Assembly (NCBI GenBank): GCA_902543535.1 | Contig: CACBYG010000002.1 | Coordinates: 62,001-126,000, forward strand | Source: an uncultured Pelagibacteraceae bacterium | GTDB lineage: Bacteria; Pseudomonadota; Alphaproteobacteria; Pelagibacterales; Pelagibacteraceae | Length of the DNA: 64,000 bases | Direction of reading: 5' to 3' | In this document: in pieces, positions 1 to 64,000 of the stretch | Layout: each line of letters begins with the position of its first letter | How positions within the stretch are numbered: position 1 is the first letter of the stretch | The notes under the pieces: generated by a model | The model's input: only the letters and a program-made list of their open reading frames with translations | What the model was told of the DNA's origin: nothing | Databases searched by the model: none | Position numbers and translations under genes: made by a program

Positions 1-986
1 CTACTTCTGACACTAATGCAAAAAATATAAATTTTATGGCTAGATATGGACGTGGATTAATTTGTCTTGCTTTAGATAGTATTCAGGCAAAAAAATTAAA
101 TTTGAGTTTAATGTCGCCTATCAATAAATCTAGAAATAAAACTGCATTTACTATTTCTATAGAAGCAAAAAAAGGAATAACAACAGGTATTTCTGCAAAA
201 GATAGATCTAGAACAATTAAAATTGCATCAAAAAAAAATGCGAACAAAAATGATATTGTTTCTCCGGGTCACATTTTTCCAATTATTGCTAAAGACGGTG
301 GAGTATTAGTTAGGGCAGGACATACAGAGGCATCAGTAGATATATCTAGATTAGCTAAAAAAAATAATTCAGCAGTTATATGCGAAATTATGAATGAAGA
401 TGGTACAATGGCAAAAGGTGACAATCTTTTTAATTTTGCAAAAAAACATAAACTTAAAATTGGAAAAATTGAAGATTTAATTGCTTATAGACTAAAAAAA
501 GAAAAATTAATACGCTTAAAAAAACAAAGTAATATTGAAGTAAAAAATCAAAAATATAAAATAAGAATATATGAAAATTTATTAGACGGTGCAGAGCATT
601 TTGCATTAATAAAAGGAAATATTAAAAAAGGTGTTACACCTAGAGTTAGAGTAATCTCGTCAAATGTAGTTCAAAATTATTTAATTAGTCAACAATTGCC
701 AAATTCTTTTAATAAAACTTTAAATTATTTCAAAAAATATTCTTGTTGTGTTTTAGTTTTTATCAAAGATTCTAATCTTAGATCTGTTACACAAACACTA
801 AAAGATTATAAAAATAAAGAATTTTATAAAACAGGTAATGACAAACTTATAAGAAATTATGGAATAGGTGCTCAAATAATTAAAGATTTAAAAATTAAAA
901 ATATGATATTAATTACGAAGTCACCTAAAAAGGTTATTGGTTTAGAGGGATATGATATAAAGATTACTAAACAGGAACTGATTTAA
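1..986 (+). CDS. ribBX: 3,4-dihydroxy-2-butanone-4-phosphate synthase with degenerate RibA-like domain (RibBX), 5' partial
   Basis: The reading frame is open from base 3, so the true start lies before the window; the first ATG at 36 is internal. The N-terminal half is the C-terminal part of DHBP synthase, which makes the four-carbon unit of riboflavin from ribulose-5-phosphate (motifs VRAGHTEASVD and CEIMNEDGTMA). The second half aligns in outline with GTP cyclohydrolase II (late YGIGAQIIKDL and KKVIGLEGYDI segments), but the CDCG-type zinc cysteines and the QEGRGIGL loop are gone. The GTP cyclohydrolase activity is therefore probably absent. This matches the RibBX variant described in proteobacteria. 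It overlaps ribH by one base (TAATG), indicating translational coupling. Confidence 0.9.
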   Translation, partial: TSDTNAKNINFMARYGRGLICLALDSIQAKKLNLSLMSPINKSRNKTAFTISIEAKKGITTGISAKDRSRTIKIASKKNANKNDIVSPGHIFPIIAKDGGVLVRAGHTEASVDISRLAKKNNSAVICEIMNEDGTMAKGDNLFNFAKKHKLKIGKIEDLIAYRLKKEKLIRLKKQSNIEVKNQKYKIRIYENLLDGAEHFALIKGNIKKGVTPRVRVISSNVVQNYLISQQLPNSFNKTLNYFKKYSCCVLVFIKDSNLRSVTQTLKDYKNKEFYKTGNDKLIRNYGIGAQIIKDLKIKNMILITKSPKKVIGLEGYDIKITKQELI

Positions 987-1375
987 TGAAAAAAAAATAT
1001 TTAATAGTTATTGCAGATTATTATAAAGATATTTCAAAAGGATTACTGAGCAGTGCGTTAAGTTTAATTCCAAAATCAAATATAATTAAAATTATAACTG
1101 TTCCAGGCGTTTTTGAAATACCAGTTACAATTTCAAAAAATATTAAAAAGTATGATGCATTTTTAGCACTCGGATGTGTTATCAAAGGACAAACTCCTCA
1201 TTTTGATTTTATTTCGCATGTATCAACCAATGCAATTATGGATATATCTGTAAATAATAAAAAGCCTATCGGTAACGGCATTATCACATGCCTTAATATG
1301 AAACAAGCTAAAGCAAGAAAACGAAAAGGAGCTGAAGCAGCTAAAGCTGTAATTTCTATTTTGTCTCAAAAATGA
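986..1375 (+). CDS. ribH: 6,7-dimethyl-8-ribityllumazine synthase
   Basis: It condenses the DHBP made by the preceding gene with the ribityl-aminouracil to give lumazine, the penultimate step of riboflavin synthesis. At 129 aa it is at the short end of the family. Family motifs are present: VPGVFEIP near residue 38 and GCVIKGQTPHFDFIS near residue 62, with the catalytic His in HFDF. The start is fixed by the TAATG junction with ribBX, and the end overlaps nusB by 4 bases. Gene order rib-nusB-thiL is the usual alphaproteobacterial one. Confidence 0.95.
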   Translation: MKKKYLIVIADYYKDISKGLLSSALSLIPKSNIIKIITVPGVFEIPVTISKNIKKYDAFLALGCVIKGQTPHFDFISHVSTNAIMDISVNNKKPIGNGIITCLNMKQAKARKRKGAEAAKAVISILSQK

Positions 1376-1776
1376 GAACTCATTTTAATCCAAAAAATAA
1401 TCCAAGAGTTATAATTATTCAAAAATTATATGGTAAATTTTATAATGAGGATGATAATTTAGATTTCCCAAAACACCGATTTAAAAAATTTATTAAAGAT
1501 ATAGTAACAGGGACCATAGAAAGAAATGACCTTATATTAGATGAATTAAACACAAAACTAGGTGATGATTTTGTATTTGAAAATCTTGATAAAGTTTTTC
1601 AAACTATTCTTAAAGCAGCGACTTATGAATTTATGTACAAACCTCAACTTTCACTAAATATAATTATCAAGGAATACTTAAATTCATCTAATTTTTTTTT
1701 AGAAAATTCTCAGACAAAATATCTAAATGCCTTACTAGATAATGTTGGAAAAAAATTGAGATCTAAAAATGCATGA
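1372..1776 (+). CDS. nusB: transcription antitermination factor NusB
   Basis: A 134-aa all-alpha NusB-family protein that with NusE (S10) binds boxA RNA in rRNA transcription antitermination. Support comes from the family-like C-terminal part (a TYEF segment around residue 84, a conserved NIIIKEYLN helix, and a final stretch where family members have F-V-N-G/L-L-D) and from position right after ribH. The start overlaps the ribH stop by 4 bases and the end overlaps thiL by 8, so it is part of one polycistronic unit. The sequence is divergent, as small proteins of this clade usually are. Confidence 0.88.
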   Translation: MRTHFNPKNNPRVIIIQKLYGKFYNEDDNLDFPKHRFKKFIKDIVTGTIERNDLILDELNTKLGDDFVFENLDKVFQTILKAATYEFMYKPQLSLNIIIKEYLNSSNFFLENSQTKYLNALLDNVGKKLRSKNA

Positions 1777-2728
1777 ATTTGAATTAATTAAAAATTATTT
1801 TTCAAAGATCTCAAAAAAAAATAAATCTGCTCTAAATTTAAATGACGATGTTTTTTTTGATAAGAAAAAGGGTATAGCTATTTCTGTTGATACTTATAAT
1901 TTAGGTTATCATTTTGTAGACTTTAAATATCCTGATTTAGTTATAAAAAAAATTTTGAGGTCCTCTATTTCAGATCTAATTTGTAAAGGAGTGTTGCCAA
2001 AATTTTATTTTATAGCTGGCTCAGGTAACAATAAGACTTTTTCAAAAAAAAACTTATCTCTAATTTCAAAGTCCTTAATAAAAGAACAAAATAAATATAA
2101 TATTTCTCTATGTGGTGGTGATACCACATTTTCTAATAAACTTAGCTTTACTATTACATCGCTAGGTTATTCAAAAAAAATTATTTATAGAAATAAAGCT
2201 TTGATAAATGACGATATTTATGTAACGGGTAATTTAGGTGACAGCTTTATGGGCTTACAAATATTGAAAAACAAAATTGAAGTATCTAAAGAATTAAAAA
2301 ACTATTTTATCCAAAAATATTATCTACCTGATATACGAATGACATTGACTAAAAAGCTATTAAACTTTGCAAATTCCTCGATTGATTTGTCAGATGGTCT
2401 GATTGATGATTTGAGTAAAATGATAAACAATCAGAACTTATCATTTTCTTTAAACGAAAAAAAAATACCAATTTCAAAAAATTTAATAAAAATAATAAAA
2501 ATGAAAAAAATGAAAAAGATTAAACTTGTATCGAATGGGGATGATTATCAAATTTTATTTACTGCAAGCAAAGATAAATCTAGAATCATAGCCCAAACAT
2601 CTAAAAATCTTAGTATTAAAATTTCTAAAATAGGTAAAATTTGTTCTAATAAAAAAAGATCAGTAATTATTGATGAAAAAGGTAGGGAAATAGTGCTTAA
2701 AAATAGAGGTTATGTTCATCAATTCTAA
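1769..2728 (+). CDS. thiL: thiamine-monophosphate kinase
   Basis: ThiL phosphorylates thiamine monophosphate to thiamine pyrophosphate using ATP. The 319-aa protein shows the PurM/ThiL fold signatures: N-terminal NLNDDVFF and the AISVDTYNLGYHF metal/substrate segment, a GGDTT motif near residue 116, an SSIDLSDGLIDD motif near residue 206 and SNGDDYQ near residue 255. It overlaps nusB by 8 bases and is the last gene of the rib operon; a 78-base gap with a possible promoter separates it from hppA. Confidence 0.95.
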   Translation: MHEFELIKNYFSKISKKNKSALNLNDDVFFDKKKGIAISVDTYNLGYHFVDFKYPDLVIKKILRSSISDLICKGVLPKFYFIAGSGNNKTFSKKNLSLISKSLIKEQNKYNISLCGGDTTFSNKLSFTITSLGYSKKIIYRNKALINDDIYVTGNLGDSFMGLQILKNKIEVSKELKNYFIQKYYLPDIRMTLTKKLLNFANSSIDLSDGLIDDLSKMINNQNLSFSLNEKKIPISKNLIKIIKMKKMKKIKLVSNGDDYQILFTASKDKSRIIAQTSKNLSIKISKIGKICSNKKRSVIIDEKGREIVLKNRGYVHQF

Positions 2729-2738
2729 AAGTTAATTA

Positions 2739-2766
2739 TTGTCTTTTTTAGCTTTTTTTGTATTGT
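2739..2766 (+). promoter_or_regulatory. possible promoter of hppA
   Basis: TTGTCT at 2739-2744 and TATTGT at 2761-2766, 16 bases apart, would start transcription near 2773, about 34 bases before the hppA ATG. This is the only intergenic gap between the rib operon and hppA. Matches this loose are common in AT-rich DNA, so confidence is low. Confidence 0.35.
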
Positions 2767-2806
2767 GCGGGCTTAAAATTTAACAACCAACAACATTAAG
2801 GTTTTC

Positions 2807-4912
2807 ATGAGCTCAATGGCAGAAACAATTTTATTATATACAATAGCAGCAGGCCTTTTATCTATTGTCTATGGATTTTTCACTGGAAAAAATATTCTTA
2901 ATTCAAGTGCAGGTAATAAAAAAATGCAAGAGATTGCATCCGCAATTCAAATTGGTGCTAAAGCATATTTAGCAAGACAATATAAAACAATAGCTATTGT
3001 TGGTGTTGTTGTTTTAGTAATTGTTAGCATAGCTTTTAGTCCCTTAGTTGGTGTGGGATATTTAATTGGTGCTGCTTTATCAGGTATTGCAGGTTATGTT
3101 GGAATGTTAGTATCTGTCGAAGCTAACGTAAGAACAGCAGAGGCTTCAAGAAAAGGTTTAGCTCAAGGTCTTTCCGTTGCTTTTAAATCAGGCGCAGTAA
3201 CAGGTATGCTAGTTGCTGGTTTAGCATTGTTATCAATAGCTGTTTATTACTATCTCTTATTAAAGTTAAATGTTGATGAAAGAGAAATTGTTAATGCTCT
3301 TGTTGCATTAGGTTTCGGTGCTTCTTTAATTTCAATTTTTGCAAGGTTAGGTGGGGGAATTTTTACAAAGGGAGCTGATGTAGGTGCTGATTTAGTAGGA
3401 AAAGTAGAAGCAGGTATCCCAGAAGATGATCCAAGAAATCCAGCCGTGATAGCTGACAACGTGGGTGATAACGTAGGTGATTGTGCAGGTATGGCAGCAG
3501 ACTTATTTGAAACTTATGCAGTTACTATTGTTGCTACAATGGTTTTATCATCAATCTTCTTTGTGGGTGATTTAAATATGATGATTTATCCATTAAGTAT
3601 CGGTGCTGCATGTTTGTTAACTTCAATACTTGGTACTTTTTTTGTTAAATTAGGTAACACTAAAAATGTTATGAATGCCTTGTATAAAGGTTTTGTAGTA
3701 TCAGCTGTAACGTCATTAGTAATTTTATGGCCTGTGACAGATCATGTAATAGGTTTTGCAAATGAATATACAGTAAATGGCAAAACTTTTAATGGTATGA
3801 ACTTGTACTATTGTGGAGTTGTTGGACTAGTAATTACGGGGTTACTTATTTGGATAACAGAATATTACACAGGAACAAATTATAGACCAGTTAAATCTGT
3901 TGCTTTATCATCAACAACTGGACATGGAACAAACGTTATACAGGGGTTAGCTGTATCAATGGAAGCTACTGCAATTCCAGCTCTAATAATTGTTGCAGGT
4001 ATTCTTATCACTAATTCTATTGCTGGTCTTTTCGGAATTGCTATTGCAGTAACAACTATGCTTGCTTTAGCTGGTATGGTTGTAGCATTAGATGCTTATG
4101 GTCCAGTTACAGATAATGCTGGTGGTATCGCGGAAATGTCAAATTTAGATAAAAAAGTAAGAAAAACTACTGATGCATTAGATGCAGTAGGTAACACAAC
4201 AAAAGCTGTAACAAAGGGTTATGCAATTGGATCGGCTGGTTTAGGTGCCTTGGTTTTATTTGCTGCTTATACAGAAGACATTAAACATTTTTCAAAAGAA
4301 GCTGGCTCAGCTCTTGAGGGTATCGTTGTAACTTTTGATTTATCAAACCCTTATGTTGTTGTTGGTTTGTTAATTGGTGGAATGTTACCTTATTTATTTG
4401 GCTCAATGGGAATGCAAGCCGTAGGTAGAGCAGGTGGAGCTGTGGTTGTTGAAGTAAGGAGACAATTCAAAAAATACCCAGGTATAATGAAAAGAAAACA
4501 AAAACCTGATTATGCAAAATTAGTAGATCTATTAACAGTAGCGGCAATTAAAGAAATGATAATCCCTTCATTATTGCCTGTACTATCACCTGTGGTTTTA
4601 TATTTCATAATTTTTGCCATTGGAGGTCAAGTTGCTGCACTTGCTGCGGTAGGTGCAATGTTGTTAGGTGTAATTATAACAGGATTATTTGTTGCAGTTT
4701 CAATGACGGCAGGAGGCGGCGCCTGGGATAATGCTAAAAAATATATTGAAGATGGTAATCATGGCGGAAAAGGTTCTGAAGCTCATAAAGCTGCTGTAAC
4801 AGGAGATACTGTTGGTGATCCATACAAGGATACAGCAGGACCAGCAGTCAACCCGATGATAAAGATTACAAATATAGTTGCTTTATTACTTTTAGCAGTT
4901 ATCGCTGGGTAA
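2807..4912 (+). CDS. hppA: K+-independent proton-translocating membrane pyrophosphatase
   Basis: A 701-aa polytopic inner-membrane pump that couples hydrolysis of pyrophosphate to proton export. The catalytic segments are visible: [15 protein letters not shown] around residue 190, [20 protein letters not shown] around residues 206-225, and late [17 protein letters not shown] near residue 670. The GNTTKA motif near residue 462-467 carries Lys where K+-dependent enzymes have Ala, which predicts K+ independence. The start gives a short [12 protein letters not shown]-terminus before the first helix; the second Met is an alternative. Its 3' end overlaps convergent bamE by 14 bases. Confidence 0.97.
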
Positions 4913-5384
4913 TTTTCTTTCTTTTTTTGGCCCTCTGTCCTAGAGGGTCATTAATTTTTTGCCTCATGCTTGACATGAAATCATAAATAAATGAATTTCT
5001 TTTAAAACCAGCTTCAGTTGTCGCTTCTACAACTTTTAATTCTTCCATGTCTTCCTTTGTATAAAATGTTTTCTTTTCAAGTATTCCTAAATTATTAATA
5101 TCAAGGACTAAAACATTATTTTGTAAAATTTTCATTTTTCCCAATTTTTTTAATTCTGATTGAGTTTGTTTTCTTTCTATATAAATCCATATATCTTTAT
5201 CAAATTTACTTTTTGTTTGTGGATTACCTAATATTCTTTTTATATCATTAACATTAGTTTTATTAACAAAAAGTTTGTTTTGTTTATTCTCTAAGTAGGG
5301 AACACCATGATGTTTGATGGTAGGTTTAAAAGAACAATTTGTAACTATCAATGAAAAAAAAATTATATATAATGTTTTATACAT
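4899..5384 (-). CDS. bamE: outer membrane assembly lipoprotein BamE (SmpA/OmlA family)
   Basis: BamE is the small lipoprotein of the BAM machine that inserts beta-barrel proteins into the outer membrane. The 161-aa product has a short signal sequence ending in a lipobox-like VTNC at residues 14-17, then the family segment [15 protein letters not shown] and the strand IWIYIERKQ near residue 66-75. Upstream of the alphaproteobacterial CBP3-rpmF-plsX cluster, divergent, is its usual place. Its start codon shares two bases with the start codon of the divergent CBP3 gene (palindrome CATG at 5382-5385). The charged C-terminal tail after residue 120 is not part of the core domain. Confidence 0.85.
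4929..4960 (+). terminator. intrinsic terminator of hppA, lying inside bamE
   Basis: An 8-bp stem (4929-4936 with 4942-4949, including one G-U) closes a 5-base loop and is followed on the plus strand by ATTAATTTTTT. It starts 17 bases after the hppA stop but sits within the antisense bamE coding region. On the minus strand the hairpin is followed by an A-run, so it should act only on hppA transcripts. Confidence 0.55.
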
Positions 5385-5850
5385 GAAACAAAAGTATTTA
5401 TATCTTTATAATAATTTGATAAATTACACTAGAAATAAAGATTTATACAAAAATTTAAACCGGGAAGATAATTTTTCTGATCGATTAACCCTGTTTTTAC
5501 TTCATTTCTCTTTTTTTCTAAAAAATTACAAAAATGATGAAAATAAGACTGTATTACAAGAAATTTATGATTTTAATTTTCGTCAACTCGAATTGAGTAT
5601 TAGAGAAATTGGTTATGGTGATCAATCTATTAATAAAAAAATGAAGGATTATATAAATTTATTTCATTCAATGGTGTCAGAAATTCATTTTTGGAAGAAT
5701 TTATCCAAAACTGAAAAATTAAAAAAAATTTCAATTTTCTTAAGTGATTTTGGGAATATTGAATATTTGCTTGATTATTTTGAGAATTTTGACGACGAAT
5801 TATCAAAAAAAACTTTGAATTCTTACTTAAAAAGTGTAAGTAACGAATAA
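5383..5850 (+). CDS. ubiquinol-cytochrome c chaperone family protein (CBP3-like)
   Basis: The open frame extends back to 5314, but that extension lies entirely opposite bamE; ATG 5383 gives the family-like N-terminus. CBP3-family proteins assist cytochrome b/bc1 complex assembly. At 155 aa it is helical, with the typical start [10 protein letters not shown], then [14 protein letters not shown] near residue 33-46, and a [17 protein letters not shown] motif near residue 66-82 that matches the family pattern of a dimly conserved D/N-x-x-R-E-x-G. Position just before rpmF-plsX supports the call. The sequence is short for the family (often 170-190 aa). Confidence 0.72.
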
Positions 5851-5852
5851 TT

Positions 5853-6035
5853 ATGGCTGTACCAAAACGAAAACAAACACCTTCTCGAACTGGAATGAGA
5901 AGAGCCCAAACCATGAAATATTCTACTAAAAATATAGTTGAGGATAAAAAATCTGGTGAATATAGGCTATCGCATCACCTTGATTTAAAAACTGGTATGT
6001 ACAAGGGGAGACAAGTTTTAGACCCAAAAGAATAG
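5853..6035 (+). CDS. rpmF: 50S ribosomal protein L32
   Basis: A 60-aa L32 with the standard N-terminus [19 protein letters not shown], and an alphaproteobacterial-type C-terminal half without zinc cysteines ([19 protein letters not shown]). It lies 2 bases after the CBP3-like gene and 17 before plsX, the common bacterial rpmF-plsX pairing that links ribosome supply with membrane lipid synthesis. Confidence 0.97.
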
Positions 6036-6052
6036 TATATTATATCTATAAA

Positions 6053-7054
6053 ATGTCAGATTTAATTAAAATTGCAGTTGATGCAATGGGAGGTGACAGG
6101 TCACCTAAAAAAATTATTGATGGGATTATTTTTAATAATAAGACAAATAAAAATATTTTTTATAAAATTTTTGGAGACAAAAATAAAATTCTTGAATTAA
6201 TAGAAGGAAAAGTTGATGATAAATTTTATGAAATTATTCACACAGAAAAAGTAATTAAAAGTACTGATACCCCTCTAGAAGGAGCGAAGAGAGGCAAAGA
6301 AACTAGCATGTGGCTTGCTATACAGAGTGTTAAAGAAAAGAAAGCAGATATAGTTATATCAGCTGGAAATACCGGAGCTTTATTAGTTGTAGCTAAATTA
6401 AATTTAAAAATGATTGAAAATATTGATAAACCAGCTTTGTCTGCTCTTTGGCCAAATAAAAAAGGTATGAGTGTAGTATTAGATTTAGGTGCAAATATAG
6501 AATGTAGTTCAAAAAATTTGATTGATTTTTCAATTATGGGTGCTGCCTTATACACATCGCTATATCCTGATGACAAACCTAATGTTGCATTATTAAATAT
6601 TGGATCTGAAGAACTAAAAGGAAATGAAACAATAAAAGAAACCTTTCAAATTTTAAATGAAAAAAATTCAAATAATTATAATTTTGAAGGCTATATTGAG
6701 GGAAATCATTTGATGGATGGTGATGTAAATGTAATTGTTTCTGATGGTTTTACAGGAAATGTTGCCCTAAAAACTGCTGAGGGTACAGCAAATTTCATCA
6801 CAAGTGAGTTAAAAAAAACAATGACCGGAAATATTATGGGCAAAATTTCTTCACTACTAAATATATCAAATTTAAAGAAATTTAAGAAAAGATTAGACCC
6901 TAGATTGTATAATGGTGCAATTTTTGTAGGTCTAGACTCACCCGTAGTTAAAAGCCATGGTGGAACAGATTATATAGGTTTTTCAAACTCTCTTGATGTT
7001 TGTCATAGAATTGTGAAAGGCAATTTGATAAAAAAGATCAAACATAATATTTAA
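6053..7054 (+). CDS. plsX: phosphate acyltransferase PlsX
   Basis: PlsX converts acyl-ACP and phosphate to acyl-phosphate, the donor for PlsY in phosphatidic acid synthesis. The 333-aa protein has the family start IAVDAMGGDRSP, the SAGNTGALL motif near residue 103, the LDLGANIEC segment, VSDGFTGNVALKTAEG near residue 228, and SPVVKSHGGTD near residue 301. It ends directly against ihfA with no gap. Confidence 0.97.
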   Translation: MSDLIKIAVDAMGGDRSPKKIIDGIIFNNKTNKNIFYKIFGDKNKILELIEGKVDDKFYEIIHTEKVIKSTDTPLEGAKRGKETSMWLAIQSVKEKKADIVISAGNTGALLVVAKLNLKMIENIDKPALSALWPNKKGMSVVLDLGANIECSSKNLIDFSIMGAALYTSLYPDDKPNVALLNIGSEELKGNETIKETFQILNEKNSNNYNFEGYIEGNHLMDGDVNVIVSDGFTGNVALKTAEGTANFITSELKKTMTGNIMGKISSLLNISNLKKFKKRLDPRLYNGAIFVGLDSPVVKSHGGTDYIGFSNSLDVCHRIVKGNLIKKIKHNI

Positions 7055-7354
7055 ATGAGAATAAACTTAACTAAAAAAGACTTAGTTAATTTAGTTTATA
7101 TGCAACTTGGTTTTTCAAAACAAATTTCAGAAAATTTAATTGAAGATTTTTTATCAACAATTGTAATAAATATTAAATCTGAAAAAAAAATAAAATTATC
7201 AAAATTTGGTACTTTTTCTACAAGACAAAAAAAATCACGAATAGGAAGAAACCCTAAAACTAAAGAAACAAAAGTAATATCAAGTAGAGAGGTGGTTTTG
7301 TTTAAGCCCTCCAAAGAATTTAAAGAATTTATTAATATGAAAGATAATGGATAA
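7055..7354 (+). CDS. ihfA: integration host factor alpha subunit / HU-family DNA-bending protein
   Basis: A 99-aa HU/IHF-fold protein: helical N-terminus LTKKDLVNLVYMQLGFSK, then KIKLSKFGTFSTRQKKS and the beta-arm segment RIGRNPKTKE near residue 66-75, ending in FKPSKEFKEFIN. The NP pair at the arm tip (Pro that intercalates into DNA) is present. The plsX-ihfA-merR order is the normal alphaproteobacterial context and supports IHF-alpha over HU. It overlaps the next gene by 8 bases. Confidence 0.93.
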   Translation: MRINLTKKDLVNLVYMQLGFSKQISENLIEDFLSTIVINIKSEKKIKLSKFGTFSTRQKKSRIGRNPKTKETKVISSREVVLFKPSKEFKEFINMKDNG

Positions 7355-7709
7355 GTCAGAAAATGCTTATAAAACTATTGGAGAAGTTGCAAAAATTTTA
7401 AAACTTCAAGCAAATAAAAATGGCATCCTCCCAACGCATGTAATTAGATTTTGGGAGACACAGTTTAAACAAATTAAGCCTAAAATATTAAATTCTAATA
7501 GAAGATATTATGATGAAAAAACAATTAATCTTCTCAAGAAAGTAAAGTTTCTTTTAAAGGAACAGGGCATGACAATTAACGGTGTAAAAAAGATACTAAA
7601 TAATGAAGTTTCTTTAAAGCTTGACGAAATTGCAGATAAATCTATAAAAGCTGAAAATTTAAAAAATAAATTAGTTAAGATTTCTAATATTATAAAAGAA
7701 CTGAAATAA
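7347..7709 (+). CDS. MerR family transcriptional regulator
   Basis: A 120-aa regulator with a winged helix-turn-helix at the N-terminus (YKTIGEVAKILKL, then THVIRFWETQFKQI and NRRYYDEKTINLLKKV) followed by a coiled-coil dimerisation helix to the end. There is no cysteine-rich or ligand-binding C-terminal domain, so the effector is unknown. It overlaps ihfA by 8 bases; this pairing is conserved in alphaproteobacteria, where the protein is a MerR-type of unassigned target. Confidence 0.88.
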   Translation: MDKSENAYKTIGEVAKILKLQANKNGILPTHVIRFWETQFKQIKPKILNSNRRYYDEKTINLLKKVKFLLKEQGMTINGVKKILNNEVSLKLDEIADKSIKAENLKNKLVKISNIIKELK

Positions 7710-7710
7710 T

Positions 7711-7902
7711 ATGGCAAAAAAAACTCATGTTAAGGTAAGACTCGTTCCTGAAGCTAAGCCTGATAGCTCATTTTTTTACTATGTAAAAAAACCTGCAGGT
7801 GGTGAAAAAGCAAAGGTTAAACTTTCAGCAAAAAAATATAATCCAGATACTAGAAAGCATGAAATGTTTGTAGAGAAGAAATTACCTCCACACAGTAAAT
7901 AA
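7711..7902 (+). CDS. rpmG: 50S ribosomal protein L33
   Basis: A 63-aa basic protein that fits the non-zinc, alphaproteobacterial L33 pattern: MAKKTHVKVRLVP start, a SFFYYVKKP segment (family FFYxTxKN), and the KKYNPDTRKHEMFVEKKL block (family KYDPxxRKHVxFKEAK). It is slightly longer than the usual 55 aa, with an extra PAGGEK-type loop and a PPHSK tail. It lies 1 base after merR and its stop abuts the stop of the convergent chorismate mutase with no spacer. Confidence 0.85.
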   Translation: MAKKTHVKVRLVPEAKPDSSFFYYVKKPAGGEKAKVKLSAKKYNPDTRKHEMFVEKKLPPHSK

Positions 7903-8193
7903 CTATTTCTTTTTAAAATTTCTTTTTTCGAATTCAATATAAGCCCAAATCATATTCTTCCAAATCCTATTTGTTATTTTTGGGTCTATATTATTTTTAA
8001 CTGATTTTTTTTTTATATTTTTTAAAATTATACTTATTCTTTTTTGATCAATAATTTGATTTTTTTTATCTTTTAGTTTGAGGACCTTTTTAACAAGATT
8101 TGTTCTTTTTTTTATAATTTTGATGAGAGAATTATCAAGTTTATCTAATTCAATTCTAATTTTACTTAATTTTTTTCTCTTTAAAGGCGACAT
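7903..8193 (-). CDS. chorismate mutase, AroQ type
   Basis: A 96-aa stand-alone AroQ-fold protein that would convert chorismate to prephenate for Phe/Tyr synthesis. The three-helix pattern is visible: KIRIELDKLDNSLIKIIKKR (family R-x2-I-D-x-L-D...R), then KVLKLKDKKNQIIDQKR with the conserved Lys and D-x-x-R, and a C-terminal IWKNMIWAYIEFEK helix. It stands alone rather than fused to prephenate dehydratase. Confidence 0.85.
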   Translation of the reverse strand: MSPLKRKKLSKIRIELDKLDNSLIKIIKKRTNLVKKVLKLKDKKNQIIDQKRISIILKNIKKKSVKNNIDPKITNRIWKNMIWAYIEFEKRNFKKK

Positions 8194-8236
8194 TTATATA
8201 TTTGGATTATTAAAAAAATATTATATTTAAGCGCTT

Positions 8237-9253
8237 ATGTATACTGTTAATACTAAAATTAATAATCAATTATCTTTTTGGTTAATTTCAATGTTTATTA
8301 TAATTTCTATTATGATTGTAGTTGGTGGTTTAACCAGACTAACTGACTCTGGTCTATCTATAACAAAATGGCAATTATTTTCAGGATTACTTCCACCTCT
8401 AAATCAAAACGATTGGATATTATATTTTAATTTATACAAAGAAATTCCTGAGTTTAAGTTACAGAATTTCAATATGAGCCTAAAAGAATTTAAAGTTATT
8501 TTCTGGTGGGAGTGGGCTCATAGATTTTTAGGTAGATTAATAGGATTGTGTTATCTATTTCCACTTATATATTTTTCCTTCAAATTAAAAATTTCAAAAA
8601 TACTTGATTTATATTTTATTTTTTTCCTAATTTGTTTCCAAGGATTTATTGGTTGGTATATGGTCAGCAGCGGTTTAGTTGATAGAATAGATGTTAGTCA
8701 CTTTAGATTGTCTGCTCATTTGTTTATTGCTTTTTTAATTTTATCATTAATTTTTTGGAATTATTTAAAATATCAAAACTATAATCAAGTTCCAGATGGA
8801 ATAAATCCAATTATTCCATTTATATTTTTAGTTTTAATTTTAATACAAATTGTAATTGGTGCATTTGTATCAGGAATGGATGCGGGGAAAATTTATAATT
8901 CTTGGCCCCTTATGGGAAATACTTATTTTCCAGATGATAATAATTTAGAGAATTTATTTAAATTATCTGCTTTGAGTGATCCCTCATTGGTTCAGTTTAT
9001 TCACAGAAACATGGCATATGTAATTGGATTATTTTATGTATTTATATTTTTTAAAATCTATAAAAATAAAACAAATAAACTCTATAGATCAGTAAACATA
9101 TTAGGTTTTTTTATAATTATACAGATTATTTTAGGAATTTATACAATTGTACTCGGTGCACATATTTATATTGCTGCTTTACACCAAGTAAGTTCAATTT
9201 TTTTAATATCTTCTTCTATTTATTTTTTCTATATAAATACCAGAACTAACTAA
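8237..9253 (+). CDS. ctaA: heme A synthase (CtaA/Cox15)
   Basis: CtaA oxidises heme O to heme A for cytochrome aa3 oxidase. The 338-aa membrane protein has about eight hydrophobic segments and the Cox15 signatures GGLTRLTDSGLSITKW near residue 30-45, FWWEWAHRFLGRLIG near residue 93, a central HFRLSAHL with paired His, FIHRNMAYVIG near residue 254 and LGAHIYIAALHQ near residue 313. These carry the conserved heme-ligand His residues. The 3' end overlaps convergent metY by 8 bases. Confidence 0.95.
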   Translation: MYTVNTKINNQLSFWLISMFIIISIMIVVGGLTRLTDSGLSITKWQLFSGLLPPLNQNDWILYFNLYKEIPEFKLQNFNMSLKEFKVIFWWEWAHRFLGRLIGLCYLFPLIYFSFKLKISKILDLYFIFFLICFQGFIGWYMVSSGLVDRIDVSHFRLSAHLFIAFLILSLIFWNYLKYQNYNQVPDGINPIIPFIFLVLILIQIVIGAFVSGMDAGKIYNSWPLMGNTYFPDDNNLENLFKLSALSDPSLVQFIHRNMAYVIGLFYVFIFFKIYKNKTNKLYRSVNILGFFIIIQIILGIYTIVLGAHIYIAALHQVSSIFLISSSIYFFYINTRTN

Positions 9254-10574
9254 CTGCTTTAAGATTACCTTTTGAGGATTTATTTAAAGCTTGATCTAAA
9301 TCTTCAATAATATCATCAATATGTTCGATACCAATGCACAGTCTAACGTAACTTTGTGTTACGCCAGATGCAGCTAGTTCTTTTTCATTTAATTGGCTGT
9401 GTGTTGTGCTTGCTGGGTGTATAGCTAAACTTCTAGCATCACCAATATTGGCAACATGATAAAACATTTTTAAAGACTCTATGAATTTTTTTCCAGCTTC
9501 AATCCCACCTTTTAGCTCAATACCAACCATTGGTCCATTTCCACCTTTTAAGTATTGTTTAGCTCTATCAGAAATATGCTTATCATGTTCTGTTGAGTAA
9601 ATTACTTTGGTTACTTCTTTATGATTTTTTAAAAAATTAACAGCCTTTTGTGCATTTTCACAGTGCTGTTTCATCCTTAAAGCCACAGTCTCGAGACCTT
9701 GTATAATTGCAAAAGCATTATCAGGCGCACATGCTGACCCTAGATCTCTCAACAGACAAACTCTAGCACGTACAGCAAAAGGAACATTTGCACCAGTCAT
9801 CTCGGGCACTGCTTTTCCCCATATAACATTGTTATAGCTAGCATCTGGTTCGTTAAATAATGGCTGTCTTTTAGGATCAGCTGTCCAATCGAAATTACCA
9901 CTATCAACAATACTTCCAGCGATTGCTGTTCCATGCCCACCAATATATTTTGTCAAAGAATGAATAACCACTGCAGCCCCATGTTCTATAGGTTTGCAGA
10001 TGACAGGGGCGGCAGTATTATCCATTATAAGAGGAATATTATATTTTCTTCCAATATCTGAAACTTCTTTAATGGGAAATACTCTTAAATATGGATTAGG
10101 TAGAGTTTCACCATAAAAGGCTCGTGTATTATTATCAATTAGTTTTTCAAAATTTTTAGGATCACTTGGGTCTGCATATCTTATTTCTATTCCAAGCTTA
10201 CTAAGTGTGTTGTTAAATAATGATACAGTTCCACCATATAAATCAGTAGAACTCACTATATTATCACCAGCTTGAGCAACATTTAATACAGCAAATGATG
10301 ATGCTGTTTGACCTGATGAAACAGTTACACATGATAAACCACCTTCAAGAGCGGCAACTCTTTTTTCTAATACGTCATTTGTGGGATTCATTATTCTGGT
10401 ATAAATATTTCCAAACTCTTTTAGCGAAAATAGGTTTGCTGCATGCTCTGTACTGTTAAATTCATAAGATGTAGTTCTATATATAGGCACAGCTACAGCA
10501 TTTGTTGCAGGATCACTTCTGTAATCCCCACCGTGCACTGCAATAGTCTCAGGATTGTTTCTTTTAGTAGTCAT
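9246..10574 (-). CDS. metY: O-acetylhomoserine sulfhydrylase (MetY)
   Basis: A PLP enzyme that makes homocysteine from O-acetylhomoserine and reduced sulfur. The frame is open back to 10619, but ATG 10574 has a strong ribosome site AAAGGAG and gives the normal N-terminus MTTKRNNPETIAVHGG; the earlier frame runs through the riboswitch. The 442-aa protein shows YTRIMNPTNDVLEKRVAALE, the pyridoxal-binding Lys in HSLTKYIGGHG, and the family C-terminal PASTTHSQLN. It is preceded by two SAM-responsive aptamers (10581-10696), so excess SAM should shut it off. Homoserine dehydrogenase, which supplies the precursor branch, is encoded at 12956. Confidence 0.96.
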   Translation of the reverse strand: MTTKRNNPETIAVHGGDYRSDPATNAVAVPIYRTTSYEFNSTEHAANLFSLKEFGNIYTRIMNPTNDVLEKRVAALEGGLSCVTVSSGQTASSFAVLNVAQAGDNIVSSTDLYGGTVSLFNNTLSKLGIEIRYADPSDPKNFEKLIDNNTRAFYGETLPNPYLRVFPIKEVSDIGRKYNIPLIMDNTAAPVICKPIEHGAAVVIHSLTKYIGGHGTAIAGSIVDSGNFDWTADPKRQPLFNEPDASYNNVIWGKAVPEMTGANVPFAVRARVCLLRDLGSACAPDNAFAIIQGLETVALRMKQHCENAQKAVNFLKNHKEVTKVIYSTEHDKHISDRAKQYLKGGNGPMVGIELKGGIEAGKKFIESLKMFYHVANIGDARSLAIHPASTTHSQLNEKELAASGVTQSYVRLCIGIEHIDDIIEDLDQALNKSSKGNLKAVS

Positions 10575-10580
10575 AATATA

Positions 10581-10634
10581 CTCCTTTTTTAGTGCTTTAA
10601 CATGATGTAAGGCGCACAATACAGTTCAAATGCC
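10581..10634 (-). promoter_or_regulatory. SAM-V riboswitch overlapping the metY ribosome binding site
   Basis: Read on the minus strand, the aptamer starts GTAGGC (P1 5' side), has the core ATTTGAACTGTATTG, then GTGC followed by GCC (P1 3' side), and ends GCACTAAAAAAGGAG. P1 is GUAGGC with GCCUUAC (one bulge). The pseudoknot pairs GUGC with GCAC and leads straight into the Shine-Dalgarno sequence, so SAM binding would hide it. This agrees with the published SAM-V class from marine SAR11-type bacteria, recalled from knowledge and not checked against a covariance model. Confidence 0.88.
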
Positions 10635-10655
10635 TACCGATACTTAATGAGAATT

Positions 10656-10696
10656 CCTCTTTAGCAGTTTAAAGCCCGCAATAGGATCAAATCGGC
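10656..10696 (-). promoter_or_regulatory. SAM-II riboswitch aptamer upstream of SAM-V
   Basis: Minus-strand reading: GCC, then GATTTGATCCTATTGC, then GGGC, a TTTAAA linker, and CTGCTAAAGAGG. This matches the SAM-II layout (P1, GAUUUAACC loop, GUAUUGC, P1', then GCUAAAAAGG pseudoknot strand) at nearly all conserved positions, although P1 is short (3-4 bp). It lies 21 bases upstream of the SAM-V aptamer. No hairpin with a U-run follows, so the expression platform is not obvious. Confidence 0.78.
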
Positions 10697-10702
10697 ATAA
10701 TC

Positions 10703-10730
10703 TTTTTATCAAATTAAGACCTATTATCAA
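10703..10730 (-). promoter_or_regulatory. metY promoter
   Basis: On the minus strand, TTGATA (10730-10725) and TAAAAA (10708-10703) are 16 bases apart. Initiation about 7 bases downstream would fall at roughly 10696, exactly where the SAM-II aptamer begins, which makes the assignment attractive. It lies back to back with the rplM promoter. Confidence 0.5.
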
Positions 10731-10743
10731 GATAAATATAAAA

Positions 10744-10771
10744 TTGACATTGATTTTAATAATAGTATTAA
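10744..10771 (+). promoter_or_regulatory. rplM-rpsI promoter
   Basis: A consensus TTGACA at 10744-10749 is followed after 16 bases by TATTAA at 10766-10771. Transcription would begin near 10778, only a few bases before the rplM ATG at 10782, and no Shine-Dalgarno is visible (TCCTCGCACA precedes the ATG). The rplM message may therefore be nearly leaderless. Confidence 0.5.
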
Positions 10772-10781
10772 TCCTCGCACA

Positions 10782-11240
10782 ATGACTAAATTCCTTAAAA
10801 AAGACCAAATAACATCATCTTGGTATGAAATTGATGCAACTAATGCTGTTGTCGGAAGATTGGCAACGGTTGTTTCAAATATTATAAGAGGAAAAAATAA
10901 AACAACTTATACTCCACATATGGATGACGGTGATTTTGTTGTTGTCAAAAATATTGAACAAATAAAATTCACAGGGAAAAAATTTCAAGACAAGAAGTAC
11001 TACAGACATACAGGTCACCCTGGTGGAATTAAGATTAATACACCTGAAAAATTACATGAAAAAAAACCAGGTGAAACTTTGAAACTTGCAGTTAAAAGAA
11101 TGTTACCCGGTGGAGTTTTGGGTCGAAAACAATTAACTAAATTAAAAATTTATGCAGGTAATGATCACCCGCATTCTGCACAGAATCCAAAAGTTATCGA
11201 ATTAAATAAATTGAACAGTAAAAATTTAGCAAGAAATTAA
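10782..11240 (+). CDS. rplM: 50S ribosomal protein L13
   Basis: A 152-aa L13 with the standard start (WYEIDATNAVVGRLAT), GDFVVVKNIEQIKFTGKK near residue 47-64, YYRHTGHPGGIK near residue 69 and the RMLPGGVLGRKQLTKLKIY block near residue 106-124. It is the first gene of the rplM-rpsI operon, one base before rpsI, and is divergent from metY across a 207-base regulatory gap. Confidence 0.97.
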   Translation: MTKFLKKDQITSSWYEIDATNAVVGRLATVVSNIIRGKNKTTYTPHMDDGDFVVVKNIEQIKFTGKKFQDKKYYRHTGHPGGIKINTPEKLHEKKPGETLKLAVKRMLPGGVLGRKQLTKLKIYAGNDHPHSAQNPKVIELNKLNSKNLARN

Positions 11241-11241
11241 T

Positions 11242-11679
11242 ATGGAAAATACTCAAACATCTTCAAAATCAACTAAACTTAAATTAGATTTTAAAGATAG
11301 TAAATATGCAACTGGCAGAAGAAAAACTTCTATTGCGAAAGTTTGGTTAAAAAAAGGATCTGGTAAAATATATGTGAATGGAAAATTATTTAGTGAATAT
11401 TTTGCAGACGAAACTCATAAAATGCTAATTACAAGACCTTTTGAGATTATAAATCAATCTACAGATTATGATGTTAGATGTAGTGTTAAAGGTGGTGGAC
11501 CTACAGGTCAAGCTGGAGCTATGGTTCACGGTATATCTAAAGCATTAGTTTTATTTGATGAAAATTTAAAAGGCACATTGAAAACTGAAAAACTTACCAC
11601 GAGAGATTCTCGAGCTGTTGAGAGGAAAAAACCTGGTAGAAGAAAAGCTAGAAGAAGCTTCCAATTTTCTAAAAGATAA
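11242..11679 (+). CDS. rpsI: 30S ribosomal protein S9
   Basis: A 145-aa S9. After a roughly 20-residue N-terminal extension come YATGRRKTSIAKVWLKKGSG, a GGGPTGQAGAMVHGISKAL block near residue 84-102 and the basic C-terminal tail (RAVERKKPGRRKARRSFQFSKR region) that reaches the P-site tRNA. The terminal Lys-Arg is the invariant end of the family. Followed by a T-rich stretch without a clear hairpin. Confidence 0.97.
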   Translation: MENTQTSSKSTKLKLDFKDSKYATGRRKTSIAKVWLKKGSGKIYVNGKLFSEYFADETHKMLITRPFEIINQSTDYDVRCSVKGGGPTGQAGAMVHGISKALVLFDENLKGTLKTEKLTTRDSRAVERKKPGRRKARRSFQFSKR

Positions 11680-11712
11680 TTTTTTTTTAATATTTAACTG
11701 TTATAATATAAA

Positions 11713-12735
11713 ATGCCTAAGCTAAATGCGTTAGTCTCTGGATCAACTGGATATATTGGTACTCAATTAATTAAGATATTAGTTAAGCACAAATATATAA
11801 ATATAAAATATCTATGTGGTAATTCTTCAGTAGGTAAGAGTATTTCTTTTTATGAAAAGTCGTTATCAAAATATAAATTACCTAAAATAAGAAAATTCAA
11901 TAAAAATTTATTAGATGATGTTGATATTATTTTTACAGCTCTTCCTAATGGAGAAGCTCAAGATATATCTAAATATTTAAATAAAAAAAATATATTAATT
12001 GATTTAGCTGCAGATTTTAGACTTGAAAAAGCTTCAGAATATAAAAAATGGTATAAGCAAAAGCATCGAGCAATTAAACTTATAAACAAAAGTATCTATT
12101 CACTACCTGAAATAAACAGAAAAGAAATCAAAAAATATAATATTATCTCAAGTCCTGGTTGTTATCCAACATCTATACTCTTGCCATTAATACCTTTGAT
12201 TAATAAAAATTTAGTTAAAGTTTCAAATATTATAATAGACTCAAAATCAGGTTATTCTGGCGCTGGTAGAGGTGTTCACAAAAAATATAAAAATAAAAAT
12301 TTATATGAATCTTTAAGCGCATATGGTGTTGGAAATCATCGTCATAATTCAGAAATTGACCAAATGTTAAAAAAATTTTCTAAGAAAAAAATTGAAGTCA
12401 GTTTTACACCACATTTATCACCAATGTTTAAAGGAATTCTAAGTACTATATATTTAGATTTAAATAAAAATGTAAATCAATCAAAGGTCATAAGTTTATT
12501 ATCAAAATTCTACAAAAACGAAAAATTTGTGAAGATTTCCAAATCAAATGCTCTGATAAGCACAAATGATGTTATTAATACTAACAATTGTAAAATTTCG
12601 GTCTGCAAGTCAAAATTTAATAATAAAATTATTATACTTTCAGCTATAGATAATTTAATAAAAGGTGGAGCAGGGCAAGCAGTACAAAGTCTGAATAATA
12701 GATTTAACTTTCCAGAAACAACTGGATTAATATGA
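11713..12735 (+). CDS. argC: N-acetyl-gamma-glutamyl-phosphate reductase
   Basis: ArgC reduces N-acetylglutamyl-phosphate to the semialdehyde in arginine synthesis. The 340-aa protein has an N-terminal nucleotide-binding motif (GSTGYIGTQL at residue 9-18), the catalytic Cys in SSPGCYPTS near residue 147, and the NHRHNSEI segment near residue 208 with the catalytic His region. A TATAAT at 11702-11707 sits directly before the ATG and could yield a leaderless message. It overlaps the next gene by 4 bases (ATGA). Confidence 0.95.
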   Translation: MPKLNALVSGSTGYIGTQLIKILVKHKYINIKYLCGNSSVGKSISFYEKSLSKYKLPKIRKFNKNLLDDVDIIFTALPNGEAQDISKYLNKKNILIDLAADFRLEKASEYKKWYKQKHRAIKLINKSIYSLPEINRKEIKKYNIISSPGCYPTSILLPLIPLINKNLVKVSNIIIDSKSGYSGAGRGVHKKYKNKNLYESLSAYGVGNHRHNSEIDQMLKKFSKKKIEVSFTPHLSPMFKGILSTIYLDLNKNVNQSKVISLLSKFYKNEKFVKISKSNALISTNDVINTNNCKISVCKSKFNNKIIILSAIDNLIKGGAGQAVQSLNNRFNFPETTGLI

Positions 12736-12959
12736 GATTAATATTTTGTTTATTTTTTCTATTATTTATTAGCCACTGTTCATTAAATAAAGATTCTCAG
12801 TATTGGACTAAAGATACTATTAAAAAAAAAAATGAACAAAAAAACCTTTCAAAAATATTAAAAAAATCAAAAGATGTAACGTCAATGACATTGGAAGAAT
12901 ATAAAATATATATAGAAGACTACACAAAAAAAAGTAAATATCCTGATATCAGTAAATGA
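12732..12959 (+). CDS. small predicted lipoprotein of unknown function
   Basis: A 75-aa product with a hydrophobic signal peptide at residues 2-15 ending in a lipobox-like ISHC (Cys16), followed by a short, very charged, lysine-rich mature part of about 60 aa with no recognised domain. It overlaps argC by 4 bases and hom by 4, so it is translated within an amino-acid operon although its product should sit in the envelope. I do not recognise a family. Confidence 0.75.
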   Translation: MRLIFCLFFLLFISHCSLNKDSQYWTKDTIKKKNEQKNLSKILKKSKDVTSMTLEEYKIYIEDYTKKSKYPDISK

Positions 12960-14248
12960 AAAAAATATATAATATTGCAGTAGTTGGTTTGGGACAAGTT
13001 GGTATTTATCTACTTAATGAGTTAAATACAAAAAAAAAAAATATTGAAATAAAAACAGGAACAAAAATTAATGTAGTAGCGATATCAGCAAAAAATATTA
13101 AAAAAAAAAGAAAATTTAAAATTAATAAGAAAATATTTTATACCAACCCTATAGACGTACTTAAAAAACATAAAGTTGATATTTTATTTGAAGCAATAGG
13201 ATTATCTGATGGTGTATCCAAAAAGATTGTAGAGAAAGCTTTAAAAAGCAAGGTTCATGTCATTACACCAAATAAAGCCTTAATTTCTAAACATGGAAAT
13301 TATCTAGCAAAATTAGCTGAAAAAAATAATGTTAACTTAGAGTTTGAAGCTTCTGTAGCAGGAGGTATCCCAATCTTAAGATCAATTAAGGAAGGATTAG
13401 CAACAAACAAGATTTCAAAGATTTATGGAATATTAAATGGAACTTCAAATTATATCTTATCTGAAATGGAACATTCTAATCTGAAATTTAATGATGTTCT
13501 TATTAAAGCACAAAAACTTGGCTATGCTGAACCAGGCAATCCTAAATTAGACTTAAATGGTTTTGATGCTTTTGCAAAGGTAAGAATTTTATCTGCACTC
13601 GCATTTAATAGTAAAATTTCACACCACAAAAGTTTAATGGAGGGGATAGAAAAAATTGAATTAAAAGATATAAAAATTGCTAATCAATTAGATTTAAGAA
13701 TAAAACTTCTTGGCATAACGGAATTAAAAAATAATCAACTTTTTGAAACAGTTCACCCATGTTTAGTTAACAAAAAATCTTATATAGGGAATGTTAATGG
13801 AGTAATGAATGCAGTAATTCTTGAAGGTAAACCAGTTGGTGAAAGTATTTTACAAGGAGAAGGTGCAGGTCCTGGTCCTACCTCGTCTTCTCTGCTTTCT
13901 GACTTATTGTCCATACTTAGAGGAAATATTAAAAAACCTTTTGGAATTCCTTTTGCGCAATTAAAAGCTCTAAAATCTTATAATATAAATAATTATACAA
14001 ATTCACTATATTTAAGGTTTGAAGTGAGTGATCGACCTGGAGTTTTATCTCAAATTACCAATCGTTTAGCCAAGTATAACATATCTGTAAAAAGACTTAT
14101 TCAAACACCTGATAAAAAAACAAATAAAGCAACAATAGTAATCATAACTCATAAAACCTCTGAGATAAATTCCAAGAATTGTTTATCTATATTTAAAAAA
14201 AATAAAAATATTTTAAAAAAACCAACTCTTATTAGAGTGCTTGGTTAA
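12956..14248 (+). CDS. hom: homoserine dehydrogenase
   Basis: It reduces aspartate semialdehyde to homoserine, the branch point to threonine and methionine. The 430-aa protein has an N-terminal Rossmann motif (VVGLGQVGIYLL, residues 9-20), HVITPNKALIS near residue 101-111, the catalytic stretch GILNGTSNYIL near residue 160 and EPGNPKLDLNGFDAF near residue 192, plus a C-terminal ACT domain (LYLRFEVSDRPGVLSQITN near residue 348) suggesting feedback control. It feeds the metY branch. It overlaps its neighbours by 4 bases and 1 base. Confidence 0.96.
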   Translation: MKKIYNIAVVGLGQVGIYLLNELNTKKKNIEIKTGTKINVVAISAKNIKKKRKFKINKKIFYTNPIDVLKKHKVDILFEAIGLSDGVSKKIVEKALKSKVHVITPNKALISKHGNYLAKLAEKNNVNLEFEASVAGGIPILRSIKEGLATNKISKIYGILNGTSNYILSEMEHSNLKFNDVLIKAQKLGYAEPGNPKLDLNGFDAFAKVRILSALAFNSKISHHKSLMEGIEKIELKDIKIANQLDLRIKLLGITELKNNQLFETVHPCLVNKKSYIGNVNGVMNAVILEGKPVGESILQGEGAGPGPTSSSLLSDLLSILRGNIKKPFGIPFAQLKALKSYNINNYTNSLYLRFEVSDRPGVLSQITNRLAKYNISVKRLIQTPDKKTNKATIVIITHKTSEINSKNCLSIFKKNKNILKKPTLIRVLG

Positions 14249-15147
14249 TGGATATTTATTTTAAACTTTTTGAAGTTTTATTTCCTGTTTTTTTTATGGT
14301 GGGTATTGGTTACTTTATTGGTAAAAAAAATCCTAAATTAGATACTTCTTTTATCACAAATTTTGCTGCTAATATCGGAAGTCCTGCAATGGTTTTTTAC
14401 GCTATCACTACCACTGGTGTCACATTCTCAATGTTTATTGAGTATTTTTGGTATTCATTAATTGCAATATTTGCCTTTGCTATAGTAGGTGTAATCTTTT
14501 TAATTTTTTTGAAAAAAGAAATAATACGAGAACTTCCACCTTTCGTTTTACCTAATGTTGGTAACATGGGATTACCAATTTGTTTATTTGCTTATGGTGA
14601 TTTAGGATTAGGTATTGCAGCTACTATCTCTTCATTAGTTATATTTTTTCATTTTACAATAAATGTTTTTTTAGCTAGTAAAAAATTTAGTTTAAAGCTT
14701 TTACTTCAAAGCCCACCTGTATATGCAATAATAATTTCAATTATTTTTATATATTATGAAATTGAAACCCCAGTTTTTTTGGTGAATACAACTATGATTA
14801 CCGCTTATACAGCAATATTTTTAATATTGATGTCTTTAGGTATAGCCCTTACAAGATTAAAAGTTTTTTCTTTTAAATCTGCTTTTATTTCTTCTATATG
14901 TAGAGTTTTTATTGGTCCATTAATTGGACTAGGTATTATAAAAATGTTTAATCTATCTGGTTTTGCAGCAGGTGTATTTTTAATTCAATGTGCTATGCCA
15001 AGTGCAGTTTTGACTTATTTAATTGGTTCAATGTATTCACCTAAAAAAATTGTTGATAGCATTGCAAGTATGATCGTAGTTTCAACAATTATGTCATTTA
15101 TAACGTTACCAATTATTGTATTCTTTGCTTTAAAATACTTCTATTAA
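14248..15147 (+). CDS. AEC family transporter (auxin efflux carrier / malonate permease type)
   Basis: A 299-aa polytopic membrane protein with about ten hydrophobic segments in the 5+5 inverted pattern of the AEC family. Family cues are PVFFMVGIGYFIGKK at the N-terminus, NVGNMGLPICLFAYGDLG near residue 101-118 and the C-terminal half FLIQCAMPSAVLTYLIGSMY. The substrate cannot be told from sequence; bacterial relatives move organic acids or malonate. Starts on the last base of the hom stop (TAATG). Confidence 0.82.
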   Translation: MDIYFKLFEVLFPVFFMVGIGYFIGKKNPKLDTSFITNFAANIGSPAMVFYAITTTGVTFSMFIEYFWYSLIAIFAFAIVGVIFLIFLKKEIIRELPPFVLPNVGNMGLPICLFAYGDLGLGIAATISSLVIFFHFTINVFLASKKFSLKLLLQSPPVYAIIISIIFIYYEIETPVFLVNTTMITAYTAIFLILMSLGIALTRLKVFSFKSAFISSICRVFIGPLIGLGIIKMFNLSGFAAGVFLIQCAMPSAVLTYLIGSMYSPKKIVDSIASMIVVSTIMSFITLPIIVFFALKYFY

Positions 15148-15163
15148 ACTATATCCTTCTTTT

Positions 15164-16015
15164 ATGAAGGCAATAATTTTAAATGCATCTGCTTGGATGA
15201 TTGTTCCTGTTATGGATGCTTTTGCTAAATATTTAAGCTCATCTATGGATGTTTTGCAGATAACTTGGGCAAGATATTTTTTTACTGTAGTCTTTACATT
15301 ATCCTTAATGCTTATCTTTTATAGGCATTCATTAGTTTGGACAAAAAAACCGGCCCTTCAATTAATTAGAGGATTAATTTTTGTTTTTTCTACTTATTTA
15401 TTTTTTTATGCAATATCAGAAATTTCACTTCCTAAGGCTTTAACTTTAGCTTTTGTTGCTCCAATTTGTGTTACAGCCTTATCTCCGTTTTTTTTAAATG
15501 AGAAAGTAGGGGTGAAAAGGTGGACCGCTGTGTCTTTAGGATTTATTGGAACATTAATTGTAATAAGACCTGGCTTTATTGAACTTAATTTAGCTACCAT
15601 GGCCGCATTAGGTAATGGTATCTGTTATGGATTTTATCTTATAATCACAAGGAAATTGAGTAATTCAGATAATCCACTTTTAACCCTTTTATTATCAGGT
15701 TTAATAGGAACTATTATAATTAGCGTGTTTTTGCCCTCAGTTTGGGTTAATCCTACATCAAATCAATGGATTTTAATGGCTTTAATCGGCCTTATAGCCT
15801 CTATAGCGCATCTTTTCCTTATACTATCCCTTAAATATGCTGATGCATCTAAATTAGCTCCCTTGGGCTATACAGAGATAATTACAAATATACTTATTAG
15901 TTACTATTTCTTCCATGAATTACCTGATAATTGGACTTATTTAGGTTTATTTATTATCGTTCTAAGTGGGCTATATATTTCCAGAAGAGAATATCTGCTA
16001 ACTCGTTCTAGTTAA
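15164..16015 (+). CDS. EamA/DMT family transporter
   Basis: A 283-aa protein with ten hydrophobic segments and two EamA repeats (for example WARYFFTVVFTL in the first half, and SIAHLFLILSLKYADASKLAPLGYTEII in the second). Members of the drug/metabolite transporter superfamily export amino acids or other small metabolites. It lies 16 bases after the AEC gene, and is probably co-transcribed. No intrinsic terminator is evident after it. Confidence 0.85.
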   Translation: MKAIILNASAWMIVPVMDAFAKYLSSSMDVLQITWARYFFTVVFTLSLMLIFYRHSLVWTKKPALQLIRGLIFVFSTYLFFYAISEISLPKALTLAFVAPICVTALSPFFLNEKVGVKRWTAVSLGFIGTLIVIRPGFIELNLATMAALGNGICYGFYLIITRKLSNSDNPLLTLLLSGLIGTIIISVFLPSVWVNPTSNQWILMALIGLIASIAHLFLILSLKYADASKLAPLGYTEIITNILISYYFFHELPDNWTYLGLFIIVLSGLYISRREYLLTRSS

Positions 16016-16538
16016 TAGTAAATAAATATTTACTATAATATAATGTATAACTTTATTATATAAATATAAACTATTGTAATTATTATGTTATTTTATTTTA
16101 TAAATTTGTGTAAGCTTTTAAATTTACATAAAAAATCAAGCTTAATAAACATTATTTAAAATAAAAAAGGACAAAATTACAAAAATTTTAATGGAAAAGT
16201 AAAATTAATAGTAAAAATTGTTTAATATCAATGGTTTTTAAAGCTTGTTAATCACAAAATTTAAAATTTATATTCAGTTAAGTGAGTAGGGCAACAAAAA
16301 TTCATAATAAATTCTAAGAAATTTTACTCTTAAATGAGCCCTGTTATCATTGAAAAGTAGAGCAATGCAGTATTAGAATATATGTTTTAAACGGCCATAG
16401 AGGTGCTTTATTTTGGTTTATGTAGATATATAGTACAACTGAAGGGTGCAAAAACTATTTCTACTAAAATTGCCTTAAATATCAAAAAACTGTTGATTTT
16501 AAAGGTGTTTTTGACCATTAAATAGGTCTAGAATGAAA
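16016..16538 (+). other. gene-free 523-base region with a possible pseudoknot
   Basis: No open frame of useful length is seen on either strand, and no tRNA or known riboswitch is recognised. The region is very AT-rich except for short GC-rich elements. At 16284-16342 two 5-bp complementary pairs interleave: GAGTA (16284) with TACTC (16325), and AGGGC (16288) with GCCCT (16338). That is an H-type pseudoknot layout. It may hold a small RNA, regulatory leader, or decayed DNA next to the recombinase region. Confidence 0.4.
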
Positions 16539-16808
16539 CTAAATATCAATTTTTTCAGATCTCAATAAACTATGCTTTGTCTTAATTCCACCTCTACCAG
16601 AGTATCCACCTATTTTTCCATCAGATCGAATTACTCTATGACATGGTATTTTGGGAGCATATAGGTTTTTTCCACACGCGTTAGCTACAGCTCGGGATGA
16701 TTTAGGGCTTTTTATAGCAATAGCTACCTCTTTATAGGTTTTTACTGTACCTTTTGGTATAGTTTTAAGGTATTTCCAGACTTTTAATTGAAATTTAGTA
16801 CCTTTCAT
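16539..16808 (-). CDS. stand-alone MGMT-family DNA alkyltransferase domain
   Basis: An 89-aa protein consisting only of the C-terminal active-site domain of O6-alkylguanine-DNA alkyltransferases: a winged helix (FQLKVWKYLKTIPKG and TYKEVA), the DNA-recognition segment SRAVANACGKN, and the active-site PCHRVIR with Cys56, followed by GYSGRGGIKTKHSLLRSE. The acceptor Cys is kept, so it is not an ATL protein with Trp. ATG 16808 is chosen over the longer frame from 16835 because it overlaps the upstream stop as TGATG. It probably repairs alkylated bases. Confidence 0.85.
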   Translation of the reverse strand: MKGTKFQLKVWKYLKTIPKGTVKTYKEVAIAIKSPKSSRAVANACGKNLYAPKIPCHRVIRSDGKIGGYSGRGGIKTKHSLLRSEKIDI

Positions 16809-16999
16809 CAATAAAAATTTAAAATAATAAAGCAAACTATAAAGAAAACAGATAAAATAGAGAGATAGATCGTTTCTAACGTTTTTCCTGTTTTTTTATA
16901 CTGAATAAAGCTCAGAATTACAAAGCCAATCGATGTGATTAGAAAATATATTGGTTCAATTACTCCGACTATGCCCATTTTAAAGTTATATTTCATCAT
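16808..16999 (-). CDS. small membrane protein of unknown function
   Basis: A 63-aa product with two predicted hydrophobic helices (about residues 9-32 and 44-62) separated by a short basic loop (QYKKTGKTLET). No family recognised. Its stop codon overlaps the start of the alkyltransferase gene (TGATG), so the two are likely made together. The start is one of two adjacent ATG codons. Confidence 0.6.
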   Translation of the reverse strand: MMKYNFKMGIVGVIEPIYFLITSIGFVILSFIQYKKTGKTLETIYLSILSVFFIVCFIILNFY

Positions 17000-17051
17000 T
17001 ATTAAGCTCGCAACATGATTAATTGTACTTAAAAATGATCAATTATTTTAT

Positions 17052-17080
17052 TTGACATTAGAAAACCCTTGTTATATTAC
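17052..17080 (+). promoter_or_regulatory. promoter of the tyrosine recombinase gene
   Basis: TTGACA at 17052-17057 and TATTAC at 17075-17080 are 17 bases apart (a 15-base alternative is TATATT at 17073). This would start transcription near 17087. It also argues that the in-frame TTG at 17052 is a -35 element and not a start codon. Confidence 0.5.
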
Positions 17081-17114
17081 TAGTGATAATAAATGGTTAT
17101 CAATAGTAAAAAGT

Positions 17115-18071
17115 ATGAATAACATAATTACAGACTTAAAAGCTCTAAAAGAAGAAACTTTATTAAATTTAAAGAGCTCAAAAGCAACTAATACTGTGCG
17201 TGCTTATAAATCTGACTTTAATGACTTTAGTTTGTTTTGTTCTCAAAACGGATTTAAATCGCTTCCTTCGGAACCAAAAATTGTTTCATTATACTTAACT
17301 AATTTATCCTCTAAAAAAATTAAAATGAGTACTATAAAAAGAAGATTGGTCTCAATAGGAGTTATTCATAAGTTAAAAGGTCATTATCTTGATACAAAAC
17401 ATCCATCAATTATTGAAAATATTATGGGTATAAAGCGTAGAAAGGGAAATATTCAAATTGGCAAAAAACCGTTATTAATCAATGATTTAAAAAATATAAT
17501 TAATGTTATAGATAATATAAATAAAGAAAAAATATTAGGAATTAGAGATAGGACAATAATCCTAATTGGTTTTGCAGGTGGTTTTAGAAGAAATGAAATA
17601 GTTTCACTAAATTATGATGACTTGGACTTTGTAACAGAAGGGCTAAAAATAAAACTAACAAGATCAAAAACTGATCAATTTGGCCAGGGTTTATTAAAGG
17701 GAGTCCCCTACTTCGACAATACAAAATATTGCCCAGTAATATCAATTAAAAATTGGATCAAAATATCAAAAATTACAACGGGTCCTTTATTTCGAAGATT
17801 TACAAAAGGATCTAAATTATCAGAAAAAAGATTAACAGATCAATCTGTAGCATTAATTATAAAAAAATACTTAGAACTAGCAGGTGTTAATAGCAGAAAT
17901 TACTCTGGTCATAGTTTAAGGTCAGGGTTCGCTACTTCAGCAGCAGAATCAGGTGCTGAAGAACGAAATATAATGGCAATGACAGGACATAAATCACCAG
18001 AAATGGTTAGAAGATACATAAAAGAAGCAAATTTATTTAAAAATAACGCCCTAAATAAAATTAAATTATAA
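17115..18071 (+). CDS. tyrosine recombinase / site-specific integrase
   Basis: A 318-aa phage-type integrase. It has an N-terminal SAM-like core-binding domain (NTVRAYKSDFNDFSLFCSQN) and a complete catalytic domain: Arg158 (GGFRRNEI), the beta-hairpin Lys in TRSKTDQ, His266 and Arg269 (HSLR), His292 (TGHKS) and nucleophile Tyr301 (VRRYIKEA). It therefore looks active. ATG 17115 is preferred to TTG 17052, which reads as the -35 box. Not XerC/XerD-like by context: it stands between an alkyltransferase and a surface-glycan cluster ending at tRNA-Glu. No matching att repeat was found by eye. Confidence 0.9.
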   Translation: MNNIITDLKALKEETLLNLKSSKATNTVRAYKSDFNDFSLFCSQNGFKSLPSEPKIVSLYLTNLSSKKIKMSTIKRRLVSIGVIHKLKGHYLDTKHPSIIENIMGIKRRKGNIQIGKKPLLINDLKNIINVIDNINKEKILGIRDRTIILIGFAGGFRRNEIVSLNYDDLDFVTEGLKIKLTRSKTDQFGQGLLKGVPYFDNTKYCPVISIKNWIKISKITTGPLFRRFTKGSKLSEKRLTDQSVALIIKKYLELAGVNSRNYSGHSLRSGFATSAAESGAEERNIMAMTGHKSPEMVRRYIKEANLFKNNALNKIKL

Positions 18072-18788
18072 TTAATCTCTAAATTCTTTACTTATAAAAA
18101 TTAAATCAGAATAAATGCAATTAACTAAAATATAATTTTTAGAAATTAAAAATTGATATAATTGAGTTTTAAATAAATTTTCAATATTTAAATTTTTAAC
18201 TTCAAGTTTTTTTATATTAAGATCTAATAATTCAACAACAATTACATCAGGTTTGTATATATTAAAATCAAAACCCTCGAGAACCTGAAGCTCATGACCC
18301 TCAACATCAATGGATAACAAGTTAATTTTCTTATTTTTATTTTTTGATTTCGATAAAACATTATTTAAAGTGTTTGTTTTTATTTTTTTAATTTCAGATA
18401 CATTTGACTTTTGAAAATCACTGGTAGCTTTATCAATAGTGTTAATTGGAGATTTCTTATGATAAAAATATAAATCTGTAAGACCTTCTTTATTAGAAAT
18501 AGCAATATTTACATTTTCATCGTTTGGTCTTGATACATTGAATAGATCGATATTTGCTTTATCAAGATCTATATTTAAACCATTCCAACCTTTTTTATGT
18601 AGTAAATAAGTATTATTGTTTTTAATTGGATTTTGACATCCAACATCAACATAGAAACCTCCATGTTGATTTCTAAAAATATTTTCAATAATTACATCAA
18701 CACCACTAAAAGAATAATAATTTTTCTCTGATGTCATTTTTTTTTGAAAGATTTTAAGCTTTAAAAAAAAATTAAATAAGGAAATCAT
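18072..18788 (-). CDS. FkbM family methyltransferase
   Basis: A 238-aa SAM-dependent methyltransferase of the FkbM type, often acting on O-linked sugars of polysaccharides. The nucleotide-binding motif YVDVGCQNPIKNN lies near residue 42, and the family motif LLSIDVEGHELQVLEGF near residue 160-176. It is the last gene of the minus-strand glycan cluster, 3 bases after the polytopic gene, and its stop abuts that of the convergent integrase with no spacer. Confidence 0.88.
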   Translation of the reverse strand: MISLFNFFLKLKIFQKKMTSEKNYYSFSGVDVIIENIFRNQHGGFYVDVGCQNPIKNNNTYLLHKKGWNGLNIDLDKANIDLFNVSRPNDENVNIAISNKEGLTDLYFYHKKSPINTIDKATSDFQKSNVSEIKKIKTNTLNNVLSKSKNKNKKINLLSIDVEGHELQVLEGFDFNIYKPDVIVVELLDLNIKKLEVKNLNIENLFKTQLYQFLISKNYILVNCIYSDLIFISKEFRD

Positions 18789-18791
18789 TTT

Positions 18792-20363
18792 TTAAATAAT
18801 ACATTTTTTTGGGAAATATATCCTAAGTATTTTAGGTTTGCCCATAACATTTTCTTGATCAATTTTAAACATTTTATAATTTGGTGTAATTTGAATTTTA
18901 TCATTTTTGTAAAAATAATTATTATCTGAAATCAAAAGTATAATATTTGAATTGCTGATTTCTTTGTTAATAAGATTAATAAATGATAAATTTGATCCTT
19001 TTTTAGTTTCAATTAAATCTACTAGTTTATAATTCTTTTTTTTAAATTGAGCATAAGGAGTAACTCTAATCCTGTCATATTTTGCAACAGTGGAATATAA
19101 AGTATCCCAGGTTAAATTTTCTAGATAACCAACATCACATTTTTGACTTAAATCATTAATTTTATTAAATATTTTAATTTTTTGCTCGGGCATCACATAG
19201 TAGTTAAAATTACTATTTATGACTTTTTCATCAGGTACTGTGAAATTAATCTTTTTAAAAAAATGATTATTTCCCATTGGATAAAAACATATTGAAAACA
19301 AGGATGGCAAGAATAATAATAAAAGCATATTTTTTCTTAAATCTTTATTCTGTATACGATCAAATACGCATAATAAAACAATTAATCCAAATATTACAGA
19401 TGTATAAAGCCTAAATAATTCTATTTTTAATGCAGTGGCTGATGAAAAGTTTGCAACAATTAAAATAAATAAAATTTCTTTACTAATCTTAGCTTTATTA
19501 AAAATAAATAAAAATAATATGATTGAATTTAAAATTAATATTATTGAAATTAAAAAATATTGAGGCGTTATTATAAAAGAATAAAAAGATTCTGTAATAA
19601 AAAAAATAATATATTCAATTATAAGTTTGCTTGCAGATGTTTCATATATTTCAAGATAAATATTCGGTAAAGATAAGTAATTAAACCAATAATCAAATAA
19701 ATTAAATGATAATAAATATAACATAAATATAATTAATGGTAAAAGAAAACCAGCTGCTGAAACCATAAAATCTTTAAAATAAAATTTATATTTTTTTAAA
19801 AAAAATAAAAAATTAAATGTTAAAAACGAAAATAAAATTGATAAAAAAAAATCTTGTCTAGTAAGTACACTTAATCCCAGAAATAAACCAAAAAGAAAAA
19901 AATTTTTTTTATTGGCAGTTAAGAAATAAAAGCTTATTGAGATAAAAAAGAATACAATATAATTTGGCCATGGCAACCAAGGTATTGGGTGATTAAATAA
20001 AATTATTATAGTTGAAAGTAATGAAAGTTTTAAATTGGTTAAATTTTTGACAATTTTGCTTATAAATAAAATACCTAATGAATAAAAAATTGAATTAAAT
20101 ATAATTATAAAAAATAATTTATTATCAAATATTAACAAAATGAATGAATTAATTAAGGTTGTTAAAATTCCATATTGAATAAAGATCTCCTTATAAGGTA
20201 ATTTTCCATTTAACAGATCTAATGAGTTTGAATAAATTAGACCAATATGATGGCCATCATATTGATATCTAGTAATTAAAATTGAATATATTAAAAAGAG
20301 AAAAATAATTATATAGTTAATTAATGATATTTTTTTAAAAAAAAGCAATTTTAAAAAATTCAT
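18792..20363 (-). CDS. polytopic membrane protein, probable GT-C-type glycosyltransferase
   Basis: A 523-aa protein with about ten to twelve hydrophobic segments and a hydrophilic C-terminal domain of about 130 aa after residue 385. The loop after the first helix reads RYQYDGHHIGLIYSNSLD, placing an Asp and two His where GT-C enzymes (lipid-linked sugar donors) have their acidic catalytic site; it is followed by GKLPYKEIFIQYG, common in such proteins. Role inferred: transferring a sugar from polyprenyl phosphate at the outer face of the inner membrane. A transport function cannot be excluded. Confidence 0.6.
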   Translation of the reverse strand: MNFLKLLFFKKISLINYIIIFLFLIYSILITRYQYDGHHIGLIYSNSLDLLNGKLPYKEIFIQYGILTTLINSFILLIFDNKLFFIIIFNSIFYSLGILFISKIVKNLTNLKLSLLSTIIILFNHPIPWLPWPNYIVFFFISISFYFLTANKKNFFLFGLFLGLSVLTRQDFFLSILFSFLTFNFLFFLKKYKFYFKDFMVSAAGFLLPLIIFMLYLLSFNLFDYWFNYLSLPNIYLEIYETSASKLIIEYIIFFITESFYSFIITPQYFLISIILILNSIILFLFIFNKAKISKEILFILIVANFSSATALKIELFRLYTSVIFGLIVLLCVFDRIQNKDLRKNMLLLLFLPSLFSICFYPMGNNHFFKKINFTVPDEKVINSNFNYYVMPEQKIKIFNKINDLSQKCDVGYLENLTWDTLYSTVAKYDRIRVTPYAQFKKKNYKLVDLIETKKGSNLSFINLINKEISNSNIILLISDNNYFYKNDKIQITPNYKMFKIDQENVMGKPKILRIYFPKKCII

Positions 20364-20366
20364 TTT

Positions 20367-20648
20367 TTATTTGGTCAATTCTTCTTTTGCCTCATTTCTT
20401 GCTTCATCTAATAATGGGATCCATTTTAAATAAATTTTTTTAATAAGATTTTTATACAGTTCTTTTTTTTCTGGAGTAAAATCCTCTGTTGAATTAATTA
20501 GTTCTCTCATTAGTTTTTTTGAGAGTTTCTTGTCAGCAAATAAATTTGATATTTGTCTTTCTATCACAGGTTCAACTAGTTTAATCATTACAGCAAAACA
20601 AAAAATAAAAGCCAATATTGAAAATGTCAGTTTTTTATAAAAATCCAT
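20367..20648 (-). CDS. small membrane-anchored protein of unknown function
   Basis: A 93-aa product with one N-terminal hydrophobic helix (about residues 7-27) and a charged helical remainder rich in Lys and Glu, probably periplasmic. No family recognised. It is tightly packed between the double glycosyltransferase (1 base) and the polytopic protein (3 bases), so a role with these membrane glycan enzymes is likely but unproven. Confidence 0.65.
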   Translation of the reverse strand: MDFYKKLTFSILAFIFCFAVMIKLVEPVIERQISNLFADKKLSKKLMRELINSTEDFTPEKKELYKNLIKKIYLKWIPLLDEARNEAKEELTK

Positions 20649-20649
20649 A

Positions 20650-22767
20650 TTAGATCCAAATGTATTTATTTTTTGATTTTAAATCAAAAGTTTTATCAAT
20701 TATAAATTGGGATACGATATTGGAATTAAAGTATTTCATATATTTTTTTTTGCCATTTCTGGCAATATTTCTTCTCATTTTATTATCTTTTTTATATTTA
20801 AGTATTTTTTCTGCAAGATCGTTAATACCGTTATAGAAAACAGCCTCATTACTTTTAAATATTTCATTAAGTTTTGTTTTTTCATCTAGAAAAGTTAACA
20901 ATCCATTGCCAAAAAGTTGAGCAATTCTATCGCTACTGTAGTATTTAATTGGCTCTCCCCTACTTAAGTTAAGTCCCATTTTAGAATTAGATATTACTCT
21001 CATAAAATCATCACCCCAAACAGGTTGTTTGTTACCAAAACCGTAAAAATCAAATTTTATATTACTATTAGATATTTTAAGTAATTTATTTAAAAAAATT
21101 TCTCTATCATCCTTTTTACCTTTTTTTAAAACACCTCTATGTACACCATGACTCATAGCAAAAAATAAATCTTTATCTGGCTCATCTTTGTAGTTTTCAA
21201 GTATTTCAAAAGAGTGATCACTTGGATTTGGAATATAGTATGCATCGTTTAGTTTAAAATCTAGTGCATCTGGTGAAGATGTAAGGAAATTTGCATCCAT
21301 AAATTTAGATTTGAATAATAATCTAGATCTATTTTTTGCATAGTCTGGTCCATTTTTAGAAACCGGATCCAAAAACCATTGTGAGAATTTTAAATCTTTA
21401 TTAATATTCTTTAAATCATAAAATGTTTGATCCTTAATATTATCAGCATGACCAATAACAATTAAATTTGGTTTGTAAGTTTTGTTTATTTCTAAAATTT
21501 TATTATTAAAAGTATTCGTTCCAGTTATATCTTTAAGACTCTTTGATTTATGGATTGTATCTCTATCGCTTAATGTAAATACGGTATGATTATTTCTAAT
21601 AAATCCATTATTTATCCTTCTACCTGTATTATAATGAAGTCTACCATTATGCCTTTCATTGAAATTTGTAATATGTAAAATTTTAAGCTTTGATTTTTGC
21701 CTTAGCATGTTAAACCTTTTTAAAGGAAATAAACTGTTTCTAATTTTGACTATTTTCTTTGTTATAAAAGATGGTGTGTAATGAAAATTTTTATAATTTT
21801 CTTTTTGCAATTTTCTTAAAAGCTTTTCGTCATTAATGAGTTTTTCAATTTTTTTTGTAAGATTTTTTTCATTTAGATTTGTCAATAAAACGGCTGACTT
21901 TGAAGTTTCAGGTAAACCACCTTTATTAGTTATTATTGGTACAGATCCTCTACTACATGCTTCAAGACTAGCTCTTCCTAAAGGTTCATTCCATCTAGAA
22001 CAAATGACTGAAATACTTATTTTTTCTAATTTTTTAAGTATAAATTTGTGTTTTTTATAACCGTAAATAAACAAATTTTTGTGATTGAAAGAGTGTTTTT
22101 CTCTAGGCTCATCGCCTATAACAATAGATTTCCAGTCAGGATATTTGTTTAAAATTTTAACAATTGAATTCCCAAAAACATCATAGCCTTTTGCTTTATT
22201 AAGTTTCCCTATAAAAGAAATAACTTTAATCTTTTTATTAAAATTAACTTTCGGCTTATTTACGGATTGATAAATAATTGAAAAATTATTTTTAAACAAA
22301 TCAACATTTTTTAATCCTATTTTAAATCTATTTAACGACCATTCACTGTTGAATATAAAATGATCAACTATCGATAATAAAGAATTTCTTTCTGCTAAAG
22401 TTTTAGAACCATTCATTGATAATGGATCATTATGAAAATATAAAATAATTTTAGATTTAGTATTTTTGCTAATTAAATCAATATAGGCTGGTCTATTGTG
22501 AACTTCTATAATATCAGAATTTACTTTTTCTTCATGTTTTAAAAAATTATTAATATAAACTTTAGAATTACTTTTTAAAAACTTCTCCTTAAAATTCAAA
22601 TTTATGTAATTATTATCTAAGTATTTATTTTCATCTGTTTTCCCATATACATAAATATTTTTTTTTTGAGGACTATTTTTTATTACATCATTAACAAATA
22701 ATGAAACAGCTCCAGATTTATTAAGTGAAAAGTTTTCTTTATAAGGTAATAGAATTGATATTTTCAT
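20650..22767 (-). CDS. two-domain glycosyltransferase (GT4 plus CgeB-like)
   Basis: A 705-aa fusion. Residues 1-350 form a GT-B enzyme of GT4 type (VISFIGKLNKAKGYDVFG donor-site loop near residue 183; EPLGRASLEACSRGSVPII near residue 262, the E-x7-E motif). Residues 360-700 form a second GT-B unit resembling CgeB/spore-protein glycosyltransferases (KILHITNFNERHNGRL start, FDFYGFGNKQPVWG, then YYSSDRIAQLFGNGLLTFLDE). It probably adds two successive sugars to a surface glycan. No membrane segment. Its 5' end overlaps the GIY-YIG gene by 29 bases. Confidence 0.85.
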   Translation of the reverse strand: MKISILLPYKENFSLNKSGAVSLFVNDVIKNSPQKKNIYVYGKTDENKYLDNNYINLNFKEKFLKSNSKVYINNFLKHEEKVNSDIIEVHNRPAYIDLISKNTKSKIILYFHNDPLSMNGSKTLAERNSLLSIVDHFIFNSEWSLNRFKIGLKNVDLFKNNFSIIYQSVNKPKVNFNKKIKVISFIGKLNKAKGYDVFGNSIVKILNKYPDWKSIVIGDEPREKHSFNHKNLFIYGYKKHKFILKKLEKISISVICSRWNEPLGRASLEACSRGSVPIITNKGGLPETSKSAVLLTNLNEKNLTKKIEKLINDEKLLRKLQKENYKNFHYTPSFITKKIVKIRNSLFPLKRFNMLRQKSKLKILHITNFNERHNGRLHYNTGRRINNGFIRNNHTVFTLSDRDTIHKSKSLKDITGTNTFNNKILEINKTYKPNLIVIGHADNIKDQTFYDLKNINKDLKFSQWFLDPVSKNGPDYAKNRSRLLFKSKFMDANFLTSSPDALDFKLNDAYYIPNPSDHSFEILENYKDEPDKDLFFAMSHGVHRGVLKKGKKDDREIFLNKLLKISNSNIKFDFYGFGNKQPVWGDDFMRVISNSKMGLNLSRGEPIKYYSSDRIAQLFGNGLLTFLDEKTKLNEIFKSNEAVFYNGINDLAEKILKYKKDNKMRRNIARNGKKKYMKYFNSNIVSQFIIDKTFDLKSKNKYIWI

Positions 22768-23023
22768 GTTTTTTTAAAAACTTTAGCTTAATAAGTTCTC
22801 TTTTTTTTTTGTTATTTTTTAGCTTATACTCTTCAATTAACGCTTTCGATTTATTTTTATAACTTTTTTGATAAATAATCTCCCATTTAAAGCCTTTAGT
22901 GAACTTTGCACCTTTGCCTTGATTATGAAGCTTTAGTCTTTTGTTTAAATCAATTGTGTATCCAACATAACTTGTAAGTTTATTATTTTTTTTAGTAACC
23001 AATAAATATACAATATGATTCAT
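22739..23023 (-). CDS. GIY-YIG nuclease domain protein
   Basis: A 94-aa single-domain protein of the YhbQ/UPF0213 type. The hallmark elements are VYLLV (GIY position), SYVGYT (YIG position), LNKRLKLHNQGKGAKFTKG with the conserved Arg and His, and a Glu in ALIEEYKLK. Such proteins are putative DNA nucleases of unclear role. The ATG lies 3 bases after the CCA end of tRNA-Glu on the same strand, so the message may come from the tRNA transcript. Confidence 0.88.
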   Translation of the reverse strand: MNHIVYLLVTKKNNKLTSYVGYTIDLNKRLKLHNQGKGAKFTKGFKWEIIYQKSYKNKSKALIEEYKLKNNKKKRELIKLKFLKKHENINSITL

Positions 23024-23026
23024 ATA

Positions 23027-23101
23027 TGGCGGTCCCTAGGGGAATCGAACCCCTCTTTCGAGGATGAAAACCACGTGTCCTAACCGATAGACGAAGGGAC
23101 C
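23027..23101 (-). tRNA. tRNA-Glu (anticodon TTC)
   Basis: A full cloverleaf on the minus strand: acceptor GGTCCCT with AGGGACC, anticodon loop TTTTCAT giving TTC, T-arm AGGGG-TTCGATT-CCCCT, discriminator G and encoded CCA (23029-23027). It borders the glycan cluster on one side and the glpX operon on the other. Confidence 0.97.
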
Positions 23102-23170
23102 AATTTGCTGGTTTTTATTGCAAAAATTTATATTAATCAAGCTTTATTAGATTTAGGAGTGAATTTGTCA

Positions 23171-24112
23171 TTAAGTTTTTATAATTTTTTTAACGATCTT
23201 TTTTATTCCAGAGCTTTTATGCGTTATTAAAGTTTCAGAGACAAGTTGATCATTTTCTATTTTTATTCCAGAGACCAAATCTCCAGAAGTAATACCTGTA
23301 GCACAAAAGATTGAGTCTCCTTTTACTATCTCATTTATTTCATACTTTTTTTTAAAATCTCTAATTCCCATCTTATTAGCTCTATTTTTATCTAATTCTG
23401 TGTTGAATAAAAATCTTCCCTGAAAACCACAATTAAAAGCATCAAGAGCTGCTGCAGACAATACACCTTCTGGACCACCCCCAATGCCCAGAAAAATATC
23501 GACCCCATATTTGTCCTCTGTTACCAATAAAGCACCTGATACATCACCATCTGTAATTAATTTAACATTAACTCCTATTTTTTTTAATTCTGTAATTATT
23601 TCTTTATGTCTAGGTCTATCCATAACACAAGCAGTAATATTTTCTGGTTTTTTATTTATGTATTCAGATAAATTAAAAATATTTTTTTTTACACTGTAAT
23701 CTAAATCTACAATTCCCTTCTCTTTTACTTTAGTAGATATTTTTTGCATATATGTTTCTGGTGCATTAAAAAGATTATTTTTTTCAGCAATTGCAATTAC
23801 TGACAAAGCACCTGGAAGATTATTTGCCACAAAATTTGTACCTTCAAGTGGATCAACAGCAATATCAATTTCAGGACCATTCATTGATCCAATTTTTTCA
23901 CCAATATATAACATTGGAGCTTCATCTAACTCGCCTTCACCAATAACTATTTTACCTCTTATATTGAGTTTATTTAATTCATTTCTCATAGAGTCGACTG
24001 CAGCTTTGTCTGCTGCAATTTTATCTTTTTTTCCAACTAATTGATATGAGGCAATAGCTGCTTTTGAAGTAACATTCACAAATTGATCTATAAATTTTTG
24101 GTCAATTGTCAT
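23171..24112 (-). CDS. glpX: fructose-1,6-bisphosphatase, class II
   Basis: GlpX hydrolyses fructose-1,6-bisphosphate in gluconeogenesis. The 313-aa protein has the class II signatures: KIVIGEGELDEAPMLYIGE near residue 55, AVDPLEGTNFVANNLPGA near residue 85, and a GIGGGPEGVLSAAAL segment near residue 206. The start overlaps the stop of the upstream SbmA-like gene by one base. A 69-base gap separates its end from tRNA-Glu. Confidence 0.96.
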   Translation of the reverse strand: MTIDQKFIDQFVNVTSKAAIASYQLVGKKDKIAADKAAVDSMRNELNKLNIRGKIVIGEGELDEAPMLYIGEKIGSMNGPEIDIAVDPLEGTNFVANNLPGALSVIAIAEKNNLFNAPETYMQKISTKVKEKGIVDLDYSVKKNIFNLSEYINKKPENITACVMDRPRHKEIITELKKIGVNVKLITDGDVSGALLVTEDKYGVDIFLGIGGGPEGVLSAAALDAFNCGFQGRFLFNTELDKNRANKMGIRDFKKKYEINEIVKGDSIFCATGITSGDLVSGIKIENDQLVSETLITHKSSGIKKIVKKIIKT

Positions 24113-25104
24113 TAAATTTTTTCATCAACAAATTCATCTTGTTTGATCTTATGTTCAAATTCTCTTAAACGTTTATAAACACTGGCGAGTTCTATAATTG
24201 TAGGCCAAGCTTTTAATATATATTGCATTGATCCCTCTACTCTACCAAAAGCTCTAATTATCTGTTGCATAACACCTAACGTAACAGCACCTGCCACTAT
24301 CGCTGGTGCTAAAAAAACATAAGCAGATAACACATTGGCTTGTAAATAAGCAATTCTACCAATATTAAAATATAAATATCTCAAATAACTTAAATAGTGA
24401 ATTTTTCTTACACCTTCAAATAATTCATCAATAGTTTTTGGTCTTATAGTTCCATCATCCTCAGCTATTACTAATATTTTTCTGTAAGCTGCTTCTTTTT
24501 TTTGCAAATCATATTCAACTCCTACCAACCTCAATATTAGACCTAAAATTATAAGAAAAATTGTGCCACCAATTGACCAAATAAGAGCACCAACAATTAG
24601 ACCATAATCCCAATCACCAAAAAAAAATATTGGAATACCTATACTTAATCCAAATAAAATTGGCATAAATTCAATTAGAATCATTAAAGCTTCAATCAAA
24701 CTAGTTCCTAAAGATTCCATTATCCTTGAAAATTTTATAGTATCTTCCTGAACTCTTTGAGCAGCACCTTCAATTTTTCTAGCTTTATCGTATACAGAGT
24801 GATACCATTCAACCATGGCTGCTCTCCATCTAAATAAATAATGTGATGTAAAAAAACTAACTAATACTGCAACACCTACATACATAGCTGCTAAAATTAT
24901 AAATGAAAGTAAACTTGCCCAATATTCTTCAATAGTTATAGCATTAGGAGCTCCTAATGCTTTTTGGATCATGTCATAAAATTCACCAAACCACTCATTG
25001 ATTTTTACATCAATTTTAACTTGGATCCAAAGCGATGAAAGAATTACAAATGAACCAAGCCATGACCATATATACCAATTTCTCTCTGTGAAAAATCTAA
25101 ACAT
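24112..25104 (-). CDS. SbmA/BacA-like family transporter
   Basis: A 330-aa membrane protein with about six to seven hydrophobic segments. It resembles the transmembrane half of ABC exporters but has no ATPase domain, as in SbmA/BacA proton-driven peptide importers. Family cues: FFTERNWYIWSWLGSF start, INEWFGEFYDMIQKAL, a TSHYLFRWRAAMVEWYHS segment near residue 88-105, and a QRVQEDTIKFSRIMESLG segment near residue 117. Likely substrates are peptides or cofactor-like compounds. Located 2 bases after the NDUFS4-like gene. Confidence 0.85.
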   Translation of the reverse strand: MFRFFTERNWYIWSWLGSFVILSSLWIQVKIDVKINEWFGEFYDMIQKALGAPNAITIEEYWASLLSFIILAAMYVGVAVLVSFFTSHYLFRWRAAMVEWYHSVYDKARKIEGAAQRVQEDTIKFSRIMESLGTSLIEALMILIEFMPILFGLSIGIPIFFFGDWDYGLIVGALIWSIGGTIFLIILGLILRLVGVEYDLQKKEAAYRKILVIAEDDGTIRPKTIDELFEGVRKIHYLSYLRYLYFNIGRIAYLQANVLSAYVFLAPAIVAGAVTLGVMQQIIRAFGRVEGSMQYILKAWPTIIELASVYKRLREFEHKIKQDEFVDEKI

Positions 25105-25106
25105 AA

Positions 25107-25388
25107 TTATTTTAAGAAATTATCTGCATAAGATTTTTTTACAGTTTTTCTTTTTCTAGGTTCAATTATCTCATATTGTATTTTTTTCTTTTTAGCATAA
25201 TTTATTGCAAGTTCTTTAGATGAAAATTCTAATTTTAACTCAGTTAATGTATCATCAGAACTTTCCCATCCCATTAGAGGATTCTTAGTTGGATCATTTG
25301 TTTTAAATTCTAGTATCCACTTGTTAGTTTTTGCAAGACCAGACTGCATTGGACTTTTGTTAGGAATATAAATTATTGCTTTTCTCAT
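25107..25388 (-). CDS. complex I accessory subunit, NDUFS4-like (ETC complex I conserved region)
   Basis: A 93-aa homologue of the mitochondrial 18-kDa complex I subunit, an alphaproteobacterial hallmark. Cues are the start IYIPNKSPMQSG, WILEFK, PLMGWESSDDTLTELKLEF near residue 38-56 and an F-S-S-K-E-L-A-I-N-YAKKKKIQYEI block, ending with a YADNFLK tail. It should stabilise NADH dehydrogenase at the inner membrane. The ATG lies 5 bases after the CCA of tRNA-Pro on the same strand. Confidence 0.92.
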   Translation of the reverse strand: MRKAIIYIPNKSPMQSGLAKTNKWILEFKTNDPTKNPLMGWESSDDTLTELKLEFSSKELAINYAKKKKIQYEIIEPRKRKTVKKSYADNFLK

Positions 25389-25393
25389 AATGA

Positions 25394-25470
<77 letters not shown>

Positions 25471-25563
25471 CGAGCATTACTAATACAGTAGTTATTGATA
25501 TTTTCAATGATTAAAGCCTCAAAATTAAAAGAATTTTAATAAATATCTGGTATATAAGAATTT

Positions 25564-26055
25564 ATGATTATTGAATGTCCTTGTAAAAAAAAAAAATTCA
25601 ATATTGATATAAATTTAATACCTGATGAGGGTCGAAATTTACAATGTGGTTCATGTGATCGTGTTTGGTTTTATAAAAAAGAGGATCAAGTTCAAGAATC
25701 AATTTCAGTCATAGAAGGCACTAATAACGAAATAAATGAAAATAATAATCAAGTAAATAATGATAAAACTGACAATCAAGAAAAAAAACAATCGGTTAAA
25801 TTTCAAGATAAAGATAAACTCAAATCATCAGAAATCAAAAAACCTAAAAGTAAATCTGAAGTAACTAAAAAAAATGAAAGTAATAAATTTTTTTCATATT
25901 TAATCATATTTATAATCTCATTAGGAGCTTTAGTTGTTTTATTAGATACTCTAAAAACACCCTTAATTAATGTTTTTCCTGGACTAGAAGTGTTGCTTTT
26001 CAACCTATATGAAACATTGAAAGATATTAAACTATTTATTATAGACCTTTCATAA
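25564..26055 (+). CDS. zinc-ribbon membrane protein (MJ0042 type)
   Basis: A 163-aa protein with an N-terminal zinc ribbon (Cys5, Cys7, Cys28, Cys31; the FNIDINLIPDEGRNLQCGSC pattern of the MJ0042 family), a long polar Asn/Lys/Glu-rich linker (about residues 40-102), one transmembrane helix (about residues 105-127) and a short C-terminal tail. Function unknown; alphaproteobacterial relatives have the same ribbon-linker-helix design. It lies 4 bases before nhaA, and divergent from tRNA-Pro. Confidence 0.8.
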   Translation: MIIECPCKKKKFNIDINLIPDEGRNLQCGSCDRVWFYKKEDQVQESISVIEGTNNEINENNNQVNNDKTDNQEKKQSVKFQDKDKLKSSEIKKPKSKSEVTKKNESNKFFSYLIIFIISLGALVVLLDTLKTPLINVFPGLEVLLFNLYETLKDIKLFIIDLS

Positions 26056-26059
26056 TTCA

Positions 26060-27241
26060 ATGATCAATTATATTTCAAAACCTTTTAAGTGGTTCTTTAA
26101 ATTAGAGGCAGCTAGTGGATTAGTTTTGTTATTTGCTGCCGTTATTGCTTTATTTATAAGCAATTCAAATTTAGATGATTTATATTTCTCAACTTTAAAC
26201 AAATATCTATTTATAGGTATAAATAATTTTGGATTAAAGCTATCCGTAATTCATTGGATAAATGATGCTTTAATGGCAATATTTTTCTTCTTTGTAACCC
26301 TTGAGATTAAAAGAGAATTTTTACAAGGAGAACTTTCAAATATAAAACAAGCCTTACTTCCAATAATTGCAGCCGTAGGTGGAATGTTAGTACCTGCATT
26401 ATTTTATGTTTTTATAAATTTAGGTGATAGTGAAACTTTACAAGGATGGGCTATACCTTCAGCTACAGATATAGCTTTCTCATTAGGTGTATTATCGCTT
26501 CTTGGAAAAAGAGTACCATTATCTTTAAAAGTTTTTTTAACCGCACTAGCTATTATAGATGACTTAGGAGCGATAGTTATTATAGCTCTTTTCTACTCAG
26601 GGGACTTAAGTATAAAATATTTACTTTTAATGCTGGCAGCATTTATTATTTTATTATTGATCAACAAATTTAATATCAAAAAATTTTTACCTTATTTGAT
26701 TGTAGGTTTGTTTCTATGGGATTTTACTCACAACTCAGGTGTACACGCAACTATTGCTGGTGTTCTTCTAGCTATGACAATACCCCATAGGAAAAAAGAA
26801 AAAGATTTTTCATTATTAATTAAAATTGAACATGCCATCAGTCCTTATGTTGCATTTGGTATAATGCCATTATTTGCCTTCGCTAATGCAGGTGTATCTT
26901 TAGAGGGTTTAACTTTTGGGTCTTTGTTAAATAAAGTACCATTAGGAATTTTATTGGGATTATTTGTTGGAAAACAACTTGGTGTTTTTATTTTTTCTTA
27001 TGTTTCTATTAAAACAAAAATAGCACAGATGCCTAATGATACAAGCTGGTATAATTTTTATGGTGTCGGTGTATTAACTGGTATCGGATTTACAATGAGT
27101 CTATTTGTTGGAAATTTAGCTTTTGCAGAAAATATTCAGTATATGGATGGAGTCAAAATTGGTGTATTAACTGGGTCATTATTGTCCACTCTATTTGGGT
27201 ATTTTTTAATACTTCTTACTCCTAATAAACCTAAAAAGTAA
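26060..27241 (+). CDS. nhaA: Na+/H+ antiporter NhaA
   Basis: A 393-aa, twelve-helix antiporter that exports sodium in exchange for protons, fitting a marine cell. NhaA signatures: LEIKREFLQGELS near residue 82, IPSATDIAFSLGVLSLLGKR near residue 131 and the catalytic pair in ALAIIDDLGAIVIIALFYS (Asp-Asp near residue 167), plus TGIGFTMSLFVGNLAF near residue 339. It has a 4-base gap from the zinc-ribbon gene and 8 bases to the peroxidase. Confidence 0.97.
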   Translation: MINYISKPFKWFFKLEAASGLVLLFAAVIALFISNSNLDDLYFSTLNKYLFIGINNFGLKLSVIHWINDALMAIFFFFVTLEIKREFLQGELSNIKQALLPIIAAVGGMLVPALFYVFINLGDSETLQGWAIPSATDIAFSLGVLSLLGKRVPLSLKVFLTALAIIDDLGAIVIIALFYSGDLSIKYLLLMLAAFIILLLINKFNIKKFLPYLIVGLFLWDFTHNSGVHATIAGVLLAMTIPHRKKEKDFSLLIKIEHAISPYVAFGIMPLFAFANAGVSLEGLTFGSLLNKVPLGILLGLFVGKQLGVFIFSYVSIKTKIAQMPNDTSWYNFYGVGVLTGIGFTMSLFVGNLAFAENIQYMDGVKIGVLTGSLLSTLFGYFLILLTPNKPKK

Positions 27242-27249
27242 TTACAAAA

Positions 27250-27795
27250 ATGAAGAAAATATTTTTAAGTGGTATAATAACAATTATGTTTTTTTTTAAC
27301 AATGTAGTTAATGCTGAGTATCAAAAAATTTTTTATGATCTAAGCATAGAAAGTATAACTGGAGAAATAATAAATTTTAAAGAATATCAAAATAAAGCTG
27401 TCTTAGTGGTTAATACAGCAAGTTATTGTGGTTTTACAAGCCAGTATGACGAATTACAAGAACTATGGGACAATTATAAATCAAAAGGCTTGATAGTGCT
27501 TGGGGTGCCATCTAATACATTTAATCAAGAAAAGAAAACAAATGACGAAGTTAAAAAATTTTGTGAGGTAAATTTCAATATAAACTTTCCGTTGTCGACT
27601 ATTACTGAAGTTAAAGGAGATGATGCTCATGAAATATTTAAATGGGCAAAAAAAAACTATGGAAAATCAGCAGTTCCAAAATGGAATTTTCATAAAATTT
27701 TAATTAATAAAGAAGGTAAAATAGAGGATACTTTTGCATCTTTTACCAAACCTATGTCTGAGAAATTAATTAAAAAAATTGAGAAAGTATTATAA
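27250..27795 (+). CDS. secreted glutathione peroxidase-family thiol peroxidase
   Basis: A 181-aa peroxidase with an N-terminal signal peptide (hydrophobic residues 5-19, cleavage near NAEY), hence probably periplasmic. Catalytic residues are Cys60 in NTASYCGFT, Gln93 in NTFNQEK and Trp in the late KWNFHK motif. The loop before Gln93 is one residue shorter than the usual CNQFGxQE. It likely reduces peroxides with a thiol partner; glutathione is not assured. Its stop overlaps the convergent metallohydrolase by 6 bases. Confidence 0.9.
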   Translation: MKKIFLSGIITIMFFFNNVVNAEYQKIFYDLSIESITGEIINFKEYQNKAVLVVNTASYCGFTSQYDELQELWDNYKSKGLIVLGVPSNTFNQEKKTNDEVKKFCEVNFNINFPLSTITEVKGDDAHEIFKWAKKNYGKSAVPKWNFHKILINKEGKIEDTFASFTKPMSEKLIKKIEKVL

Positions 27796-28560
27796 TTTTA
27801 TTGTTAATCCATCATGAGCTGGAATTACATTTTTTGGTAAAAGTTTTTTTAAAACTTTATAATCTAATACTGGTGATAAATTAGTCAAAATAGCATTTTT
27901 AGGTTTGAATTTTGAAATCATTAACAAAGAATTTTCTAAATTAAAGTGGGACGGATGAAAATTGTACCACAAACAGTCAATTACTAAATATCTAAGATTT
28001 TTAAAATATTTATAATCTTTTTCGTATATTTTACTTACATCACTTATATAAGCTAATTTTTTATCTATAATAAAGCAATTGGATTTAACCCTCCCATGCT
28101 CTACTTCAATAGATTTAATTTTAACTTTTCTATTATTATTTGATGCAAAAAAATTATTTCTTAATTTATTTAATCTCAATGTTGCAGGATATTCTTTTGA
28201 ATAACTTTTAAAAATATACGAAAAAGTTTTTATAAGATAATTTGAGGTAAATTTGTCAGCATATACGTTAATCGGTTTTCTACTGTTTATATAGAAGGAT
28301 CTTAAATCATTAATTCCATGTGTTTGATCACCGTGCATATGTGAATATAGTACTTTATTTATCTTTTTAATTTTATGTCTCAATAGTTGCTGTCTAAGGT
28401 CTGGTGAAGTATCTATCAAAATATTTTCATCTGAAGTTTGAAACAATGCTGAACATCTTGTTCTATAGTTTTTTTTATTAGTTGGATCACAATTACCATA
28501 AAAACCATCTGGTCTTGGTACACCCATTGAACTACCACACCCTAATATAATAAATTTCAT
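27790..28560 (-). CDS. MBL-fold metallohydrolase (PhnP/YcbL-like)
   Basis: A 256-aa metallo-beta-lactamase-fold enzyme. It starts FIILGCGSSMGVPRP, keeps IDTSPDLRQQLLR, and has the metal motif HMHGDQTHGINDLR near residue 75; a Gln stands where HxHxDH enzymes have their last His, as in alphaproteobacterial relatives that read HDHADQxHG. Late His residues are VEHGRV and PAHDG. Likely a phosphodiesterase; substrate unknown. It follows tatD by 5 bases at the end of a long operon. Confidence 0.85.
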   Translation of the reverse strand: MKFIILGCGSSMGVPRPDGFYGNCDPTNKKNYRTRCSALFQTSDENILIDTSPDLRQQLLRHKIKKINKVLYSHMHGDQTHGINDLRSFYINSRKPINVYADKFTSNYLIKTFSYIFKSYSKEYPATLRLNKLRNNFFASNNNRKVKIKSIEVEHGRVKSNCFIIDKKLAYISDVSKIYEKDYKYFKNLRYLVIDCLWYNFHPSHFNLENSLLMISKFKPKNAILTNLSPVLDYKVLKKLLPKNVIPAHDGLTIKL

Positions 28561-28565
28561 AACTA

Positions 28566-29327
28566 TTAATTAAAGAACAGTTGATTAAAATTATTTGTAG
28601 TTATTTCAATGAGTTTTGACTTCGGTATTTCTTTAATTGCTGCAAGTTTAACAGCTGTGAAATCAATAAATGATGGTTCATTTTTTTTACCTCTATTTGG
28701 CACAGGTGCTAAAAAAGGACTGTCAGTTTCAATCAATACTTTTTCTAAAGGTAAGGACTTAAAGGTATCTTGCAAATCTAAAGAGTTTTTAAAGGTAATA
28801 ATACCACTGGCTGAAAAATATGAGTTCAATAATAAAAGTTTTTTTGAAAATTCTTTAGATCCTGTAAAACAATGCATTAAAATTTTAAGATCATTATTTT
28901 TGTATGAATTAAGTATTTCATATGTTTCATTTTCTGCATTTCTTGAGTGAACAATTAATGGTGACTTTGTCTCAATTGAAGCTTCTATGTGTTCCTTAAA
29001 ACTCGATATTTGTTTCTCACGATCACTATTATTATAATAAAAATCTAATCCAGTTTCACCTATGCCAATAATTTTTTCATTTTCTTTAAAGTTTTGGACT
29101 AATTGGGAGGAAGTCAAAACGTTTTTGTCACTTTCGTGTGGATGTATACCAACTGTACCATAAATAATGTCGTCTTTATGGATCAATTGTTTAATTTTAG
29201 AAAAACTATCTATTGACGTTGATATAGTCAGCAATTTTTTAATGCCAACATCTTTTGATCTTTGTATTACGTTATTAAGATCACTTATTAATGGTTCATG
29301 ATCAAGATGACAGTGTGAATCAATCAT
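28566..29327 (-). CDS. tatD: TatD family hydrolase
   Basis: A 253-aa TIM-barrel metal-dependent deoxyribonuclease-type hydrolase. Motifs: MIDSHCHLDHE at the N-terminus, YGTVGIHPHESD near residue 56, IGETGLDFYYN near residue 90, LIVHSRNAENETYEIL near residue 122, LMHCFTGS near residue 149 and LIETDSPFLAPVPNRGKKNEP near residue 197. It overlaps metG by 8 bases, the common metG-tatD arrangement. Confidence 0.95.
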   Translation of the reverse strand: MIDSHCHLDHEPLISDLNNVIQRSKDVGIKKLLTISTSIDSFSKIKQLIHKDDIIYGTVGIHPHESDKNVLTSSQLVQNFKENEKIIGIGETGLDFYYNNSDREKQISSFKEHIEASIETKSPLIVHSRNAENETYEILNSYKNNDLKILMHCFTGSKEFSKKLLLLNSYFSASGIITFKNSLDLQDTFKSLPLEKVLIETDSPFLAPVPNRGKKNEPSFIDFTAVKLAAIKEIPKSKLIEITTNNFNQLFFN

Positions 29328-30861
29328 TTTCTTTTACTATTTTTTTAAAGAGTATATCTATTTTATTTATACTATTTCCTTTAATTAAAAATTCATTATT
29401 AGATATGTCTTCTAATTTAATGTCATTTTCACCAAGATTGAATATTTTTAAAACCTTTAATACTGTTCCTGGGATTATTGGATAGAGTAAAAAACTTATT
29501 TTTCTAATAATTTCTAAAGAAGTAAAAACGATGGTATTTAATCTAATAATATCATCCTTCTTTTTCCAAGGTTCTTGATCATTAAAATATTTATTTGCTT
29601 CAAAGAGTGAGTTAACTATATAATCAATATAAAAGTTTAAGTCTTGTTGGTCTATTTTAGATCTGATGTTTTCTAAATTATCTTTAAATTTATTTAAGAT
29701 ACTTAAATCATCTTCTTCAAATTTAATTTTTTCAGGTATTTTTCCATCACAATTTTTTATAGCAAATGCAGTAACTCGTTGACATAAATTACCATAATTA
29801 TTTGCTAAATCACTATTTATACAATCCTCCAATCTATCCTGAGATATATTGCCATCATTTCCAAAAGAGACTTCTTTAATCAAATAATATCTTAAAGGAT
29901 CTAAGCCGTATTCGTCTATAATTTGTAAAGGATCTAAAATATTACCTTTTGATTTAGACATTTTCTCATCTCCTGACAGTATCCATCCATGACCATAAAC
30001 TTTTTTTGGTAGTTCTATTTTGGCTGCTAATAAAAAAGCTGGCCAGTATACAGCGTGAAATCTTAATATATCTTTTCCAATCAAATGTACTGAAGCAGGC
30101 CAAAATTTTTTAAATAATTTATCTTCTTTATTGGGGTAGTTTAAAGCACTTATATAGTTCGTAAGTGCATCAAGCCAAACATAAATAACATGATTTTCAT
30201 TTCCAGGAACCTGAATACCCCATGTAAAAGTTTTTCTACTTACTGAAAGATCTTTAAGTCCACTTTTTACAAAACTTATTACTTCATTTTTTCTTGATTC
30301 AGGTGAAATAAAATTAGGGTTTTTTTCATAAAAATCTAGTAAAGGCTTTTCCCATTTAGAGAGCCTAAAAAAATAAGACTCCTCCTCAATCCACTCTACA
30401 GTTGATTTTGAAATATTTGCAATTTTTTTACCATCAATTTCTTCTATTTCATCTTCATTATAAAACGCTTCATCTGAAACAGAGTACCATCCTGAATAAT
30501 TAGAAAGATAAATATCATCGTTTTTTTCTAGCTCTTTCCATAAATACTGAACAGTTTTTTTATGTCTGTCCTCAGTTGTACGTATAAAATCTGTATTGGT
30601 TAAATTTAAAGTTTTAGATAAATCTCGAAATGTTTTACTAATTTGATCACAGAATTTAAGTGGATCTAAACCTTCTTTCTCGGCTGATCTTTGAATTTTA
30701 AGTCCATGTTCATCAGTCCCAGTTAAAAAACAAACTTTGTATCCATCAATAGTTTTAAATCGTGAAAAAAAATCAGCAATTATGCTTGAATATGCATGGC
30801 CCATGTGAGGTCTAGCAGAAGGATAATATATCGGAGTTGTAATATAAAAATTTTTATCCAT
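29320..30861 (-). CDS. metG: methionyl-tRNA synthetase
   Basis: A 513-aa class I synthetase. The HIGH-like motif is ARPHMGHAYSS near residue 16-26, the tRNA-anticodon and catalytic half has TGTDEHGLKIQRSA, and KMSKS appears in GDEKMSKSKGNILDP near residue 293. It is of the short type without the zinc knuckle insertion and without a C-terminal tRNA-binding dimerisation domain. It overlaps both holB and tatD by 8 bases. Confidence 0.97.
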   Translation of the reverse strand: MDKNFYITTPIYYPSARPHMGHAYSSIIADFFSRFKTIDGYKVCFLTGTDEHGLKIQRSAEKEGLDPLKFCDQISKTFRDLSKTLNLTNTDFIRTTEDRHKKTVQYLWKELEKNDDIYLSNYSGWYSVSDEAFYNEDEIEEIDGKKIANISKSTVEWIEEESYFFRLSKWEKPLLDFYEKNPNFISPESRKNEVISFVKSGLKDLSVSRKTFTWGIQVPGNENHVIYVWLDALTNYISALNYPNKEDKLFKKFWPASVHLIGKDILRFHAVYWPAFLLAAKIELPKKVYGHGWILSGDEKMSKSKGNILDPLQIIDEYGLDPLRYYLIKEVSFGNDGNISQDRLEDCINSDLANNYGNLCQRVTAFAIKNCDGKIPEKIKFEEDDLSILNKFKDNLENIRSKIDQQDLNFYIDYIVNSLFEANKYFNDQEPWKKKDDIIRLNTIVFTSLEIIRKISFLLYPIIPGTVLKVLKIFNLGENDIKLEDISNNEFLIKGNSINKIDILFKKIVKEND

Positions 30862-31777
30862 TTAAAATTCGATCTTCAAATTCCATAAAAATAGACTCTT
30901 CATCTAAATTATAAATTTTGGCGTTAATAATTTTTTTCAAAAAAAGAGTATAAAAATTTAATATTTCAATATTGTTAATATTAATTTTATTCCTAAAGTA
31001 AATTTCAATAAATGAGAAAGTCAATTCAGTTAATTTTTTATCTTTTTTGTAAAGTTTATTTTTGATTATCAATGATAGATAATCTTTTAATGTCAAATTT
31101 TTAATATCAATTTCAAACTCTTCTGAAACATTTAAAATCTTTAACAAATGGCCAGGTGTATTATAGTAATTAATTAATTCTTTATTAAGTAAGTTGTAAA
31201 TATCTTGGTTAATTATCTTATTAGTTATTTCAATTACTTGATTTTGAGAAAGAGAAATCATGAAATTTATACATCTTGATTTTAGGGTGGGAAGCACACG
31301 TTTGTTACTATTTATTAAAATAAAGTTTATGTTGTCGTTTGGTTCTTCGATAACTTTAAGCAATGCGTTTACGGAATTAATGTTAAGTAAATTTATATTA
31401 TTAATCAAAACAAACCTTGGTTTTTCATTAAATGATGATTTATTAAGATTTGAAATTAGGTCACGGATTTGATTAATATCAATATTTTTTTTTCCATCCT
31501 CAACGTCAATGAGGTTAAAATTAGGATTAGATTTATTCTTAATTAATTTAAAAGATTTATTTTCACTATTAATTTTATAATATTTAGTATCATAATTATG
31601 ATCTTCATTTAGGGATAAAATATAATTAATTATATGATAGGCTAAAGTACATTTGCCTATACCCTTCTCACCTGATAAAATTATTTTATTAGGAAACTTT
31701 TTATTTAAATATAGATTTTTGAGCGTGTCAAAAATTTCGTAATGTCCAAATAAACATTTTTGCAATAAAGATTCCAT
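30854..31777 (-). CDS. holB: DNA polymerase III subunit delta'
   Basis: A 307-aa clamp-loader subunit. An AAA+ P-loop is visible (LSGEKGIGKCTLAYHI near residue 34-49) and the sensor stretch SVNALLKVIEEPNDNINFILI near residue 134 with LPTLKSRCINF after it. The zinc-finger cysteines of the gamma-like type are absent, and the protein is very divergent, as expected for delta' in this clade. The tmk-holB-metG context confirms the call. 3 bases from tmk. Confidence 0.9.
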   Translation of the reverse strand: MESLLQKCLFGHYEIFDTLKNLYLNKKFPNKIILSGEKGIGKCTLAYHIINYILSLNEDHNYDTKYYKINSENKSFKLIKNKSNPNFNLIDVEDGKKNIDINQIRDLISNLNKSSFNEKPRFVLINNINLLNINSVNALLKVIEEPNDNINFILINSNKRVLPTLKSRCINFMISLSQNQVIEITNKIINQDIYNLLNKELINYYNTPGHLLKILNVSEEFEIDIKNLTLKDYLSLIIKNKLYKKDKKLTELTFSFIEIYFRNKININNIEILNFYTLFLKKIINAKIYNLDEESIFMEFEDRILNG

Positions 31778-31780
31778 ATA

Positions 31781-32395
31781 TTAAATTAATTTATTTATTT
31801 TATCTAAGATTAATTTCCTATTTTTCTCAATTTCTAAATTTGAATTAATTATCATATATGATTTTTTTTTTGATTTAGCCAATTTAATAAAACCATTCTG
31901 AACCTTGTTATAAAACACTGAATTAAATTTATCGTACCTATTAAGTGTTTTTCTTTTTTTTAGTCTTAAAAACAAGTTTTTATTATTTACTGTATTTAGA
32001 AATGTAAAACCTATTTTTATATCTTTAAGTAAATACTTATTTAACACATTAATTAACTTCAAATTTACACCCATACCATAATGTTGGTAAGCAATTGTAG
32101 AGTCTGTAAATCTATCAATTAGAATAATTTTTTTATTATAATTTTTTTTTATTAAACTAATATTTTCACTTCTTGATGATAAAAATAACAATAGATCTGT
32201 ATCTTTATTAAAATTTGATTTATTATTTAACATTAGTCTCCTGATCTTTTCTGAATTTTGACTGCCGCCAGGCTCACGTATTTTAATAAAGCTGATTTTT
32301 TTTTGTTTTAAATGTCTTGCTACAGAAGTTAAATGGTAACTCTTTCCACTTCCTTCAATTCCTTCAAAAACAATTATAGGTTTTTTAGACATCAC
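31781..32395 (-). CDS. tmk: thymidylate kinase
   Basis: A 204-aa dTMP kinase making dTDP. P-loop FEGIEGSGKSYHL near residue 10-22, the REPGGSQNSEKIRRL segment near residue 40-54, and the DRFTDSTIAYQHYGMG motif near residue 94-109 that contains the base-binding residues. Start could be either of two adjacent ATG codons (32395 or 32392). It overlaps the upstream carboxypeptidase gene by 11 bases. Confidence 0.95.
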   Translation of the reverse strand: MMSKKPIIVFEGIEGSGKSYHLTSVARHLKQKKISFIKIREPGGSQNSEKIRRLMLNNKSNFNKDTDLLLFLSSRSENISLIKKNYNKKIILIDRFTDSTIAYQHYGMGVNLKLINVLNKYLLKDIKIGFTFLNTVNNKNLFLRLKKRKTLNRYDKFNSVFYNKVQNGFIKLAKSKKKSYMIINSNLEIEKNRKLILDKINKLI

Positions 32396-33536
32396 CCCAG
32401 ATTAAATAGTTAATTGATTTAATTAATCTGGATATAAAGTTTACTTTTTTAACCTCTTTCGATGATAATAGGTCATATTCACCAACCAATTCTTGATCGT
32501 AAACCACTCTTAATGTTGCAATTTTTTGATTTTTTTCAATTGGAGCCTCTACAGGTCCCTCATATTTAACAATAACTTTTAGTAATTTTTTTTTAGCTTT
32601 TTTAATAGTTTTATAAATATCTTGTTCTGTATGAGCTTCGACTGAGTCTTGTTTGCCAAGCCAGACATTTATTTTTTGAAAAGGTTCATTAGATTTAGCA
32701 ATTCTGACTAAGTCATAATTAGTTAGTCCATAAGTTAAAAGTTTGGTGCTTTCTTTGGATCTTGAATTTTTTGTATTAAAACCACTACCTACAGCTATCA
32801 ATCTTCTACCATTTCTTTCTATAGAGGATGCTAATGAGTATTTTTCTACAGCAAGATAACCTGTTTTAATTCCATCGGCTCCAAGGTTTTTATAAAGTAG
32901 AGGATTTCTATTACCTTGGGTAATTGGATCACCACCAGTACGATCCCAAGTGAATTCTTTTTCAGCAAACATTTTGTAAAACTCAGGATGTTTTTCGATT
33001 AGATATCTAGACATAATCATTATGTCTCTTACAGTAGAATAGTTATCAGGATCATTGATACCTGAAGAATTAGTGAAATTTGTATTTTCCATACCAATTT
33101 CTCTAGCTTTAGCAGTCATTAACAAAGCAAACTCTTCTTCTGTACCAGCAATACCCTCCGCCAAAGCTATACACGCATCATTACCTGAGGCAATAATTAT
33201 ACCTTTAAGTAAATCTTCTACAGTAACTTGATCTCCTACCATAATAAACATAGAAGAATATCCTGCTGTAGATAATCTCCAAGCCTTTTCGGAAATAATA
33301 AATTTTTCATCTAAACTTAAATCACCAGATTTGATCAAATCAAAAGCAATTATTGAGGTCATAATTTTAGTCATTGAAGCTGGATAAATTGATCTATCAG
33401 GTTCTTTTTCGTACAAAATTTCACCAGAGAAGTAATCTTGGAGTATTGCTGTTCTTGCCTTTACATCAAAATTGGCATGAGAAAATGACTGTATAAATAA
33501 GCTGAGGAAAAAATAAATTATTATTTTATTAAGCAT
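32385..33536 (-). CDS. D-alanyl-D-alanine carboxypeptidase (DacA/DacC type)
   Basis: A 383-aa penicillin-binding enzyme that trims the terminal D-Ala of peptidoglycan stem peptides. It has a signal peptide (residues 1-21), the active-site SMTK (Ser54, Lys57), the SGN triad in IASGNDACIALAEG near residue 112-125 and KTG in GADGIKTGYLA near residue 225-235, then a C-terminal PBP5-type beta domain. It would act in the periplasm. The 3' part overlaps tmk and the 5' part overlaps the RlpA-like gene by 8 bases. Confidence 0.95.
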   Translation of the reverse strand: MLNKIIIYFFLSLFIQSFSHANFDVKARTAILQDYFSGEILYEKEPDRSIYPASMTKIMTSIIAFDLIKSGDLSLDEKFIISEKAWRLSTAGYSSMFIMVGDQVTVEDLLKGIIIASGNDACIALAEGIAGTEEEFALLMTAKAREIGMENTNFTNSSGINDPDNYSTVRDIMIMSRYLIEKHPEFYKMFAEKEFTWDRTGGDPITQGNRNPLLYKNLGADGIKTGYLAVEKYSLASSIERNGRRLIAVGSGFNTKNSRSKESTKLLTYGLTNYDLVRIAKSNEPFQKINVWLGKQDSVEAHTEQDIYKTIKKAKKKLLKVIVKYEGPVEAPIEKNQKIATLRVVYDQELVGEYDLLSSKEVKKVNFISRLIKSINYLIWGDV

Positions 33537-34290
33537 CTTTTAATATTTCCAAGTTTTCAAATTCTAATAATTTTATTTCATCAAATGACTTTTCAAGTTT
33601 TTTTATATCATTAAATGGACCTAATAATACCCTATATTTAGTCTGTGATAATTTTTTTATTAATGGATTTTTCAAATTTGTCTCTTTTTTAATTCTTAAG
33701 ATCATATTCTCTGCTGAGTCCTTATAATAAAAATCAGCAATTTTAATTGAATATAAAAATTTACGTTTCTTTACTTGATTTCTTTTATTTAAGTCTGCTC
33801 CTAAATTATCAATTGTAATACCATCTACAGGTGCTTTTTCGGCTACATTTTTTTCTTCATCAAATGTTTTTGCTTTTTTTGCAATAAATGTGGAATTTTC
33901 AGATATAAGAACAAGATCAACATAAGGCTCACTTAAATCAATAGATAATTCATTAGCAATTCTTTTTGTTATTACTGAATTATAAAAGTCTGAAAATTGA
34001 ACATTATTTGAAATAACTTTAGCAATGATTGATTTATCATTTACAGGATTGGTTATTTTAACAAATGAATTTTTTTTCATTTTTTTATGAAAAATAACTA
34101 AAGCTCTATTATCAATTTTTTTAGATATCTTGTTATCTTTTTTAAGTTGTTCATCATAAATTAACGTAAAACCTGTATTACTATATTTTAAATAATTAGA
34201 GTAATTTACTACTTTTTTGTCATCATCAAATTGTTGGCATGCTGTTAAAAATAAAATGAATAATATAGTTAAAAATTTATTGAAGTTCAT
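33529..34290 (-). CDS. RlpA-like lipoprotein with SPOR domain
   Basis: A 253-aa protein with a lipoprotein signal (LFLTAC, Cys18). The middle portion (about residues 40-130) keeps the double-psi beta-barrel outline of RlpA (VKITNPVNDKSIIAKV and the A-N-E-L-S-I-D end). Residues about 175-250 match a SPOR domain (KIADFYYKDSAENMILRI..., YRVLLGPFNDIKKLEKSFDEI), which binds denuded septal glycan. It probably works at the division septum next to the MltB-like enzyme. The catalytic core is too diverged to promise lytic activity. Confidence 0.78.
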   Translation of the reverse strand: MNFNKFLTILFILFLTACQQFDDDKKVVNYSNYLKYSNTGFTLIYDEQLKKDNKISKKIDNRALVIFHKKMKKNSFVKITNPVNDKSIIAKVISNNVQFSDFYNSVITKRIANELSIDLSEPYVDLVLISENSTFIAKKAKTFDEEKNVAEKAPVDGITIDNLGADLNKRNQVKKRKFLYSIKIADFYYKDSAENMILRIKKETNLKNPLIKKLSQTKYRVLLGPFNDIKKLEKSFDEIKLLEFENLEILKDA

Positions 34291-35281
34291 TTTTAAATTT
34301 ATCTTTTAAAGTACAAACAGCTAAGGCAAATCTTAATGATCGGTTCCATTGTAGTATAATTTCATAATTATCAAAAACAATAAAGGCTGGATTTAATGTA
34401 TCAGCATCAGGTATTATATCTTTATCAGGTGTAATTATTGCTACTTGAAGATTTTGATATTTATTGTCTATTTCATTTATATTTTTAATAAATTTACTAT
34501 ATGATTTTAATTTTTGTTTGTTGTGAAGTTTCTTAGCTGAAACATTTAAATATTTTCTAGGTATATCATTAGATAAATTGACTCTTAGAAAACAAGGTTG
34601 ACCAGCTTTCCAGCCAATTTTATTTAAATAATTACCTGCTGATGCATATGCATCTTTATTATTTTTTAAATCAATTGATCCATTATTGTCATAATCTATT
34701 GCATAGTTTTTCATTGTTGAAGGCATAAATTGAAAAAAACCAAATGCACCTGCCCAAGATCCAAAAAGAGTTTGATAATTAATTTGTTGTTTTTCAATAA
34801 GCTTTAAAAGTATTAACAATTCATTTGTAAAAAACTCAGATCGTCTTTGGTCAAAACTTAGTGTTGCAAGTGATGACAAAATGTCCATTTTTCCAACATA
34901 AGTTCCAAAATTTGTTTCGATACCCATTAATGATAAGAGTAATTCTTGTTCAATATTAAATTTTTTTTCTACTGATTTAACCAGATTTGAATTTTGTTCA
35001 TAAAAAGACAACCCTTTAGAAACTTTTTTTTTAGAAGTTCTCTTTGAGATATAAGTCTTCGTGTCTTCATAAAATTCTGGTTGAAAACGATCGTATTTAA
35101 TAACATTGGGAAGGAATTTAGTATTAGACATCACTTTATCAAAAGTTTTTTCTGAAATATTATTTTTAAGTGCTATTTTTTTAAAACTTTTTTTCCAATT
35201 TTCAAATTCAATATTGATATCAGCATAAACATTAATATTAAAAGTAAATAAGATAATTAATAAGTATTTAATTATTTTCAT
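34277..35281 (-). CDS. lytic murein transglycosylase, MltB family
   Basis: A 334-aa periplasmic enzyme with a signal peptide (residues 1-20). The catalytic Glu122 sits in SLMGIETNFGTYVG. Further family motifs are GSWAGAFGFFQFMPSTMKNY near residue 180 and DNNGSIDLKNNKDAYASAGNYL after it. It cleaves peptidoglycan glycan strands to 1,6-anhydromuropeptides, complementing the neighbouring carboxypeptidase and RlpA-like proteins. It overlaps both neighbours by 14 bases. Confidence 0.94.
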   Translation of the reverse strand: MKIIKYLLIILFTFNINVYADINIEFENWKKSFKKIALKNNISEKTFDKVMSNTKFLPNVIKYDRFQPEFYEDTKTYISKRTSKKKVSKGLSFYEQNSNLVKSVEKKFNIEQELLLSLMGIETNFGTYVGKMDILSSLATLSFDQRRSEFFTNELLILLKLIEKQQINYQTLFGSWAGAFGFFQFMPSTMKNYAIDYDNNGSIDLKNNKDAYASAGNYLNKIGWKAGQPCFLRVNLSNDIPRKYLNVSAKKLHNKQKLKSYSKFIKNINEIDNKYQNLQVAIITPDKDIIPDADTLNPAFIVFDNYEIILQWNRSLRFALAVCTLKDKFKNELQ

Positions 35282-36146
35282 GTAAATCTTTCAAATATAC
35301 AATTACAGCAATCCAAATAAAAATAAAACTAACTAATTTATTTAATGAAAAAACTTCATCATAATAAAAGAAACCGAGTAAAAATTGTAAAGTTGGAGTT
35401 ATATAAAAAATCATACCAGTTGGGCCAAGTCCACATAACTCAACCCCTCTAACATATAAAAATAGTGGAATAACAGTCATTGGTCCTGCCAAAAAAATTA
35501 ATAACATCATAGGAGGATCTTCAATTTTAAAATCATTAAATCCATTGATGGAGATTAAATAAAATACTGCAATAGCAAATGGTAATATAAATAAACTTTC
35601 TATTAATAATCCGACATCTGTATCTACATTTATTTTTTTTCTTAATAAATTATAAAACCCCCAACTAAATGCTACAACTAAACCAAGCCATGGTAAGGAT
35701 TTGTAGCTCATAATAATTAGGTAAAGTATGGATACTATGACCAAAATAATTGAAAAAATTCTTTTCTTGTTGAGAACTTCATTAAAAAAAATAAATCCTA
35801 ACATCACACTAAGAATTGGCATTATGAAATAACCAAAGCTTGCATCAATGAGTCTATTTGTGGCTATGGCATAGATCCAAGCTGCCCAATTGACAAAAAT
35901 TAAACTGCCTGAAAAAAAAAGGTAAATTAAATTTTTTTTACTTTTTAAAATTTTAAAAAAAATATGCCATTTGGAAAAGAGAAACGTTGTTAATATTAGT
36001 GTTACAGTCGACCAAAGGCATCTATGAACAACAAGTTCTATGTGACCAATATAAGTGATAGATTTAAAATAAATAACACCAATAAATCCCCACCAAAATG
36101 AGCCCGAACCAGCTAGTAGTAACCCCTTATTGAATTCTTTGTTCAT
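35268..36146 (-). CDS. rarD: RarD-type EamA family transporter
   Basis: A 292-aa ten-helix DMT transporter. It has the RarD-like N-terminus (NKGLLLAGSGSFWWGFIGVIYF, with HIELVVHRCLWS near residue 35-46) and a second half with GPTGMIFYITPTLQFLLGFFYYDE. Substrate unknown. As the first gene of the minus-strand operon it overlaps mltB by 14 bases, so its translation is coupled to a cell-wall gene set without obvious functional link. Confidence 0.85.
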   Translation of the reverse strand: MNKEFNKGLLLAGSGSFWWGFIGVIYFKSITYIGHIELVVHRCLWSTVTLILTTFLFSKWHIFFKILKSKKNLIYLFFSGSLIFVNWAAWIYAIATNRLIDASFGYFIMPILSVMLGFIFFNEVLNKKRIFSIILVIVSILYLIIMSYKSLPWLGLVVAFSWGFYNLLRKKINVDTDVGLLIESLFILPFAIAVFYLISINGFNDFKIEDPPMMLLIFLAGPMTVIPLFLYVRGVELCGLGPTGMIFYITPTLQFLLGFFYYDEVFSLNKLVSFIFIWIAVIVYLKDLHENN

Positions 36147-36232
36147 AAGATTATATGGAATTAGTCGTTATTAGTTTTATTAGACTATTTTAAGGTTGAA
36201 TTAAATAATTATAATTATAAAACCTTGCGAAC

Positions 36233-36322
36233 GGAGAGATGGCTGAGCGGTTGAAAGCACCGGTCTTGAAAACCGGCAAAGGGGCAACTCTTTCCTGGGT
36301 TCGAATCCCAGTCTCTCCGCCA
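36233..36322 (+). tRNA. tRNA-Ser (anticodon TGA)
   Basis: A 90-base class II tRNA with acceptor GGAGAGA/TCTCTCC, anticodon stem CCGGT.../ACCGG with loop giving TGA, a long variable arm (about 36276-36294), T-loop GGTTCGAATCC, discriminator G and encoded CCA. Its end is 4 bases from the convergent sdhE stop. Confidence 0.97.
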
Positions 36323-36326
36323 TTAT

Positions 36327-36584
36327 TTAATATTTAAAATTTTTAAAAAGTAGATTTACTTTATTATTCTCTATTTCAAAATCTGTTTCGGCTCCTGTAT
36401 AGAAGTTATATAAATTTGTGTCATCTATATTTAGTAATTTTTCTAAATCAATTAAGTCTTCATTATCTAAATTATTAATATTTTTTTTGGTAAATGTACC
36501 CAAAAGTTTGTCCATCTCTTTTGTGCCACGATAATTAGATCTGTAAATAATTTTTTTTTTTAATTCATCTATGTTGATACTCAT
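36327..36584 (-). CDS. sdhE: succinate dehydrogenase FAD assembly factor SdhE
   Basis: An 85-aa SdhE/Sdh5 family protein that helps attach FAD to SdhA. The hallmark RG motif is seen in YRSNYRGTKEMDKLLGTF near residue 15-32, followed by DLEKLLNIDDTNLYNFYTG near residue 46-64. Divergent from recG, an arrangement common in alphaproteobacteria. Confidence 0.92.
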   Translation of the reverse strand: MSINIDELKKKIIYRSNYRGTKEMDKLLGTFTKKNINNLDNEDLIDLEKLLNIDDTNLYNFYTGAETDFEIENNKVNLLFKNFKY

Positions 36585-36606
36585 TAATAGAATATATTAA
36601 TTTTAT

Positions 36607-38658
36607 ATGGATATTAAAAGTAATTATAAATATTTATTATCAGATTTAACAGCGTTAAAAGGTGTTGGTGCTAAAACAACAAAATTACTTAAAAAGAAAA
36701 ATATTAATAATTTATTTGATCTTTTGTGGAAACTTCCAAAATCTTATACAGACAGAAGTCTGTCCTCGAAAATAAATGAACTTAAAATTGGTGAGAATCA
36801 AACTGTTACGGTTACGCCTCAAAAGTACCTATTTCCTAGGATAAGGAACTTACCCAATAGAGTTATTTGTGCAGACAATACTGGAAGTTTAGACTGTGTT
36901 TTTTTTAATAGTTATGAAGGATATGTAAAAAAAATTCTTCCATTAGGCAAAGAAATAACCATAAGTGGCAAAATAAGTTATTTTAAAAACAAATATCAAT
37001 TAACAAACCCAAAATATATATCTGAGGACTCATCTCTAATAAAACAAGTACATAATCAGTATTCTTTAACAGAGGGGATATCTGAAAAAGTTTATAATAG
37101 AATTATTAATCAAATTATTAATAAATTACCTGTTCTAGATGAGTGGCATTCTAATAAAATTATAAAAAAATTTGGAAATTTAAGTTGGAATAATTCCATT
37201 GTAGAACTTCATAAACCTGAAAATATAGGTAAATATAAGGATAACTTTTATCAAAGACTGGCTTATGATGAAATATTTTCTACATTTTTAGTAAATTCTG
37301 AAATAAGAAAAAAAATTAAAAAAATTAAAAAAAAAAAGAAAAAAATTAATTTTAATTTACAAAATAATTTAATAAATAAATTAAGTTTTTCTCTTACGAA
37401 TGATCAATTAAATTCCCTCAAACAAATTAATAGAGATTTAAGTACATCCACAAAAATGTTTAGACTTTTACAAGGTGATGTTGGAAGTGGGAAAACAATT
37501 GTAGCACTTCTATCAGCATACAATACCATAAACTCAGGCTATCAAGTTGCTTTTATGGCACCTACAGAAATATTAGCACGTCAACATTATAATTTAGCGA
37601 AAGAAATTTTTCCTAATAATAAAAAAATAGAATTAATTTCAGGAAAATCTGATTATAAAAATAAAAAAATAATTTTAGATAAATTAATAAACAATAAAAT
37701 AGATATTATTTTTGGTACACACGCAATATTTCAAAAAAAAGTCAATTATAAAAAACTTGGATTAATCATTATTGATGAACAGCATAAGTTTGGGGTTAAT
37801 CAAAGAAAAAAACTATCTGATAAAGGTGGTGATGATTGTGACGTTTTATTAATGACTGCTACACCAATACCACGAACCTTAACTATGACTATGTACGGTG
37901 ATATGGACTTATCAATAATAAAAGAAAAACCTAAATCTAGAAAACCAATTAAAACATATAGTAAACTAGAGAGTAAAATTGATGATGTACTTAAATTTAT
38001 TAAAAAAGAGATAAATTCAGGTAACCAAATTTTTTGGGTATGCCCTCTTATTGAGGAGTCCAAAAAATTAGATCATACATCTGCAGTTAATAAATTTGAA
38101 TTCTTGAAAAAATTATTTCCAAATCAAGTTTTATTATTGCATGGAAAAACTGAAATAAATGAAAAAGAGAAAATATTAAATAATTTTCAAAAAAATAAAT
38201 TCCAAATTCTAGTATCAACAACAATTATTGAAGTTGGAATTGATTTTCCAAATGCAAATGTAATAATTATTGAAAATGCAAACAAATTTGGTTTGTCTCA
38301 ACTTCATCAGCTAAGAGGTCGTGTTGGTCGGGGAAATAAAGAGTCAACATGTATATTAATGTTTAAGTCAAATTTATCAGAAAATGCTAAAAAAAGAATT
38401 AATATATTAAAACAAAGCAACGATGGTTTTTTAATATCTGAGGAAGATATGAGAATTAGAGGTTTTGGTGATATACTTGGTTTCAAACAAAGTGGTATTA
38501 AGAATTTTAAATTAGCTGACCCTATTCATAATAGTGATCTTTTTTTGCTTGCAGAAAAAGAAATTAAAAGAATTGAAAATTCAAATGAAGATATTAAAAA
38601 ATTTAAACCATTGATAAAACTTTATGATAGAGCAGATATTATCAACGATATTGCTTAA
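36607..38658 (+). CDS. recG: ATP-dependent DNA helicase RecG
   Basis: A 683-aa fork-remodelling helicase. An N-terminal wedge/OB domain (LKGVGAKTTKLLKKKNI, DLLWKLPKSYTDRS) precedes helicase motifs: Walker A QGDVGSGKTIVA near residue 291-302, Ia AFMAPTEILARQHY, DEQH Walker B (IIDEQHKFGV near residue 390), TATPIPRTL near residue 419, and LHQLRGRVGRG near residue 565-575. The C-terminus has the RecG FGDILG segment. Its 3' end overlaps the DUF502 gene by 4 bases. Confidence 0.97.
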   Translation: MDIKSNYKYLLSDLTALKGVGAKTTKLLKKKNINNLFDLLWKLPKSYTDRSLSSKINELKIGENQTVTVTPQKYLFPRIRNLPNRVICADNTGSLDCVFFNSYEGYVKKILPLGKEITISGKISYFKNKYQLTNPKYISEDSSLIKQVHNQYSLTEGISEKVYNRIINQIINKLPVLDEWHSNKIIKKFGNLSWNNSIVELHKPENIGKYKDNFYQRLAYDEIFSTFLVNSEIRKKIKKIKKKKKKINFNLQNNLINKLSFSLTNDQLNSLKQINRDLSTSTKMFRLLQGDVGSGKTIVALLSAYNTINSGYQVAFMAPTEILARQHYNLAKEIFPNNKKIELISGKSDYKNKKIILDKLINNKIDIIFGTHAIFQKKVNYKKLGLIIIDEQHKFGVNQRKKLSDKGGDDCDVLLMTATPIPRTLTMTMYGDMDLSIIKEKPKSRKPIKTYSKLESKIDDVLKFIKKEINSGNQIFWVCPLIEESKKLDHTSAVNKFEFLKKLFPNQVLLLHGKTEINEKEKILNNFQKNKFQILVSTTIIEVGIDFPNANVIIIENANKFGLSQLHQLRGRVGRGNKESTCILMFKSNLSENAKKRINILKQSNDGFLISEEDMRIRGFGDILGFKQSGIKNFKLADPIHNSDLFLLAEKEIKRIENSNEDIKKFKPLIKLYDRADIINDIA

Positions 38659-39269
38659 GTTTTTGATGAAGTTCCTGCAGACACTATAAATTTAGAGGCC
38701 TCTTCAAATGACATGTTTAAATATATAACGTCTTCAACCGGAAACATAAGTAAAAAACCACTTGTAGGATTTGGGGTTGTAGGAACGAAAACATTAACTA
38801 ATTTTTTATTAGTTTTTTGAGCCATCTCACCTGTATTTTCTTTGGTTGCAAAACCAACAGCCCAAACCCCTTTTCTTGGATATTCGATTAACACTACACT
38901 TTTTTGACTGTCATCCTTCTTAGAAAATGTTTCGGTCATTTGTACTATTGCTGAATAAACAGTTCTTAAAAAAGGAATTCTTTTAAAAAGGTCGTCAATT
39001 AATTTTAAAATTCTTCTTCCAAAAAAAGAAAGTGACAACCCTCCAACAAAAGTAATAAATACAATTGAAATTAATATTTCAACACCTGGGATATTAAATG
39101 GTAAATAGCTATTAGGATTTATATTAGCTGGTATTAAGTTTGATGAAATACCTATAAGAATTTTACTTAGATATAAAGTAAATCCAATAGGTATTAAAAC
39201 AACTACACCAGTTATAAAATAATTCCTTAATGTTAGAGATAATGATTTTTTTGAATTTTTTTTAGCCAT
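38655..39269 (-). CDS. DUF502 family membrane protein
   Basis: The frame is open back to 39326, but ATG 39269 gives the family N-terminus MAKKNSKKSLSLTLRNYFITG. At 204 aa it has two transmembrane helices (about residues 17-38 and 56-80) and a conserved soluble part: RRILKLIDDLFKRIPFLRTVY, then VVLIEYPRKGVWAVGFAT, then VFVPTTPNPTSGFLLMFP. The family is widespread but uncharacterised. Its neighbour recG is convergent, which is also seen in other alphaproteobacteria. Confidence 0.88.
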   Translation of the reverse strand: MAKKNSKKSLSLTLRNYFITGVVVLIPIGFTLYLSKILIGISSNLIPANINPNSYLPFNIPGVEILISIVFITFVGGLSLSFFGRRILKLIDDLFKRIPFLRTVYSAIVQMTETFSKKDDSQKSVVLIEYPRKGVWAVGFATKENTGEMAQKTNKKLVNVFVPTTPNPTSGFLLMFPVEDVIYLNMSFEEASKFIVSAGTSSKT

Positions 39270-39382
39270 ATTTTTAATTATAACTCGAGTAAATAACAAA
39301 AATAATTGCAATGATAAATAAAACAATTAGAATTTTATTATTAAGATTCATAATCTTTTAGTATTATCAATTTTATACACTT

Positions 39383-40213
39383 ATGAATAGAAGAAAATTT
39401 TTATCTTATGTTGGCTGTAGTTGTTGTGGATATTTTTTACCATCATGTACTTCAGCACCAATTACCGAGAGGAAACAATTAAAAATTGTTTCTGAAGCTA
39501 AGCTAAATGCCCAGGCAGCTCAAATTTACGAAAAAATTAAAGAAAAAGAAAAAATGAGTGAGGATAAAAAAACTCTTAATGAAATAAAAGAAATTGGTAG
39601 AAAAATGGAAAATTCTATATCTGAATATTTTGATAAAGAGGGTTTAAATGACCCTACTGCTAATTTTGATTGGGAGTATATCTTAATAGATAAAAAAAAA
39701 GTTAGAAACGCATGGTGTATGCCAGGAGGAAAAATTGCTGTATACACTGGTATACTTGAGGCAACAAAAAATACAGATGGTTTAGCTGCTGTCATGGGTC
39801 ATGAAATAGCTCACGCTGTTGCAAAACACTCAGTAGAAAGGGCTAGCAGGGGAACTCTATTAAATGTGGGAACACGAATAATTGATATTGCCTCTGGTGG
39901 CGTACTTTCAGATATAAACAGAACAACAGGCATGAACACTGTTGGTTTACTAGCACAATTAGGAATTTTAAATCCTTTTAATAGAAAACAAGAAAGTGAA
40001 GCAGACTATTTAGGAATGATATTTTCATCTCTATCTGGATACGACATAAGAGAAACAGTTAAAATTTGGGAAAGAATGAAAAAACTAAATAAAGGGAAGG
40101 AACCCCCTGAATTTATGAGTACTCATCCATCATCTGATAATAGAATTAAAGATTTAAAAGATAAAATGAACGAGGTAATATTAGATTATCCTCCTATAAA
40201 GACGATTAGTTGA
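39383..40213 (+). CDS. M48 family metallopeptidase (lipoprotein)
   Basis: A 276-aa envelope zinc protease of the Oma1/LoiP-like type. It begins NRRKFLSYVGCSCCG, a possible twin-arginine signal, and has a lipobox-like PSC near residue 21. The zinc motif HEIAH is at MGHEIAHAVAKHS near residue 140, with the third ligand Glu in the ESEADYLGM segment near residue 208. A late GKEPPEFMSTHPSSDNRI matches the family. Probably degrades misfolded outer membrane proteins. Co-existence of Tat genes in this window fits the signal. Confidence 0.9.
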   Translation: MNRRKFLSYVGCSCCGYFLPSCTSAPITERKQLKIVSEAKLNAQAAQIYEKIKEKEKMSEDKKTLNEIKEIGRKMENSISEYFDKEGLNDPTANFDWEYILIDKKKVRNAWCMPGGKIAVYTGILEATKNTDGLAAVMGHEIAHAVAKHSVERASRGTLLNVGTRIIDIASGGVLSDINRTTGMNTVGLLAQLGILNPFNRKQESEADYLGMIFSSLSGYDIRETVKIWERMKKLNKGKEPPEFMSTHPSSDNRIKDLKDKMNEVILDYPPIKTIS

Positions 40214-40217
40214 ATTA

Positions 40218-40293
<76 letters not shown>

Positions 40294-40377
40294 ACAATTT
40301 ATTCAAAGTGAATGATTGTTATATATAGATTTATTTTATTTTTTCAAATGTCAATTTAAGCCTTTATTAAAAAGATA

Positions 40378-41490
40378 CTACAACTTATCAATGTATTTAT
40401 CGTGAAATTTATCAAATGTCCCAGACTCTATGTGATCTCTGGTACAGGACATTAATTCTTGATAAAAATTGATATTGTGAAGAGTTAAAAGCATTGAAGC
40501 TAGAATTTCATTCGTATTAAAAAGATGGTTTAGATAATTTTTAGAATATTTATTCAAGCTTAAATTATCACAACTAGAATCAAGTGGTGTATTATCGTTT
40601 TTATATTTATTATTTTTAATATTTATTCTTCCCTCCCAGGTGAAGGCTAGGCCAGTTCTTCCAGATCTTGTTGGTAAAACGCAATCAAACATGTCAATAC
40701 CACGTTTTACAGCTCCAAGAAGATCAGATGGTGTACCAACACCCATTAGATAATGAGGTTTGTCCTCAGGTAGATACTCTTTAATATCGTCTAGAACTGA
40801 AAACATTTCCTCTTGTGTTTCCCCAACAGCAAGTCCCCCTAAAGCATAGCCATCAAAACCTATCTTAATTAATTCATTTAGTGACTTAATTCTTAAATCT
40901 TTGAATAGTCCTCCTTGAACAATACCGAATAAAGCTTTGTGTGGATTTGTGCCAAATGACTTTTTTGATCTTTTAGCCCAATATAATGAGAGATTCATAG
41001 ATTTTTTAATTAAATCATAATCATTAGTTTTTTTTGGGCATTCATCCATGATCATAACAATATCAGAATTTAATCCTAATTGAATTCTTATACTTTCCTC
41101 TGGGCTTAAATAAAATTTTTTACCATCAATGTGCGAATTGAAAATGGCACCTTTTTCACGATCTATTTTATTTAGTTTTGAAAGAGACATTACTTGAAAG
41201 CCACCAGAATCTGTTAAAATTGGTAAATCACAGTTCATAAATTCATGTAACCCACCAGCAGATTTAATTCGATCGACACCAGGTCTTATCATCAAATGAT
41301 AAGTGTTGGATAAAATTATTTGTGAGCCAGTTTTTTTAATATCATCAATTGTACAAGCTTTTACTGTGCCCTGTGTACCTACTGGCATAAAGGCTGGGGT
41401 ATTTATATTACCACGATGGGTCTCAATAACACCAGATCTAGCAAATTTATCTTTCTTTACAACTCTAAAGGCAAAATTTTTTAATGCCAT
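40378..41490 (-). CDS. tgt: queuine tRNA-ribosyltransferase, degenerate zinc site
   Basis: Tgt exchanges G34 of GUN-anticodon tRNAs for a queuosine precursor. The 370-aa protein keeps the catalytic features: LTDSGGFQVMSLSKL near residue 91, ALGGLAVGETQEEM near residue 215 and the nucleophile region MFDCVLPTRSGRTGLAF near residue 264. However, the structural zinc motif CxCxxC...H is reduced to C-x-N-x-x-L: Cys307 and His338 remain, while the two middle cysteines are Asn309 and Leu312. No queA gene lies between it and the cyclophilin gene, where alphaproteobacteria often have it. Confidence 0.93.
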   Translation of the reverse strand: MALKNFAFRVVKKDKFARSGVIETHRGNINTPAFMPVGTQGTVKACTIDDIKKTGSQIILSNTYHLMIRPGVDRIKSAGGLHEFMNCDLPILTDSGGFQVMSLSKLNKIDREKGAIFNSHIDGKKFYLSPEESIRIQLGLNSDIVMIMDECPKKTNDYDLIKKSMNLSLYWAKRSKKSFGTNPHKALFGIVQGGLFKDLRIKSLNELIKIGFDGYALGGLAVGETQEEMFSVLDDIKEYLPEDKPHYLMGVGTPSDLLGAVKRGIDMFDCVLPTRSGRTGLAFTWEGRINIKNNKYKNDNTPLDSSCDNLSLNKYSKNYLNHLFNTNEILASMLLTLHNINFYQELMSCTRDHIESGTFDKFHDKYIDKL

Positions 41491-41498
41491 TCAAAAGA

Positions 41499-42059
41499 TT
41501 ATAGTGATTTAAAGCTTATAATTTTATCTGGATCTTTTACAGATCCATTATTACTCTCATCACCTCTTTTAATTTTGTCTACTAAATCCATCCCTTCTAT
41601 TACTTTGCCAAAAACAGTATATTGTCTGTCTAAAAAAGGTGCTGGTTTAAAACATATAAAAAATTGACTATTTGCACTATTTGGATCTGAAGATCTCGCC
41701 ATAGATAAAGTTCCTCTATCATGAGGCAAGCTACTAAATTCTTGATTCAAGTCTGGCAAGTCAGATCCTCCCATTCCTGCTCTCCTTAAATCAAAATCTT
41801 TTGATTCTGAATTACCAAATTTTATATCACCAGTCTGAGCCATAAAGCCATCAATTACTCTATGGAAAACAACGTTATCATATTTTCCATCATTCGCTAA
41901 TTCTTTGATTCTCTTTACGTGATTTGGTGCCACATCTTCAAATAACTCTATTTTTACATCTCCATCTTTTAATTTTAAAATCATTATATTCTCCTCAGCT
42001 ATTGATTGATTGGTAATAAAAAAAAATAAAATAAATAAATTAATTAAAATTCTATTCAT
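41499..42059 (-). CDS. peptidyl-prolyl cis-trans isomerase, cyclophilin type
   Basis: A 186-aa cyclophilin. An N-terminal hydrophobic segment (residues 3-20, ending IAEEN) looks like a signal peptide, so the enzyme is probably periplasmic. Core motifs: VVFHRVIDGFMAQTGD near residue 60 with the active-site Arg, FSSLPHDRGTLSMARSSDPNSANSQFFI region near residue 107-134, and FLDRQYTVFGKVIEGMDLVD. It overlaps coaD by 8 bases and precedes tgt by 8 bases. Confidence 0.94.
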   Translation of the reverse strand: MNRILINLFILFFFITNQSIAEENIMILKLKDGDVKIELFEDVAPNHVKRIKELANDGKYDNVVFHRVIDGFMAQTGDIKFGNSESKDFDLRRAGMGGSDLPDLNQEFSSLPHDRGTLSMARSSDPNSANSQFFICFKPAPFLDRQYTVFGKVIEGMDLVDKIKRGDESNNGSVKDPDKIISFKSL

Positions 42060-42546
42060 ATTTTTCTTTTAAAGATTTGATAGTACTTTTGGTAGTAAAT
42101 TTTTTAATATCACCATTTAATTTTACAATCTCTTTGACAAATCTAGAAGATATAATTTGATTTTCAACGTCTGACATTAAAAAAATAGTTTCTATGTTTT
42201 GATTTAATTTTCTGTTCATTCCTGCTAATTGAAATTCGTACTCAAAGTCAGATACAGCTCTTAGTCCCCTAAGAATAATATTTGATTTATATTTTTTGCA
42301 TAAATCAGTAGTTAATGAGCCAAAAGACACTACAGTAATTTTTTTTTTATTAAGTTTTAAATCGTTGAATAAAGCTTTATTGACTATTTCTATTCTCTCC
42401 TCTGAGCTAAATAGATAATTTTTACTACTAACATCAGACACACTTACAACAATCTTGTCAAATAGTTTCAAAGCTTTTTTTATTACATCTATGTGCCCAT
42501 AGGTAATAGGATCAAATGTGCCAGGATATATAGCTATTTTACTCAT
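42052..42546 (-). CDS. coaD: phosphopantetheine adenylyltransferase
   Basis: CoaD transfers AMP to phosphopantetheine in coenzyme A synthesis. The 164-aa protein has the nucleotidyltransferase start YPGTFDPITYGHIDVI with the T/HxGH-type motif, ILRGLRAVSDFEYEFQLAGMN near residue 89-109, TIFLMSDVENQIISSRFVKEI near residue 120-140. The family usually reads ISSSLVKE in the last block; here it is ISSRFVKE. It lies 4 bases after gyrA. Confidence 0.95.
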   Translation of the reverse strand: MSKIAIYPGTFDPITYGHIDVIKKALKLFDKIVVSVSDVSSKNYLFSSEERIEIVNKALFNDLKLNKKKITVVSFGSLTTDLCKKYKSNIILRGLRAVSDFEYEFQLAGMNRKLNQNIETIFLMSDVENQIISSRFVKEIVKLNGDIKKFTTKSTIKSLKEKYE

Positions 42547-42550
42547 TAAA

Positions 42551-45130
42551 TTAAATCAAGTTATCTTCTATTTTAATTGCAGATACAACTTTTTCTTCAC
42601 CAGATAATTTAATAATTCTAACACCTTGAGTATTTCTTCCCGCAGTTCTTATTTCTTTAACAGCAACTCTTATAACTCTGCCTTTATTAGTTGATATTAA
42701 AATTTCATCACCCTCAAATACAGGAAAAGATGATGTAATGTTTCCATTTCTTGGTGAATTAACAATACCAATAATACCTTTACCTCCACGGTTTGTAACT
42801 CTGTAATCAAAATGAGAGGTTTTTTTACCAAATCCATTTTCACTTATTGACAAAACAAACTTTTCTTTTGCATTTAACTCAGATTTTTCATCTTTAGATT
42901 TTTTTCCATTTTTTTTGATCTTATCACTATCAATAACTGATAAAGAAACTATTTGATCATTTGGTGCTAATTCTATTCCTTTTATACCTTTTGATGATCT
43001 TCCTTTAAAAACTCTTAATTTTTTTGCCTCAAATCTTATGCATTTACCAAATTTTGTACTTAAAATTACATCTTGATCATCTTTACAAATTTTAACCCCT
43101 ACTATCTTATCATTATTATCTAATTTCATTGCAATTTTTCCAGATGCATTAATTGATGAAAAATCATCTAAACTATTTTTTCTAACTTTTCCTAAGGCTG
43201 TAGCAAAAATTATTTGATAGTTTTTAGAGTCAGTTTCGTCCTCTGGCATTGGCATAATAGAACTAATCGCCTGATGACTCTTTAAAGGTAAAATATTAAA
43301 CAAAGATTTTCCTTTTGATGAAGATGATCCTTCAGGTATTTTCCAAGCTTTTACTTTATAAACTAATCCTTCTGTTGAAAAAAACAAAACTGAAGTATGT
43401 GTATTTACAGACAATGTTTGTATAACAGAATCTTGATCTCTTGTTGTTATTCCAGATTTGCCTTTACCACCTCTTTTTTGCTTTTTTACACTGTCTAAAG
43501 AGCCTCTTTTAATATAACCTTGAAGCGTGACTGTAATAATTACTGATTGTTTTTGAATTGTTTCTTCAATATCATAATTTAAAACAGCATCAATAATTTT
43601 AGTTCTTCTCGGTACAGCAAATTTTTCTTTAATATTTTTAAGTTCTTCACTGATAACTTTTAACAACTCTTTTTTTGAAGATATAATTTTCTTAAATTTA
43701 GCAATTAATTCAGCTAGTTTTTTAATTTCAACTTCAATCTCATTTATTCCAAGTGCAGTTAATTTTTGTAATCTTAACTCTAAAATAGCCAGAACTTGTG
43801 GCTCTGATAATGAATATAGATTTTTACCTCTTTTACCTTCAACCAATGAAATTAATTTTTGTGATTTATTAATTTTCCATTTAGTTTTTAATATAGAGCT
43901 TTTAGCATCATCAGGTGTTTTTGAAGATCTGATTATTTTTATAATTTTATCTAAATTTTCAACAGAAACTGATAAACCAATTAAGATATGAGCTCGTTCT
44001 TCTGCTTTTTGTAAATCAAATTTAGTTTTTTTAATTACAACATCCTCCCTAAAAGATAAAAAATTTGATAAGAAATCTTTAAGAGTGCAAGTTTTAGGTT
44101 TACCTTCAACAATAGCTAAAGTATTAAATCCAAAAGAGCTCTCTATTTGAGTATTTTTATAAAGTTGTCTTTTAATTGTTTCTGGCTCAACACCATTTCT
44201 TAAATCAATAGCAACTCTAATTCCTTCTCTGTTAGATTCGTCCCTTATATCTTTTATTCCTTCAATTTTTTTTTCTCTAACGAGCTGAGCAATTCTTTCA
44301 TTTAAAACTGATTTGTTTACTTGATAAGGAATTGAAGTGATAACTAGTCTCTCTCTTCCATTTTTTTGTTGTTCTATTGACACTTCACCTCTAATTTTAA
44401 AAGATCCTCTTCCATGATTATAACCTTGTTTAATAATATCTTTTCCTATGATTACACCACCTGTGGGAAAATCTGGACCAGGTATATGTTTTATTAATTC
44501 TTTAATTTTAATATCTTTGTCCTCTATAAGAGCTAAAGTTCCATCAATTATTTCACCTAAATTGTGTGGTGGAATACTGGTCGCCATTCCTACTGCAATA
44601 CCACCAGCACCATTTACCAATAAATTTGGAAATTGTGCAGGTAAAACACTTGGCTCTTTTTCTGTTTCATCGTAATTGCTCTTAAAAGAAATAGTATTTT
44701 TCTCAATGTCATCAATTAAAAATTGCGAAACTTTTGATAAACGTGTTTCGGTATATCTCATAGCTGCAGCTGGATCGCCATCAATCGAGCCAAAGTTTCC
44801 TTGACCTTGAACTAAAGGTAAGCTCATTGAAAAATCTTGTACCATTCTAACTAGAGCATCATAAACAGATTGATCTCCATGAGGATGATATTTACCTATA
44901 ACATCTCCAACTATTCTTGCAGATTTTCTAAATTGTTTTGACCAATCATAACCACCTTTATACATCGCATATAAAATTCTTCGATGAACAGGTTTAAGAC
45001 CATCTCTAATATCTGGTAGAGCACGACTTACTATGACACTCATTGCATAAGAAAGATATGATGAGCTCATCTCATCATGCATTGAGATTAGTTTAATATT
45101 ATTATCTTTTGTCTCTTCAGATTTTTGCAT
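42551..45130 (-). CDS. gyrA: DNA gyrase subunit A
   Basis: An 859-aa topoisomerase subunit. The catalytic Tyr126 lies in [11 protein letters not shown]. The QRDR reads [15 protein letters not shown], so the residue equivalent to E. coli Ser83 is Gln87 while the Asp87 equivalent (Asp91) is kept. The C-terminal beta-pinwheel repeats carry the GyrA box [12 protein letters not shown] near residue 545, plus further G-K/R-x-I-R type blades. It follows ssb by 5 bases. Confidence 0.97.
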
Positions 45131-45135
45131 AAAAA

Positions 45136-45585
45136 CTAAAAGGGAATTTCATCATCCATATCGTTAGATATTTGAGAAGAGTCTTCTATATTATTTTGTG
45201 GATTAGGATCGTTTTGAATGCCACCCCCATTACCACCACCTAACATCGTTAACGAAGAATTATATCCTTGAATAACAACTTCAGTAGAATATTTATCTTG
45301 ACCAGATTGTTCATCTTTCCATTTTCTTGTTGTTATTTGACCCTCAACATAAATCTGAGCACCTTTTTTAAGATACTGTTGAACAACATTTACTAGACCC
45401 TCATTAAATACAACTATACGGTGCCATTCAGTTTTTTCTTTTTTTTCTCCAGTATTTTTGTCTTTCCAAGATTGACTTGTTGCAAGGCTTAATCTCGCTA
45501 CACTCTTGCCATTTACCATTTGTTTGATTTCTGGATCTGCGCCCAAACGACCAATTAATAACACTTTATTTAAACTACCAGCCAT
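45136..45585 (-). CDS. ssb: single-stranded DNA-binding protein
   Basis: A 149-aa SSB with an OB fold ([46 protein letters not shown] region, [19 protein letters not shown]), a Gly/Asn-rich linker around residues 112-135, and the acidic interaction tip DDEIPF at the C-terminus. It is divergent from uvrA across 89 bases and leads the gyrA-coaD-ppi-tgt run. Confidence 0.97.
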
Positions 45586-45674
45586 AATATTTTTATATTT
45601 GTTTATTTAATTAATTAGATTTATACCACAATTCTTCTGAATATTAATTTTATTAATTCAAAGCAACAAAAATT

Positions 45675-48527
45675 ATGATGAAAAAGATAGTTATTAAGGG
45701 TGCTAAAGAACATAATTTGAAGAATGTTTCTGTAGAGATTCCTAAAGATAAATTTGTGGTAATTACAGGTCTCTCTGGTTCAGGAAAATCATCTTTAGCA
45801 TTCGATACTATTTATGCCGAGGGACAACGAAGATACGTTGAGAGTTTGTCTGCATATGCAAGACAGTTTTTGGATAAAATGAAAAAACCAAATGTAGATC
45901 TTATTGAAGGATTAAGTCCAGCGATTGCTATTGAGCAAAAAAATACCTCAAAGAACCCAAGATCTACTGTTGCGACAGTTACAGAAATTTATGATTACAT
46001 GAGAGTACTCTATGCAAGAGCAGGTATCCCCTACTCACCATTTACTGGCAAACCAATAACATCACAAACAATAACTCAAATAGTAGATTTAATTAAAAAA
46101 CTGCCTAAAAAATCTACTATTTTTATATACGCACCAGTAGTAAGAGGTCGTAAAGGTGAATATAGAAAAGATATTTTAAGTTATAAACGAAGAGGTTTTA
46201 GAAAAATTAAAATCGATAACGTTTTATATGATATTGAAAAATCTCCTAATCTAGACAAAAAACTTAAGCACGATATTTCAGTTTTGGTTGATAGAATTGT
46301 TTTAAATTCAAAGTTAGGAAATAGACTGGCCGAAAGTATTGAGACAGCTGTTAATCTTGCAAATGGGCTTGTTTTTGTCGAATATGAAGATGAAACATTA
46401 CCTCAAAAGCATAGAAAAGTAGAAAAATTAATTTACTCAACAAAATTTGCTTGTCCTGAAAGTGGATTTACAATTGAAGAAATAGAACCAAGATTATTCT
46501 CGTTTAATAGTCCTTATGGTGCCTGTGAAGAGTGTGAAGGTATTGGTATGAAATTAAATGTGGATCCAAATCTTGTTGTACCAGATGAAAGAAAAAGTCT
46601 TGCTGATGGTGCAATAGAGCCTTGGTCAAAATCCACCACTTTATATTATGCTCAAACACTATCATCACTAGCTAAACACTATGGTTTTTCTTTAGATGAA
46701 AAATGGAAAAAACTCCCAAAAAAAATAAGAGATATTGTTCTTTATGGATCAGATGAAGATGAAATAAAATTTAATTATGACGACGGTTACGAAAAATATT
46801 CTTATAAAAAAACGTTTGAAGGTGTAATTAACAATCTTGAAAGAAGATTTTTAGAGTCTGACAGTGAATGGAAGAGAGAAGCTATAGCGGAATATCAATC
46901 TGATACTGCCTGTGAAGCATGTAATGGAGATCGGTTAAAAGAAGAGGCATTATGTGTAAAAATTAACAATCTAAATATTAGCGAAGTAACAAAGAAATCG
47001 ATATTTGATGCTTCTGAGTGGTTCAAGGATTTAGTAAATCATATAGACAAAAGACAATTTAAAATTGCAGAACATGTATTAAAGGAAATAAATGAAAGAT
47101 TAAATTTTTTGTTAAATGTAGGCTTGGATTATTTAACTCTATCTAGAGAGTCTGGAACGTTATCTGGCGGTGAAGCTCAACGAATAAGATTGGCTTCTCA
47201 AATAGGTTCTGGTTTAACTGGTGTTCTTTACGTGTTGGACGAACCATCAATTGGTTTACACCAAAAAGATAATGTGAAACTTATTAATGCACTTAAAAGA
47301 TTAAGAGATCTTGGTAATACTGTAATAGTAGTTGAGCACGATACAGAAACTATGGAGAATGCAGATCATATTATAGACTTAGGGCCAGAGGCAGGAACTA
47401 ATGGTGGCCAAATATCCTCTCAAGGTACATATGACGAGATTAAAAAAGATAAGAATAGTATCACTGGACAATATCTTGCGAATAAAAAGAAAATAGATAT
47501 TCCAAATACAAGACGATTAGCTAAAAATGGAAAGTTTGTTGAAATCAATGGTGCAACTGGAAATAATTTAAACAATGTTAATCTTAAGATTCCAACAGGA
47601 ACATTCACTTGTGTTACTGGTGTGTCGGGAAGTGGAAAATCTACACTAATATTACAAACACTATTCCATGCTTTAAATTTGACTCTTAATAATAAGGCTA
47701 AAAAAGCTCCAAAAGCTTTTAAAGGTTACAAGGGTGTTGAATTAATTGATAAAATTATTGATATAGACCAATCACCCATAGGAAGAACCCCAAGATCTAA
47801 TCCTGCTACATATACTGGTGCTTTTGGTCCAATAAGGGATTGGTTTACAAGTTTACCAGAATCTAAAACCAGAGGTTATAAACCAGGACGTTTCTCATTT
47901 AATGTCAAAGGTGGTAGATGCGAGGCTTGTGAGGGTGATGGTGTGATTACTTACGAAATGCATTTTTTACCAGATGTCTATATTCAATGTGATGAATGCA
48001 AAGGTACAAGATATAATAGAGAAACTTTAGAGATAAAATTTAAAGGTAAAAGTATTGCAGATGTTTTGGATATGTCTGTTGATGAAGGTTGTGAATATTT
48101 TGAAAATATATCAAATATAAAAACAAAATTATTAACATTAAAAAAGGTAGGATTGGGCTATATAAAAATTGGTCAGCAAGCAACAACCCTTTCGGGTGGG
48201 GAAGCTCAAAGAATAAAACTTGCTAAAGAATTGTCAAAAAGATCTACAGGACGAACAATGTATATTTTGGACGAACCAACAACAGGTTTACATCAACACG
48301 ATATTAAAAAACTTTTAGAAATTCTACACACATTTGTAAAACTTGGTAACACGGTTGTTGTAATTGAGCATAATCTGGATGTTATAAAAACAGCTGATTA
48401 TATTGTTGATATGGGTCCTGAAGGTGGTGTAAAGGGAGGAAAAATTATCGCAGAGGGTAAGCCTGAAGAAGTTACGAAAATTAAGGAGAGTTATACTGGT
48501 CAGTTTTTAAAACCCTTATTAAATTAA
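45675..48527 (+). CDS. uvrA: excinuclease ABC subunit A
   Basis: A 950-aa damage-recognition ATPase of nucleotide excision repair. It contains two ABC domains: first Walker [13 protein letters not shown] near residue 32, second [12 protein letters not shown] near residue 653, with matching signature [13 protein letters not shown] and [13 protein letters not shown] and Walker [12 protein letters not shown] and [11 protein letters not shown]. The zinc modules are visible as CEECEG/CEACNG and [14 protein letters not shown]. Two adjacent ATG codons start the frame. Confidence 0.98.
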
Positions 48528-48577
48528 ATATAAAAACTTAAAAATAATCAAAATTTAGTGTATAATTTCTAGGAATC

Positions 48578-49180
48578 ATGAGTAATTTACTATCTTCTCT
48601 ATCAAAAACAATTCATGCATCATTAGTTTTAGCTATAATTTTGTTTGTTGGAATGTTTTTTCAAAATGAAGGTATTGCCTTTGACACATTGTTTTGGAGC
48701 TGGTTATTTAGATACATACATGTCCTTGTTGCAATAATGTGGATTGGGTTACTTTGGTATTTCAATTTTGTTCAAATTCCAAACATGGCCAAAATTCCAG
48801 ATGAGCAAAAACCAGCAATTGGAAAAGTAATTGCTCCAGCAGCTTTATTTTATTTTAGATGGGCTGCAGCTTTTACTGTATTATCAGGATTAATTCTTGC
48901 TTGGTTAAATGGTTATCTCCATGATGCAATGACTTTTAGTATTGGTTCTGGAATTCCAAAACATACTGCAATAGGAATTGGTATGTGGCTAGGTATTATA
49001 ATGGCCTTTAATGTTTGGTTTGTAATATGGCCAAATCAAAAAAGAGCGTTAGGTATTGTTGAAACCGATCCTGAAACAAAAGCAAAGTCTGCTAAAACAG
49101 CAATGTTGTTCTCTAGAACAAATACTCTTCTTTCTCTACCAATGTTACTTACAATGGTAGCTGCACAAAATATTTATTAA
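48578..49180 (+). CDS. urate hydroxylase PuuD-like membrane protein (N-terminal domain only)
   Basis: A 200-aa protein with about five hydrophobic helices. WSWLFRYIHVLVAIMWIGLLWYFNFVQIP near residues 41-69 and IGMWLGIIMAFNVWFVIWPNQK near residues 134-155 match the Urate_ox_N domain found in bacterial PuuD. The C-terminal cytochrome c domain of full PuuD is absent. Paired His/Arg residues in helices suggest heme or quinone contact. No other purine-degradation gene lies nearby. A TATAAT at 48561-48566 precedes the ATG by 11 bases. Urate oxidation is only inferred. Confidence 0.65.
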   Translation: MSNLLSSLSKTIHASLVLAIILFVGMFFQNEGIAFDTLFWSWLFRYIHVLVAIMWIGLLWYFNFVQIPNMAKIPDEQKPAIGKVIAPAALFYFRWAAAFTVLSGLILAWLNGYLHDAMTFSIGSGIPKHTAIGIGMWLGIIMAFNVWFVIWPNQKRALGIVETDPETKAKSAKTAMLFSRTNTLLSLPMLLTMVAAQNIY

Positions 49181-49181
49181 T

Positions 49182-50072
49182 TTATTTACTATCGTCTTCT
49201 CTTAACACAGTTTTTTGAGAAACTCTTAATCTAACCAATACAGTATTAGCTATGTAAATTGATGAATAAGTTCCAAAAACAACACCTAAAATCATAGCTA
49301 GTGAAAATCCTTTTAATATCTCACCACCAAAAAAATAAATAGCAAGTAATGCAAGTAAAGTTGTTGCTGAAGTAATTATTGTTCTAGATAAAGTTTCATT
49401 AATTGAAATATTGGTTAGTTCAAATATTTTAATATCTGAATATTTTCTTAAATTTTCCCTTACACGATCAAATATTACAACAGTGTCATTCATTGAATAA
49501 CCTACAATAGTCAACACCGCAGCAATAATTGATAAGTTGATCTCTAAACTAAATAATGAAAATACACCAAGCGTAACAATAACGTCATGAAATAGAGCTA
49601 AAATAGCTCCAAGACTAAACTGCCATTCAAACCTAACCCAAATATAAATAAGCATTATTGCAAGTGATAAGGAAATTGCTATTACACCAGATTTTAATAA
49701 TTCTGCACTTACTTTTGGACCTACATTTTCAACTCTTCTAAAATCATAACTATTACCAAATGACTTATCAAGATTTACCTTAATCTCTTCAATTATATTT
49801 TTCTTATTATCTTTATTTTCAAATTTAATTAAAAAATCATTATCAGATCCAAATTTTTTAACTGAGACATCACCTAGGTTCATTTGACTAAACTTGTCAC
49901 GAAGTGAGCTAACATTAATTTTTGTATCATTAGATCTTAACTCGATTAACGTTCCGCCTTTAAAATCAATACCAAAATTAAGACCCTTAAATATAAGTAA
50001 CAGTAACGAAATAATAATTAAGGCACTAGATAGGATATTAAAATGATTATAATATTTATTAAATGCAATCAT
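49182..50072 (-). CDS. secF: protein translocase subunit SecF
   Basis: A 296-aa six-helix RND-type protein that with SecD uses the proton gradient to aid Sec-dependent export. Motifs: LNFGIDFKGGTLIELRS near residue 31, RRVENVGPKVSAELLKSGV near residue 116-134, TIVGYSMNDTVVIFDRVRENLRK near residue 192 and TTLLALLAIYFFGGEILKGFSLAMILG near residue 240. Its start overlaps the secD stop by one base. Its stop is 1 base from the convergent PuuD-like stop. Confidence 0.97.
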   Translation of the reverse strand: MIAFNKYYNHFNILSSALIIISLLLLIFKGLNFGIDFKGGTLIELRSNDTKINVSSLRDKFSQMNLGDVSVKKFGSDNDFLIKFENKDNKKNIIEEIKVNLDKSFGNSYDFRRVENVGPKVSAELLKSGVIAISLSLAIMLIYIWVRFEWQFSLGAILALFHDVIVTLGVFSLFSLEINLSIIAAVLTIVGYSMNDTVVIFDRVRENLRKYSDIKIFELTNISINETLSRTIITSATTLLALLAIYFFGGEILKGFSLAMILGVVFGTYSSIYIANTVLVRLRVSQKTVLREDDSK

Positions 50073-51625
50073 TAAATTAGTTTCCCATTATTTTTGTTTT
50101 TAGCCACATAAAGACTAGTGAATAATCTGGCGATAAAATAGACTGAAAATAATGTTGTAAATATTCCAACACCTAAAGTTACAGCAAAACCCTTAACTGG
50201 TCCTGATCCCATAAAAAATAAAATTACTGCAGCTAATAAAGTTGTAATATTGGCATCAATTATTGCAGTCCTAGATTTAGTATAACCGCCATCAAATGCT
50301 AAAATATTATTTGTCTCATCTTTAAGTTCTTCTTTAATTCTCTCAAAAATTAAAACATTTGCATCAACAGCCATACCAACAGTCAAAATTATTCCTGCAA
50401 TACCTGGTAAAGTCAGGGTTGCTTCAAATAGAGTAAGAATACCTAAAAGAATAAATAAATTAATTATTAATGTAACGTTTGTTATTAAACCAAAAAATCT
50501 GTACTTAACAAACATAAAGATAATCACTAACAAAAAACCAATTGATAAAGCAATCATACCAGCATTTATTGAATCTTGACCAAGGTCGGGGCCAACAGTT
50601 CTTTCTTCAATTATTTCTAACGGAGCTGGTAATGCACCTGATCTTAATAATAAAGCTAGATCTGTAGCGGATTGAAAAGTAAATCCACCACTAATTTGGC
50701 CAGCACCACTTGCAATAGTATCTCTTACTACTGGGGCACTTATTATTTTTCCATCTAAGATTATTGCTAATTTTTTTCCTATACCTGTAGAAGTAGCTTT
50801 ACCAAATCTTTTGGCTCCTACTCTGTCTAAAGTAAAAGAAACAATTGTTTGATTATTTTGTGTATCCATCTTTGGCTGCGCATCTAATAGATTTTCACCA
50901 CTAATTATAATTCTCTTACTGACCACTGCTTCTTGAGTTCCATCCTCAAATTCAAGTTTTTCAACACCAAATCTCTCGTCCTCGTTTTGCGTTACAAATC
51001 TAAATGTAAGGTTAGCAGTCTTACCTAGAAGAGATTTAACTCTCATGGGATCATCTAAACCAGGAAGTTCTACCAAAATTCGGTTATTACCTCTCTTTAA
51101 AATATTGGGTTCATTAGTTCCTACTTCATCAACTCTTCTTCTTACAATTTCGATAGCTTGATCCTGAGAAGATGTTTTTAAATTTATAAGACCTTGTCGT
51201 GAAAAATTAATCTTTAGATTGAGGCCAGTATCTTCAATTTCTAATTGATGTGATTTAAACCTAGGATAATAAGGATTAATTTCACTATTTTCTTCTTCAA
51301 AGATTTCTATGACTTGTTGCTTATTTTCATCTGAAACATTAAAAAAAATATTTTGATTATCTATTTTTATGTTATTTATTCTAATATCTTTTTCTTTGAA
51401 AAAATTTCTAATTGTAGTTGTTAGGTTTTGTAATTTTTGTTCTATTACAGGATCATTATCAATTTCAAGTAGTAAGTAAGACCCACCCTGAAGATCTAAA
51501 CCTAAATTAATTTTCTTATCAAAAAAACTGTCATCAAACTTAAACAAATTTGATGAAGCGATTAGAACAAATAATAAAGAAAAAATAGTTATAAAAACAA
51601 TTCTTAACTTAGAAAAATAAAGCAC
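50072..51625 (-). CDS. secD: protein translocase subunit SecD
   Basis: A 517-aa partner of SecF. It has the N-terminal NLGLDLQGGSYLLLEID (near residue 40), the large periplasmic P1 region including DPMRVKSLLGKTANLTFR, the GQISGGFTFQSATDLALLLRSGALPAP motif around residue 310, the TVGPDLGQDSI motif and the membrane half with PGIAGIILTVGMAVDANVLIFERIKEE near residue 410. It follows yajC by 14 bases. Confidence 0.97.
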   Translation of the reverse strand: MLYFSKLRIVFITIFSLLFVLIASSNLFKFDDSFFDKKINLGLDLQGGSYLLLEIDNDPVIEQKLQNLTTTIRNFFKEKDIRINNIKIDNQNIFFNVSDENKQQVIEIFEEENSEINPYYPRFKSHQLEIEDTGLNLKINFSRQGLINLKTSSQDQAIEIVRRRVDEVGTNEPNILKRGNNRILVELPGLDDPMRVKSLLGKTANLTFRFVTQNEDERFGVEKLEFEDGTQEAVVSKRIIISGENLLDAQPKMDTQNNQTIVSFTLDRVGAKRFGKATSTGIGKKLAIILDGKIISAPVVRDTIASGAGQISGGFTFQSATDLALLLRSGALPAPLEIIEERTVGPDLGQDSINAGMIALSIGFLLVIIFMFVKYRFFGLITNVTLIINLFILLGILTLFEATLTLPGIAGIILTVGMAVDANVLIFERIKEELKDETNNILAFDGGYTKSRTAIIDANITTLLAAVILFFMGSGPVKGFAVTLGVGIFTTLFSVYFIARLFTSLYVAKNKNNGKLI

Positions 51626-51639
51626 TTATCTAAAATTAT

Positions 51640-51927
51640 TTATTTTTTGACTTCTTGAGTAGTTTGAAGACTTTGAATACCAGTAGCTTTCACAACTTCA
51701 ACTTTAATATTTTCGGCTATTTCTACTTCTACCTTGTCATTATCAATAAGTCTCTCAACCGTACCAGTGATGCCACCTGAAGTAATAACTTTGTCACCTC
51801 TTTTAAGGTTTTCAACCATAGCTTTATGTTCTTTTACTTTTTTTTGTTGAGGTCTAATTAAGAAAAAATAAAAAATAACAAATATTAAAATTAACGGTAT
51901 AAATTGTCCTATTCCTGAACCTTCCAT
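51640..51927 (-). CDS. yajC: preprotein translocase accessory subunit YajC
   Basis: A 95-aa single-helix membrane protein of the SecDF-YajC complex. One transmembrane segment (about residues 7-23) is followed by IRPQQKKVKEHKAMVENLKRGDKVITSGGITGTV and an acidic beta-rich tail. Shine-Dalgarno AAGGAGAA precedes the start. A 55-base gap to serS suggests that yajC-secD-secF has its own promoter. Confidence 0.96.
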   Translation of the reverse strand: MEGSGIGQFIPLILIFVIFYFFLIRPQQKKVKEHKAMVENLKRGDKVITSGGITGTVERLIDNDKVEVEIAENIKVEVVKATGIQSLQTTQEVKK

Positions 51928-51982
51928 AATTCTCCTTTTAAATATGGTGAATATTTATACTATCTGTATCTTTAAAACAACT

Positions 51983-53242
51983 TTATTTCTGTGAAATTAA
52001 TTCTAAATTGTTCATATATTCTCTAAGAACTTTAGGAACAACAATCGAACCATCTTTTTGCTGATAATTTTCTAATACAGCTATTAAAGTCCTACCAACT
52101 GCGAGCCCACTTCCATTTAAAGTTCCTACAAAGACAGTTTCTTTATTTTTGTTTTTATATCTAGTCTTCATTCTTTGAGCCTGGAATGTTGAACAAGATG
52201 AACATGATGAAATTTCACGATACTTGTTTTCTGATGGTAACCAAACTTCAATATCATAAGTTTTCTCAGCACTAAAACCCATATCTGCAGAACATAAAAT
52301 AACTTTTCTGTAAGGTAGTTCCAATTTGTCAAGAATGTCTGTTGCACAATTTGTCATTCTTTCTAGCTCCTCTAAACAATTTTCTTTTTCAACAATACTT
52401 ACTAGTTCAACTTTATAAAATTGATGTTGTCTAATCATACCTTTTGTATCTTTACCATAACTTCCTGCTTCTTTTCTAAAGCATGGTGTTGATGCTACAA
52501 ATCTCATCGGAAGATGATTTTGATCAACTATTTTGTCTTTCACAATGTTTGTTAAAATTACCTCAGCTGTAGGAATTAAAAATTTTCTATCTGATCCTTC
52601 ATCAAATTTAATTTCAAACTGATCATTTTCAAATTTAGGTAACTGTCCAGTTCCATACATTGTATTATCTGATGCAATTAATGGTGGTGAAATTTCTTGA
52701 TAACCATTTTTATTGATATGTGTATCCAACATAAAATTAGACAAGGCTCGTTCTAGTAAAGCTAAATGTTTTTTTACAAAAACAAATCTAGAACCTGTTG
52801 TTTTAGTAGCCAAATCAAAATCTAGCATTCCAAGATTTTCACCAAGATCATAGTGAGATTTAGGTTTAAAATCAAATTTTGGTATATTTCCTGATTTTAA
52901 TACCTCAACGTTATCATTTTCATCTTTACCACTAGGGACATCAACGTGAGGAATATTAGGTATGTTAGAAAGTAAACTATCTAACTCTGTTTTTATTTTT
53001 TTTTGTAAATCTGTTAATTTATCTAACTCTAATGTTAGCTCTTTAGATTTCTTGAATAAAGTTTCGTCTTTAGATTTTGAGATGTCTTTTTTTTCTTTTT
53101 CAATAGCTTCTTTCTTTTGAATTAAATCTCTATTTTCTTCATCCAAATTTTGGATTTTTTTAAAATCAATTTTGATAGATCTTTTTTCTAAAGCTTTTTT
53201 AAATCCAGGGAAATCTTTTCTAATTTCCTTTAAATTATGCAT
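51983..53242 (-). CDS. serS: seryl-tRNA synthetase
   Basis: A 419-aa class II synthetase. The N-terminal coiled-coil arm (about residues 28-105, alternating Lys/Glu/Leu) contacts the long variable arm of tRNA-Ser. Catalytic motifs are the motif 2 region RFVASTPCFRKEAGSYGKDTKGMIRQHQF around residue 246 and motif 3 LAVGRTLIAVLENYQ near residue 385. It overlaps tatC by 8 bases. Confidence 0.97.
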   Translation of the reverse strand: MHNLKEIRKDFPGFKKALEKRSIKIDFKKIQNLDEENRDLIQKKEAIEKEKKDISKSKDETLFKKSKELTLELDKLTDLQKKIKTELDSLLSNIPNIPHVDVPSGKDENDNVEVLKSGNIPKFDFKPKSHYDLGENLGMLDFDLATKTTGSRFVFVKKHLALLERALSNFMLDTHINKNGYQEISPPLIASDNTMYGTGQLPKFENDQFEIKFDEGSDRKFLIPTAEVILTNIVKDKIVDQNHLPMRFVASTPCFRKEAGSYGKDTKGMIRQHQFYKVELVSIVEKENCLEELERMTNCATDILDKLELPYRKVILCSADMGFSAEKTYDIEVWLPSENKYREISSCSSCSTFQAQRMKTRYKNKNKETVFVGTLNGSGLAVGRTLIAVLENYQQKDGSIVVPKVLREYMNNLELISQK

Positions 53243-54005
53243 CAGTCTTTTCTAAATTTTTGTTTTCTATAAATTTTACTGAAAATATTGATAATTCATA
53301 TAAAATTAACAATGGTATTGCTAATCCTATTTGTGTAATTGGATCTGGGGGAGTTAATAAAGCAGCAGCAGCAAAAATTATAACCACAACATACTTCCTT
53401 CTATCTTTTAAAAACTGGCTATCTACAACACCTATTCTTGCTAGAAGACTTAACACAACAGGTAATTGAAAACTAATTCCAAAAGCAAAAATTAATTTCA
53501 TTACTAAAGACAAATATTCGTTTACTTTTGCCTCTAACTGTATTGGTAAACTTGTGGATAAACCAGTACTCTCAAATGATAAAAAGAACTTAATTGCTAA
53601 TGGCATGATCAAATAATAAACCAACATACCTCCTAGGAAAAAAAGTATGGGGGTAAGTATCAAGTAAGGTAAAATTGCAATTTTTTCATGCTTATATAAG
53701 CCCGGTGCAATAAACTTCCAGATTTGCATTAATATAAACGGGCAAGTTACAAAAAATGCAGTAAAAAAAGACACTTTTAAATAGGTTAGAAAAGTTTCTT
53801 GAAGTGCTGTAAAAATTAATCTTCTATCTGAACCATCGTCTTTTACAGCTTGCGCAAATGGGTCTACTAAAAAACCATAAATATATTCAGCAAAAAAATA
53901 ACAGAAAATAAAAAATATAAATAAAAAAATAAAACTATGTATCAGTCTTTTTCTTAATTCGGTTAAATGACTAATAAAGCCACTATCCTTTTCTTCATTA
54001 TTCAT
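53235..54005 (-). CDS. tatC: twin-arginine translocase subunit TatC
   Basis: A 256-aa six-helix receptor for twin-arginine signal peptides. It has the N-terminal FISHLTELRKRLIHS with the conserved Glu, FTALQETFLTYLKVSFFTAFF near residue 65, P-F-I-L-M-QIWKFIAPGLYKHEK around residue 86-104 and the FAFGISFQLPVVLSLLARIG stretch near residue 175. In line with a possible Tat substrate encoded at 39383. Confidence 0.97.
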   Translation of the reverse strand: MNNEEKDSGFISHLTELRKRLIHSFIFLFIFFIFCYFFAEYIYGFLVDPFAQAVKDDGSDRRLIFTALQETFLTYLKVSFFTAFFVTCPFILMQIWKFIAPGLYKHEKIAILPYLILTPILFFLGGMLVYYLIMPLAIKFFLSFESTGLSTSLPIQLEAKVNEYLSLVMKLIFAFGISFQLPVVLSLLARIGVVDSQFLKDRRKYVVVIIFAAAALLTPPDPITQIGLAIPLLILYELSIFSVKFIENKNLEKTDA

Positions 54006-54216
54006 CTTTTTTTGTTTCTTTTTTTACTTCGTTATTAATTTTTTCGTCATCAATTTCTAAATTAGAAACCTCGTTTTGAATGTTGCTGACATATCTTTTT
54101 GCAGTGCCAATCCATGAGCCTGCCTTTTTTAACATAACTGGAAAATCCTTAGGGCCAAGAACAACTATAGCTATAGCAACAACTATCAATATCTCAAACC
54201 AACCAATAGTAGGCAT
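53998..54216 (-). CDS. tatB: Sec-independent translocase subunit TatB
   Basis: A 72-aa minimal TatB: a single N-terminal helix (WFEILIVVAIAIVVLGPKDFP, with TatB-type Glu in the helix start and the GPKD hinge), then an amphipathic helix MLKKAGSWIGTAKRYVSNIQ and a charged tail. Much shorter than the 150-aa forms of larger genomes. It lies 5 bases after tatA and overlaps tatC by 8. Confidence 0.93.
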   Translation of the reverse strand: MPTIGWFEILIVVAIAIVVLGPKDFPVMLKKAGSWIGTAKRYVSNIQNEVSNLEIDDEKINNEVKKETKKDE

Positions 54217-54221
54217 GTGAG

Positions 54222-54422
54222 TTATTCTTTGTTATTCGAGTCTTTATTGTCGTCGGAAATATTTTTTGGCTCCGTATCGTCAGTTACATCTGACGCCATA
54301 CCTTTTTTAAAGCTTTTAATACCTTTGGCAACATCTCCCATCAAACTAGAGATTTTACCTCGTCCAAATAATAAGACTACCAATATTACAACAACTGCTA
54401 TTTGCCAAATTCCTATGCTCAT
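54222..54422 (-). CDS. tatA: Sec-independent translocase subunit TatA
   Basis: A 66-aa TatA: transmembrane helix ([16 protein letters not shown]), the FGRGKI hinge (family FG), amphipathic helix [18 protein letters not shown], and an acidic tail. TatA oligomers form the passage in the membrane for folded proteins. 46 bases after scpB. Confidence 0.95.
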
Positions 54423-54468
54423 AGAAACTTATAACCTTTTTATGATAAATTTAAAAGTTACTTTTTTG

Positions 54469-55170
54469 TTACTCTTTCTCTTCACTATCAAGAGTGCTAT
54501 TCAGCATCTCATCAATATTAGAATAAATATCTTCTTTTTTTTCTTCCTGCTTTTCTTTATAAAACTTACCTGTTCCAAAAATAGAGCTATCAATGCTAGA
54601 GCTATCAATCATACCTGCTGCACCTAATTCATCTATATTTGGAAGATCTGATAGTTTTTGGATATTAAAATGACTTAAAAAATCATCTGTAGTTACATAT
54701 TGTATAGGTCTTCCAGGTACATCTTTTCTTCCCCCAGGTTTAACCCAATTAAGCTCCATTAAAATATCAAGTGTATTTGTTCCAAAAGCTACACCTCTTA
54801 TCTCCTCTATTTCAGCTCTTGTTACTGGTTGGTGATAAACAATTATAGCTAAAGTTTCAACTGCGGCTCTAGATAATTTTTTTTCAACTGTTCTCTCTTG
54901 AGACATAAGATTTGCTAATTTTGGAGATGTTCTAAAAGACCACTTATCTTTAATGCATACTAAATTTATTCCTCGATTTGAGTACTCTTGTTGTAATTTT
55001 ACTAATGATTTTGAAACATTTAATTTTTTTGAAAGTTTGCTTTCAATAGTATCGACATCAAGTGGTTCAGCAGCAGCAAAAATTACACCCTCTATTTCTT
55101 TCTCAATTTCAGTTAATTTTGAGGGAAACTTTACTACATTATCTTTATTTATTTTTTGTTTTTTAATCAC
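54469..55170 (-). CDS. scpB: segregation and condensation protein B
   Basis: A 233-aa ScpB with two winged-helix domains. Cues: EIEGVIFAAAEPLDVDTIESKL near residue 23, WSFRTSPKLANLM near residue 77-89, LSRAAVETLAIIVYHQPVTRAEIEEIRGV near residue 98-126, and GRKDVPGRPIQYVTTDDFLSHF near residue 147. It binds ScpA and the SMC ATPase to compact the chromosome. A long charged C-terminal tail follows the domain. Confidence 0.95.
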   Translation of the reverse strand: MIKKQKINKDNVVKFPSKLTEIEKEIEGVIFAAAEPLDVDTIESKLSKKLNVSKSLVKLQQEYSNRGINLVCIKDKWSFRTSPKLANLMSQERTVEKKLSRAAVETLAIIVYHQPVTRAEIEEIRGVAFGTNTLDILMELNWVKPGGRKDVPGRPIQYVTTDDFLSHFNIQKLSDLPNIDELGAAGMIDSSSIDSSIFGTGKFYKEKQEEKKEDIYSNIDEMLNSTLDSEEKE

Positions 55171-55906
55171 TTACTTCCTTTACATAGATATCATCAAATA
55201 GTTTTTCCTGTTTAATAAAAAGATTCCCCTCTTTAGCAAGTTCAAGAGACCCAGCAAAAATTCCTGCTTTACCTGTTCTTTTATATCTTGAACCAGATTT
55301 AAAATTTGCAGGTATTAATTCATCAAGTTTTTTCCATTCAACTAGTTTTCCAAAAAAATCTTTTATCGTTTTAATTCCATCTTCTGTAGTAAATACTGGT
55401 AATTTTGGAATATTCATCCTTTGAAAATCTTTAGTCATAATAATAGTTGAATAGGTTTTTAAAAGTTCAAATAAACTTAAATTATATTCAGTGCTGTAAA
55501 TAGATCTGATATTTCCCTTCATCCCTCTTGTTCTTATTTCACGACCTAATCTTTTTCTCTTAAGCATTTGTTCAGAAAGTAAACGAATAAGTTCTAATTT
55601 TTTTAGTTGTAACTTTAATTTTTCTGCCACCTCTTGAACTTTAAATTCTTCCTCTGGGGTACCTGGTAGTAATAACTTAGATTTCAAATAAGCAAGCCAT
55701 GTTGCCATTAATAAATACTCAGATGCTATTTCTAAATTTAAATCTTTTTCTTTTGTAATATATTCATGAAATTGATCTGCCAACTTTGTTATTGATATTT
55801 CTTCAAGATCAACTTTTTGAGCTTTCGCTAAATCTAAAAGAACATCTATAGGACCGTTATAATTATTTATGTCAACATTAAACAAAGCAGAATCAGACTC
55901 GGACAT
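55163..55906 (-). CDS. scpA: segregation and condensation protein A
   Basis: A 247-aa kleisin of the SMC-ScpAB complex. The N-terminal NYNGPIDVLLDLAKAQKVDLEEISI (residues 15-39) and EYLLMATWLAYLKSKLLLPG near residue 64-83 are diagnostic. The C-terminal winged helix is less conserved. It overlaps scpB by 8 bases. Confidence 0.95.
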   Translation of the reverse strand: MSESDSALFNVDINNYNGPIDVLLDLAKAQKVDLEEISITKLADQFHEYITKEKDLNLEIASEYLLMATWLAYLKSKLLLPGTPEEEFKVQEVAEKLKLQLKKLELIRLLSEQMLKRKRLGREIRTRGMKGNIRSIYSTEYNLSLFELLKTYSTIIMTKDFQRMNIPKLPVFTTEDGIKTIKDFFGKLVEWKKLDELIPANFKSGSRYKRTGKAGIFAGSLELAKEGNLFIKQEKLFDDIYVKEVSD

Positions 55907-55915
55907 GATGCGATA

Positions 55916-56866
55916 TTAACTCAAATTCTTATAAAATAGTGATGTTTTTTTAATAATAAAATTATTTACTAGGGGTGAATTATCAGCGACAACCTTCATT
56001 TCATTGAAATTACCATTACAATGTAATGCTAGGTTGCATCCAGCTTCAAAACTTTTAATTGTATTAGTGCTTAAGTCATATTTTAAACTCTTCATCGATA
56101 AGTCATCAGAAATCAAAACATTTTTAAACCCTATTTTTTTACGAATAATATTTATAACTTTTTTGGAATGCGTTGCAGTGTTAAGTGGATCAATTTTTTT
56201 ATAAATAATATGGGCAGTCATGGCAAATAAACTATCTTTGTTTTTAAAAGGGAAGAAATCATTTTTAATAAGGTATTTAATGTTCTTATTAACTATTGGT
56301 GTAAAATTATGGCTATCAACCTTTGCAAGTCCATGACCTGGGATATGCTTGATTACTGTGCCTATTGAGTTTTGGTTAAATAAATCAATACAAATATCAC
56401 CTACTTTTGAAACAATTTTCTTATTTTCTGAAAACGATCTGTCACCAATAATGTTACTAGAACCTTTAATTTTAAGATCCAGTACAGGTAGTGTATTAAT
56501 ATTTACACCTATTTGTTTTAGAATATATGAAGTTTTATCAATGAATAATTTATAAATGATATTAAATTTTCTTTCATCTTGAACATACAATTTTCCAAAA
56601 TATTCACCTGTCAAATTATCAAAAGTTATAATATTTTTTAACCTGTTCACTCTGCCTCCCTCTTGATCAATCAAAATAGGATAATGGGGATCTTTAAATA
56701 GCTTTCTGATGCTATTTGTTAATAATTTCGTCTGATTAATAGATTTAATATTTCTTGAAAATAATATTATTCCCCAAGGTTTTTGTTTTTTTAAAAATTT
56801 TACTTCACTGGTTGATAATTTCAGTGATTTAATACCAGTAATAAAGGCTTTTCTTTTACTTATCAT
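55916..56866 (-). CDS. nagZ: beta-N-acetylhexosaminidase NagZ
   Basis: A GH3 enzyme that removes GlcNAc from anhydromuropeptides in cytoplasmic cell-wall recycling, matching the MltB-type enzyme at 34277. The 316-aa protein has KPWGIILFSRNIKS near residue 29, LIDQEGGRVNRL near residue 81, the catalytic loop KHIPGHGLAKVDSHNFTP near residue 167 and the nucleophile Asp in LISDDLSMKSL near residue 250. No signal peptide. It overlaps the upstream small gene by 11 bases. Confidence 0.95.
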   Translation of the reverse strand: MISKRKAFITGIKSLKLSTSEVKFLKKQKPWGIILFSRNIKSINQTKLLTNSIRKLFKDPHYPILIDQEGGRVNRLKNIITFDNLTGEYFGKLYVQDERKFNIIYKLFIDKTSYILKQIGVNINTLPVLDLKIKGSSNIIGDRSFSENKKIVSKVGDICIDLFNQNSIGTVIKHIPGHGLAKVDSHNFTPIVNKNIKYLIKNDFFPFKNKDSLFAMTAHIIYKKIDPLNTATHSKKVINIIRKKIGFKNVLISDDLSMKSLKYDLSTNTIKSFEAGCNLALHCNGNFNEMKVVADNSPLVNNFIIKKTSLFYKNLS

Positions 56867-57119
56867 TTTCTAAAAGTTTCCAAAAATTAAACTTTTTTTT
56901 CTTATCTTTATTTGTTTGTTTTACATACTCAATGATGTCTTGAGTATCATTTTCTAATACAGGTAAGTTTTCAGAATACAGTTTTATCTTCTCATCATTA
57001 TTTTTATAGGAACGATAGGAATTTTTTAAATTTTCATCAGAAAAATAGTATCTGCCAGTAAAAAAAATAAATACAGAAATAACTATTATAAAAATTAAAT
57101 ATTTGATTTCTTTAAACAT
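56856..57119 (-). CDS. small membrane protein in the place of the SPOR-domain gene
   Basis: An 87-aa protein with one N-terminal helix (about residues 7-22) and a charged, Asn/Lys/Asp-rich remainder. Many alphaproteobacteria have a long SPOR-domain protein between argS and nagZ; here only the membrane anchor and a stub remain and no SPOR domain is visible. It could be a shortened version. Overlaps argS by one base and nagZ by 11. Confidence 0.7.
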   Translation of the reverse strand: MFKEIKYLIFIIVISVFIFFTGRYYFSDENLKNSYRSYKNNDEKIKLYSENLPVLENDTQDIIEYVKQTNKDKKKKFNFWKLLENDK

Positions 57120-58849
57120 TACATTTTGGATGGAGTATCAACGCCAACAATATTCATTCCAGATTTTATTACATTAGAAATAACTTTTAAAAATACTAAC
57201 TTGTCTAAAGGAACTTCTTTTTGTTCATTTATAAATCGTTTTTCTGGTTGTTGTTTTCCAAGATTCCAATATGAGTGAAATTCTGAGGCTAACTCATAAA
57301 GATAAACAGGAATTCTATGTGGCTCAAGTTTTGCACTTGATATATCAATACATTTTGGCCATTCAGACAATTTTTTTAAAATTTTAATTTCATCCGCAGA
57401 ATATTCAAAATTAAAATTATTAGTTTCAAGTTTTTTATTTAAATCTTTATTAATGTGTCTGAATACAGATGAAATGCGTGCATAACAATATTGTACATAA
57501 TATAATGGATTATCTTTTGACTTTTCTTTTACTGCATCAAAATCAAAATCGAGTTCTGCATCACTACTTCTGTTCAACATAATAAATCGGGTAGCGTCTT
57601 TGCCAACTTCCTCTATAAGATCATCAACAGTTACATAGTCCCCTTTTCTTTTAGACATTTTAAAAGGTTTATTATCTTTTATAAGTTTTACTAACTGACT
57701 TATTTTACAAATTAATTTATCTTTCTCTCCTGAAAGGGCTTCGACCGATGATGAAATTCTTTTTATGTAGCCAGCATGATCTGCACCTAGTATATTAATC
57801 ATATAATCAAATTTTCTATCAACTTTATTTTTATGATAGGCAACATCGCTTGCAAAATATGTCCATGATCCATCTGATTTTTGTAGAGCTCGGTCTTTAT
57901 CATCACCAAAATCTGTAGATTTAAACAATAATTGCTCACGTTCTACCCAGTTATTATTGTCCTCACCTTCTGGTGCTTTGATTTTACCTTTATAAACGAA
58001 ATTATTTTTTTCTAAAAATTGAACTACATTTTCAACTTCTTTGTCTAAAACAATTTTCTTTTCACTTACAAAATTGTCGTGATTTATACCAAGACTATTA
58101 AGATTTTTTTTAATTAGCAGTAATGCTTGTTCAATCGATAGATCAGTTAGTTTCTCACTAATTTCATTATAATTATCAAAATTCAAATTAGAGTTAGAGG
58201 ATATATTTTTTGCAAAATCTATTAAGTAATCACCAGGATATAAATCAGCATTATCAGATGGAAAAGGTTCCTTATGAATTATTTCACGTATTCGAAAATA
58301 TACTGATTTAGTAAAATTAATGATTTGATTACCATAGTCATTTACGTAGTATTCTTTAGTAACTTTATGATTGTTGAAGGTTAATATATTTGAAATTACA
58401 TCTCCAAGTATTGCGCCACGACAATGGCCAACATGTAATGGTCCTGTTGGGTTCGCAGACACAAATTCCACAAGATAATTATTCTTTTTTTCTTTTTGAT
58501 TTATTCCAAAAGTTTCAGAATTTTCACTGATTTCTTTAGTAAAATTTGCCCAGAAAGATTTCTTAAACTTTATGTTAATAAAACCAGGTTTTGCAATAGT
58601 TATTGTTTCAATTAAATTATCTTTATCTTTTATTATAGGTACAAGTTGTTCTGCTAGTTCAATGGGTAGCTTATTATTAATTTTAGATAAAACCATTGCG
58701 ACATTAGTTGAGATGTCACAATTAAATTTTGGTGGAGGTATTTCAGCATTTATTCCATTAAAATTATCAGGAACAATTATTTTATTATCTTTTTGAAGTT
58801 CACTAATTATCGATTTGATTTTGTCTAAATAAGTTTCAAAAATATTCAT
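57119..58849 (-). CDS. argS: arginyl-tRNA synthetase
   Basis: A 576-aa class I synthetase with the HIGH motif as VSANPTGPLHVGHCRGAILGD near residue 128-148 and the class signature KPFKMSKRKGDYVTVDDLIEEVG near residue 393. The C-terminal DALR anticodon domain starts near residue 445 (YVQYCYARISSVFRH) and ends MNIVGVDTPSKM. It overlaps dgt by 4 bases. Confidence 0.97.
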   Translation of the reverse strand: MNIFETYLDKIKSIISELQKDNKIIVPDNFNGINAEIPPPKFNCDISTNVAMVLSKINNKLPIELAEQLVPIIKDKDNLIETITIAKPGFINIKFKKSFWANFTKEISENSETFGINQKEKKNNYLVEFVSANPTGPLHVGHCRGAILGDVISNILTFNNHKVTKEYYVNDYGNQIINFTKSVYFRIREIIHKEPFPSDNADLYPGDYLIDFAKNISSNSNLNFDNYNEISEKLTDLSIEQALLLIKKNLNSLGINHDNFVSEKKIVLDKEVENVVQFLEKNNFVYKGKIKAPEGEDNNNWVEREQLLFKSTDFGDDKDRALQKSDGSWTYFASDVAYHKNKVDRKFDYMINILGADHAGYIKRISSSVEALSGEKDKLICKISQLVKLIKDNKPFKMSKRKGDYVTVDDLIEEVGKDATRFIMLNRSSDAELDFDFDAVKEKSKDNPLYYVQYCYARISSVFRHINKDLNKKLETNNFNFEYSADEIKILKKLSEWPKCIDISSAKLEPHRIPVYLYELASEFHSYWNLGKQQPEKRFINEQKEVPLDKLVFLKVISNVIKSGMNIVGVDTPSKM

Positions 58850-59964
58850 TTATTTGCATTATAAAGGTTGATTGCATAACGGTCAGTCATACCAGAAATA
58901 AAGTCTGAGATAGCTCTATATTTATCTTTAGTTAATTGTTCTTTTGTAAGAAACTTTCTAGGTGAAGATTGAATTATCTTGAATAATTTTTTTATAATTT
59001 TTTTACCTCTTTGATTTTTTCTTAAAACAGATTTATTATCATACATGTTAGATCTTAAAAATGATTTAATTTCTTTTTCTGAACTTTGAATATTTTTAGA
59101 GAAACAAACTATTAATTCTTTTGATTTTGCAATATCTTTAAAAGATTTTATTTTTAATCTATTTATATTTTTTTGTGTGTTAGTGATTAAGTCTTTTATC
59201 ATTAGATCAATTGAGTCTCTTACTATTTGATTAATTGCTATTTTATAATTTTTATTATTTATCTTTTTCTTATAATTTACATAAATATTTTTAAGAAAAT
59301 TAATCTCACATAGCTCTTCTAATTTAAAAAGATTTGCTTTAATTCCATCTTGAATATCATGATTATTATAAGCTATATCATCTGAAATAGCTGAAATTTG
59401 TGCTTCTAAAGAGGGGAAAGTATTAAATTTAATTTTATTTTTAAAAACTTTTGATCCAATAAGTTTATTAATTGTGGTTAATTCGTTAATTGGTCCATTA
59501 TGTTTTAAAAGTCCCTCTAAAGTTTCAATGGTAAGATTTAATCCTTTAAATTTTAAATATTTATTTTCTAAAAACATAACAATTCTCAAAGTTTGTAGAT
59601 TATGATCAAAACCACCATGATTAACCATACATTCATGCAATGCATCCTCTCCAGCATGCCCAAACGGTGTATGACCTAAATCATGAGCTAGACTTAAAGT
59701 TTCTGCTAGATCCTCATTTAGGTCTAAATATTTCGAAATTGACCTTGCTATTTGTGCGACTTCAATTGAATGAGTTATTCTTGTTCTAAAATGATCGCCT
59801 TCAGTGTTTACAAAAACTTGGGTTTTATGCTTTAGTCTTCTAAACGAAGCGCTATGTATAATTCTGTCTCTATCTCTTTGAAAAGGTGATCGATACTTAG
59901 AGTTAGCTTCTTTATTAAGTCTGCCTTTACTTTTAAATACGCCCAACAAAGTGTCTTTTTTCAT
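58846..59964 (-). CDS. dgt: deoxyguanosinetriphosphate triphosphohydrolase-like protein
   Basis: A 372-aa HD-domain dNTPase. N-terminal YRSPFQRDRDRIIHSASFRRLKHKTQVF; the metal-binding HD site is formed by HSIEVAQIARSI near residue 65 and LAHDLGHTPFGHAGEDALHE near residue 92-111, with a later SDDIAYNNHDIQDGIKANL near residue 192. It probably trims dNTP pools. Leads the argS-nagZ-scp-tat operon and is divergent from erpA. Confidence 0.94.
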   Translation of the reverse strand: MKKDTLLGVFKSKGRLNKEANSKYRSPFQRDRDRIIHSASFRRLKHKTQVFVNTEGDHFRTRITHSIEVAQIARSISKYLDLNEDLAETLSLAHDLGHTPFGHAGEDALHECMVNHGGFDHNLQTLRIVMFLENKYLKFKGLNLTIETLEGLLKHNGPINELTTINKLIGSKVFKNKIKFNTFPSLEAQISAISDDIAYNNHDIQDGIKANLFKLEELCEINFLKNIYVNYKKKINNKNYKIAINQIVRDSIDLMIKDLITNTQKNINRLKIKSFKDIAKSKELIVCFSKNIQSSEKEIKSFLRSNMYDNKSVLRKNQRGKKIIKKLFKIIQSSPRKFLTKEQLTKDKYRAISDFISGMTDRYAINLYNANK

Positions 59965-60014
59965 CCTTTAATTTAAATAATTAAGTATTATATTAGTAAT
60001 ATCAGTGTTCAGTC

Positions 60015-60332
60015 ATGATTAAAGAAATTAAATTTACGGATAAAGCGTTAAAACAAATAGAAAATTTATTATCTAAAAAAGACGAAGGTTCTTTTTTTAG
60101 AATCGCTATTAAAGGTGGTGGTTGTTCTGGTTTCCAATATGAATTTACTTTTGATAAGTCAAAGCAAGCTGACGATCTTAATTATCAAAATATTTTAATT
60201 GATAAAGCTTCAGCTGACCTATTAAAAGGTTCTGAAGTAGATTATGTATCAGAATTAATTGGTGAATCGTTTAAAATTTCCAACCCTCAAACAAAATCTT
60301 CTTGTGGGTGTGGGGTTTCATTCTCTCTTTAA
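60015..60332 (+). CDS. erpA: A-type iron-sulfur carrier (ErpA/IscA family)
   Basis: A 105-aa Fe-S insertion protein: IKFTDKALKQIENLL, FRIAIKGGGCSGFQYEFTFD with the first cluster Cys near residue 36, and the C-terminal SSCGCGVSF with the other two cysteines near residues 98-100. ErpA versus IscA cannot be settled by sequence alone; the divergent dgt and downstream xth are the usual alphaproteobacterial context. Confidence 0.92.
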   Translation: MIKEIKFTDKALKQIENLLSKKDEGSFFRIAIKGGGCSGFQYEFTFDKSKQADDLNYQNILIDKASADLLKGSEVDYVSELIGESFKISNPQTKSSCGCGVSFSL

Positions 60333-61108
60333 TGCTCATTTCATCGTGGAATGTTAATTCTGTTAGAGCGAGAATAGAAAATATCAAAAGCTATCTGCTA
60401 AAATATAAACCAGATATTTTAATGATGCAGGAGATAAAAACTGAGGACATTAATTTCCCTTATGATGATTTTTCATCAATGGATTATGAAAGTCATGTGT
60501 TTGGTCAAAAAAGCTATAACGGTGTAGCTATTATTTCAAAAAAAAAACTAACCAATATCAAAACAGATTTAATTAAAGACAAATTAAAACAATCAAGAAT
60601 TATTTCTGCTGAAGTTGAATATAAGAAAAAAACTATTCAATTAATAAATATTTATACTCCAAATGGAAATCCAGTTGATACAGAAAAATATGTTTATAAA
60701 AAAAATTGGATGGATCAATTAATCAAACAATTAAAATCCTTATCAAAAAAAAATTCTAACATAATTCTTGCTGGAGATTTTAATGTTATTCCTGCTGCAG
60801 AGGATGTTTATAATGTGAAAAGTTTTGAAGATGATGCTTTGTATCGACTTGAAATAAGAAAAAAATTTAGAGAAATGTTAAATCTTGGATTTAGTGATGT
60901 TTACCGACATTTTAATGAAAACAAAGAAGGCTATACCTTTTGGGATTATATGAGAGGTGCATGGCAAAAAAATAATGGCATGAGAATTGATCACTTTTTA
61001 GTATCAAGCTCAATAATTGATAATATTAAAGGTATTAATATAAATAAAGATCCTCGTGGAAGAGAAAAACCTTCGGATCACACTCCAATTGAGATTAACT
61101 TAGCTTAA
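60332..61108 (+). CDS. xth: exodeoxyribonuclease III
   Basis: A 258-aa AP endonuclease/3'-5' exonuclease of base excision repair. The frame extends back to 60302, but ATG 60332 (overlapping the erpA stop as TAATG) gives the family start MLISSWNVNSVRARIENI. Catalytic motifs: LMMQEIKTED near residue 31, GVAIISKK, LAGDFNVIPAAEDVYN near residue 147-162, MRIDHFLVSS near residue 217 and KPSDHTPIEI near residue 246 with the catalytic His. The 3' end overlaps the convergent gene by 9 bases. Confidence 0.96.
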   Translation: MLISSWNVNSVRARIENIKSYLLKYKPDILMMQEIKTEDINFPYDDFSSMDYESHVFGQKSYNGVAIISKKKLTNIKTDLIKDKLKQSRIISAEVEYKKKTIQLINIYTPNGNPVDTEKYVYKKNWMDQLIKQLKSLSKKNSNIILAGDFNVIPAAEDVYNVKSFEDDALYRLEIRKKFREMLNLGFSDVYRHFNENKEGYTFWDYMRGAWQKNNGMRIDHFLVSSSIIDNIKGININKDPRGREKPSDHTPIEINLA

Positions 61109-62098
61109 AGATTTAATTTTATTAACCAATTCCTCGTTAATATTTCTTGGTCCTTTGTCTAATCTGTTTTTATGTCGTCTTTCACCTGGAAGTCTTACTT
61201 CACCCATTGACTTCATTTTATCAAAAAATTCATCTGCATGTTTTTGCCAATCTGTTCCTGATGTTTTATCTGGACTAATTGCTAAAATAAATTCACCACC
61301 ACTTGGAGGACCACCATCATTGTTATCTTTAGCAGCTGTTTCAAAACTAAAATTATCACCAACGAGAGCTCCAGCTAATAATTCAACCATCATAGCAATT
61401 GCTGAGCCTTTATAACCACCGAAAGGAAGCAATACTCCACCATCGGCTATTTGTCCTGGATCAGTAGTTTCTTTACCGTCTTTCGTAAGTCCAGTTCCTA
61501 ATGGAACTTTGTGCCCTTCTCTTTTAGCAACTTGTACTTCTCCCATAGCCATTGAAGCAGTTGCCATATCATAAACTACAGGCGTCTTTCCAGGTCTAGG
61601 CCATGCAAATGAAATTGGATTTGTTCCAAAAAGAGGTTTGATCGCACCAGCAGGTGCAACAGCAGGCTTATAAGAAGTACACGCAAATGCTACTAAGCCA
61701 TTTTCAGCTAATTTTTCAGTTTCAGGCCACATAGCAGCCATATGATGAGAATTATTTATTGCTAAGACAGCAACTCCATTTTGTTTAGCAGCTTTACTTA
61801 ATTCTGGTAAACTTTTATTTAATACCACTGGAGCTAAACAATTATTTCCTGCAACTTTAATTACAGATGGTGATATTTTTTTAATTTCAGGTTTTCCTTT
61901 ACCATTTATTTTTCCACTTTTTAATCCTGAAACATAAGCAGGTAATCTAAATAAACCATGAGAAAGCGAACCATCTCTCTCTGCATTTGTAATTAATTCT
62001 GAAAGGATTGATGCTGTATCATTATCACACCCATTTGCTAAGAGAGTTTTTTTCGCTAAATTATTAATTTCGTCTAGGGTTAATGAAACAGTGTTCAT
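61100..62098 (-). CDS. Ldh2/DpkA-family NAD(P)-dependent oxidoreductase
   Basis: A 332-aa enzyme of the malate/L-lactate dehydrogenase-2 fold. The stretch NNSHHMAAMWPETEKLAENGL (near residue 118), KPLFGTNPISFAWPRP, and LLPFGGYKGSAIAMMVELLAGAL near residue 223 resemble DpkA-type delta1-piperideine/pyrroline-2-carboxylate reductases, which act on cyclic imines from D-lysine, D-proline or hydroxyproline. A malate or ureidoglycolate dehydrogenase is the alternative. It overlaps zur by one base at the end of the zinc operon. Confidence 0.82.
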   Translation of the reverse strand: MNTVSLTLDEINNLAKKTLLANGCDNDTASILSELITNAERDGSLSHGLFRLPAYVSGLKSGKINGKGKPEIKKISPSVIKVAGNNCLAPVVLNKSLPELSKAAKQNGVAVLAINNSHHMAAMWPETEKLAENGLVAFACTSYKPAVAPAGAIKPLFGTNPISFAWPRPGKTPVVYDMATASMAMGEVQVAKREGHKVPLGTGLTKDGKETTDPGQIADGGVLLPFGGYKGSAIAMMVELLAGALVGDNFSFETAAKDNNDGGPPSGGEFILAISPDKTSGTDWQKHADEFFDKMKSMGEVRLPGERRHKNRLDKGPRNINEELVNKIKSLS

Positions 62099-62496
62099 TA
62101 TTTTGATTTACATTTCTTACATAAACCAAAAAATTCTAAATTGTATTTAGTGTATTTCATCCCTGATTCATCAGCAAAGTTTGATAAATATTTTGATAGT
62201 TTAGTGTTACTTATTTCAGAAACTTTTTCACAACTTTCACATATTGAAAATGCTGTAGCCTTAGAAATTTGGCAACTAGAATTCTGACATGCAATGAATG
62301 CATTTCTACTTTCAATTTTATGGATCTTACCTATTTCAACTAATTTATCTAATGCTCTATAAACTTGTAATGGTGCATTGATACCTTTTTTCTGTACATT
62401 GAATAGAATTGAATATGCTTTTAACGGCTCAGGAGATTTATCAATCAAATCAAAAATAATTTTTTGGTTTTTTGAAAGATTGTGTTGTTTTTCCAT
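62098..62496 (-). CDS. zur: Fur family regulator, probable zinc uptake regulator Zur
   Basis: A 132-aa Fur-fold repressor: winged helix (QKIIFDLIDKSPEPLKAYSILF, APLQVYRALDKLVEIGKIHKIE) and a dimerisation domain with two structural cysteine pairs, CESC near residue 92 and CKKC near residue 127. Position directly downstream of znuCB identifies Zur. It probably represses its own operon; the operator would be upstream of znuC, outside the window. Gap of 14 bases from znuB. Confidence 0.9.
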   Translation of the reverse strand: MEKQHNLSKNQKIIFDLIDKSPEPLKAYSILFNVQKKGINAPLQVYRALDKLVEIGKIHKIESRNAFIACQNSSCQISKATAFSICESCEKVSEISNTKLSKYLSNFADESGMKYTKYNLEFFGLCKKCKSK

Positions 62497-62510
62497 TTTT
62501 AAATTTCCTA

Positions 62511-63314
62511 TTAGTTTTTTAATTTAATCGATTGTTTAATTTTAAACAAAGATAATATGAACAATATCAACGCCGCTGCAATAATTGAGGGTCCAGAAGA
62601 TGTATTAAATTCTAATGAAGAATATAATCCTAAGATAACTGATAATAAGCCCCCAATTATAGAAAATAGAACCATTTTCTGAGGACTATCAGAGATATTT
62701 CTAGCCATTGCAGCAGGGATAATTAACATTCCTGTAATTAGTAATAATCCAACCATTTTAATCGAAATTGCAATTACAGCTGCCATTAATATTGTGAAAA
62801 TAGCTTTTGCTCTATCGGGGTTTAATCCTTCTGCCTCAGCTAATTCATAATTAACAGTTGATGCAAGTAAAGGTTTCCAAATTAATTTAAGTACTATTAA
62901 AATTAATGCTCCACCTGTCCAAATTACAAATAAATCATCGGTGGTTACTGCTAATATATCGCCAAATAATAAACCCATAATATCAAATCTTATAAATGTT
63001 AAGAAACCAATAACTACTAATCCAACTGCTAATGATGAATGTGCTAAAAGACCTAGCAATGCATCGCCAGGAAGATTAGTTTTTTTCTGAAGTTGAATTA
63101 ATATTAGTGCAATAACTGATGAAATTAAAAATACAGAAATGGCGATGTTTAAATCAAATGTATAAGCCATTGTAACTCCAAGAAGAGCTGAGTGGGCAAG
63201 TGTATCTCCAAAATAAGACAATCTTCTCCACACAACAAAACATCCAAGTGGGCCAGTTACAAATGCAATTCCAATACCTGCAACTAGAGCTCTTATAAAA
63301 AAATCATCAAACAT
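62511..63314 (-). CDS. znuB: zinc ABC transporter permease ZnuB
   Basis: A 267-aa permease with about eight hydrophobic segments. It has the ZnuB/MntB features: VAGIGIAFVTGPLGCFVVWRRLSYFGDTLAHSALLG region near residue 11-46, DALLGLLAHSSLAVGLV near residue 83-99, and LLITGMLIIPAAMARNISDS near residue 191. Abuts znuC with no gap. Confidence 0.96.
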   Translation of the reverse strand: MFDDFFIRALVAGIGIAFVTGPLGCFVVWRRLSYFGDTLAHSALLGVTMAYTFDLNIAISVFLISSVIALILIQLQKKTNLPGDALLGLLAHSSLAVGLVVIGFLTFIRFDIMGLLFGDILAVTTDDLFVIWTGGALILIVLKLIWKPLLASTVNYELAEAEGLNPDRAKAIFTILMAAVIAISIKMVGLLLITGMLIIPAAMARNISDSPQKMVLFSIIGGLLSVILGLYSSLEFNTSSGPSIIAAALILFILSLFKIKQSIKLKN

Positions 63315-64000
63315 TTAATTTTTCTTTATTTCCCCTTCATCAGAATGAACATGATCATGCTTATGCTCGTATGTTGTTAAAATTTGAGAAGCTTTCTCAC
63401 CAAACAAGGCTTTGTATTCGTTATTTTTTGCTACATCCAAAGGTGAACCAGAACAACAAACATGTCCATTTAAACAAACTACATGGTCCGTTGCTGTCAT
63501 AACCATATGCAGATCATGAGAAATTAATAATATTCCACAATTTAAAGTATCAGATATTTTTTTAATTAATTCATACAAAGCAATCTCACCTGTATAATCA
63601 ACTCCCTGTACTGGTTCATCTAACACTAATAATTCTGGTTTTTTAGAAATTGCTCTTGCAATTAAAACTCTTTGAAATTCTCCACCAGATAAACTGCCTA
63701 AATTTTTATTTTTAAGATGAATTACACCTGTTAGTGATAATGCTTCATCAATAGCACTATCTTCTATAGTTTCTGTTAAAAGCATAAAATCATAAACTCT
63801 AATAGGTAAAGTCCAATCAATTGAAATTTTTTGGGGAACATAACCAACTTTGGTTGTATATTTTTCAACAGTCCCCTCGATATTTTTGTAAATTCCTAAA
63901 GCAATTTTAGCAGTAGTACTTTTACCAGAACCATTAGGACCAATGAGAGTTACAATTTTACCCTTTTCAACTGTAAGAGAAACACCTTCTACCAACCATT
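63315..64000 (-). CDS. znuC: zinc ABC transporter ATPase ZnuC, 5' partial
   Basis: The frame runs off the window end; in-frame codons upstream of 63995 read Trp then Leu (TTG), and no ATG is in frame, so the true start lies beyond base 64000. Visible motifs: Walker A GPNGSGKSTTAK, the signature LSGGEFQRVLIARAI, Walker B LLVLDEPVQGVD and the switch LLISHDLHMV. The C-terminus carries a His-rich tail (EHKHDHVHSDE), likely zinc-binding. It powers ZnuB. Confidence 0.95.
   Translation of the reverse strand, partial: WLVEGVSLTVEKGKIVTLIGPNGSGKSTTAKIALGIYKNIEGTVEKYTTKVGYVPQKISIDWTLPIRVYDFMLLTETIEDSAIDEALSLTGVIHLKNKNLGSLSGGEFQRVLIARAISKKPELLVLDEPVQGVDYTGEIALYELIKKISDTLNCGILLISHDLHMVMTATDHVVCLNGHVCCSGSPLDVAKNNEYKALFGEKASQILTTYEHKHDHVHSDEGEIKKN

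Follow-up and report, generated by a model that had tools for sequence, protein, structure and literature searches.

The leader of metY in the stretch of Pelagibacteraceae DNA analysed here (64,000 nucleotides, referred to below as the window) appears from its sequence to be a previously unrecorded form of the SAM-II/SAM-V tandem riboswitch, for which a mechanism of strand exchange is proposed. Its first element is a shortened SAM-II-like core, a predicted SAM binder, which probably exchanges strands with the linker ahead of SAM-V and may relay its state to the second aptamer. Pelagibacter cells are among the most abundant in the sea and possess few regulators. Their growth requires reduced sulfur (PMC5069961), and the regulated genes considered here, metY and mmuM, are methionine genes.

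Two cores upstream of metY

The source genome (G000) is Pelagibacter-like, 1.1 Mb in size and 80% complete. metY lies on the minus strand, opposite rplM, which runs from 10782 onwards on the plus strand (TIGR01066); 207 bases separate the two genes, and this neighbourhood is the one listed for Ca. P. ubique (PMC2704228). The following features were assigned:

9246..10574, minus strand: metY, O-acetylhomoserine (thiol)-lyase, 442 aa, the regulated gene (open reading frame; TIGR01326, 566.7 bits, cut-off 495.1)
10578..10644, minus strand: SAM-V riboswitch aptamer (Rfam RF01826, 81.5 bits, cut-off 41)
10636..10641, minus strand: candidate anti-aptamer strand AUCGGU, complementary to GCCGAU at 10691-10696 (complementarity scan, pair counts, minimum-energy fold)
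10636..10655, minus strand: linker between the cores, without terminator (sequence; no terminator-like site)
10656..10696, minus strand: shortened SAM-II-like core, element 1 (strict pattern in 80/80 metY leaders; conserved like SAM-V)
10694..10696 with 10674..10676, minus strand: P1 of element 1, GCC with GGC, 3 bp
10688..10693, minus strand: L1 of element 1, GATTTG
10678..10687, minus strand: 5′ strand of P2 of element 1, ATCCTATTGC
10656..10665, minus strand: 3′ strand of P2 of element 1, GCTAAAGAGG

Both of the cores quoted by the earlier note are present on the minus strand. The second is the single riboswitch in the window that scores above the Rfam cut-offs: SAM-V reached the RF01826 gathering score with an E-value of 7.2e-12 in a search of the whole window. 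Its P1 strand is AGGC at 10632-10635 on the minus strand, and its 3′ part contains the Shine-Dalgarno sequence AAGGAG (about 10581-10586), just as had been proposed. In this part GCACTAAAAAAGGAG is followed by TATATT ATG, and the Shine-Dalgarno sequence lies within about ten bases of the metY start codon. The second core is a full member of its class placed over the metY ribosome-binding site, and no difference in the aptamer was seen; selective binding of SAM has been shown for the homologous metY SAM-V of P. ubique (PMC6061858).

The first core, read from 10696 to 10656 on the minus strand, is GCC GATTTG ATCCTATTGC GGGC ... GCTAAAGAGG. This stretch, GCCGATTTGATCCTATTGCGGGCTTTAAACTGCTAAAGAGG (10656-10696), ends twenty bases ahead of the first SAM-V helix and has both the order and the letters of the SAM-II pseudoknot, namely P1 (GCC:GGC), L1 (GATTTG) and P2, in which (U)CC..UUGC faces GCUAA..GG(A). 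With the SAM-II families (RF00521, RF01726) it shares the pseudoknot pairing potential, the SAM-contact motifs and the order of elements, while differing from them in its P1 of 3 bp, in the short loop before GCTAAA, in the absence both of a terminator and of a start codon directly after it, and in its Rfam score. The last is well below the gathering threshold: RF01726 gave 14.3 bits against a cut-off of 44 (E 9 over 701 bases), and no match of RF00521 to the first core was listed at E-values up to 10. The covariance check suggested beforehand, with the Rfam models of SAM-II and SAM-V, therefore supported the second core and failed for the first. As a judge of the first core Rfam was nevertheless rejected, because the SAM-II before bhmT in G026, an HTCC1062-like genome, also fails, reaching just 15.5 bits with RF00521 (cut-off 36). 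The name HTCC1062-like reflects the positions of SAM-V in G026, which lie within gaps that PMC2704228 lists for HTCC1062.

The region 10560-10860 contains three promoter-like sites on the two strands (mean of 1.8 in shuffled sequence), and a scan of it found no terminator-like site, in agreement with the earlier remark that no terminator follows the first core. Elsewhere in the source genome (C5), a sub-threshold SAM-II match (L002; 32.9 bits, cut-off 44) precedes a gene that by eye resembles metX.

Conservation of the first core and the two tandem architectures

A SAM-II-like core upstream of SAM-V, as originally assigned, is borne out by the metY leaders that were picked by protein similarity, all 80 of which carry the strict core pattern directly before SAM-V. 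They represent the best 80 of 578 relatives, found in Pelagibacteraceae, Pelagibacterales and Ca. Pelagibacter ubique records, and comprise 78 distinct leaders of near kin, with proteins that are 90-99% identical. The mean pairwise identity among them is 0.92 for the core and 0.92 for SAM-V, compared with 0.72 for the linker and 0.74 for the 40 bases upstream. The argument from conservation is based on this set, because the counts of 148, 145, 111, 34 and 31 leaders were obtained with patterns in which the core is already required. Since it is conserved in 80/80 leaders, on a par with SAM-V, the first core is accepted as real, far beyond chance, despite its Rfam score.

The motifs GATTT, ATTGC and GCTAAA are likewise present in all 80 of these leaders. 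Eight SAM-II contact positions have been named (PMC11508383), and these were assigned to the three motifs by motif rather than by structure. A covariance model, R1, was built from 32 copies of the core (alignment A1). The copies were chosen with a pattern that demands most of the contact letters; two canonical SAM-II sequences that also matched it were excluded, and the boundaries of one row were adjusted manually. The invariance of the contacts within A1 is for this reason partly by construction. Six of 40 stretches that were fetched do not match the core pattern; one is a stretch of 50 bases and the other five, inspected singly, are R1 matches that also retain all three contact motifs. The first core likely senses SAM, as SAM-V does.

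The support from pairing is thin. The P1 and P2 pairs of the first core form in 98.6% of cells, compared with 15.6-61.1% for slid versions, yet shuffles already give 97.2%. A slide by +1 column shows more covariation than P1/P2 as assigned (0.069 versus 0.045) and more cells changed on both sides (5 versus 3), yet only 61.1% pairing. Changes on both sides are few, consisting of G-C to A-U in P1 (one mmuM copy) and U-A to A-U in P2 (two copies).

Of 300 genomes of the genus, some of which are incomplete, 124 have an R1 match at an E-value up to 0.01 (weak in six, 0.002-0.01). In the order R1 matches 100 of 297 genomes, and matches outside the genus have E-values of 3.8e-6 or weaker. When metY was sought in ten genomes without an R1 match, five yielded a 43% homologue and five (G043, G105, G083, G093 and G051) a metY of 77-79% identity, whose leaders (L237-L241) do not contain the tandem. 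SAM-V was detected in just one of the latter five, G093 (L240, 57.2 bits); in the leaders of G043, G105, G083 and G051 neither SAM-V nor the core was detected. The control of metY thus differs within the genus.

The earlier note had also regarded such tandems as already described, which does not hold for this leader. In the passages covered, the tandems in print consist of SAM-II, a terminator and SAM-V (PMC9481103, PMC11508383); in the original 120 tandems SAM-II is stated always to precede a terminator (PMC9481103), and for the metY leader of Pelagibacter ubique SAM-V is the single element given (PMC2704228, PMC5069961). No description of the first core before metY was found in these passages or in the literature listings searched. 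The metY leader shares with the published tandem a SAM-II-type core followed by SAM-V, an association with methionine genes and an occurrence in marine bacteria (PMC9481103, PMC11508383), but the published form is described as invariably containing an intrinsic terminator after SAM-II, the one studied preceding bhmT, whereas the metY form has a shorter core and no terminator.

The canonical form was also found here, in 11 distinct leaders with a longer SAM-II, then a terminator, then SAM-V; the genes that follow are bhmT-like in genus g1 and metY in genera g2 and g4. All 11 linkers contain a run of seven or more T, and their complementarity is to the 3′ strand GCUAAAGCG (9 bp in 8/11; mean z -4.22, compared with -0.55 for the 5′ arm); to judge from these features, the canonical linker is the usual antiterminator/terminator pair. 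Among the 145 short-core leaders, which precede metY and mmuM in g1, no linker contains such a run, and in 142 the helix between 3′ strand and linker has 3-5 bp. These linkers are 22-33 nt long when counted to the SAM-V core, which includes the P1 strand; counted to SAM-V P1, the linker of the window has 20 nt. The short core, the absence of T runs and the helix of just 3-5 bp, set against a published form described as always terminator-bearing, indicate that the metY leader is a different form from the published tandem. The target of the linker would differ accordingly, being the 3′ strand in the canonical tandem, as deduced here from the canonical leaders, and the 5′ arm in the metY form.

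Complementarity between the linker and the 5′ arm

How the first core acts had been left as unclear in the earlier note; a candidate answer is provided by the complementarity of the linker to the 5′ arm of that core. In a scan of 31 dereplicated leaders, the duplex energy of each linker was computed against 12-nt segments of the leader. Relative to composition shuffles, mean z values of -2.75, -3.48 and -3.29 were obtained for the segments at -6, -3 and 0 around GCC, and values between -0.6 and +0.2 for the other segments. Dinucleotide shuffles left a modest signal at the same three places (-0.59, -1.18 and -1.34). The best helix falls on the 5′ arm in 29 of 34 leaders, for an expectation of 15.7.

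In metY leaders the linker strand (A)AAUCGG(U/C) faces GCCGAUUU of the arm. The letters T[CT]GG[TC], which pair with GCCGA of the arm, are found in the linker of 110 of the 111 distinct metY leaders, and the five inner pairs between arm and linker are kept as Watson-Crick or G-U pairs in the same proportion (110/111; L139 breaks the first pair), in a pair table that was itself built with a pattern for the linker letters. In the window an extra pair joins A10635 to U10697, and the candidate strand adjoins SAM-V P1. Other letters are used by mmuM leaders: UUUACCGAUU pairs with AAUUGGUAAA in L114, UUUGCUGAUU with AAUUAGUAAA in L193 (p 0.002), UUGCCGAUUU with AAAUUGGCAA in L192 and AUUUGAU with AUCAAAU in L119. 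Between L114 and L193 a C-G pair is replaced by U-A, with both sides altered, which constitutes a compensating change. In 11 of the 27 mmuM leaders with SAM-V the arm helix has just 5 bp, and no significant helix between arm and linker was found in three (L189, L198 and L202) of the five R1 matches outside the pattern.

In 24 of the 31 leaders the minimum-energy fold joins arm and linker by five pairs or more. In that of the window leader UGCCGAU is paired with AUCGGUA, and UCCU:AGGA and GCGG:CUGC are retained inside; since these are kept beside the arm-linker helix, the P2-like pairs would survive the rearrangement while P1 is exchanged. The match between arm and linker is not significant in the window leader itself (p 0.29; p 0.33), and the case for the linker is therefore built on the set of leaders.

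A model of strand exchange and its alternatives

Strand exchange with the linker is proposed because no terminator follows the first core. At low SAM, the linker would pair with the 5′ arm, which comprises the P1 strand and the L1 strand with its SAM contacts, thereby opening P1 and removing L1, and the P2-like pairs could persist as a plain nested hairpin. At high SAM, the first core would close P1 around SAM and set the linker free. The least certain step is the passing of this state to SAM-V, which we infer from the position of the linker strand, adjoining SAM-V P1 and overlapping it by one base; both aptamers would then fold together and translation would be switched off, with decay of the mRNA as a likely second effect. 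The predicted outcome is that metY would be switched off more steeply as SAM rises, through two unlike aptamers and without stopping transcription. A stricter version, in which the linker takes the place of a P1 strand of the first core and SAM binding by that core directly sets the folding of SAM-V, amounts to a terminator-free relay and is put forward tentatively, as a possibility that we hold to be short of probable; if true, metY and mmuM of Pelagibacter would offer a case of genuine cooperativity between unlike classes of riboswitch.

Expression data from Ca. P. ubique bear on this model. Under sulfur limitation metY mRNA rises 7.14-fold and mmuM mRNA 6.08-fold (PMC5069961, Table 1), and in the HTCC1062-like genome G026 the leaders of both genes carry the terminator-less form. 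A rise in mRNA is not directly predicted by a purely translational switch. The first core could help to explain it, SAM-V being held to be translational; SAM-V by itself could equally be the cause, if mRNA that is not translated decays.

The first core also occurs apart from an intact SAM-V. Two of the 29 distinct mmuM leaders, L168 (G434) and L177 (G536), contain the short core without SAM-V, and in L230 and L231 the short core is intact beside an altered SAM-V core (TTTAAAC); on account of these four leaders, the first core seems to act by itself too. In the minimum-energy fold of L168 the arm-linker helix is absent. A SAM-dependent hairpin at the start codon was considered for the mmuM leaders without SAM-V and was rejected, since L168 has such a hairpin in both folds and L177 has none. 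A leader peptide following the Shine-Dalgarno-like AAAGAGG of the first core was also discarded, as inspection of the 80 leaders by eye found no start codon at a fixed downstream place.

The occurrence of the core without SAM-V in these two mmuM leaders is what would be expected if the first core were a working SAM aptamer acting alone, for instance on mRNA stability or on RNA polymerase, with two independent cores, pseudo-cooperativity and a linker that is not a switch. The 6- to 7-fold rise of metY and mmuM mRNA in sulfur limitation (PMC5069961) and the description of pseudo-cooperative tandems (PMC9481103) point the same way. Such an arrangement, however, does not explain why, of all segments of the leader, the linker should complement just the 5′ arm, and it offers no expression platform, which makes it an unlikely account, though one to be taken seriously. 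The complementarity would lose its meaning if the conserved TCGG before SAM-V were part of SAM-V or a protein site, and the match to the arm a by-product. TCGG is indeed a short motif that adjoins SAM-V P1, and part of the signal can be put down to dinucleotide content (z about -1.3). The SAM-V of the canonical tandem, however, reads A[AG]CC[AG]GG at this place, 11/11 without TCGG, and mmuM leaders of the same genus pair with the arm by other letters, including one compensating change, albeit through helices of which many are weak; we regard this explanation as improbable.

Two further readings concern the nature of the first core. Variants of SAM aptamers with different ligands exist (PMC10853860), but the SAM-contact motifs are unchanged here and the genes are methionine genes, so that recognition of a different ligand by the first core is very improbable. 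Hardly credible at all is the view that the first core is a former canonical SAM-II, now without its terminator and in decay: the sub-threshold Rfam score, the short P1 and loop and the lack of a terminator would all suit decay, whereas the strict pattern in every one of the 80 leaders and an identity equal to that of SAM-V, while linker and upstream bases drift, do not.

If strand exchange between the first core and the linker is correct, its consequences extend to published measurements. Calorimetry and crystallography of the metY SAM-V were carried out on a piece of 53-55 nt (PMC6061858), and the crystal structure, of a 53-nt piece, thus does not include the upstream core; should the full leader hold an additional SAM core together with an exchange strand, the behaviour of metY may not be described by affinities of the short piece. 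The SAM-II of bhmT is silenced by its linker in vitro, a puzzle in print (PMC11508383), and silencing by the linker may be more general among these tandems, directed at another target strand in the metY form.

Similar short cores were also seen in other settings. Six leaders from genera g12 and g9 (L215-L218, L220 and L221) contain a short SAM-II-like core before metX-like genes, named by family search for L217 and by likeness for L215, L216, L218, L220 and L221, and no SAM-V was seen in them. In all six a hairpin directly follows the core, beside the start codon, with arms that vary yet stay complementary; it resembles a platform acting on translation or as a weak terminator. In L222 (family f2), where the R1 match is weak (E 0.004), the 3′ strand CGGAGG of a SAM-II-like core stands just before ATG, as though this SAM-II, like SAM-V, masked the Shine-Dalgarno sequence.
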